Below, in pieces: positions 1 to 41,561 of a DNA stretch of 41,561 nucleotides (position 1 is its first letter; each line of letters opens with the position of its first letter). Below the pieces are notes generated by a model. The model was given only the letters and a program-made list of their open reading frames with translations, was not told where the DNA came from and made no database searches. The DNA lies in contig JAITQD010000014.1 in NCBI GenBank assembly GCA_031289095.1, positions 1-41,561 on the forward strand. The letters run 5' to 3'. This DNA comes from Azoarcus sp. (GTDB lineage Bacteria; Pseudomonadota; Gammaproteobacteria; Burkholderiales; Rhodocyclaceae). The position numbers were made by a program, and so were the translations under genes.

Positions 1-768
1 GCGGTTGATGTATTCGACGAAGCCCTTGACGCCGCCGGCGAAGGCGAAGTTTTCTTCTTTGCCGGTGTGCTGGTCGAGCAGGCGGATTTTCACGCCGTTA
101 TTGAGAAAGGAGAGTTCGCGCAGACGCTTGGCAAGGATGTCGTAGTGATATTCGATGTTGCCGAAGATTTCTTCGTCGGCAAGGTAATGCACTTTGGTGC
201 CGCGCTTGCTGGTTTCGCCAAGGAGTTTCATCGGGCTGGTCTCGAAGCCGTCGACGACTTCGATGATGCGATCCTGTGCCGCGCCATGGTGGAATTCGAT
301 GAAATGGCGCTTGCCGTCGCGGGCGATGGTCAGTTGCAGCCATTTCGAGAGGGCGTTGACGCAGGAGACGCCGACGCCGTGCAGGCCGCCAGAAACCTTG
401 TAGCTGTTCTGATTGAACTTGCCGCCAGCGTGCAGCACGCACATGACGATTTCGGCGGCGCTGCGTTTGGGTTCGTGCTTGTCGTCCATCTTGACGCCGA
501 CCGGGATGCCGCGCCCGTTGTCGGTGACGGAGATGGAGTTGTCGCTGTGCATCGTCACCACGATGTCGTCGCAGTGCCCGGCCAGCGCCTCGTCGATGGC
601 GTTGTCGACCACCTCGAACACCATGTGGTGCAGGCCGGTGCCGTCGGAGGTGTCGCCGATGTACATGCCGGGACGTTTCCTGACCGCTTCCAGCCCTTCG
701 AGTTGCTGGATGCTGGATTCGTCGTAGTCGTTGGCGGAACCGGGCTGCTGCTTTTGCTGTTCGGACAT
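1..768 (-). CDS. gyrB: DNA gyrase subunit B, N-terminal part (runs off the left edge)
   Basis: GyrB is the ATPase subunit of DNA gyrase, which introduces negative supercoils into DNA. The 256 codons present begin [20 protein letters not shown] and carry the GHKL ATPase motifs in order: [10 protein letters not shown] with the Mg-binding Asn, [10 protein letters not shown], and [14 protein letters not shown] in the ATP lid. The frame is open to position 1, so the transducer, TOPRIM and C-terminal domains lie outside the window. The start is the ATG whose complement is at 766-768, 91 bp beyond the dnaN stop. It follows dnaA and dnaN in the same direction, the classic origin-proximal order. Identification is firm; only the 3' end is missing. 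Confidence 0.97.
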
Positions 769-859
769 GGAAATCTCGGCGATGAAACGGGGGAAAAGCG
801 GGAGCGGCAAAGGCATACGCCGGTGCCAACGGCCCCGGCGCTGATGCCTTCGGGGGCGC

Positions 860-1966
860 TCAGATGCGCATTGGCATGACGACGTATTTGAATCGTTCGT
901 TGCCGGGCAGGGTGATGAGCGCGCTTGAATTGCCGTCGCGGAAACGCCATTCGATGGTTTCCGACGACACGTTGTTGAGCACGTCGAGCAGGTAGCCGAC
1001 GTTGAAGCCGATGTCCAGACGTTCGCCCTGGAAGTCGATTTCGATTTCTTCCAGCGCTTCTTCCTGCTCGGCGTTGGAACTGATGATGGAAAGCACGCCG
1101 CTGTCCAGCACCACCCGCACGCCGTGGAACTTTTCGTTGGAGAGGATCGCGGCCCGTTGCAGGGACGCGAGCAGCATCAGGCGCGGCAGGGCGATGCAGC
1201 CGGGGTGATCCTGCGGAATCACGCGCTGGTAATCGGGGAACTTGCCGTCGATGAGTTTGGTGACGAATTCGACCGAGCCGAAGCGGAATACGGCCTGGTT
1301 ACCGGCGAGAATGATGTCGACTGGGTCGTCGCTGTCGCCGATCTGGCGCGCGAGTTCGAGGATGGTCTTGCGCGGCAGAATGACTTCGCTGCGGGCGGCG
1401 ACGGCGGCGTCGAGTTCGCTTTCGGCGTAGGCCAAGCGGTGACCGTCGGTCGCCACCAGCGTCAGTATATTGCCGTCGGCGATGAGCAGCAGGCCGTTGA
1501 GGTAATAGCGGATGTCCTGCTGCGCCATGGAGTAGGACACCAGCGCCAGTTGCTGCCTGAACACCCGTTGCGGCACGGAAAACCGCGCCGCGTCGCCGGA
1601 AGGCGGCGTGATCAGCGGGTAATCCTCGGCGGGCAGCGTCTGCAACTGGAAGCGGCTGCGCCCGGCCTTGACCGCGAGGCGGCGTTCGTCGAGGGTGAGA
1701 CTGACTTCGGTATCCGGCAGCGCGCGCAGGATGTCCTGCAACTTGCGCGCCCCCACGGTGATCCGGGTGTCCTCTCCGTCGGCGTTGCCCGTGGTGACGG
1801 TGCGGATCTGGATTTCGATGTCGGTGGCGGTGAAGGTCAGGCGGTCACCCGCCTTTTCGATCAGGACGTTCGAGAGGATCGGCAGGGTATGACGCTTCTC
1901 GACGACGCCGGACACCGCTTGCAGCGGCGCGAGCAGGGCATCACGGGTGGTTTTGAGCAGGAGCAT
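860..1966 (-). CDS. dnaN: DNA polymerase III beta sliding clamp
   Basis: DnaN is the ring-shaped processivity clamp that tethers DNA polymerase III to DNA and docks many replication and repair proteins. The product is 368 residues, close to the usual 366-370. It begins [20 protein letters not shown], has the family signature [14 protein letters not shown] near residue 25, and ends in the conserved C-terminus YVVMPMRI. The three repeated clamp folds fit this length. The start ATG (complement at 1964-1966) lies 48 bp past the dnaA stop, consistent with dnaA-dnaN co-transcription. No strong Shine-Dalgarno sequence is visible. Nothing about the protein looks unusual. Confidence 0.98.
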
Positions 1967-2014
1967 GGTCGGTCCGGTGAAAAAAAGGAAAACGCTGGAT
2001 CGGGGAAAAGCGGT

Positions 2015-3433
2015 TCACCCCCGCAAAACCTGGGTGAGCACGTGGACATCGTGGTTGAGTTGCGGCTCGCGCTGGCGCAGGTCTGTCACCGTGCGGCAGG
2101 CGTGCAGCACCGTGGTGTGGTCGCGTCCGCCAAAGGCTTCGCCGATTGCCGGCAGCGACATCGCGGTCAGTTCCTTGGTCAGCCACATCGCCACTTGGCG
2201 CGGGCGCGCGATGGCGCGGGTGCGCTTGCGGGAAAACATGTCGTTGACCTTGATCTTGTAATAGTCGGCCACCGTTTTCTGGATGTGCTCGACCGACAAC
2301 TGGCGGTTGTGGGTGTTGAGCAGATCCTTGAGCGCGTCCTTGGCGACATCGAGCGCAATCTCGCGGTTGTGAAAACGGGCATAGGCCACTACCTTGTTGA
2401 GCGCGCCTTCGAGTTCGCGCACGTTCGAGCGCAGATTTTTGGCGATCAGGAAGGCCACGTCGCCGTCGAGCGCCACCTTGAGCGCTTCGGCCTTCTTTTG
2501 CAGAATGGCGACGCGCATCTCCAGCTCGGGCGCTTCGATCTGCACTGTCAGACCCCAGTCGAAGCGTGAGACCAGGCGGTCTTCCAGCCCCTGAATGTCC
2601 TTGGGATAGGTGTCGCAGGTGATGACGATCTGCTTTTTCGCCTCGGTGAGCGCGTTGAAAGCGTGGAAGAATTCTTCCTTCGTCCTGTCCTTGGTGCGGA
2701 AGAACTGGATGTCGTCGATGATGAGCAGGTCGAGCGAGCGGTAATAACGCTTGAGGGCGTCGAAGCTCTTTTGCTGGTAGGCGCGCACCACGTCGGAGCC
2801 GAAATCTTCGGAATGCACGTAGCGCACCACCGCGCGCGGATTCTGCCGGAACACTTCGTTGCCGATGGCGTGCACGATGTGGGTCTTGCCCAGGCCGACG
2901 CCGCCGTAGATGAACAGCGGGTTGTAGGACGTGCCGGGGTTCTGCGCCACCTGCTTCGCCGCAGCGCGCGCCAGATCGTTGGCGTGGCCCGTGACCAGGG
3001 TGCCGAAAGTGAAATCGGGGTTGAGGCGGGTTTTTTCGTAGGCGAGTTCCGTCCCGGACTGCGCCTTGTCCGGCGCGGGCTCGCGCGCGACCGTCGTCAC
3101 GGCGGGAGCCTGCGGCGGCGGCGGTGCCACTGCGGCGGGCGCGCCGATGGCGGAAACCGCCGCAGCGTGCGCAACGGCGGTCTTTGCCGGCGCCAGTTGC
3201 AGATCGAGCCGCAGGGGCACGCCGTGGAACTCCTCACCCAGTTCGCCGATCCGGCGCAGGTAGCGGTCGCGCACCCATTGCAGGAAGAAGCGGTTGGGCG
3301 CGGTCAGGGTCAGGTGGGGGCCGTCGTCGTCGATGTACTCCGCCGGCAGGGGCTTGATCCAGGTGTTGAACTGCTGGGCAGGCAGCTCCTGCTCCAGACG
3401 CGCCAGACAGAAAAGCCAGAATTCCTGATTCAC
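2015..3433 (-). CDS. dnaA: Chromosomal replication initiator DnaA
   Basis: DnaA binds oriC as an ATP complex and opens the duplex. Visible domains are an N-terminal oligomerisation and helicase-loading domain (EFWLFCLARLEQELPAQQF onward), an Ala/Pro-rich linker, an AAA+ core with Walker A GGVGLGKT and Walker B LLIIDDIQFF, and a C-terminal DnaA-box-binding helix-turn-helix with the GGRDHTTVLHA signature. The start is uncertain. The frame is open to a TTG at 3472 (485 codons), but no Shine-Dalgarno precedes any candidate. I chose the GTG at 3433 (472 aa) because VNQEFW aligns with the start of other DnaA proteins. Identity is certain; the N-terminus is not. Confidence 0.96.
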   Translation of the reverse strand: MNQEFWLFCLARLEQELPAQQFNTWIKPLPAEYIDDDGPHLTLTAPNRFFLQWVRDRYLRRIGELGEEFHGVPLRLDLQLAPAKTAVAHAAAVSAIGAPAAVAPPPPQAPAVTTVAREPAPDKAQSGTELAYEKTRLNPDFTFGTLVTGHANDLARAAAKQVAQNPGTSYNPLFIYGGVGLGKTHIVHAIGNEVFRQNPRAVVRYVHSEDFGSDVVRAYQQKSFDALKRYYRSLDLLIIDDIQFFRTKDRTKEEFFHAFNALTEAKKQIVITCDTYPKDIQGLEDRLVSRFDWGLTVQIEAPELEMRVAILQKKAEALKVALDGDVAFLIAKNLRSNVRELEGALNKVVAYARFHNREIALDVAKDALKDLLNTHNRQLSVEHIQKTVADYYKIKVNDMFSRKRTRAIARPRQVAMWLTKELTAMSLPAIGEAFGGRDHTTVLHACRTVTDLRQREPQLNHDVHVLTQVLRG

Positions 3434-3796
3434 CACGGGAGGGAGGGTTTGCGTTTGCGGCACGGCTTGCAATGGAAGTATCGACCGCGCCCGCCGCGCG
3501 GAGACGGCAAGCGCGCAGTCTTGCGGCTGGATGGAAGGTCGGGCCGGGGCGGGGCCTCGACCAGAACGGGTGGGCGGATTCTACCCTCTCGGCGGCAACT
3601 TATCCACAGGACGGATGCGCCCGTGCGCTTCACATCCGCTTCACACGAATCCCGTTTTCCCTTCCCCGCCCGTTCACATGCGCCTTCCATGCTGGCAGTA
3701 CTCGTGTGCGGGGAAATGCCTCCCGCTCGACGAAACCGGCGGCGTCATGAAAACCTTTCATGTGCCGCGCCAAGTCAGAAAAACCGGGAGAAAACC
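3434..3796. other. Candidate oriC region upstream of dnaA
   Basis: About 360 bp lie between dnaA and the next rightward gene without a convincing gene. They contain one perfect DnaA box (3600-3608) followed by three TTCACA motifs between about 3630 and 3680, in the segment CGCTTCACATCCGCTTCACA and again in GTTCACATG. Origins usually lie beside dnaA in proteobacteria, so this is the natural candidate. I do not see a clear AT-rich unwinding element or a DnaA box array, so oriC assignment rests mainly on context. Confidence 0.55.
3600..3608 (+). promoter_or_regulatory. Consensus DnaA box
   Basis: TTATCCACA matches the high-affinity DnaA box exactly. It lies about 165 bp upstream of the dnaA start, where it could serve replication initiation, dnaA autoregulation, or both. 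Confidence 0.75.
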
Positions 3797-3994
3797 ATGG
3801 GTAATCTGCTTCTGTTCGCCACGCTTTCCGCCATCATGCTGGGCACGCGCCGGTTCGACTGGTACGGTTTGGGACAGGACGCGAAAGCCGCATCGCGCAC
3901 ACGGGAAACGAAACGCTCCCGGGTGCAGCAGGCGTGGGAATATGCCGCACGTCCTGCGGGTCTGGCGGACGGTTTCGGGGGAGACGAAAAATGA
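3797..3994 (+). CDS. Small hypothetical protein coupled to the GH3 gene
   Basis: This is a 65-residue ORF of unrecognised family. It starts MGNLLLFATLSAIMLGTRRF, so the first 16 residues are hydrophobic and could be a membrane anchor or signal segment. The rest is polar and basic (RTRETKRSRVQQAWEYAARP). A GGGAGAAAACC stretch gives a plausible ribosome-binding site about 7 nt before the ATG. Its TGA overlaps the ATG of the downstream glycoside hydrolase in an ATGA arrangement, which suggests translational coupling and supports a real gene. It could instead be a leader ORF. No function can be assigned. Confidence 0.5.
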   Translation: MGNLLLFATLSAIMLGTRRFDWYGLGQDAKAASRTRETKRSRVQQAWEYAARPAGLADGFGGDEK

Positions 3995-5373
3995 TGACAC
4001 GTTCGCTGTTTCACTTTGCCATCTTCCGCCGCCTGCGCTTCGCTGCCTGGTACAAGACCGTCCTCGCCTGGATTGCACTCATCGCGCTGGTCGTTGTCGC
4101 GGCGGCCTTCTTCAAGCATCCCTTGTTGTACTTCTGGCGCGGCGTGGAGACGCCGGTTCTGCTTCTGGCGGGCGGCGCTGGCGCCTGGTTCGCGCAGCGC
4201 GCCCTGTGCGGCGCGGCGCGCCGCCGGAACAGGTTAGAAGCGGGAGCACGGCTCGTCGTCTGCCTGTTGCTGCTGGGGCTGACCGTGGGGCAAGAAGGGT
4301 GGTTCCGATGGCAACAGTTCCGGGTGCGGCAAGGAGACGTGTCGATGGTGTGCATCGGACGGCATTTCGTCGTCGGCTTCCGGGATTTCGACGAGGTGAA
4401 GCCGCTCGCCGAACGCGGTCTCATCGGCGGCATTTACATCACCGCGCGCAACGTCCGGGGCGAGAGCGTGCAAAGCCTGCGCCGGCGCATCGACGAATTG
4501 CAGGCGGCGCGGGCGCGCGCCGGGCTGCCGCCTCTCTTTGTTATGGCGGATCAGGAAGGTGGCGAGGTATCGCACCTTTCACCGCTCATCGAACCCCTGC
4601 CCGCGCTCGCCGATCTGCTCGCCGGCGGCGAAGAAAACCTGGAAGCGCGCGCTCGCGCCCAGGGCGAGCGGCAGGGGCATGCGTTGGCGACGCTCGGCAT
4701 CAACATGAATCTGGCGCCGGTGCTCGACCTGAAGTCCGACGTGAAAGAGGACTGGCTCAATCTGCACACCAAAATCTCACGCCGCGCCATCGCCGCCGAT
4801 CCGCAGATCGTGGCGCGGGTCGCCTCGGCCTACAGCGAAGGCCTCATTGCCAGCGGCATTCAGCCCACGGTCAAGCACTTTCCCGGACTCGGGCGGGTAC
4901 GGGGCGACACGCATCTCGTCAAAGCCAGTCTGGAGACCGATCCCGTGGCGCGCGCCGCCGACTGGCTGCCTTTCCGCGAAGTCACCGCCCGCACCGATGC
5001 GGCGATGATGCTGGCGCACGTCCGTCTGCCCGACATCGACCCACGCGCCCCCGCCTCCCTTTCCCGCCCGCTGGTGCAGGGCATCCTGCGCGAAGGCTGG
5101 AATTATCAAGGCATTCTGATGACCGACGACCTCAACATGATGGCGGTGTACGCCGACGGTATCGGGCGGGCGGCGGCGGCGGCGGTGGATGCAGGGGTGG
5201 ATCTGGTGCTGGTTTCCTACGATCACGACCAGTATTACCGCGCGCTTTACGCGGCCGCTGGCGCCTGGCGCAACGGCGGTATCGACGCCGGGCGCGAGGC
5301 CGGGAGCGGGAAGCGGCTGGAGGCGTACTGGAAAAGGAAGCGCGGGCGAGATGGCGCGGGCGGCAACGATTGA
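3991..5373 (+). CDS. Membrane-anchored family 3 glycoside hydrolase (NagZ-like)
   Basis: This 460-residue protein joins an N-terminal membrane region to a glycoside hydrolase family 3 domain. Likely membrane helices are at about residues 22-41, 52-71 and 86-102. The catalytic domain has MADQEGG near residue 187, the KHFPG motif at 295-299, an Asp-Thr-His a few residues later that matches the acid/base dyad of NagZ enzymes, and MTDDL at 377 with Asp379 as the probable nucleophile. NagZ removes N-acetylglucosamine from recycled muropeptides in the cytoplasm. NagZ proteins are usually near 340 residues and lack this membrane part, so substrate and cell side may differ here. KHFPGLG replaces the usual KHFPGHG. 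Confidence 0.85.
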   Translation: MMTRSLFHFAIFRRLRFAAWYKTVLAWIALIALVVVAAAFFKHPLLYFWRGVETPVLLLAGGAGAWFAQRALCGAARRRNRLEAGARLVVCLLLLGLTVGQEGWFRWQQFRVRQGDVSMVCIGRHFVVGFRDFDEVKPLAERGLIGGIYITARNVRGESVQSLRRRIDELQAARARAGLPPLFVMADQEGGEVSHLSPLIEPLPALADLLAGGEENLEARARAQGERQGHALATLGINMNLAPVLDLKSDVKEDWLNLHTKISRRAIAADPQIVARVASAYSEGLIASGIQPTVKHFPGLGRVRGDTHLVKASLETDPVARAADWLPFREVTARTDAAMMLAHVRLPDIDPRAPASLSRPLVQGILREGWNYQGILMTDDLNMMAVYADGIGRAAAAAVDAGVDLVLVSYDHDQYYRALYAAAGAWRNGGIDAGREAGSGKRLEAYWKRKRGRDGAGGND

Positions 5374-5416
5374 TAGTAGAGTCCACTTGGTATTTTGCTG
5401 CGGAGGACGCCCTCGC

Positions 5417-5632
5417 GTGAGCTGGAACATGTGTCATGGCAAGGCCTGGTCCGGGACGCCGTCGCGGCTGGGCGCGGAAACCGCCAAAAATGATCGCGCG
5501 GCGCGGCGCGAAATCTGGCGGCATTTTCTGCGCGCGCGCCGCGTATCGGCGTATTTGCGGATTCCGGAAGAGCCGTTTTTCCGCTATCGTTATCCGTGGT
5601 GTCCGCCCGTTTGCCGAATAGCCGAATCATGA
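5417..5632 (+). CDS. Possible small ORF ahead of the giant coiled-coil gene
   Basis: A 71-codon ORF opens with GTG about 10 nt after a CGGAGGA sequence and ends in TGA that overlaps the next gene's ATG (ATGA). A shorter version starts at the ATG at 5429. The product is basic and aromatic (RREIWRHFLRARRV, FFRYRYPWC) and matches no family I know. The stop/start overlap is the main argument for translation. It may instead be an untranslated leader carrying the promoter for the downstream gene. Confidence 0.3.
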   Translation: MSWNMCHGKAWSGTPSRLGAETAKNDRAARREIWRHFLRARRVSAYLRIPEEPFFRYRYPWCPPVCRIAES

Positions 5633-8600
5633 AAAAAATCAACGTTCTTTTTATCATCTTTGCCTTACTCGAAATCCCCGCTGCGGTGCTTGGCGCGGCT
5701 TTCCCCGATTCCCGCTGGTATCTGGCGCTTCCCGCCGCGGTGCTGCTGTTGTATCTGGTCGTGGCGGCGACTATGCGCGGGCGGGATGTCTCGGACGAGA
5801 ACTTCGGCGACTCCTGCTATTACCTTGGCTTCATCGCCATGGTCTGCGTGGCCGTCGCCTTCCTGTTTGACATGCAGGAGATTTCCACCCAGAAACTGTC
5901 AGTCATCGCGCAGCGGCTCGGGGCGGCGCTGGCCTGCGTCGCGGTCGGCGTCGGCGCACGGCTTTATTTTGTCGGTTTCAAGCCGAATCTCGTGCAGGCG
6001 CTGGACGATGCCGAGGAAAGCGCCATCAGCGCCGCGCGCACCCTGTACCAGCAGTTGAACACCACACTGGAAAGAGTGCGTGCGTTCGACGTCTCCGTCG
6101 TCGAAGCCGCCCAGGAGGCGGTCGCGCGCGTCTCCGGCGACGTCGAACGCCTGACCGAAGACCATGCCGGGGAACTGTCCAGTTTCTTCGGCAACCTCGT
6201 GCAGACGAACCGGGAAGTGCTCGCCAGAGTCATGGGCGACATCGGAGCGGCCAGCAAGCGCCTGTCGATGTCAGTGGATAACTACGCGGGGACGGTCGAC
6301 AGGCGTCTGGAAGCCATTGTCTTCCCTGACGATTATTTCACGAGCATGCTTCAGACGCCGATGAGCGAGTTTGGCGCCAGCATCGGGCGGGTGACGCACG
6401 ACATCACGGCGCTGACCGGCGGCATGGCCGAATCGCTCGCAAGCCTGAACCCCGCGCTGGTCGAGGTGCGCAAGCGTTCCAACGAGATCGGCGACGCGCT
6501 CGGACACGTCATCGAACTGGCCAAGGCGCAGGAACAGATTCTCGCCAATTCCAGAAGCCAGGCCGGCAACATGGAGGCGATCGCAAAAACCCTGCGCGCC
6601 ACCCAGGACGCCTTGCGCGCCACGCGCGAGGATCTCGGTCAGGTGACGGCAGCGGTTCTTTCCCAGAACGAGGCCTTGGGCAAGTACGTGGAAATCAGCC
6701 AGCGGCAGCAGACCGAGATGTCGAACTCGCTCAATACCCAGAGCCAGGCGCTGACCACGCAAATCGAAACCAGCCGCACGCAGTACGTGAAGATGACGGG
6801 CGCAATCAGCGTGCAGAGCAAGGCGTTGAACGACTATATTCTCGAAAACCAGAAGCGGCAGGACGCAACTTCGGAGCAGGTCGCCGCCCAGGGCAGAGCC
6901 TTGACCGAGCAGGTCGAAACCAGCCGCAGGCTGTATGCCGAGACTTCATCCCTGGTGCTTGCCCAGAGCGAGGTGTTGGGCGAGAACCTCAAGGAACAGG
7001 CCGGGCTGTCTTCTGCGGTCGCCACCCAGACCGAGGTGTTGACCCGGCAGATCGAGACTTCCTACAGGCAGCAAAACGAAATGTCGGAATCGACGCAGAC
7101 CCAGATCCGGGCGCTGACCAGCTACATCGAGGACAGTCAGCGCCAGCAGGCGGGGGCGGCGGCAGCATTTGCCACGCAGACCGAGTTGCTGGCAAGGCAT
7201 ATCGAGGACAATCACGCACGGTATGCCGAGGTGTCGTCCGTCGTCGTGGCCAGCCAGCATCGCCAGGACGAGGCGCTGGCCGCGATCGCCGCCCAGGGCG
7301 AAATATTGGGCCAGAACGTCGCGCAGCAGGGCAAACTGTCGGATGCCCTGCACACCCAGACCCAGGTGTTGAGTCGGCACGTCGATACCAGCCAGCAGCA
7401 GTACGCCGGACTGTCGTCCGCCGCGACGGATCAGACCATGGCGCTGGCCCGCTACGTCGAGATCAGCCAGAAGCAGCAGCTCGAAGCCTCGGCGGCGGTC
7501 ATCGCGCAGAGCGAGGCGATTTCCCGGCAGGTCGAGACGAATCGCGCCCAGTACGACGAAATTTCCGTCGCAATCCTGACCCAGGGGCAGCAGCAGGCCG
7601 AACTGTCCAACGCGGTTGCCAGCCAGGCCCAGGCTTTGGCCAGCTACGTTGAAAGCAGCCAGAAACAGCAGCTCGAAGCCTCGGCGGCGGTCATCGCGCA
7701 GAGCGAGGCGCTGGGTCGGCACGTCGACGCGGGCCGCGAGCAGAACACCGAACTGACGGCGGCGCTCGTTGCGCAGGGGCATGCGCTAGCGCAGCAGATC
7801 GACACCAGCCAGAAGCAGTACAAGACGCTCACGCAGTTCGTCGAAGCCAGCAAGCGCCAGCACGTCGAGGCTTCGGCGGCGGTCGTTGCGCAGTCCGAGT
7901 CCCTGATCCAGCACGTCGAGTCCAGCCGCAAACAGTATGCCGACATGTCGGCTGCGGTGCTGGCTCAGAGTCAGGCGCTGGGCGCACACGTCGAGAACAA
8001 CCAGCAGCAGTACGCCGACGTTTCTGCCACGGTCACTGCGCAAACCGAGGCGCTCACCCGGAGCATCGAATACGGACGCCAGCAGCAGTCCGACGTGTCG
8101 ACCGCGTTCATCGCCCAGACCCAAGCGCTCAGGCAGTTCGTCGAGGAAAGCCACCGGCATTACGCCGACGTGTCGGACACGGTGGTCGAGCAGAGCCAGG
8201 CGCTTGCCCGGCAGGCCGAAGTCGGTCAGCGCCAGCATGCCGAGGCATTGGCTGCAATTTCCATGCAGGGCGAGGCGTTGACCCGGCACGTCGAGGGCAG
8301 CCGCAAGCAGCACGAAGAAGTTTCGGCGGCGCTTGTCGCCCAGGGTGAAGCGCTGGCGCAGGACGTCGAGAACAACCGCAAGCAGCAGGCCGATGCCACG
8401 ACTGCGGCCATGTCCCAGGCGCGTGTTCTGGTGCAATACGTCGAGAACAGCCAGAAACAGCAGGCTGAAGCCTCGGCGGCAATCGTCGCGCAGGGGAAGG
8501 ATCTGGCGCGGCAGATCGAAACCAGCAAGAAGCAATACGCCGAAATGACGACGGCGCTCGTTGCGCAGAGCCGGGCCATCGAATACGGGCAGAAACGGCA

Positions 8601-9327
8601 GACCGAGGCCTCCGGCGCGCTCGTCGCCCAAGGGCAGAACCTGGCCCAGTACATCGAGGCGACCCAGAAACAGCAGGCCGAAATATCTGCCGCGCTCACC
8701 GCCCAGGGCGATGCGCTGGCTCAGTACATCGAACTTGGCCGACAACAATACGCCGAACTAGCTGCGCAGGCGGAGGCCGGCGAGAAGCAGTACACCGACG
8801 TGTCCGCCGCGCTGATGACACAGGGCGAATCCCTGGCGCGGCACGTCGAGAGCAGCCGCAAGCAGCAGTCCGACATATCGAACACGATGATGACCCAGAA
8901 CCGGGCGCTGACGCAGCACATCGAGACCAGCCAGAAGCAGTTCGCCGAGTTGTCGGCGCTGGCGGCTGCCCAGGCCGGCGCCATTGAGACCGCCCAGAAG
9001 CAGCAGGCCGAGTTGGCCACCGCGCTCACCGGACAGGGCAAGGCGCTGCTGCAACAATCCGATGATGGCCAGAAGCGGTATGCCGACATTTCGACTGCGG
9101 CCCTGACCCAGAGCCGCGCCTTGGCGGCGATCGTCGAGGAAAGCCGCGCACAACAGCAGAAGGTGGTGGTCGCAATCCAGAATCAGATTCAACTGCTGGA
9201 GGAGCAGGCGGAAAACAGCCGCAAGCAGCAGGCCAGCATGACGATTTCGGCCAAGGAACTTTCCCTCATCCGGCAGGCGCTCCAGGCGATGCGGCAGCAT
9301 CGTGACACGCTGGCGGGCGAACAATGA
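5629..9327 (+). CDS. Giant membrane-anchored coiled-coil repeat protein
   Basis: A 1232-residue protein of unrecognised family. Residues 1-116 contain four hydrophobic segments (about 5-25, 31-50, 64-83, 95-113). The positive residues, MKK at the N-terminus, RGR between helices 2 and 3, and the K after helix 4, place the long tail in the cytoplasm. Residues 120-352 are predicted helical, broken by a short FPDDYF stretch. Residues 353 to about 1215 consist of about 34 copies of a 25-residue Gln/Ala/Ser/Glu-rich unit resembling YVESSQKQQLEASAAVIAQ plus SEALGR. A repeat of 25 residues over seven turns fits a long, nearly straight coiled coil. The next gene follows after 32 bp and probably encodes its partner. 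A cytoplasmic tail this long recalls ZorA or chemoreceptor-like stalks, but no homology is claimed. Confidence 0.85.
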   Translation: MKKINVLFIIFALLEIPAAVLGAAFPDSRWYLALPAAVLLLYLVVAATMRGRDVSDENFGDSCYYLGFIAMVCVAVAFLFDMQEISTQKLSVIAQRLGAALACVAVGVGARLYFVGFKPNLVQALDDAEESAISAARTLYQQLNTTLERVRAFDVSVVEAAQEAVARVSGDVERLTEDHAGELSSFFGNLVQTNREVLARVMGDIGAASKRLSMSVDNYAGTVDRRLEAIVFPDDYFTSMLQTPMSEFGASIGRVTHDITALTGGMAESLASLNPALVEVRKRSNEIGDALGHVIELAKAQEQILANSRSQAGNMEAIAKTLRATQDALRATREDLGQVTAAVLSQNEALGKYVEISQRQQTEMSNSLNTQSQALTTQIETSRTQYVKMTGAISVQSKALNDYILENQKRQDATSEQVAAQGRALTEQVETSRRLYAETSSLVLAQSEVLGENLKEQAGLSSAVATQTEVLTRQIETSYRQQNEMSESTQTQIRALTSYIEDSQRQQAGAAAAFATQTELLARHIEDNHARYAEVSSVVVASQHRQDEALAAIAAQGEILGQNVAQQGKLSDALHTQTQVLSRHVDTSQQQYAGLSSAATDQTMALARYVEISQKQQLEASAAVIAQSEAISRQVETNRAQYDEISVAILTQGQQQAELSNAVASQAQALASYVESSQKQQLEASAAVIAQSEALGRHVDAGREQNTELTAALVAQGHALAQQIDTSQKQYKTLTQFVEASKRQHVEASAAVVAQSESLIQHVESSRKQYADMSAAVLAQSQALGAHVENNQQQYADVSATVTAQTEALTRSIEYGRQQQSDVSTAFIAQTQALRQFVEESHRHYADVSDTVVEQSQALARQAEVGQRQHAEALAAISMQGEALTRHVEGSRKQHEEVSAALVAQGEALAQDVENNRKQQADATTAAMSQARVLVQYVENSQKQQAEASAAIVAQGKDLARQIETSKKQYAEMTTALVAQSRAIEYGQKRQTEASGALVAQGQNLAQYIEATQKQQAEISAALTAQGDALAQYIELGRQQYAELAAQAEAGEKQYTDVSAALMTQGESLARHVESSRKQQSDISNTMMTQNRALTQHIETSQKQFAELSALAAAQAGAIETAQKQQAELATALTGQGKALLQQSDDGQKRYADISTAALTQSRALAAIVEESRAQQQKVVVAIQNQIQLLEEQAENSRKQQASMTISAKELSLIRQALQAMRQHRDTLAGEQ
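6685..9273 (+). repeat. In-frame 75-bp tandem repeats coding 25-residue coiled-coil units
   Basis: Successive units start at 6685, 6760 and 6835 and continue at 75-bp steps. Most units are 25 codons. Exceptions are 14, 21, 22 or 39 codons. The typical unit begins with an aromatic, His or Gln residue, then V/I-E-x-S-x-x-Q, and ends A-Q-S/G-x-A-L-x-x. The units are diverged at the DNA level, so this is an old repeat array under protein-level selection, with some recent duplication. Confidence 0.9.
7474..7710 (+). repeat. Perfect 45-bp direct repeat inside the coiled-coil array
   Basis: An identical 45-bp stretch, starting CAGCAGCTCGAAGCC, occurs at 7474-7518 and 7666-7710, 192 bp (64 codons) apart. 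It encodes QQLEASAAVIAQSEA in both copies. The spacing equals one 25-residue plus one 39-residue unit, which points to recent duplication or gene conversion. Confidence 0.85.
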
Positions 9328-9359
9328 CGGGTGGGCGACCCTTTTGAAGCGGACTTGCG

Positions 9360-10514
9360 ATGTATAGAGGCAGCGACAGCGTTTTCCGGCTTTCCCTGAC
9401 CGGAACCATGTTCATCTTCATCCTCTTTCTTCTGGTTGTGTTTGGCCGGATGTATTATGACGCTGACATTTCCCGGAGCGAGGCCCTCGCCCGCCTGTCC
9501 AAACGCCAGCAAGAAGATGCGCTTCCCAAGGCGCGCGAGGCTTTTGAGGCCGTCCGCCAGGCGCTGCGCACCCAGCTCGATCCGACGGGCGCGAACGTCG
9601 ATGAAGTGCTCAAGGGTCTGCTCGACAAGGCGCATGCGGAAGCTGAAGTCGACGAACTGAAGGTGCGTGTTCAGGAACTCAATACCCAGTTGGCGGGGCT
9701 GTCCGGAATCAGGGATGTTCTGGCGCAAGCTGGCAAGGCCGCTACCCTGAATGGCGCGACCGAGGATGCCTTGATCTCGGCGCTCGAACTGCGCGCCCGG
9801 TTGGCGCAGAAAGTCCTCGCCAACCGGCCTGCGTCCGCGTCGCGCGAACTGACCGACAGCGAAATTTCTTCCCAGACGCTGACGGCGCTCGAACTCCGGC
9901 GCCAGATCGAAATGCGGCTCGAAAAAGAACTCGGACAACCGCTTGCGCCCGGTCAGGAGGCGGTCTGGGCGAAATGGCTGCTTGATACGCGCTTACTACA
10001 GATCGCAGGCGGCGCAAGCGAAAGCAACGTTCCGCGCGCCCGGACGGGCGGCGGCGACATCGCGCCGCCGCGCCAGCAGCAGTCCGCCGCTACCGTGGTG
10101 GTGCAGTCTGAAGTCTCGCAGCCGCCGCCCGCCGGGGTCGATATTACTTCTCTGCACACCCGTCTTGGCACCCAGAGCAACGACGCCGTCCCGCCTTGTT
10201 GGGTCGACCGGGTGGGCAACGTCCAGTTTTTACTGACGCTCGAACTGCGATCCAGCGGCGTGCTGGTTTCGCCTGCCTGGCCGCCCGGGCGCGAAACCGA
10301 GGCGCGAGCAATACCCGGCATCGACCGGCTGCTGATAAGGGGGCCGATCGCGTACCGCAATTTCGACGAACGCATCCAGACCGTCGCACAACACAGCGGC
10401 AGCCAGTGCCATTACGCCGTCCAGGTGAAGGACAACATGCGCGATGCCATGCGCTCGGAACGGGTTCACCAGCAGCTTGAGGCGCTGTTCAATCTGGCGC
10501 ACTTGCCGCGCTGA
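9360..10514 (+). CDS. Single-span membrane protein, probable partner of the giant coiled-coil protein
   Basis: A 384-residue protein of unrecognised family. A short N-terminus (MYRGSDSVFR) precedes one membrane helix at about residues 13-32, followed by RMYYDADIS. The charge pattern suggests N-in, C-out topology. Residues 40-110 and 150-210 are helical. A Pro/Gln-rich linker near 230-265 leads to a compact C-terminal domain with PPCWVDRVGNVQFLL and SQCHYAVQV. These contain the only two cysteines of the protein and could form a disulfide. It lies 32 bp after the giant gene on the same strand. The order, polytopic cytoplasmic-tail protein then single-span periplasmic protein, resembles MotA/MotB, ExbB/ExbD and ZorA/ZorB pairs. 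I see no OmpA-like peptidoglycan-binding motif and no Asp inside the helix, so the analogy is architectural only. Confidence 0.8.
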   Translation: MYRGSDSVFRLSLTGTMFIFILFLLVVFGRMYYDADISRSEALARLSKRQQEDALPKAREAFEAVRQALRTQLDPTGANVDEVLKGLLDKAHAEAEVDELKVRVQELNTQLAGLSGIRDVLAQAGKAATLNGATEDALISALELRARLAQKVLANRPASASRELTDSEISSQTLTALELRRQIEMRLEKELGQPLAPGQEAVWAKWLLDTRLLQIAGGASESNVPRARTGGGDIAPPRQQQSAATVVVQSEVSQPPPAGVDITSLHTRLGTQSNDAVPPCWVDRVGNVQFLLTLELRSSGVLVSPAWPPGRETEARAIPGIDRLLIRGPIAYRNFDERIQTVAQHSGSQCHYAVQVKDNMRDAMRSERVHQQLEALFNLAHLPR

Positions 10515-10612
10515 ACCTGCCCGCCGCTTGTCGGTTCGCTCAACAGCCAGGCGCGGGAAAGTGCTGTTGCACCGCGAACTGGCCGCGCCGGGCGTGAAAC
10601 AGGTTTTTCCGA

Positions 10613-10683
10613 TGCGTCCACAGGTCTGTATTTTCCCGTCCGCCGTCAGGGCAAGTTATCATCGCCACTTGTGCGACCACAGG
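10613..10683 (+). repeat. Direct repeat upstream of parA, possible operator
   Basis: TGCGTCCACAGG (10613-10624) and TGCGACCACAGG (10672-10683) differ at one of 12 positions. They flank a TTATCAT element near 10656-10662 that could be a -10 box. The segment is the 187-bp leader of parA and otherwise holds no gene I can support. Confidence 0.4.
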
Positions 10684-10701
10684 AAACTTCCATTCACGAC
10701 C

Positions 10702-11472
10702 ATGGCACATGTCTTTTGCGTGGCGAACCAGAAAGGCGGCGTGGGCAAGACCACCACCAGCGTCAATCTGGCCGCCGCCCTGCATCAAGCCGGCAAACGC
10801 ACGCTACTCGTCGATCTCGATCCGCAGGGCAACGCCACCATGGGCAGCGGTATCGACAAGCGCACCCTCCAACATTCGGTCTATCACCTGCTGGTGGGAC
10901 TGGCCGGGCTAGAGGCGGTGCGGGTCGCGTCGCCGCCCGGCGGCTACGACATCCTGCCCGCCAATCGAGACCTGGCCGGGGCCGAAATCGAACTGGTCAA
11001 CCTCGAACGGCGCGAAAAACGCTTGCGCGAGGCGTTGACCGCCTGTGCGGACGATTACGATTTTGTCCTCGTCGATTGCCCGCCCTCGCTCTCGCTTCTG
11101 ACGCTCAACGGCCTGTGCGCCGCGCATGGGGTCATCATTCCGATGCAGTGCGAATACTACGCGCTGGAAGGTCTCTCCGACTTGGTCAACTCGATCAAGA
11201 AAGTCCATGCCAACCTCAACCGCGACCTCAAGATCATCGGCTTGTTGCGGGTGATGTTCGATCCCCGCATTACTTTGCAACAGCAGGTTTCGGCCCAGCT
11301 CGAAGGCCATTTTGGCGACAAGGTGTTCAATGCCGTGGTGCCGCGCAACGTCCGGCTGGCCGAAGCGCCCAGCCATGGCGTGCCGGGCGTGGTGTTTGAC
11401 CGCGCTTCCCGCGGCGCACACGCTTACCTCGCATTCGCTGAAGAACTGATCGAACGGGTCGGGACGCTGTGA
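10702..11472 (+). CDS. parA: Chromosome partitioning ATPase ParA (Soj family)
   Basis: ParA is a Walker-type ATPase that binds DNA nonspecifically and, with ParB bound at parS, moves the newly replicated origin regions apart. The 256-residue product has the deviant Walker A KGGVGKTT at 11-18, VDLDPQGNAT at about 37-46, and VDCPPSLSLLT as Walker B. The length and absence of an N-terminal helix-turn-helix fit the chromosomal type. The start ATG (MAHVFCVANQKGG) was chosen over upstream frame openings because it places the Walker motif at the usual position. parB follows 33 bp later. mnmG and rsmG, which often precede parA, are absent here. Confidence 0.96.
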   Translation: MAHVFCVANQKGGVGKTTTSVNLAAALHQAGKRTLLVDLDPQGNATMGSGIDKRTLQHSVYHLLVGLAGLEAVRVASPPGGYDILPANRDLAGAEIELVNLERREKRLREALTACADDYDFVLVDCPPSLSLLTLNGLCAAHGVIIPMQCEYYALEGLSDLVNSIKKVHANLNRDLKIIGLLRVMFDPRITLQQQVSAQLEGHFGDKVFNAVVPRNVRLAEAPSHGVPGVVFDRASRGAHAYLAFAEELIERVGTL

Positions 11473-11505
11473 CCGGAACATGGCGCGCATGACTGTAAAA
11501 ACGAT

Positions 11506-12357
11506 ATGACTCCACCCAGACAAAAGGGCCTCGGACGCGGTCTCGACGCGCTGCTGGCGGCCAACCGCGACGACGAAACCGAAAAAGGCGAATTGCAGTC
11601 CCTGCCGCGTGAGGCCTTGTGCCCCGGCAAGTACCAGCCCCGCACCCGCATGGATCCCGGCTCGCTCGAAGAACTGGCGGCCTCGATCAAGGAACAGGGC
11701 ATCATGCAGCCGATCCTCGTGCGTCCCGTGGCGGACGACGCCTACGAGATCGTCGCGGGCGAACGGCGCTGGCGGGCGGCGGCGCTCGCCGATCTTGATG
11801 AGGTGCCCTGCCTGGTGCGGGAAATTCCCGACAATGCCGCGCTGGCGATGTCGCTGATCGAAAACATCCAGCGCGAGAACCTCAATCCGCTCGAAGAAGC
11901 CAGCGGCATCCAGCGCCTGATCGACGAATTCGGCATGACCCACCAAGAGGCCGCCGACGCGGTGGGCCGCTCGCGTCCAGCGGCGAGCAACCTGCTCCGG
12001 CTGCTCAATCTCGCCCAGCCGGTGCAGGAACTTCTCATCGCGGGTGACATCGATATGGGGCACGCGCGCGCGCTGCTGCCGCTCGACGGCGCCAGCCAGA
12101 TACGCATCGCCAATCAAGTGGCGGCGCGCCAGCTTTCGGTGCGCGAGGCCGAAAAGCTCGTGCAACAAGAACTGAATCCACGCCCGCAAAAAGCGGAATC
12201 CGCACCGAACCGCGATCTGCTTCGGCTGGAAGAGGAAATCGCCGACGCGATCGGCGCCATGGTGAAGATCAAGGCAAACCGCAAGGGCGCAGGGGAAATG
12301 GTGATCCGTTTTGCCAGTCTGGATCAGCTTGATGGCCTGCTCGGGCGTCTGCGTTGA
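11506..12357 (+). CDS. parB: Chromosome partitioning protein ParB
   Basis: ParB is the CTPase that loads at parS sites, spreads along DNA and recruits ParA and condensin. The 283-residue protein starts with the basic KGLGRGLDALL motif that ParB proteins use to contact ParA. It then has the CTP-binding GERRWRAA at 85-92, ENIQREN from 119, a helix-turn-helix near 145-180 (TQ-like segment MTHQEAADAVGRSRPAASN) and a C-terminal dimerisation domain. It forms an operon with parA. No full parS palindrome was found in the window. Confidence 0.96.
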   Translation: MTPPRQKGLGRGLDALLAANRDDETEKGELQSLPREALCPGKYQPRTRMDPGSLEELAASIKEQGIMQPILVRPVADDAYEIVAGERRWRAAALADLDEVPCLVREIPDNAALAMSLIENIQRENLNPLEEASGIQRLIDEFGMTHQEAADAVGRSRPAASNLLRLLNLAQPVQELLIAGDIDMGHARALLPLDGASQIRIANQVAARQLSVREAEKLVQQELNPRPQKAESAPNRDLLRLEEEIADAIGAMVKIKANRKGAGEMVIRFASLDQLDGLLGRLR

Positions 12358-12411
12358 TATGCTGTATGGAAGCCCGGCGAAGTTGTTCCCCCTGGCATGT
12401 TGCGGCGCGGA

Positions 12412-12441
12412 TTGACTTGGTGGGGGCGTGTCCCCTAGGAT
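12412..12441 (+). promoter_or_regulatory. Putative sigma-70 promoter of the atp operon
   Basis: TTGACT (12412-12417) and TAGGAT (12436-12441) are separated by 18 bp, matching the -35 and -10 consensus at 5 and 4 of 6 positions. It lies 52 bp before the atpI ATG, in the parB-atpI gap, and would start transcription near 12448. Confidence 0.5.
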
Positions 12442-12493
12442 GGTGGGCGTTTTTAACGGTCGCGGCATCGAACGGCGCGCCGACGGAGAAAGG

Positions 12494-12835
12494 ATGCACA
12501 AGGCGGTTCTGCTGCAATTTGGGGCAACGCTTCTGGCAGCGGCAGCGGCGGCGGTCTTCCTCGGTACGCGCGGGGCATTGTCCGCGATGTGCGGCGGTCT
12601 GGCCTACACGCTACCGAACGGTTTCTTTGTCTGGCGGCTCTGGGTGGCATCTTGGCGCGAGGGGCATGCTACGGTGGCGCCCTTTATCGCGGGCGAGCTG
12701 ATCAAGCTCGTTTCGACCGTGGGCTTGCTCGCGCTGACGGCGGTGCTGTATCGAGACGTCCATTGGGGCGCGCTCCTGGTCGGGCTGGTGTTGGCATTGA
12801 AGGCGAATTTGTTTGCATTTTTGGTGAAGACCTGA
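12494..12835 (+). CDS. atpI: ATP synthase protein I
   Basis: AtpI is a small membrane protein that assists assembly of the c-ring of ATP synthase and is usually the first gene of the operon. The 113-residue product has four hydrophobic segments, the family features [15 protein letters not shown] near residue 35, and the C-terminal [12 protein letters not shown]. The ATG at 12494 follows GAGAAAGG; a longer frame opening at 12428 would overlap the putative promoter. atpB starts 2 bp after its stop. The low sequence conservation of the family makes context important, but here it is decisive. Confidence 0.9.
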
Positions 12836-12837
12836 AC

Positions 12838-13695
12838 ATGGCTACTGAGCACGCAGCAGCAGCGCCCACCGCGGGCGACTACATCGCCCACCACCTCACC
12901 CACTTCAACAGCCTCGGCGAGAAGCAGTCGAGCATCATCGACTGGTCGGTTGTCAATTACGACACCCTGTTCTATTCCGTCGGCCTCGGTCTCCTGACCG
13001 TCTTCGTGCTGTGGCTGGCGGCGCGAAAAGCAACTTCCGACGTGCCGGGACGTTTCCAGAGCGGTGTCGAAATGCTGATCGAGATGGTCGCCGACCAAGC
13101 CAAGGGCATCATCCACAGCGCCGAATCCCGCCGCTTTGTCGCGCCGCTGGCGCTCACCGTGTTCGTGTGGATTTTTTTCATGAACGCAATGGATCTCCTG
13201 CCGGTCGACCTGTTGCCACGCCTGTGGCAGGCCGCGACCCACAACCCGCACGCCACCCTGCGCGTGGTGCCGACCGCCGACCTTTCGGCCACGCTCGGCA
13301 TGTCGACCGGCGTGCTGCTCCTGTGCCTGTACTACAACATCAAGATCAAGGGCGCCGCCGGCTGGGTGCACGAGCTTTTTACCGCGCCGTTCGGCTCGCA
13401 TCCGGTGCTGTGGCCGGTGAACTTCCTCATGCAGGTCATCGAGTTCCTGGCCAAGACCGTTTCGCACGGCATGCGGTTGTTTGGCAACATGTACGCGGGC
13501 GAGCTGGTGTTCATGCTGATCGCGCTGATGGGCGGCGCGTGGGCGGTTTCCACCACGGGCATCCTGCTCGCCATCGGGCATGTGCTGGCCGGCACCGCCT
13601 GGGCCATTTTCCACATCCTGATCATTCTGCTTCAGGCGTTCATCTTCATGATGTTGACCCTTGTCTACATCGGGCAGGCGCATGAAGGGCACTGA
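12838..13695 (+). CDS. atpB: F1Fo ATP synthase subunit a
   Basis: Subunit a forms the two proton half-channels next to the rotating c-ring. The 285-residue polytopic protein contains [11 protein letters not shown] with the essential Arg at position 213, equivalent to Arg210 of E. coli, and the C-terminal helix [20 protein letters not shown]. The N-terminus ([20 protein letters not shown]) is typical of betaproteobacterial forms. The ATG lies 2 bp after the atpI stop. A 74-bp gap with an AAGGAG site before the next ATG separates it from atpE. Confidence 0.98.
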
Positions 13696-13760
13696 TTTCG
13701 GTGTTGTAGTCGCGGGTTTTCCGCTTTAGTCCTCTTTCAACCTCAACTGCATTGCTTTAA

Positions 13761-14021
<261 letters not shown>

Positions 14022-14061
14022 TTGGTTCGCGCTCCTCTAACCGTTACTGAGGACAAGAACA

Positions 14062-14535
14062 GTGAATCTGAACGCCACTTTGTTTTTGCAGCTTGTCGTG
14101 TTCCTCGTCCTTGGGGGATTCACGATGAAGTTCGTGTGGCCGCCCATCGTGAAGGCGCTGGACGAACGTGCGAAAAAAATCACCGAGGGTCTGGCCGCCG
14201 CAGATAAGGCGAAAGCCGACTTGGCACTGGCTGACAAAAGAGCCGTCGAGGCATTGCGCACGGCCCGCGAAAAAGCGGGTGAAATTCGTGGCAACGCCGA
14301 GCGGCAGGCTGGTGAAAAGGTCGAGGAAGCCCGTACCGAAGCGACGCGCATTGTCGCCCAGGCCCGGGAAGCCGCTCAGGCCGAAGCGGGTCTGGCCGCG
14401 CAGCAGGCGAGGGATGCCCTGCGCGATCAGGTTGCGTTGCTGGCCGTCGCTGGCGCCGAGAAAATCCTGCGCCGTGAGATCAACCCCCAGGTGCATGCCG
14501 ATCTGCTTGCCAACCTGAAACAGGAACTGCAATAA
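14062..14535 (+). CDS. atpF: F1Fo ATP synthase subunit b
   Basis: Subunit b is the peripheral stalk that holds F1 against rotation. The 157-residue product has one N-terminal membrane helix (about 6-25) followed by a long Ala/Glu/Arg/Lys-rich helix that dimerises. It starts with GTG, preceded by TGAGGACAAGAACA, which provides a Shine-Dalgarno at normal spacing. The stop is 3 bp before the atpH start. Length and sequence are normal for a gammaproteobacterial or betaproteobacterial b subunit. Confidence 0.97.
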
Positions 14536-14538
14536 GTC

Positions 14539-15072
14539 ATGGCAGAAAATGTCACCATCGCGCGTCCCTATGCCGATGCCGCTTTCGAGTTGGCTCGGGG
14601 GGCGGGTGCGCTGGGGCCATGGTCAGAAGTACTGGATCGGCTCGCCGCCGTCGTGGGCGATGCCGGCATGCAGGCGTGCATCGCCAATCCCAACCTGTCC
14701 GCCGACCGGCTTGCCGGTCTGGTGCTGGACGTGGCTGGAACCTTGTCCGCCGAGCAGCAGAACTTCGTTCGCGTCCTCGTCGATAGCGAACGTCTGCAAG
14801 TGCTTCCGGAGATCCGTGACCTGTTCGTCGTTCTGAAAAACGGACACGAAGGCGTACTGGAGGCGAAGATCGCCTCCGCATTCCCGCTCGACGCCGCCGC
14901 CCAGGCATCGCTCAAGGCCGATCTCGAAGCCCGCTTCAAGACCCGTATCGACGTAACCGTCACCGTCGACCCCGAACTCATCGGCGGGGTTCGCATCGCC
15001 ATCGGCGACGAAGTCATTGATGCCTCGGTTCGTGGCAAGCTCTCGAACATGGCCGCCGCGCTCAAGAACTAG
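14539..15072 (+). CDS. atpH: F1Fo ATP synthase subunit delta
   Basis: Delta caps the F1 hexamer and links it to the b stalk. The 177-residue product begins with the family signature [14 protein letters not shown] and ends with the conserved [20 protein letters not shown] region. The position between atpF and atpA, with gaps of 3 and 11 bp, is standard. Nothing unusual is visible. Confidence 0.97.
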
Positions 15073-15083
15073 GAGTTACCGCA

Positions 15084-16622
15084 ATGCAACTCAACCCCTC
15101 TGAAATCAGCGACCTGATCAAGAGCCGGATCCAGAACCTGCAACTGGCCGCAACTTCGCGCAACGAAGGCACGGTGGTTTCCGTCACCGACGGCATCTGT
15201 CGTGTCCATGGTCTGGCGGACGCGATGCAGGGCGAAATGCTGGAGTTCCCCGACAACACCTTCGGTCTGGCGCTCAACCTCGAACGCGATTCGGTCGGCG
15301 CGGTCGTGCTCGGCGAGTACGAAAACATCATCGAAGGCGATACGGTCAAGACGACCGGGCGCATTCTCGAAGTCCCCGTCGGCCCCGAACTGATCGGTCG
15401 CGTGGTCAACGCGCTCGGGCAGCCCATCGACGGCAAGGGCCCAATCAATGCCAAGCTCACCGACAAAATCGAAAAAGTCGCTCCCGGCGTCATCTCGCGC
15501 CAATCCGTGTCGCAGCCGGTGCAGACCGGCCTGAAGTCCATCGACTCGATGGTGCCCATCGGACGCGGCCAACGCGAACTCATCATCGGCGATCGCCAGA
15601 CCGGCAAGACGGCGGTTGCGGTCGACACCATCATCAACCAAAAAGGCCAAGGCGTGTTCTGCGTCTACGTGGCGATCGGCCAGAAAGCCTCGACCGTCGC
15701 CAACGTGGTGCGCAAGCTTCAGGAACACGGCGCGATGGAATACACCATCGTCGTCGCGGCCACCGCGTCCGAATCCGCCGCCATGCAGTACCTCTCGGCC
15801 TACGCCGGCTGCACGATGGGCGAATACTTCCGCGACCGCGGCCAGGATGCGCTCATCGTCTATGACGACCTCACCAAGCAGGCGTGGGCCTATCGTCAGG
15901 TCTCACTGCTGCTGCGCCGTCCGCCGGGACGCGAAGCCTACCCAGGCGACGTGTTCTACCTCCACTCCCGCCTGCTGGAACGCGCGGCGAGGGTGAATGC
16001 CGCCTACGTCGAAAAATTCACCCATGGCGAAGTCAAGGGCAAAACCGGATCGCTCACCGCGCTGCCGATCATCGAAACCCAGGCTGGCGACGTGTCCGCC
16101 TTCGTGCCGACCAACGTCATCTCCATCACCGACGGGCAGATCTTCCTTGAAACCGACCTGTTCAACGCCGGTATCCGTCCCGCCATCAACGCCGGTATCT
16201 CGGTGTCCCGTGTCGGCGGCGCGGCGCAAACCAAAGTCATCAAGAAACTCTCCGGCGGCATCCGTACCGACCTGGCGCAGTACCGCGAACTGGCTGCTTT
16301 CGCGCAATTCGCGTCCGACCTCGACGACGCCACCCGCAAACAGCTCGAACGTGGCCGCCGCGTCACCGAACTGATGAAGCAGCCGCAGTATTCGCCGATG
16401 TCGATCGCCGAAATGGGCATTGTCCTCTACGCGGTCAACAACGGCTATTTCGACGATGTCGAGGTTCTCCGTATTCAGGCGTTCGAGGTCGGGTTGCTGC
16501 AATACATCAAGACGCAACAGGCCGCGCTCGTTTCGGGCATTCTGGAAAAGCGCGAGCTGGACGCCGACGGCGAAAAAACCCTGGCCGCTGCGATCGCTGA
16601 GTTCAAAAAGAGCTGGGCTTGA
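15084..16622 (+). CDS. atpA: F1Fo ATP synthase subunit alpha
   Basis: Alpha is the non-catalytic nucleotide-binding subunit of the F1 hexamer. The 512-residue product has Walker A GDRQTGKT at 169-176, the same numbering as in E. coli, plus the arginine-finger region [17 protein letters not shown]. Start, length and all core motifs are standard, and an AGGAGTTACC site precedes the ATG. It is the fifth structural gene of the operon after atpI. Confidence 0.99.
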
Positions 16623-16643
16623 TGGCGCAAAGGGAGACGGAAA

Positions 16644-17513
16644 ATGGCTAGCGGGAAGGAAATCCGTACCAAGATCAAGAGCGTGCAGAACACGCGCAAG
16701 ATCACCAAGGCCATGGAGATGGTGGCCGCATCCAAAATGCGCAAGGCGCAAGACCGGATGCGCGCCGCTCGTCCCTATGCCGAAAAAATCCGCCGGCTCG
16801 CCGCGCACCTGTCCCAGGCCAACGTCACCGATTACCGCCATCCGTTCCTGATCCACAAGGAGCAGATCAAACGGGTGGGGATCATCCTGGTGACAACCGA
16901 CAAGGGCTTGTGCGGCGGTCTCAACACCAACGTGCAGCGCGTCGCCCTGAACGCGCTCAAATCCTGGGAAGGCGCGGGCGTGAGCGAAATCCGCGCCTGC
17001 TGCATCGGCAACAAGGGGCTGGGTTTCATGCAGCGCCTGGGCGTCGGCGCGGTCTCGCACGTCGTGCAACTCGGCGACCGTCCCGCGCTCGAAAAGCTGA
17101 TCGGGCCAGTGAAAATTCTGCTCGACGCTTTCCAGCAAGGCGAACTCGACGCTGTCTTCGTCGCCTACACCCGCTTCATCAACACCATGAAGCAGGAACC
17201 GATGCTGGAACAGCTTCTGCCCCTGACCGGCGACAAGCTGGGCACGCCCGAGACATCCTGGGATTACCTCTACGAGCCAGATCCGCAGGTGGTCATCGAC
17301 GAAATGCTGGTGCGTTACGTCGAGGCGCTGGTCTATCAGGCGGTGGCCGAGAACATGGCCTCCGAGCAGAGCGCGCGAATGGTGGCGATGAAAGCCGCCT
17401 CCGACAACGCCAAGAGCGTCATCGGCGAGCTGCAACTGGTCTACAACAAGACCCGCCAGGCTGCGATCACCAAGGAATTGAACGAAATCGTCGGCGGCGC
17501 TGCCGCTGTCTAA
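16644..17513 (+). CDS. atpG: F1Fo ATP synthase subunit gamma
   Basis: Gamma is the central rotating shaft of F1. The 289-residue product begins [20 protein letters not shown], the conserved N-terminal helix, and ends with the conserved C-terminal helix [20 protein letters not shown]. The central Rossmann-like portion includes [14 protein letters not shown]. Start and spacing to atpA (21 bp) and atpD (23 bp) are typical. Confidence 0.98.
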
Positions 17514-17524
17514 CGGATTATTGA

Positions 17525-18937
<1,413 letters not shown>

Positions 18938-18995
18938 CTCCGGCCATTCCCGCGCGGCGGTTCGCCGTCGCGCGGTCTTAAAGAGGACATAAACC

Positions 18996-19421
18996 ATGGC
19001 CATGACGGTTCATGTGGACATCGTCAGTGCGGAAGAACAGATTTTTTCCGGGCTGGCGGAGTTCGTCGCCCTGCCTGGCGAATCGGGCGAACTCGGCATC
19101 CTGCCCGGTCACATGCCGCTGATGACCCGGATCAAGCCGGGTGCAGTGCGGGTGAAGATTCCAAATCGGGAGGAGGAGGAACTGATTTTCGTTGCTGGCG
19201 GCATTCTCGAAGTCCAGCCCGGTCTGGTGACGGTGCTTGCCGACACGGCCATCCGCGGCAAGGATCTCGACGAAGCCAAGGCGCTGGAAGCCAAGCGCAA
19301 GGCCGAGGACAACCTGGCGAGCAAGAGCGCCCATATCGACTACGCCAAGGCGCAGGCCGAACTGGCCGCAGCGATTGCCCAGATTCACGCAATCGAAAGG
19401 TTGCGCAAACACACCCATTGA
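18996..19421 (+). CDS. atpC: F1Fo ATP synthase subunit epsilon
   Basis: Epsilon binds gamma and inhibits ATP hydrolysis when its C-terminal helices extend. The 141-residue protein has the N-terminal beta sandwich, including [20 protein letters not shown] and the following H-M-P-L-M-T, and an Ala/Lys/Glu-rich C-terminal helical hairpin. Its start ATG follows AAAGAGGACATAAACC. It closes the operon and is followed by two hairpins, the second a strong terminator. Confidence 0.98.
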
Positions 19422-19440
19422 ACACGGGTAGAGCGCAATC

Positions 19441-19456
19441 CCGCCATTTATGGCGG
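19441..19456. terminator. Short hairpin after atpC
   Basis: CCGCCA-TTTA-TGGCGG is a perfect 6-bp stem with a 4-nt loop, directly before the main terminator. It may protect the 3' end of the atp transcript. Confidence 0.4.
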
Positions 19457-19497
19457 ACAAAACAAAAGCAGCCTTTCGTGGGCTGCTTTTGTTTTGT
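19457..19497. terminator. Strong intrinsic terminator of the atp operon
   Basis: A perfect 17-bp inverted repeat (ACAAAACAAAAGCAGCC, loop TTTCGTG, and its complement) ends in a T-rich arm on the + strand and has an A-rich arm for the opposite strand, so it can act in both directions. Confidence 0.9.
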
Positions 19498-19546
19498 GCA
19501 CCGCGCTTTGGCCGTGCCAGCCTCGTCAAACCCCCCTCGGGGGCCA

Positions 19547-19555
19547 TGCTAAAAT
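19547..19555 (+). promoter_or_regulatory. Putative extended -10 promoter of hemA
   Basis: TGCTAAAAT fits an extended -10 element (TGn plus 5 of 6 of TATAAT). No good -35 is visible at the right distance. Transcription would start near 19562, leaving a leader of about 64 nt with a hairpin. Confidence 0.4.
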
Positions 19556-19573
19556 TCCCTTTTCTTCCCCAGC

Positions 19574-19595
19574 GGGCGAGCTTGTCAGCTCGCCC
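19574..19595 (+). terminator. Hairpin in the hemA leader, possible attenuator
   Basis: GGGCGAGC-TTGTCA-GCTCGCCC is a perfect 8-bp GC-rich stem followed by GGTTTTGCTTT. It lies 31 nt before the hemA ATG and downstream of the putative promoter. The T tract is interrupted, so attenuation is only a possibility. Confidence 0.5.
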
Positions 19596-19625
19596 GGTTT
19601 TGCTTTGACTCGTGTCGCCTCCCGT

Positions 19626-20882
19626 ATGCAGCTCTACGCCCTGGGCCTGAACCATCACACCGCGCCGCTCGCCATCCGCGAACGGGTGGCGTTCGAGCCG
19701 GGCCGGCTGGAGCAGGCGTTGCGCAACCTGACGAGCGACCCGGCAGTGCGCGAGGCGGCAATCCTGTCGACCTGCAATCGCACCGAGCTTTATTTCGCCT
19801 CCGAAGCGCCGCAGTACGCAGCGGACTGGTTGGCGCAGTTTCATCGCCTGCCGTTCGGCGAGATCGCGCCCTACCTTTATTCGCACCCTGAACGTGAGGC
19901 AGTGCGCCATGTGTTCCGGGTGGCGAGCGGACTTGATTCGATGGTGTTGGGTGAGCCGCAAATTCTTGGGCAGGTAAAGGATGCGGTGCGTCAGGCCGAG
20001 GGGGCGGGCACGCTCGGCGCTTTGTTGCACAAGCTCTTTCAGAGCACTTTTTCGGTGGCGAAGGAAGTGCGCTCGACCACTGCGATCGGAGCGAACATCG
20101 TGTCGATGGCCGCTGCCGCCGTGCATCTGGCGGAACGCATTTTCGAGCGTATCGACGATCAGCACGTGCTGTTCATCGGCGCGGGCGAGATGATCGAACT
20201 GTGTGTAGCGCATTTTTCCGGGGCAAAACCCCGTTCGATCGCCATCGCCAACCGTAGCGAGGCGCGCGCGCAGGCGCTCGCGCAACGGGTCGGGGCGCAG
20301 ACCTTGCGCATGGAGGCGCTCGCCGAGGCGCTGCCCAAGTTCGACGTGGTGGTGTCCTGTACGGCTTCGCCGTTGCCCATTGTCGGCCTGGGCATGGTCG
20401 AGCGCGCGGTGAAGGCGCGCCGCCACCGGCCCATGGTGATGGTCGACCTCGCCGTGCCGCGCGACATTGAGCCGGAAGTGGCCGGGCTTGACGACGTGTT
20501 TCTCTACACGGTCGACGATCTCGCCCAAGTGGTGGAAGCCGGTCTGGAGTCGCGCCAGCAGGCGGTAGTGGAGGCCGAAGGCATCATCGACAGCCGCGTG
20601 GATGGCTTCCTGCACTGGATGCAGGCGCGCGACGCAGTACCGGCGATCCGCGCCTTGCGCCAGTACGCGGAGTCGATGCGCGAGGCCGAACTGGAGCGCG
20701 CCCTGAAGCTGCTCGCGCGCGGCGACGATCCCCATCATGTGCTCGAAGCCCTGTCGCACGGCCTTGCCAACAAGCTGATACATGGGCCGACGCGCTATCT
20801 GAGCCAGGCCGAGAATGAGGATGGCGCCGCCGCCGGGCGCATCGTGCAGCAATTGTTCAACCTGCCCGGCCATTCCCGATGA
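19626..20882 (+). CDS. hemA: Glutamyl-tRNA reductase
   Basis: HemA reduces glutamyl-tRNA to glutamate-1-semialdehyde, the first committed step of C5-pathway tetrapyrrole synthesis. The 418-residue product has the nucleophile Cys50 in [10 protein letters not shown], the [17 protein letters not shown] signature near residue 102, a NADPH-binding domain with FIGAGEM, and the C-terminal dimerisation helices. The ATG is chosen because [15 protein letters not shown] matches the family N-terminus; a longer opening to 19494 runs through the leader hairpin. Heme d1 and heme c made for the nir and nor products downstream would draw on this pathway. It overlaps prfA by ATGA. Confidence 0.97.
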
Positions 20883-21961
20883 AGCAGAGCATCCGTGACA
20901 AGCTCGAACGCCTCGTCGACCGCCTGGGCGAACTCGACCACGAACTGGGCGGCGAGGACGTGGCGCGCGACATGAACCGTTACCGCGATCTGTCGCGCGA
21001 GCGCGCGGAGATCGAACCGGTGACAGCGCTTTACCGCGAGTTGTGCCGGAACGAGGCCGATTGCGCCACCGCGCGCGAACTGCTCGACGATTCGGAGATG
21101 CGCGAATTGGGCGAGACCGAACTGGCTGCGGGGCAGGCGCGTTGCGCCGGAATCGAGGACGCATTGCAGCGTGCGCTGTTGCCGCACGACCCCGACGACG
21201 GGCGCAATATTTTCCTTGAAGTCCGCGCGGGCGCCGGGGGTGAGGAAGCGGCGCTGTTCGCCGCCGTTCTGTTGCGTATGTATACCCGTTACGCAGAGCG
21301 CCAGGGCTGGAAAGTGGAAATTGTCTCCGCCAACGAGTCCGGCCTCGGCGGCTATCGTGAGGCGATTGCGCGCGTGGTGGGCGCGGGGGCGTGGTCGCGG
21401 CTGAAGTTCGAGTCCGGCGGCCATCGCGTGCAGCGCATCCCGGTCACAGAAACGCAGGGGCGTATCCATACCTCGGCGTGCACGGTGGCGGTCATGCCCG
21501 AGGCTGGCGAACTGGAGATGCTCGACATCAACCCCGCCGACTTGCGCATCGACACGTTCCGCGCCTCCGGCGCGGGCGGGCAGCACATCAACAAGACCGA
21601 TTCCGCCGTGCGCATCACGCACTTGCCCACGGGATTGGTGGTGGAATGCCAGGCCGAGCGCAGCCAGCACAGCAACAAGGCGCGGGCGCTCGCGGTGCTG
21701 GCGGCGCGCTTGCACGATGCGCGTGTGCGCGAGCGGCAGGCGCAGGAAGCGGCGACCCGGCGCGGGTTGATCGGCAGCGGCGACCGCTCCGAGCGCATCC
21801 GCACCTACAACTTTCCGCAAGGCCGGATGACGGATCACCGCATCAATCTCACGCTGTACCGGCTCGATGCGGTGATGGACGGCGATCTCGACGAGGTGGT
21901 CGCAGCGCTGATGTTGGAATACCAGGCCGGGCAACTGGCGGCGCTGGCGGAGGAGGCATGA
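20879..21961 (+). CDS. prfA: Peptide chain release factor 1
   Basis: RF1 reads UAG and UAA and triggers peptide release on the ribosome. The 360-residue product has the GGQ motif at 233-235, matching E. coli numbering, and the stop-codon reading PVT tripeptide in [10 protein letters not shown]. The start overlaps the hemA stop and the end overlaps the prmC start, both as ATGA, so the three genes appear translationally coupled. PrmC methylates the Gln of the GGQ motif, which explains the pairing. Confidence 0.98.
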
Positions 21962-22794
21962 ACGTTCCGGCTGTCACCGACCTTGCCAGCGCCCTGGCGT
22001 GGGCGCGCAAACGCATCCCGGCTCCGGAAGCACGTCTTTTGCTGCGGTACGTCCGCCGCTGTCAGGCCGCGCATCTCGTGGCGTGGCCCGAGGAGGCTTT
22101 ACCGGCGGCGGAGTGGGAAATCTTTCGCAACCTCGTCGAACGGCGCGCCACCGGGGAACCGGTGGCGTACCTGCTCGGGGAACGCGAGTTTTACGGGCGC
22201 GCTTTCCTGGTCAATCCAAAAGTGCTGATTCCGCGTCCCGAGACCGAAGTGCTGGTGGAATTGGCGCTGGCCCGTTTCGGCGCCGAGTCGCAACTGAAAG
22301 TGCTCGACCTCGGCACTGGCTCCGGAGCACTGGCGATCACGCTGGCGCTGGAACTGGATCGCGCCGACGTCACCGGAATCGACTGGTCGCGCGAAGCGCT
22401 CGGGGTGGCGATGTCCAACGCCATCCGGTTGGGCGCGCGCGTCTCCTTTCTGTGCAGCGACTGGTATGCGGCGTTGGGCAATGAGCGCTATCGGCTCATC
22501 GTCGCCAATCCGCCTTACGTCGCCAAGAGTGATCCGCATCTCATTCTGGGCGACCTGCGTTTCGAGCCGCGTGCGGCGCTGGCCGCCGGGGAAGACGGCC
22601 TTGCCGATCTGGCCTGCATTGCCGCTGGCGCGGGGCGTCATCTCGAAAAAGGCGGCTGCTTGTTCATGGAACATGGCTACGACCAAGCCGCCGCCGTGCG
22701 CAGCCTGCTGGCCGACGCCGGCTTCGCGTCCATCGCCTCGTGGCGCGATCTGGCGGGCATCGAGCGCGTTTCGGGCGGGTGCTGGACAGGGTAA
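21958..22794 (+). CDS. prmC: Release factor glutamine methyltransferase
   Basis: PrmC transfers a methyl group from S-adenosylmethionine to the Gln of the GGQ motif in release factors. The 278-residue product has an N-terminal helical domain, the SAM-binding [12 protein letters not shown] near residue 118, and the catalytic NPPY at 184-187. GGAGG sits 2-3 nt closer than ideal to the ATG, which lies inside the prfA stop. The 136 bp after its stop, before the convergent lyase gene, hold no clear terminator or gene. Confidence 0.97.
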
Positions 22795-22930
22795 GGGTTC
22801 CGGGCAAACCGTCGGGCCGTCTCACCGTTATCCATTCGGGCGGCCTGTTTCCATGATCGCAATATCGACGTTCCTGGCTTTCGGGAGAGTCGGTCTGTGC
22901 TTCGCGCAGGATGACGCCGAGTCTGACGGT

Positions 22931-24100
22931 TTATGCAGATGTTCTCCGCTGCCCCGGCTCGACGGAAACCATTGCCCGCGCCATGCGCGCGAGCGCCTCG
23001 TCCAGCGTCGAGCGCGCGCAGCCGAAGTTGAGGCGCACGAAACCGGGCAGGCCAAACGCGCGACCGTCCGATAGCCCCACGCCAGCGGCCTCGAAAAACG
23101 CCGCCGGGTCTGTGAGGTCAGCGGCGCGGCAGTCGATCCAGGCGAGATAGGTGGCTTCCGGCACGGCCATCGACAGGCCCGGCATTGCGCCAACGGCGGC
23201 CACGACCCGATCGCGGTTGCCGCGCAGGTAGGCGATGAGTTCGCGCCGCCAGGGGTCGCCGTCGCGGTACGCGGCTTCGGCGGCGACGAAGCCGAGCACG
23301 TTGATTTCGGGCACGATGCCGCGCATTGCGCGCTGGAAATTGGCGCGCAGGGAAGAGTTTGGAATGATGGCGATGGCGCAGTAGAGCGCGGGGATGTTCC
23401 AGGTCTTGGACGGTGCGATCAGCGTGATCGTGTGTTGTGCGGTGTCTGGATCGAGCGCGGCAATCGGGCGGTGCGTCTTGTCCGGGTCGAGCACCAGACC
23501 GCAGTGGATTTCGTCGCTGCATATGATCAGATCGCGTTCAGCGGCGAGCGTGGCGATCCAGCGCAGTTCGTCTTCGTCGAACACCCTCCCCACCGGGTTG
23601 TGCGGGTTGCACAGCATGAAAAGCCGGGTATCCGGCGCAATGGCCGCCGCCGTGGCGGCGCGGTTCCATTGCCAGCGTCCGTCCACAAACACCAGCGGCG
23701 TCTGCACGAGCCGGCGACCGTTGTTGCCCGGTGCGGTCAGGAAGGGCGGGTAGATCGGTGTGGCGGTAAACACCGCGCCGCCCTGCGCGCCGACGGCGCG
23801 GCAGGCGAGGTTGAAAGCGCTGACGACGCCTGGCAGCCAGACCAGCCAATCGGGGTCTATCGCCCAGCCGTGGTCGCGAGCGACGCCCTGCACGACGGCT
23901 TCCACGAGCGATGGCCAGGGGTGGGTGTAGCCGAAGACGCCGTGTGCGATGCGTTCCTTCAGGGCGGTCAGCACCGGCTCCGGCGCAGCGAAGTCCATGT
24001 CGGCAACCCACAGGGGCAACACGTCGCGCCCGGCATAGCATCCCCACTTTTCGCCGGGGACATTGCGGCGATCGGGTGGCCGGTCAAAATCAGCAATCAT
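22931..24100 (-). CDS. patB: PatB/MalY-type pyridoxal-phosphate C-S lyase
   Basis: PatB/MalY enzymes cleave cystathionine or cysteine conjugates by beta-elimination, releasing a thiol, pyruvate and ammonia. The 389-residue product has the fold-type I aminotransferase layout: FDRPPDRRNVPGEKW at the N-terminus, LPLWVADMDF, NPHNPVGRVF with the substrate-binding Asn, SDEIHCGLV with the cofactor Asp, and APSKTWNIPAL with the Schiff-base Lys232. I chose the ATG at 24100 (MIADFDRPP) because the frame upstream reads as non-conserved sequence. It diverges from the hydrolase at 24237. The gene symbol follows family usage; the physiological substrate is unknown. Confidence 0.85.
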   Translation of the reverse strand: MIADFDRPPDRRNVPGEKWGCYAGRDVLPLWVADMDFAAPEPVLTALKERIAHGVFGYTHPWPSLVEAVVQGVARDHGWAIDPDWLVWLPGVVSAFNLACRAVGAQGGAVFTATPIYPPFLTAPGNNGRRLVQTPLVFVDGRWQWNRAATAAAIAPDTRLFMLCNPHNPVGRVFDEDELRWIATLAAERDLIICSDEIHCGLVLDPDKTHRPIAALDPDTAQHTITLIAPSKTWNIPALYCAIAIIPNSSLRANFQRAMRGIVPEINVLGFVAAEAAYRDGDPWRRELIAYLRGNRDRVVAAVGAMPGLSMAVPEATYLAWIDCRAADLTDPAAFFEAAGVGLSDGRAFGLPGFVRLNFGCARSTLDEALARMARAMVSVEPGQRRTSA

Positions 24101-24200
24101 GTGACAAAGCTCCGCTGTCGAGTGGATGCAGAAGTGTAGCGTGACGAGTAACAAAATCACCCGCACGAATATTGAGGGTGCCGATTGCAGTTGCCATACG

Positions 24201-24206
24201 TATAAT
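24201..24206 (+). promoter_or_regulatory. Consensus -10 box upstream of the hydrolase gene
   Basis: TATAAT is a perfect -10 hexamer 30 bp before the ATG at 24237. Its first bases lie in the palindrome ATACGTAT (24196-24203). No strong -35 is seen, so an activator may be involved. Confidence 0.45.
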
Positions 24207-24236
24207 CACAGAAGAATAACAAGGGAGGGTGATCGT

Positions 24237-25244
24237 ATGCAGGGAGTTACTTGCCATTCCGACGGCATCTACGGCGTTGATGCGGTTTATGGCGGCCAGC
24301 CGCGGCTGGCTGCCGTTCATTTTGTCATCGACCATGGCCGGGTTGCGGTGATCGACACGGGCAGCAATGCATCGGTTCCTCACGTCCTTGCCGCCCTGGG
24401 TGGGCTGGGAATCGACCCCGACGCGGTCGATTGGGTAATTCTTACCCATTTGCACCTCGATCATGCCGGAGGCGCGGGCAGCCTGATGTGCGCTTTGCCA
24501 CGCGCGCGACTGGCGGTGCATTCCAAAAGTGTACGTCATCTGACGAACCCGGTGCGCCTGTGGGAAAAAGCAGTCACCGTTTTCGGGGTGGGGCAGGCTT
24601 TCCGCCTGTATGGCCGGCTGGTGCCGATAGATGAGCGCCGCATCACGCCCACGCGCGACGGCATGGAACTGCCGTTGGGCGACCGGGTGCTGCGCGTGCT
24701 CGATGCGCCCGGTCATGCCTGCCATCACACCGTGGTGTGGGATGAGTACGCGCACGTCTTTTTCACCGGCGACGCCTTCGGGGTTTCGTACCGGGAATTC
24801 GACGTCTGCGATCGCGCGTTCGTGTTCCCGACCACCTCGCCAGCGCAGTTCGACCCCGTGATGATGATGGATTCCATCAACCGCATGGTGTCGTACGGGC
24901 CTCAGGCGATGTATCTCACCCACTATGGCCGGGTGAGCGGCGTCGAGCGTCTTGCCGCCGACCTGTTCCGCCTGATCCATGCCCAGGTGGCGGTGGCTCA
25001 GGCGGCGCGGGGTGAAGGGTTGGTGCGCTACGTCGAAATTCTCGCCGGGCTGGAGGAGCTTGTGCGCGAAGAATGCGCCCGTCAGCGTTGGGCGCTCAGT
25101 GAGGAAGTCTCCCTCAACCTGCTGCGGCTCGACCTCAGTCTCAACGCGCACGGGCTGGAAAGCTGGCTCGACTACACCGCAGAGCGCGAGGCGATGGAAG
25201 TGCTGGGAGCGCTGGAGGCGGAACTGGAAGTCGCCGTGGCCTGA
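24237..25244 (+). CDS. Metallo-beta-lactamase-fold hydrolase
   Basis: A 335-residue hydrolase with two-metal binding motifs: THLHLDHAGG (His71, His73, Asp75, His76), the His of APGHACHHTV, the Asp of FFTGDAFG, and the His of YLTHYGRV. This is the glyoxalase II-like branch (COG0491 type). The C-terminal 100 residues are helical and are not part of the core fold. The ATG follows AAGGGAGGG at good spacing; the frame opens further upstream but without a better start. Possible substrates are lactones, thioesters or phosphoesters, and I cannot choose. It diverges from patB and precedes the autotransporter by 46 bp. Confidence 0.85.
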   Translation: MQGVTCHSDGIYGVDAVYGGQPRLAAVHFVIDHGRVAVIDTGSNASVPHVLAALGGLGIDPDAVDWVILTHLHLDHAGGAGSLMCALPRARLAVHSKSVRHLTNPVRLWEKAVTVFGVGQAFRLYGRLVPIDERRITPTRDGMELPLGDRVLRVLDAPGHACHHTVVWDEYAHVFFTGDAFGVSYREFDVCDRAFVFPTTSPAQFDPVMMMDSINRMVSYGPQAMYLTHYGRVSGVERLAADLFRLIHAQVAVAQAARGEGLVRYVEILAGLEELVREECARQRWALSEEVSLNLLRLDLSLNAHGLESWLDYTAEREAMEVLGALEAELEVAVA

Positions 25245-25290
25245 CGTTGCCGCAGCGCCCCGGAAGCCTCCCTCTTGAGCAAGCAAGCCT

Positions 25291-28188
25291 ATGCTAAAGC
25301 CTGAACTTCCCGGATTTTCCTCTCGCCGACCCGTCGGCGGTTTTCCCCTCCCGCCTTATCCCCTGGCGGCTTCCGCCCTGGCCATTGGCCTGTTGTTCGC
25401 GGCGTTCGCGGCGCAGGCGGCGCCTTGGAATGGCGTTGTCAATACGACAGTCAACAGTTTGACGAAGACAGTCGGCTTTGGCGGGCAACAGTGGGTGGTG
25501 ATTGGGAATGACGCGCAAGGTGGGGTGTATGCCAATAATGCTACTACCAGCCCGTCCAGGACGCCCGCGCCGACGAACAGCATCACCTTGTTACTCATGA
25601 ATGGCAGTGCGGGCGGCGTGTATCCCAATTCCGCATTCAACACAAACGGCAATGACGAAAACGGTTATTCCAACTATTACAACGGCAGCACGTTGCAAAG
25701 CGTGTTGGAAGGAATTGCGAATGCTCTGCCTGGGAAAGAACAAGGGGTTATCAACCCGCGCTATCTGGCGCACGTGACGTCGAATATAACGGGAGAAAAG
25801 GGATACATCAGCACCTATACTGATCGCAACACGGGCGACGGCATCAATGGCGCGGATGCTCCTGACCAACTTCTATGGGCGCTTTCTTACCCTGAATGGC
25901 AGAAAATCGGTGACAAAGCAGTGCGAAAGTACGATTCCAATTGGTGGTTGCGTTCGCCGATGGATGGATACTACCGATTCGACTTCGCGATGGTCGTGGG
26001 GGGGTATGATGGCGACTACTGCTGCTACCTTGATTCGGTGACTGCCGTCCGTCCCGCTTTCAACCTGAATCTGGAATCTGTTCTCTTCACATCTGAATCT
26101 TCCGCTGCCGCAGGCAGCGGCAAATCGGGCGCTACCGTAGGCGGCGCATGGACGGCGGCTTCACCGCCGTCCACCGCGCAAAAATTCACCTTTCTCGATC
26201 CGACCATCGCCACGCCGAACCTCACCCTGACCGGCGGCGCGAGCGGTCTGAACTTTGCTTTCACCGACGCGACGCCGGGAACGAATATGTACGTTTCCGG
26301 CTTCCTGCAAGGCACGAATTCGTACTACGCCAAATACGCCGACACCGCGAGCGCCAACAGCGGCAATTTCAATGCCGCCGGAAGCAGCGACACCCTGGGC
26401 GTCAACCCCGGAACCTACCTTCTGCACCTCTTCGGCGAAGAAGCCAATACCTACCTCTACAGCGATTTCGCCAGTAACCCCGTCGATTTCCGCCTGACCG
26501 TCAACGCGTCCGGCAAAGCGTCCGACCTCGTTCTCCTGAGCGACGTCGCCTTCGGCCTCGACGGCGGCACGATTGGCCTGGAAGGCGGACAGACCTACAC
26601 CCAAACCTGGACACTCGGCGCTGGCGACAACACGCTCCACATCGCCTACGGCGACGCGGAAATTTCTGGCAACATCGGCGGCACGGGCGGCTTCATCAAA
26701 ACCGGCGACGATACCCTGACCCTTTCTGGAACGAACACCTACACCGGCATGACCACGGTACAGGAAGGCACGCTGACCCTGACCGGCTCGATAACCTCCG
26801 ACAGCCTCACCCTCCACGACGGAACGACTTTCGACGCCAACCTCGGAACAGTTCCCACTCTCGCCCAACTCGACGTACACGGCAGCGCCAACTACGACGG
26901 CAACCTGAACGCAACGGGCGGCGCCATGAACTTCTACCTGCCCACGACCTTCGGCGCGGGCGGTACGCTGCTCACCGTCACCGGCACGGCGGATATTACC
27001 GGCTCCACCGTCAACGTCGGCATCGAAGGCAGCAGTTCCCCGCTGCAAACCAGCGACACCGTGACGCTCATCGACGCGGGCACGCTCTCCGCCACCGGCA
27101 TCAACACCACTGCCAACGCTCAGGGAATGCTCGGTGTGACCCTGAAATATGATTTCGACCTCACCACTATGGGCAACACGCTTTTAGCCACCGTGTCCGG
27201 CCCCGGCGCCACGGTCAACGAACAAGCCAAAGCCCTCTCCGAAGGCCACCTCGCCGGTATGTCGAATCTGCTCGGCGGCGCTGACCTTGCCGCCGGACAA
27301 GGCGTCGCGCTGGCGACCCGCGCCGCCCAATCCCCCGGTCAAAGAAGCCCGCAAGCCTTCGGCACAATAAGCGGCGGCAGCCTGCGCCACGACACCGGCT
27401 CGCATATCGACGTCGACGGCTACCACCTCCTCGCCGGTGTCGCCACGGGCGGCGAACTCGCCGGTCTGTCCAAGGCCCAGACCACCCTCGGCGCGTTCTT
27501 TGAATACGGCGAAGGCGACTACGACACCCATAACAGCTTCGCCACCGCCGCGCGGGTCAAAGGCCAGGGCGATACCGACTACGCCGGAATCGGCGTCCTG
27601 GGCCGTCTCGACTTTGCCGGAAATGCCAGCGGTCATCCCTACGCCGAAGCGACGCTGCGTACCGGGCGAGTTTCCAGTGACTTCCACAGCAGCGACCTGA
27701 GAGACAGCCAGGGCCGCCGGGCCAGTTTCGAGAGCAAGGCCAGCTATTACGGCGCGTCACTCGGCGCGGGCCATCTCTGGCAAGTGAGCGAGAAAGCCAG
27801 CCTGACGGCCTACGGCAACTACCTGTGGACACACGAGAACGGCGATTCCGTCCGTCTCTCCACCGGCGACCCGGTGAAATTTTCCGCCGTGGATTCCCAG
27901 CGTCTTCGTCTGGGGGCGCGTTACAGCCAACACATCGGCGACAACAAGGCCGCCAGCGCCTACGCGGGTCTGGCCTGGGAGCGTGAATTCGACGGCAAAG
28001 CCCGCGCCAAGACCCACGGCTACCGGATCGACGCCCCCAGCCTCAAAGGCAACACCACCCTCCTGGAACTCGGCCTGACCCTCAACCCCCTGCCGACCCG
28101 CCCGCTCGACCTGGACATCGGCGTGCAAGGCTACACCGGCCAGCGCAAAGGGATCACCGGGAGCATCAAGGGGAATTACCGCTTCTGA
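25291..28188 (+). CDS. Autotransporter with DUF6273-like N-terminal passenger
   Basis: A 965-residue type V secreted protein. A long signal region (about 1-43, core ALAIGLLFAAFAAQAA) is followed by a passenger. Residues 50-265 contain WVVIGND, YSNYYNGSTL, NSNWWLRSP-like NWWLRSP (218-223) and VRPAFNLNL (from 253), a pattern I associate with the DUF6273 family seen mainly in Firmicutes. Residues about 460-500 form an autotransporter beta-strand repeat (KTGDDTLTLSGTNTYTGMTT). The barrel begins near residue 695 and ends in the outer-membrane signal YRF. No protease triad is visible. The passenger could bind a surface, but nothing fixes this. DNA for the DUF6273-like part is less GC-rich than its surroundings. 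Confidence 0.85.
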   Translation: MLKPELPGFSSRRPVGGFPLPPYPLAASALAIGLLFAAFAAQAAPWNGVVNTTVNSLTKTVGFGGQQWVVIGNDAQGGVYANNATTSPSRTPAPTNSITLLLMNGSAGGVYPNSAFNTNGNDENGYSNYYNGSTLQSVLEGIANALPGKEQGVINPRYLAHVTSNITGEKGYISTYTDRNTGDGINGADAPDQLLWALSYPEWQKIGDKAVRKYDSNWWLRSPMDGYYRFDFAMVVGGYDGDYCCYLDSVTAVRPAFNLNLESVLFTSESSAAAGSGKSGATVGGAWTAASPPSTAQKFTFLDPTIATPNLTLTGGASGLNFAFTDATPGTNMYVSGFLQGTNSYYAKYADTASANSGNFNAAGSSDTLGVNPGTYLLHLFGEEANTYLYSDFASNPVDFRLTVNASGKASDLVLLSDVAFGLDGGTIGLEGGQTYTQTWTLGAGDNTLHIAYGDAEISGNIGGTGGFIKTGDDTLTLSGTNTYTGMTTVQEGTLTLTGSITSDSLTLHDGTTFDANLGTVPTLAQLDVHGSANYDGNLNATGGAMNFYLPTTFGAGGTLLTVTGTADITGSTVNVGIEGSSSPLQTSDTVTLIDAGTLSATGINTTANAQGMLGVTLKYDFDLTTMGNTLLATVSGPGATVNEQAKALSEGHLAGMSNLLGGADLAAGQGVALATRAAQSPGQRSPQAFGTISGGSLRHDTGSHIDVDGYHLLAGVATGGELAGLSKAQTTLGAFFEYGEGDYDTHNSFATAARVKGQGDTDYAGIGVLGRLDFAGNASGHPYAEATLRTGRVSSDFHSSDLRDSQGRRASFESKASYYGASLGAGHLWQVSEKASLTAYGNYLWTHENGDSVRLSTGDPVKFSAVDSQRLRLGARYSQHIGDNKAASAYAGLAWEREFDGKARAKTHGYRIDAPSLKGNTTLLELGLTLNPLPTRPLDLDIGVQGYTGQRKGITGSIKGNYRF

Positions 28189-28199
28189 GCGAACAGGAC

Positions 28200-28228
28200 G
28201 GCGGGCGGATGGCGACATCGCCGCCGCC
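28200..28228. terminator. GC-rich inverted repeat after the autotransporter
   Basis: GGCGGGCGG and CCGCCGCC flank ATGGCGACATCG, giving a stem with one bulge just after the stop. No T tract follows, so terminator function is uncertain. Confidence 0.35.
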
Positions 28229-28259
28229 CAATGGCTCCCGCGTTATCTGATTTGCATTT

Positions 28260-28273
28260 TTGATATACATCAT
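28260..28273. promoter_or_regulatory. FNR/DNR-type box upstream of norC
   Basis: TTGATATACATCAT matches TTGAT-N4-ATCAA at 9 of 10 defined positions. Its centre is 68 bp before the norC ATG. With the usual -41.5 placement, transcription would start near 28308. The site is the likely target of the DNR-like regulator encoded at 34398-35123. Confidence 0.8.
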
Positions 28274-28334
28274 GGATTCGCCGCACCCGTAAAAACGAGA
28301 ATGCGCCCACTGATCCAAAGTGTGGGAGTGCGTC

Positions 28335-28760
28335 ATGAGTGGTGTTTTTACGAAGTCCATGGCCCGGAATATTTTTTACGGCGGGACAGTTTTTTTCTTT
28401 CTTTTTTTTCTTGCCCTGACCTTCGATACCGAACGGACATCGCCGCAGCGCGACAACAGGGAAAACCTGACTGAACAGGTCATGGCCGGAAAACGGCTTT
28501 GGGAAACGCGCAACTGTGTCGGCTGCCATACGATTCTGGGGGAGGGCGCTTATTACGCGCCCGAACTGGGTAATGTCTACAAACGGCGCGGTGGGGATTT
28601 CATCAAGGCGTGGATTAAATCGCAGCCCACGGGTGCGCTTGGACGTCGGCAAATGCCCCAGTTCAATCTGACGGATGACGAGTTGGACGAACTGGTGGCA
28701 TTCCTCAAATACACCTCGGAAATCAAGAACGGCAACTGGCCGCCCAACGACGAAGGTTGA
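28335..28760 (+). CDS. norC: Nitric oxide reductase, cytochrome c subunit
   Basis: NorC passes electrons from periplasmic cytochromes to NorB, which reduces NO to nitrous oxide. The 141-residue protein has one N-terminal membrane anchor (about 10-33, IFYGGTVFFFLFFLALTF) and a periplasmic heme c site CVGCH at 61-65, with a Met ligand probable in RQMPQF. The ATG follows GTGGGAG; an in-frame start 15 nt upstream is less likely. norB begins 42 bp downstream with a CAGGGAG site. Length and layout are standard for NorC. Confidence 0.96.
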   Translation: MSGVFTKSMARNIFYGGTVFFFLFFLALTFDTERTSPQRDNRENLTEQVMAGKRLWETRNCVGCHTILGEGAYYAPELGNVYKRRGGDFIKAWIKSQPTGALGRRQMPQFNLTDDELDELVAFLKYTSEIKNGNWPPNDEG

Positions 28761-30175
<1,415 letters not shown>

Positions 30176-30176
<1 letters not shown>

Positions 30177-31000
30177 TGGGGGCGTGCGCCATGCACCCGG
30201 GCAAACTTCACTTGGCGGAGTCGGATGTGCCCTACTACGACCCTGCCGGCAAGGAAGCGGACATTTTCGAGTGTGCCTGGCGCAACCGCCTGCCGGTGCT
30301 CATCAAGGGGCCGACCGGCTGCGGCAAAACCCGGTTTGTGACGCACATGGCAGCGCGCCTGAAACTGCCGCTCTTTACGGTGGCCTGCCACGACGACCTG
30401 ACGAGCGCCGATCTGCTGGGCCGCCACCTGATCGTCAACGGAGAAACCGCCTGGTGCGACGGCCCGCTCACACGGGCCGTACGCCAGGGCGGCATCTGCT
30501 ACCTGGACGAAATCGTGGAGGCGCGCAAGGACACCACCGTTGTGCTGCACCCGCTGGCCGACGACCGCCGCCTGCTGCCCATCGACCGTACCGGCGAACT
30601 GCTGGCCGCGCCACCCGGTTTCATGCTCGTGGTGTCGTACAACCCCGGCTACCAAAACCTGCTCAAGGGATTGAAGCCTTCCACCCGACAGCGTTTTGTC
30701 AGCCTGCGCTTCGATTTTCCCGATCCCGCCCGCGAACAGGCAATTCTGGTGCGTGAGACGGGCTGCGACGCCGGACTGGCATGCCGTCTGGCCGCCATCG
30801 GCAAAGCGCTGCGCCATTTGCGGGAACACGATCTTGAAGAAGCAGCGAGCACGCGCCTGCTGGTCTATGCCGCCACGCTGGTGCGTGAGGGCATGGACGC
30901 CCTGCTCGCCTGCCGCGCCGCCATCGTCGAAAGCCTGACCGACGACGTGGAAGTCGCCGACGCCCTGATGGAGGTCGTGGCCGCCGGACTTGGCCATTGA
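30176..31000 (+). CDS. norQ: NorQ, MoxR-type AAA+ ATPase for NO reductase activation
   Basis: NorQ is an AAA+ ATPase that works with NorD to insert the non-heme iron into NorB. The 274-residue product has Walker A GPTGCGKT at 45-52, Walker B GGICYLDEI near 105-113, sensor 1 VSYNPGYQN, and an arginine-finger region STRQRFVSL. The ATG overlaps the norB stop; an ATG at 30191 (MHPGKLHL) is equally possible and is closer to other NorQ N-termini. norD follows. The nor gene order C-B-Q-D is the classic one. Confidence 0.94.
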
Positions 31001-31088
31001 GGCGCGCGAACGACGTCATGCACAGCCGGGCGGCACCGGGTTTCCGACCCGGCGGTGCGTGCCTGGAAAAAGCGCCGGAGTCCGCCTG

Positions 31089-32930
31089 ATGGAAGAACGA
31101 ATCGGCCAGATCTGGCACCGCATCGTCACCCGCGCGGCGGTCGAACGTCACCCCGCCGCTGCCGTGCAGCTGGAAGACGTGACGCGGCGGCTGGGCGTTT
31201 TCTTCCGCGCCCTGGGCGGCGATGCCGGCCTGCGCCTGTGCCACGCCACCGAGGATCGTCACGGCCATCGCCGGCGCTGGCTCGCGCGCCTTGCGGGCAG
31301 CGGCGAACGCCTGTTCCTTGCGCGCCGCGACTCGGAAACTCTGCGCCTGCCGCCGGTCATCGACCTCTTTCCCGACGCGGATCTGAACCGCGACCTCTAC
31401 TTCTGGCTGGCGGCGCTGGCCGCCCATCTGAACGAACAACAGTCCTTCGGCGCGGACGCCATCCTGCCCAACCAGCACGCCACCGTGCGGGTGCTGCGCG
31501 CCTGGCCGGGACTCGCGCCGCGTTACTACCGGCTCGTGGCGGCCTATCTGCCGCGCCGCACCGAACCGCAACACCTGCCCGGTGGCGAGGCCGAACGCGA
31601 GCGGGTCATCCGTCAGGCGCTCCGGATGCCGGGCAGCGTCCTGTGCCGTCCCCTTGTGCCCGCAGACGCGCCGCCCGCCGAACCGGTGCCGCTCTGGCTT
31701 CGGTTCGACGCGGGCCTGACGAACGCGGCGAGACGCGATCCCGGCGAAGGCGGCGCGGCGTCCGGTTTGGCGCAGGAAGGCGACGGGCTTGCGCACAAGG
31801 CGGAACGGGTAGAAGCGCCGCACAAAAAACACGGCATGCTCCTGCCCTTTCGCGCCGAAAGCCTGCTGTCTCTGGCCGAATTTTTCCGGCTCGACCGCAG
31901 CGTCGACGACGAAGGCGATCCGGACACGCAAAACGCGCGCGACCTCGAACAACTCTCGCTCGCCCCGGCCCGCAAGGACGAACGCATCGCATCGCGGGTG
32001 CGCTTCGACCTCGACCTGCCTTCCGCCGCAGAGGACGACGACAGCATCGGCGACGGCCTGCCCTTCCCCGAATGGGATTACCGCACGTCCCGCCTGCGAC
32101 AGGATCACGCCTTCGTGCAAGACTTGCGCCCCCAACGGGCGGAACCCGCCCCGTTGCCGCCGCAACTGACACGGCTGGCGCGGCAGTTGCGGGAACGCTT
32201 CGCCGTGCTGCGCTCGGGACGCCACTGGCTCAAGGCGCAGGCCGAAGGCGACGAACTCGACCTCGACGCCGTTGTGCGCGCCCACACCGACCGCGCCTGC
32301 CAGCGCACCCCGGGAGAACAGCTCTATCGCGCCCTGGAAAAACGCGACCGCGACCTAGCCTGCCTGCTGCTCGCCGACCTGTCGCTTTCCACCGACGCCT
32401 GGGTTTCCAACACGGCCCGCGTCATCGACGTCATCCGCGACGCCCTGCTGCTGTTCGGCGAATCCCTGCGCGCCACCGGCGACCGCTTTGCGCTCTGCGG
32501 CTTCTCCTCGGTCAAGCGGCAGCACGTACGCTTTCACCGCTTCAAGGATTTCGGCGAACCCTTCGACAGCCGCATCCGGGGCCGGCTCCTCGCCATCCGG
32601 CCCGGCTACTACACCCGGCTGGGCGCAGCCATCCGGCGCGCCAGCCAGATGCTGGAACAGGAAAATGCCGCCCGCCGCCTGTTGCTGATCTTCTCCGATG
32701 GCAAACCCAACGATCTCGATATTTACGACAGCCGCTACGGCATCGAGGACACACGCATGGCTGTTCTGGAAGCGCGGCGCGCGGGACTGCTGCCTTTCTG
32801 TCTCACCATCGACCGCGAAGGCGGCGGCTATCTCGACCGCCTGTTCGGCCCCGGCGGCTACGCGATGCTGCGCAAACCCGAAGAACTGCCGCGCCGGCTG
32901 CCGCTGCTATACGCGCAATTGACCTGCTGA
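31089..32930 (+). CDS. norD: NorD, VWA-domain activator of NO reductase
   Basis: NorD carries a von Willebrand factor A domain and pairs with NorQ to activate NorBC. The 613-residue product has a helical N-terminal part (MEERIGQIWHRIVTRAAVER) and a C-terminal VWA domain with the MIDAS motif LLADLSLST, Asp430 first, followed by GYYTRLGAAIRRAS and LLLIFSDGKPND. An alternative TTG start at 30990 overlaps norQ, but MEERIGQIW is closer to family N-termini. The 88 bp between norQ and this ATG hold no other gene. Codon usage is like its neighbours. Confidence 0.93.
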   Translation: MEERIGQIWHRIVTRAAVERHPAAAVQLEDVTRRLGVFFRALGGDAGLRLCHATEDRHGHRRRWLARLAGSGERLFLARRDSETLRLPPVIDLFPDADLNRDLYFWLAALAAHLNEQQSFGADAILPNQHATVRVLRAWPGLAPRYYRLVAAYLPRRTEPQHLPGGEAERERVIRQALRMPGSVLCRPLVPADAPPAEPVPLWLRFDAGLTNAARRDPGEGGAASGLAQEGDGLAHKAERVEAPHKKHGMLLPFRAESLLSLAEFFRLDRSVDDEGDPDTQNARDLEQLSLAPARKDERIASRVRFDLDLPSAAEDDDSIGDGLPFPEWDYRTSRLRQDHAFVQDLRPQRAEPAPLPPQLTRLARQLRERFAVLRSGRHWLKAQAEGDELDLDAVVRAHTDRACQRTPGEQLYRALEKRDRDLACLLLADLSLSTDAWVSNTARVIDVIRDALLLFGESLRATGDRFALCGFSSVKRQHVRFHRFKDFGEPFDSRIRGRLLAIRPGYYTRLGAAIRRASQMLEQENAARRLLLIFSDGKPNDLDIYDSRYGIEDTRMAVLEARRAGLLPFCLTIDREGGGYLDRLFGPGGYAMLRKPEELPRRLPLLYAQLTC

Positions 32931-32983
32931 AAGTTTTTTGAGACAACGAAAAACCCGAACAAACCGGACGAGGAGAACCCACC

Positions 32984-33283
32984 ATGCTGGACGAGAATGC
33001 CATCCGCGCCGCGCTACGCCAGGTCTCCGACCCGGAAATCGGCATCAACATTGTCGATCTCGGGCTGATCTACCGCATTACCCTCAAACCAGAAGCGGTG
33101 GAAGTCGACATGACCACGACATCGCCCGCCTGCCCGATGGGCGCCATGCTCGTGGAGGAAGCCGAAGCCGCGCTGAGCAACATATTGCCGCCGGGCTACC
33201 GGGTAGACGTCCGGCGGGTCTGGGAACCGCCGTGGACGCCCGAGCGCATGAGCGACTCGGCGCGCGTCTGCCTCGGTTGGTGA
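32984..33283 (+). CDS. DUF59 (MIP18/SufT/PaaD-type) iron-sulfur assembly protein
   Basis: A 99-residue protein of the DUF59 family, which includes PaaD, SufT and the eukaryotic MIP18 protein, all linked to Fe-S cluster or metal delivery. It has the N-terminal helix (ENAIRAALRQVSDPEIGINI), VDLGLIY, and the invariant TSPACPMG with Cys50. A second Cys is near the end (RVCLGW). It sits 53 bp after norD in the same direction, which suggests a role in maturing a denitrification enzyme or regulator. The target is not known. Family assignment is good; the role is inferred from context. Confidence 0.85.
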   Translation: MLDENAIRAALRQVSDPEIGINIVDLGLIYRITLKPEAVEVDMTTTSPACPMGAMLVEEAEAALSNILPPGYRVDVRRVWEPPWTPERMSDSARVCLGW

Positions 33284-33291
33284 TTCGCCCC

Positions 33292-34389
33292 ATGCCCACG
33301 CCGCCACGCCCGTTCCGCCTGCTTCTGCTTCCCGGCGTGCTTGCGCTGCTCTCCGGCGTGTTGGGGGGCCTGTTCCGGCTCGGCTGGCCGGTACTACCCG
33401 CCGCCCTGTCCGGTGGCGGCGCGTGGCATGGCGCGCTGATGATGTCCGCATTCTTCGGCACTGTCATCGGCATGGAAAAAGCCGTCGCCTCCGGCAGTCA
33501 CTGGCCTTTCCTCGCACCGCTGGCGTCCGGCTGCGGCGGCATTTTTCTGCTGGCCGGTGGGCCACCCGCCGTAGCGGCCATCCTGTCGGCGCTGGCGGCG
33601 ACCATCCTGCTCGCCGCCAGCCTCGCAACGCTGAAACGGCAACACGCCGCATTCGTCGCCGTCGCCGCATTGGGCGCGTCGTGCTGGCTGCTGGGCAGCC
33701 TCTGCTGGCTGTGGACGGACGACACGGCCCTGGGCGCGCCCGCGTGGCTGTCCTTCATCGTATTGACGATCGCCGGAGAACGGCTGGAACTCACGCGCCT
33801 CGTCGCCACGCCGGACGCGGCGAAACGCACGTTCGCCCTGATCGTCGCCATCCTGCCTGTTGGCCTTGCGCTCGCCCTCGCGGCCCCGGCGGCGGGCCTT
33901 ACGCTCCAGGGTGCTGGCCTGCTCGGGCTGGCGATCTGGCTGGCGCGGTACGACATCGCCCGTCGCAACCTTTGGGCGGAAGGGCTGACGCGCTTTATCG
34001 CCATCTGTCTGATGGGCGGCTACGGCTTTCTCGCCGTGGGCGGGCTTCTCGGCCTCGCGGGCGGGCTGGAGGCGGGGCACCGCTGGCACGACGCCACACT
34101 GCACGCCGTCACGCTGGGCTTCGTGTTTTCCATGGTGTTGGGACACGCGCTCATCGTACTGCCCGCCATTGCGCGCATCCGCGTGCCGTATGGATGGGTT
34201 TTCTATGTACCGCTTGCGGTGCTGCACCTGTCGCTCGCCGTGCGCATCGGGGGCGGTCTGGCCGGACAGGGCGACGCCATTCGTTACGGCGCACTGGGCA
34301 ATGCCCTGGCGTTGCTGCTGTTCATCGCGATTCTGGCGGTTCAGGCGCGGCGGGGCGCGATTGCCGGGAAAGGGGCGCGCGCGTCCTGA
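33292..34389 (+). CDS. Multi-pass membrane protein, possibly NnrS-like
   Basis: A 365-residue, strongly hydrophobic protein with about ten or more predicted membrane helices. Histidines occur at conserved-looking positions: GGAWHGALMMSAFFG near residue 46, GHRWHDATLHAVTLGF and VLGHALIVLP. Such His-bearing helices recall heme-binding membrane proteins such as NnrS, which protects against or responds to NO and is often found beside nor and nir genes. I do not see a decisive NnrS signature, so the name is tentative. It follows the DUF59 gene by 8 bp and ends 8 bp from the convergent regulator gene. Confidence 0.6.
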   Translation: MPTPPRPFRLLLLPGVLALLSGVLGGLFRLGWPVLPAALSGGGAWHGALMMSAFFGTVIGMEKAVASGSHWPFLAPLASGCGGIFLLAGGPPAVAAILSALAATILLAASLATLKRQHAAFVAVAALGASCWLLGSLCWLWTDDTALGAPAWLSFIVLTIAGERLELTRLVATPDAAKRTFALIVAILPVGLALALAAPAAGLTLQGAGLLGLAIWLARYDIARRNLWAEGLTRFIAICLMGGYGFLAVGGLLGLAGGLEAGHRWHDATLHAVTLGFVFSMVLGHALIVLPAIARIRVPYGWVFYVPLAVLHLSLAVRIGGGLAGQGDAIRYGALGNALALLLFIAILAVQARRGAIAGKGARAS

Positions 34390-34397
34390 TCACGGAT

Positions 34398-35123
34398 TCA
34401 GTCCTCGTGCTCCCGCAGCTTGCGAATATCGGGGATATGGATTTCCCGGCCATGGACGACGAGCAGGCCGAGCACCGTGAGTTCGTGCAGGATGCGCGAC
34501 AGGTGTTCCTGCGTCATGCTGAGGCGGGACGCGATGACGTTCTTGCCGGTCGTGAGTCTGAGGGTGAAAGCGTTGTCCGCGCCGTCCGACATCTCCCGCA
34601 GCAGGTAGCCGATGACGCGCTGCCGGCCCGAGTGGAGTGAGTAGTCCTCGACGTCGCTGATCAACTGGTGCAGGCGCATGGAGAGGCCGGCAATCATCTT
34701 CCGGGCCAACGCCGGATCGCGTTCCAGTTCGGAGAAGACAGCCTGCTTCGGGAAAAAAAGCAGGATCGCATCGGTAAGCGCCTGCGCGAACACGCCGTAT
34801 GCGCGCTCCATGAACATGAAGGCTTCGCCGAAGGTCTGGCGCGGACGGACGATTTCAACGATTTTTTCCTGACCCTGCGGCGAGATGAAGGCCAGCTTGA
34901 CCTGGCCGGAGACGAGCAGATGGAAGCCATTGCACTCGTCACCTTTCCGGAACAGGATTTCGCCCTTGCCCAAGTCGACTTTTCGCATGCTCTGTGCGAT
35001 GTGCGAGATTTCTTCCGGCGAGAGGCCATTGAACAGGGGCAGGCCGGTGAGCAGGGCGTCGATATCGAAGTCGATCTTGTGCAGCATGATGTCCTCAATG
35101 GGACGGGAATCGGGTGCGCTCAT
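34398..35123 (-). CDS. dnr: DNR-type Crp/FNR regulator of denitrification
   Basis: A 241-residue Crp/FNR-family activator. The N-terminal half is a cyclic-nucleotide-binding-like sensor domain (LPLFNGLSPEEISHIAQSM through GEAFMFMERAYGVF), followed by the long dimer helix and a winged helix with IASRLSMTQEHLSRILHEL as recognition region. It lacks the N-terminal cysteine cluster of oxygen-sensing FNR, so it resembles DNR, which senses NO through heme. The start ATG overlaps the nirE stop as ATGA. FNR/DNR boxes before norC and nirS are its likely targets. NnrR or another DNR paralogue are the alternatives. Confidence 0.8.
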   Translation of the reverse strand: MSAPDSRPIEDIMLHKIDFDIDALLTGLPLFNGLSPEEISHIAQSMRKVDLGKGEILFRKGDECNGFHLLVSGQVKLAFISPQGQEKIVEIVRPRQTFGEAFMFMERAYGVFAQALTDAILLFFPKQAVFSELERDPALARKMIAGLSMRLHQLISDVEDYSLHSGRQRVIGYLLREMSDGADNAFTLRLTTGKNVIASRLSMTQEHLSRILHELTVLGLLVVHGREIHIPDIRKLREHED

Positions 35124-35932
35124 GGAAACCATCGCAGTGTCTCATGAAGCCGCACCACGCTGCCTGTCACGATCAGGGCGGGCGGCCCGATTTTTGCCGC
35201 ACGCAGGCGGGCGGGGAAGTCGGCGAGGTTGCTGAAAAGCGTTTCCTGGGTTTTCAGGGTGCCGTGCCGCACCACGGCGACGGGGGTTGCGGCGGGCAGG
35301 CCGTGCGCGATGAGACGCGCGCTGATTTCTTCGGCGGCGGCGATGCCCATGTAGAACACGACGGTCTGGCAAGGCCGTGCGAGCGCGGCCCAGTCGATGC
35401 CGACGCTGCCGTTTTTGAGGTGCCCGGTGACGAAGGTCAACATCTGGGCGTGCTCGCGGTGTGTGAGGGGGAAGCCCGCGTAGGCGGCGCAACCGGCGGC
35501 GGCGGTGATGCCGGGCACGACCTCGAACGGAATGCCGGCGGCCACCAGCACTTCGAGTTCCTCGCCGCCCCGCCCGAAAATGAACGGATCGCCCCCCTTC
35601 AGGCGCACCACCGCCAGGTTCTCCCGCGCCAGTTTCGTCAGCATGGTGTTGATCTGCGCCTGCGGCAGGGTGTGGCGCGAGGCTTCCTTGCCGGCGTAGA
35701 TGAGTCTCGCGCCGGGGCGCGCAAGCGTGATGATGCCGTCGCCCACGAGGTGGTCATAGACAATGGCGTCCGCCTGGGCGATCAGGCGCGCAGCCTTGAG
35801 CGTGAGCAGGTCGGGGTCGCCCGGCCCCGCGCCGACCAGCCAGACCTTGCCGGGCTGCAATCTGGCATGCGGCGCAGGCGCGACGGACGGAGACATAACG
35901 GGTATTCCGGCACAATTATTTTCGTGGTTCAT
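35120..35932 (-). CDS. nirE: Uroporphyrinogen-III C-methyltransferase of heme d1 synthesis
   Basis: This SAM-dependent enzyme methylates uroporphyrinogen III twice to give precorrin-2, the entry to siroheme and heme d1. The 270-residue product shows KVWLVGAGPGDPDLLTLKA, VRLKGGDPFIFGRGGEE, and PVAVVRHGTLKTQET, all hallmarks of the SUMT family. Similar enzymes also feed cobalamin (CobA) or siroheme (CysG). Its position opposite nirS and beside dnr is why I call it NirE. The start at 35932 is not preceded by a clear Shine-Dalgarno; a start at 35896 (MSPSVAP) is possible. Confidence 0.85.
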   Translation of the reverse strand: MNHENNCAGIPVMSPSVAPAPHARLQPGKVWLVGAGPGDPDLLTLKAARLIAQADAIVYDHLVGDGIITLARPGARLIYAGKEASRHTLPQAQINTMLTKLARENLAVVRLKGGDPFIFGRGGEELEVLVAAGIPFEVVPGITAAAGCAAYAGFPLTHREHAQMLTFVTGHLKNGSVGIDWAALARPCQTVVFYMGIAAAEEISARLIAHGLPAATPVAVVRHGTLKTQETLFSNLADFPARLRAAKIGPPALIVTGSVVRLHETLRWFP

Positions 35933-36049
35933 TTTTTATTTTCGCATGAATATTGTTCGGCGATTCGCGTGTGGCGGCGGCATTGAATGATGAATCGTTT
36001 CAGGAAAAAGGAAGCTGTCTTATTTAAAGTTCTGACGGCCTGAATGACT

Positions 36050-36063
36050 TTAATACAGATCAA
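36050..36063. promoter_or_regulatory. FNR/DNR-type box in the nirE-nirS intergenic region
   Basis: TTAATACAGATCAA matches TTGAT-N4-ATCAA at 9 of 10 defined positions. It is centred 101 bp before the nirS ATG and about 124 bp before the nirE start, so it could serve both directions. The rest of the 225-bp gap is AT-rich but shows no second good box. Confidence 0.75.
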
Positions 36064-36154
36064 GGAAATCAGGTTTTCGTCACACCATTATTCTCCGGCA
36101 GGACGCGCGTGACCGTGCGCGGTATGCAATCAATTCGTTTGAGTCAGGGAGTGA

Positions 36155-37846
<1,692 letters not shown>

Positions 37847-37858
37847 TTCGCTGAGGAC

Positions 37859-37887
37859 GGCGGGTCGGCATGGCATGTCGGCCCGCC
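37859..37887 (+). repeat. Stable hairpin between nirS and the next gene
   Basis: GGCGGGTCGGCAT and ATGTCGGCCCGCC flank a 3-nt loop and can pair over 13 bp in RNA with two G-U wobbles. No T tract follows. It starts 12 bp after the nirS stop and could stabilise nirS mRNA or reduce downstream expression. Confidence 0.75.
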
Positions 37888-37901
37888 GGAATAGAAAGGG
37901 A

Positions 37902-38240
37902 ATGCGCCGGACAGTTTTTGCTTTGGCCGGTTTTCTGTTACCGCTGCTTGTGACAGGCGCGCACGCGGAAGAAGGCGCATCCGAACCGGAATCCACGCGC
38001 CAGCAGGCGCTGGTACACCTCGTGCGGCAGGACTGCGGTGCGTGCCATGGCCTGCGCCTCACCGGCGGACTGGGGCCGCCGCTCACACCGGCAAGCCTGG
38101 AAAAATGGCCGCCCGAACTGCTGGCCGCCACCATCGTGGCAGGGCGTCCGGGCACGCCGATGCCGCCCTGGCGGCAGTTTTTGACCGACACGGAAGCCGT
38201 CTGGATCGCCCGGCAACTGCAGCAAGGATTTCCCGAATGA
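37902..38240 (+). CDS. nirC: Small periplasmic c-type cytochrome (NirC-like)
   Basis: A 112-residue monoheme cytochrome c with a signal peptide (about 1-22, core VFALAGFLLPLLVTGAHA) and one heme site CGACH at 45-49. A Met ligand is likely in GTPMPPW. NirC-type cytochromes pass electrons to NirS or assist d1 maturation. The ATG was chosen because it gives a proper signal peptide and lies just after GAAAGGG; an ATG at 37875 lies inside a hairpin. Its TGA overlaps the nirF ATG. The name rests on position more than sequence; cytochrome c55X is the nearest alternative. Confidence 0.75.
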   Translation: MRRTVFALAGFLLPLLVTGAHAEEGASEPESTRQQALVHLVRQDCGACHGLRLTGGLGPPLTPASLEKWPPELLAATIVAGRPGTPMPPWRQFLTDTEAVWIARQLQQGFPE

Positions 38241-39412
38241 AAACAAAAAGCCTGTGGCGTGTTCTATCCCTCTGCGCCGTCGCGCTGGCGGGCTGCCAGC
38301 ATGCGCCGCTGCGAGGCACGGGCGATCTGGGTCTGGTCATCGAGCGCGCCAATGGCTGTGTGACCCTGGTCGATACTACGGCCCGCCAGGCCTATGGTCG
38401 CGTGTGCGGAATGGGCGACCTTTCGCACGCCTCCGCCGTGTTCTCGCGCGATGGGCGCTATGCCTACGTGTTCGGGCGTGACGGCGGTCTCACCAAGCTC
38501 GACCTGCTCGAAGCGCGCATCGAGCGGCGCGTCATCCAGTCTGGCAACGCCATCGGCGGGGCCATTTCGCAGAACGGGCGCATTGTTGTTGCGCAGAACT
38601 ACACGCCGGGCGGCATCAAGGCGTTCGACGCGGACACGCTCGCGCCCATTGCCGAAGTGGCGGCGGAATACGCGCCGGGGCAGCTTTCCAAAGTTGTGGG
38701 GTTGGCCGATGCGCCCGGACAACGCTTTGCCTACGCGCTTTTCGACGCGGGCGAGATTTGGGTGAGCGATTTCAGCAATCCCGCCCATCCGGCGACGCAA
38801 CGCTTCGCGGCGGGCCGCCAGCCCTACGATGGACTGGTGACGCCGGATGGCCGCCACTATCTCGCCGGTCTGTTCGGCGAGGACGGCGTAGCGCTGCTCG
38901 ATCTCTGGCGGCTTGGGGACGGCAGCCGGAAAATCCTGCCACAGTACGGAGAACACGAAGAAAAGCGGCCAGTCTTCAAGATGCCGCACCTGCGCGGCTG
39001 GGCGCTGGCGGGCGGCAAGGCGTATCTGCCCGCGATAGGCCGGCACGAAGTGATGGTTGTCGACACCGCGACCTGGCGGGAACTCGCCCGCATTCCCGTA
39101 CGCGGCCAGCCGGTGTTCGTCATGGCCCGGCCAGACGGACGGCAGGTGTGGGTGAACTTTGCCTTGCCCGACAACGGCAAAATCGACGTCATCGACACCC
39201 TGCGTGGCGAAGTCGAACACCGGCTGGAACCGGGCCGCGCCATCCTGCACCTCGAATTCACCCCACGCGGCGAGGAAGTCTGGCTGTCGGCGCGCGACGA
39301 CGGCAAGGTGCTGATCTACGACACTGCGCGCTTCGCCAGGGTGGGCGAGATGGCGGTCGACAGCCCATCCGGGATTTTCTTCACCAGCCGTGCGCATCGC
39401 ATCGGTTTTTGA
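38237..39412 (+). CDS. nirF: Heme d1 biosynthesis protein NirF (lipoprotein)
   Basis: NirF acts late in heme d1 synthesis and resembles the d1 propeller domain of NirS without its heme c. The 391-residue product has a lipoprotein signal with Cys20 in ALAGC, which predicts anchoring to a periplasm-facing membrane. The body repeats beta-propeller blades of the YVFGRDGGLTKLD and VWVNFALPDNGKIDVID type. It overlaps the upstream gene by ATGA. Sequence and context both match NirF, although NirN is a related protein. Confidence 0.92.
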   Translation: MKTKSLWRVLSLCAVALAGCQHAPLRGTGDLGLVIERANGCVTLVDTTARQAYGRVCGMGDLSHASAVFSRDGRYAYVFGRDGGLTKLDLLEARIERRVIQSGNAIGGAISQNGRIVVAQNYTPGGIKAFDADTLAPIAEVAAEYAPGQLSKVVGLADAPGQRFAYALFDAGEIWVSDFSNPAHPATQRFAAGRQPYDGLVTPDGRHYLAGLFGEDGVALLDLWRLGDGSRKILPQYGEHEEKRPVFKMPHLRGWALAGGKAYLPAIGRHEVMVVDTATWRELARIPVRGQPVFVMARPDGRQVWVNFALPDNGKIDVIDTLRGEVEHRLEPGRAILHLEFTPRGEEVWLSARDDGKVLIYDTARFARVGEMAVDSPSGIFFTSRAHRIGF

Positions 39413-39419
39413 CACCCGC

Positions 39420-40406
39420 ATGGATGCCGCTGCCGAATTTTGCCTGCTGAACGATTTCCAGCGCGATTTTCCGCTCTGTCCGCGCCCGTTCGCCGAACTG
39501 GGGCGGCGGCTGGGGCTGTCGGAGCGCGACGTGATCGCGGCACTCGGCGACCTGCGACGGGCGGGTAAGATCGGTCGCGTTGGCGCAGTGTTCGCGCCCA
39601 ACCGCGTCGGCGCGTCGACACTTGCCGCCTTGCGCGTGCCTGAACCCGCGCTGGCGGACATCGCCGCGCGGATTGGGCAGTTCCCCGGCGTCAATCACAA
39701 CTATGAGCGCGAGCACCGCTTCAACCTGTGGTTCGTCGTCACCGCCACCAGCCAGGACGACTTGCAGGCGACGTTGTGCGAAATCGGGCGGGAAGCTGGT
39801 TGTGCGCCGCTGTCGCTGCCGCTCGTGGAAGCGTTTCACATCGACCTCGGCTTTCCGCTGGACAGCGAGCGTTCCCCCAACCGGCTTTGTCGACGGCCCC
39901 CGGAAAGAGAGGCTGTGCAAAGCGCCGGAGGCATCGAATCGGCGCGGGATCGCCGTCTGATTGCGGCCCTGCGGGACGGTCTGCCCATGGCGGAAAGCCC
40001 CTATGCGCTTTTGGCCGGACAAGCCGGCATGACGGAAAACGAAGTCCTGACGCGCCTCGGGCACTGGCTGGCGCAGGGGGTCGTGCGGCGGCTGGGCGTC
40101 GTCGTACGCCATCGTGCCCTGGGCTACGTCGCCAACGCCATGCTGGTGTTCGACGCGCCGGACGACGAAGCAACGCGAATCGGCGAAGCCCTCGCGGACG
40201 AGCCGCATGTCTCCCTGTGCTACCGGCGCACCCGCGCCGCGCCGGAATGGCCCTACAACCTTTTCTGCATGCTGCACGGGCGCGAGCGCGTCGGCGTGCG
40301 GGCGCGGATCGAACACCTGCGCGCGCGCCACGGCCTGCACCATCTGGCGCATGACGTTCTGTTTTCGCGCCGCTGTTTCAAACAAACGGGAGCGCACTAT
40401 GGATGA
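39420..40406 (+). CDS. nirDL: Siroheme decarboxylase subunits NirD and NirL fused
   Basis: NirD, L, G and H form the siroheme decarboxylase that removes two acetate carboxyls to give 12,18-didecarboxysiroheme. The 328-residue product contains two AsnC/Lrp-like halves of about 160 residues. The first has HNYEREHRFNLWFV (NirD type), and the second has CYRRTRAAPEWPYNLFCMLHG (NirL type). Each half starts with a winged-helix DNA-binding-like fold that has become an enzyme scaffold. A GTG at 39390 overlapping nirF is an alternative start. The fused form occurs in several denitrifiers. The 3' end overlaps nirG by 8 bp. Confidence 0.9.
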   Translation: MDAAAEFCLLNDFQRDFPLCPRPFAELGRRLGLSERDVIAALGDLRRAGKIGRVGAVFAPNRVGASTLAALRVPEPALADIAARIGQFPGVNHNYEREHRFNLWFVVTATSQDDLQATLCEIGREAGCAPLSLPLVEAFHIDLGFPLDSERSPNRLCRRPPEREAVQSAGGIESARDRRLIAALRDGLPMAESPYALLAGQAGMTENEVLTRLGHWLAQGVVRRLGVVVRHRALGYVANAMLVFDAPDDEATRIGEALADEPHVSLCYRRTRAAPEWPYNLFCMLHGRERVGVRARIEHLRARHGLHHLAHDVLFSRRCFKQTGAHYG

Positions 40407-40896
40407 CGACCTATGGCGGCGACCGGGCTACAACGCCGCGCTAGACGAAACCGACCGCCGCATCATCAACGCCTTGCAGGACGGCCTGCCGCTGTACGAA
40501 CGTCCCTATGCCGCCGCAGCGGCCCCCCTCGGACTGGACGAGGACGAACTGCTCGCCCGCCTGCAAGCCTTGCTGGCGCGCAAAGCGCTCACCCGCTTCG
40601 GCCCCATGTTCCAGGCGGAACGTCTCGGCGGCGCGTTTACGCTCGCCGCCATGCAGGTGCCGGAAGCGGACTGGGCGCGCACCGTCGAAGCCGTCAACGC
40701 CCTGCCGGAAGTCGCGCACAACTACCGGCGCGACCATGCCCTCAACATGTGGTTTGTACTGGCCGCCGCGACGCCCGCCAGCATCGGACGGGCCATTGCG
40801 CGCATCGAGGCGGAAACGGGGCTGCCCGTGTTGAGCTTTCCGAAAGAAAAAGAATATTTCGTCGAAATGAAACTGCGCGCACGGGAGCCCGCATGA
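40399..40896 (+). CDS. nirG: Siroheme decarboxylase subunit NirG
   Basis: A 165-residue AsnC/Lrp-like subunit of the siroheme decarboxylase. The N-terminal helix-turn-helix region (DETDRRIINALQDGLPLYER) is followed by the ligand-binding RAM-like domain with HNYRRDHALNMWFVLAA. This places it with NirD and NirG rather than NirL and NirH, which carry the CYRR-PYNLF motif. Its ATG lies inside nirDL and its TGA inside the nirH ATG, so the three are tightly coupled. NirD and NirG are hard to tell apart on motif alone; order decides. Confidence 0.85.
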   Translation: MDDDLWRRPGYNAALDETDRRIINALQDGLPLYERPYAAAAAPLGLDEDELLARLQALLARKALTRFGPMFQAERLGGAFTLAAMQVPEADWARTVEAVNALPEVAHNYRRDHALNMWFVLAAATPASIGRAIARIEAETGLPVLSFPKEKEYFVEMKLRAREPA

Positions 40897-41420
40897 ACAC
40901 GCCGGACGATGCGCCCGATGCGGTGGATTTTGCCTTGGCGCGGGCGACACAAGGCGGGTTGCCGCTCGTGCCGCGTCCCTGGCTCGCGCTCGGCGAACGT
41001 CTCGGACTCACCGAGCACGACGTGATGCGCCGCTTCCAGGCCATGCTGGACAAAGGCATCGTGCGGCGGATTGGCGCCGCGCCCAACCATTACGCCCTCG
41101 GTTACGCCGCCAACGGCATGAGCGTGTGGGACGTGGCGGACGAACGGGTCGACGCGCTGGGCGAAAAAATTGCCGCACTCGACTTTGTTACCCACTGCTA
41201 CCGCCGCCCGCGCCGTCCGCCGCACTGGCCCTACAACCTGTTCGCCATGCTGCACGGTGCGGAACGCGCGGAAGTCGAACGGCAGATGTACACCCTCCGC
41301 AGCCTGCTCGGCGGCGCCTGCCGCAGCGGGGATGTTCTGTTTTCCAGCCGCATCCTGAAAAAAACCGGGCTGCGCCTGACGGGCGACACCGGCGGAAAAA
41401 ACCCGGCATGTTCCGCCTGA
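40893..41420 (+). CDS. nirH: Siroheme decarboxylase subunit NirH
   Basis: A 175-residue AsnC/Lrp-like subunit with the family motif THCYRRPRRPPHWPYNLFAML, followed by HGAE, typical of NirH and NirL. The helix-turn-helix portion (LTEHDVMRRFQAMLDKGIVRRI) is kept. It overlaps nirG by ATGA and its stop lies 13 bp inside nirJ. The last 20 residues are polar and poorly conserved. The assignment to NirH over NirL follows gene order. Confidence 0.87.
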   Translation: MNTPDDAPDAVDFALARATQGGLPLVPRPWLALGERLGLTEHDVMRRFQAMLDKGIVRRIGAAPNHYALGYAANGMSVWDVADERVDALGEKIAALDFVTHCYRRPRRPPHWPYNLFAMLHGAERAEVERQMYTLRSLLGGACRSGDVLFSSRILKKTGLRLTGDTGGKNPACSA

Positions 41421-41561
41421 GCCGCTTCATTGCCGAAATCGACGCCCCGACGCCCGCCGGGCCGCGCCGCAACCTGCCTGGCCCCGTCGTCATCTGGAAC
41501 CTCACCCGGCGCTGCAACCTCACCTGCAAACACTGCTACGCCGTCTCGACCGATACGCACT
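41408..41561 (+). CDS. nirJ: Heme d1 biosynthesis radical SAM protein, 5' end only
   Basis: NirJ is a radical SAM enzyme that removes propionate side chains from didecarboxysiroheme on the way to heme d1. Only 51 codons are inside the window. They read MFRLSRFIAEIDAPTPAGPR onward and include the radical SAM cluster motif CxxxCxxC at Cys36, Cys40 and Cys43 (CNLTCKHC). The ATG overlaps the nirH stop region, consistent with co-translation. The C-terminal SPASM-like part lies beyond the right edge. Confidence 0.93.
   Translation, partial: MFRLSRFIAEIDAPTPAGPRRNLPGPVVIWNLTRRCNLTCKHCYAVSTDTH

Follow-up and report, generated by a model that had tools for sequence, protein, structure and literature searches.

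What could a bacterium do with a membrane protein whose cytoplasmic tail is a giant array of coiled-coil repeats? The question is raised by ORF1 in a stretch of 41,561 nucleotides from Azoarcus sp. (contig JAITQD010000014.1; the window). An earlier note on this DNA knew of no named family with the ORF1 repeat and suggested that its tail is a long cytoplasmic tether or transmits force. We compared ORF1 and the gene that follows it, ORF2, with relatives at 36 loci in species genomes, found by a short core pattern; the relatives differ greatly in tail length.

Results

ORF1 has the membrane core of an A subunit

5629..9327, + strand: ORF1, A-subunit-like membrane protein with a giant cytoplasmic coiled-coil tail (1232 residues, reading frame intact)
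5644..5973, + strand: four transmembrane helices of ORF1, at about residues 6-24, 31-49, 62-80 and 90-115 by hydropathy
5839..5841, + strand: codon of Met71 in TM3; Thr in 22/22 short-tail relatives and 9/15 long-tail members
5938..5940, + strand: codon of Val104 in TM4; Thr in 22/22 short-tail relatives and 4/15 long-tail members
5989..6675, + strand: non-repetitive region, residues 121-349, helical to residue 299 as modelled and alignable with short-tail relatives

The four hydrophobic segments first read at the N-terminus are borne out by hydropathy and by an AlphaFold2 model, which has helices at 2-24, 28-48, 56-82 and 90-115 (mean pLDDT 76; mostly 84-92 in the membrane part, with one block of 72). 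After residue 115 the chain is helical up to residue 299, the end of the model. The membrane core is alignable with the profile and fold of the MotA/TolQ/ExbB/ZorA family, and ORF1 is homologous to the A subunits of that superfamily. A relation to MotA, ExbB or ZorA, which the earlier note had named as something to look for, is supported, and ORF1 is therefore not an orphan. Asp61, Gly67 and Gly107 of the core are invariant in 37/37 aligned sequences.

In motors of the MotA/ZorA type, ions move past a ring of Ser/Thr residues of the A subunits by way of an acidic residue of the B subunit (passages of PMC11890865). Judged by alignment, positions 71 and 104 of ORF1 would be the published ring sites, and ORF1 has Met and Val there.

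Several database matches were set aside. Pfam matches to Apolipoprotein, Baculo_PEP_C and others, and PDB matches to apolipoproteins, designed bundles and the tails of three ZorA chains, were read as coiled-coil composition and not kinship. PADLOC ZorA matches of short relatives fall largely within the tail and did not count as evidence on the core. A ZorB1 scan of 274 genomes of the class returned mostly OmpA-domain stretches and was taken no further.

ORF2 resembles a B subunit that has lost its membrane acid

9360..10514, + strand: ORF2, B-subunit-like partner (384 residues) with a single transmembrane helix and a domain that is presumably periplasmic
9402..9404, + strand: codon of Gly15 of ORF2, at the site of an invariant Glu in short-tail relatives
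10191..10511, + strand: C-terminal folded domain of ORF2, residues 278-384, weakly TolR/ExbD-like, with Cys280 and Cys350 conserved

ORF2, absent from the earlier note, starts 32 bases downstream of ORF1 in the same direction. It has the layout of a B subunit: a single transmembrane helix near the N-terminus, then a helical stalk, then a confidently modelled C-terminal domain (pLDDT 84-97 across residues 281-384) that, from the distribution of charges, should lie outside the membrane. Cys280 (10197-10199) and Cys350 (10407-10409) are conserved in 38/38 intact proteins of the ORF2 type aligned (the broken L088 excluded) and likely form a periplasmic disulfide. The C-terminus gave no OmpA match; one of five shuffled controls in that comparison gave an absurd 99.6 per cent, and the control is unreliable. 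ORF1 and ORF2 run against PADLOC gave no match, and no second gene of the ORF2 type was found in the genome of the window at E 1.

B subunits carry an acidic residue in the membrane helix; ORF2 has Gly15, and Asp and Glu are absent from residues 9-33 in the window and all long-tail members (17/17). By indirect reasoning, Glu15 of the short-tail proteins may be the counterpart of the catalytic Asp of motor B subunits. Gly cannot carry protons. We infer that the window complex is a former motor that no longer conducts ions.

Relatives of the pair include a four-gene operon

Half of the loci (18/36) hold an operon of four genes, A (about 480 residues, membrane), B (about 267 residues, one helix), C (ORF1 type, 423-583 residues) and D (ORF2 type). 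Another 14/36 are C-D pairs with long tails, three (L094, L103 and L104) are C-D pairs of the short type, and L106 ends too near for classification. Members of the four-gene type are L086, L088-L093, L095-L102, L105, L083 and L084, and also L109-L111 and L174-L178. Gene A is split in L102, as is gene D in L088 (9604-10948, Piscinibacter aquaticus), where D lies over two frames and is broken or mis-sequenced. The ORF1-type and ORF2-type genes are adjacent in 37/37 sets (the window and the 36 loci); three further fragments, L065, L066 and L070, reach contig ends.

The long-tail relatives are metagenome-assembled genomes (MAGs) titled Azoarcus sp., Betaproteobacteria or Proteobacteria, which we take to come from termite guts. 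In the window's genus, the N-terminus of ORF1 is present in 17/21 genomes and ORF2 in 18/21. Short-tail relatives are scattered across distant species and plasmids, and the A-B-C-D operon occurs in Proteobacteria and one Nitrospirota MAG. Alphaproteobacterial plasmids share its gene order (24 records have B, and eight were inspected). In 5/8 of the operons inspected there, the annotation calls D an OmpA family protein, and an OmpA model scored 28.7 bits on D of Rhizobium (cut-off 27.2), 27.1 on that of Paracoccus and 17.4 on that of Microvirga.

Among the A and B proteins scanned, none matched a Pfam or NCBIfam model at cut-off. PADLOC LeoBC gave a weak match to one A protein (E 7.8e-5), and gene A found nothing in the PDB at E 0.1. 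For gene B, a von Willebrand A-like domain was no more than a hint (integrin, E 0.24), with dehydrogenases ranked above it, and the idea was dropped. We recognized no published description of the ORF1/ORF2 or A-B-C-D family in the literature searched, the coverage of which was partial.

The tail is an inherited array of 25-residue units

6676..9270, + strand: repeat array of ORF1, residues 350-1214, 30 full 25-residue units and seven inserts; consensus LARQVETSQKQQAEVSAAVVAQSEA
9253..9294, + strand: conserved tail tip of ORF1, KELSLIRQALQAMR, overlapping the last unit; putative docking site

The in-frame 75-bp units reported before are indeed present, as a repeat array of 30 full units in 865 residues rather than about 34 copies over 863. 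Units were counted with a position matrix trained on ORF1 itself, which gave 31 matches, an isolated one at 183-207 being dropped. The inserts measure 21, 10, 14, 14, 21, 14 and 21 residues, and unit-to-unit spacings are 25 (22 times), 39 (three), 46 (three) and 35 (once), mostly 25 plus multiples of 7. Lag-25 identity is 0.29 in the final 902 residues, 20 standard deviations above 200 shuffles, and a Fourier transform gives a hydrophobic period of 3.56 residues per turn, close to the 3.571 proposed earlier. As plain arithmetic, valid solely for one unbroken straight helix, the array would span 865 x 0.148 nm = 128 nm. At the tip, the motif KEL[SA][LI]I[RK]QAL is present in 12/15 long-tail members and is a possible docking site.

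The array belongs to the long-tail type. A lag of 25 ranks first in 7/7 long tails tested and is outside the top eight lags in 6/6 short tails; array units match 20 to 30 times in the 14 long-tail relatives, a few isolated matches included, and 0-2 times in 22 short-type proteins. In L077, L078, L079 and L087, the position matrix gives spacings of 25 (20 times), 46 (four) and 39 (three), a pattern that has been inherited.

Such a tail could instead be a folded-back or flexible Gln/Ala-rich domain, not an extended rod, with its length little constrained. The spread in unit number among relatives would suit this, as would the composition (Ala and Gln make up 297/902 tail residues) and the independent gain of a different repeat in Microvirga, but the inherited spacing and the hydrophobic period, which suits a continuous coil, argue for an ordered rod. 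So does identity per 50 residues, 0.45-0.63 in the tail against 0.32-0.64 in the first 350 residues, although repeats can inflate the tail value. We consider a flexible tail rather improbable.

The repeat in Microvirga (C protein, L110:8780-10675) is an 18-residue unit (z 11) in a protein with its motor residues intact. Since that tail lengthened while the motor residues were kept, tail growth alone is not proof of motor loss.

Four changes fall on one branch

In the C-core tree, a branch supported at 100/100 sets the 15 long-tail proteins apart. Their sister is the four-gene pair L083/L084, which joins them with support 100/99. The D tree agrees, with 17 long-tail rows at 100/100 and the joint group with L083/L084 at 100/99 (broken L088 excluded). 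Four changes map to this branch. A and B were lost, being present in 1/21 genomes of the genus, the short-tail G006; total C length rose from 423-583 to 1043-1363 residues; the 25-residue repeat appeared; and residue 15 of D changed from Glu in 22/22 short-type to Gly in 17/17 long-type proteins. The alphaproteobacterial cousins have Glu there in 8/8 (by eye). As all four changes share one branch, they are not independent of one another.

Both genes are under purifying selection. In six long-tail pairs, Nei-Gojobori dN/dS ranges over 0.08-0.35 in the core, 0.13-0.32 in full-length C and 0.18-0.30 in D; two short-tail pairs give 0.16-0.38. The low values, the conserved tip and the inherited unit spacing together indicate that the ORF1-ORF2 pair is maintained.

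This selection, like the invariance of Asp61, Gly67 and Gly107, is also what a still-active ion motor would show. In such a motor, ions would pass by way of a different residue or of bound water, with the long tail as drive shaft; the ZorA tail, which is needed for function, does sit on an ion-driven motor (passages of PMC11890865). We think such a motor unlikely. No long-tail member (17/17) has an acid in residues 9-33 of ORF2, and the window lacks both threonines of ORF1. In passages of the same report, the membrane Asp of ZorB is required for Zorya defense; the corresponding Asp of MotB is also covered in passages of PMC9389320.

Neighboring genes and a possible role in defense

In the window, the pair lies between dnaA/dnaN-like genes (860-3472, by eye) and parA/parB (10699-12357). 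Upstream, at 3531-5420, a GH3-like gene (recognized by eye, its frame running from 3934) overlaps long ORFs in other frames. In L083 (349-5683), the four-gene locus comes after dnaA and dnaN (blastp) and a gyrB-like gene (by eye). argJ is upstream in 8/19 of the relatives' stretches searched, seven of them with secA. Neither ParA nor ParB turned up in the stretches of relatives that were searched; some of these stop a short way from the pair. We therefore do not count the adjoining parAB as support for a chromosome tether.

A thermonuclease is annotated near 5/8 of the alphaproteobacterial operons inspected, and a strict thermonuclease motif occurs in 4/18 other four-gene loci against 0/19 two-gene sets. 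This hints at a DNA-directed or defense role for A-B-C-D, and we regard the operon as a candidate defense system.

The window pair might then be a reduced phage defense, in which the complex would detect damage to the envelope, the role proposed for Zorya, and use its long tail to bring in an effector whose gene lies elsewhere. The thermonucleases and the scattering of short-tail relatives across distant species and plasmids are compatible with this, and in the published model ZorA rods recruit nucleases (passages of PMC11890865). It nonetheless seems improbable to us: the pair is near-universal in its genus, argJ is a recurrent upstream neighbor, the thermonuclease motif is missing from all 19 two-gene sets, and a search of viral contigs for C-type proteins found none. 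Gene A was likewise not found in phages.

Discussion

We favor, as rather probable when taken as a whole, the view that a former motor became a passive scaffold with a giant repeat tail. ORF1 and ORF2 would be the A and B subunits of a complex descended from an ion-driven motor of the MotA/TolQ/ExbB/ZorA type. The ancestor would have been an A-B-C-D operon whose C protein had a tail of moderate length. The stem of the window's clade would have seen the loss of genes A and B and the replacement of the B-subunit Glu, taken as the ion carrier, by Gly. There, too, tandem 25-residue coiled-coil units would have lengthened the cytoplasmic tail of the A subunit, giving whole proteins of 1043-1363 residues. 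The present complex most likely neither conducts ions nor turns, and might act as a passive rod. ORF2 would anchor this rod on the periplasmic side, and the membrane core of ORF1 would bundle several tails, which would project into the cytoplasm as a single long and almost straight coil. Some cargo may be bound or spaced there, by the conserved tip or by the repeats.

Of the two roles suggested earlier, the long cytoplasmic tether or rod stands as the likeliest by inference; a force-transmitting tail driven by its own ion motor is not supported in this lineage, given Gly15 in 17/17 and the lack of both threonines in the window. Because the ZorA rod recruits effectors in the published model, a longer repeat tail on a silent core is most simply read as a passive mast or scaffold. 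More tentatively, and with somewhat less than even confidence, we suggest that, in a lineage of gut symbionts, a straight coiled-coil mast of at least 130 nm stands on a non-conducting five-plus-two stator that serves as its foot in the membrane. The mast would be a cytoplasmic ruler or spacer made by duplication of 25-residue units, and the source an apparently undescribed A-B-C-D motor tied to a thermonuclease.

Pseudoenzymes are well studied. A pseudo-motor with its before and after states in one genus would, if true, be a rare natural experiment on the uses of a motor core once it has stopped turning. The finding also draws attention to a four-gene motor operon of Proteobacteria, in which a role in phage defense can be tested.

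Comparison with known systems

Non-flagellar A subunits carry diverse extensions, and the passages of PMC12505986 that describe them do not mention a family like ORF1. A long helical cytoplasmic tail on the A subunit is a trait of Zorya that ORF1 shares, its helix being modelled to residue 299. Compared with ZorAB of Zorya type II (PDB 8vvi, PMC11890865), ORF1 has one extra N-terminal helix and a tail about four times the 279 residues there, made of 25-residue units. The acid of the partner helix is Gly in ORF2, no OmpA domain was detected in ORF2, and no Zorya effector gene was recognized beside the pair (PADLOC was run on ORF1 and ORF2 only). TolQ-TolR and ExbB-ExbD differ from the window pair in that ORF1 has a tail of about 1100 residues, the ORF2 helix has no acid, and the neighbors are a GH3-like gene (by eye) and parA-parB. 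Another close system is the A-B-C-D operon, whose C and D are direct homologs of ORF1 and ORF2 and which is complete in the sister L083/L084. It differs from the window pair in its C of 423-583 residues without a 25-residue array, its retained Glu, and the presence of A and B.
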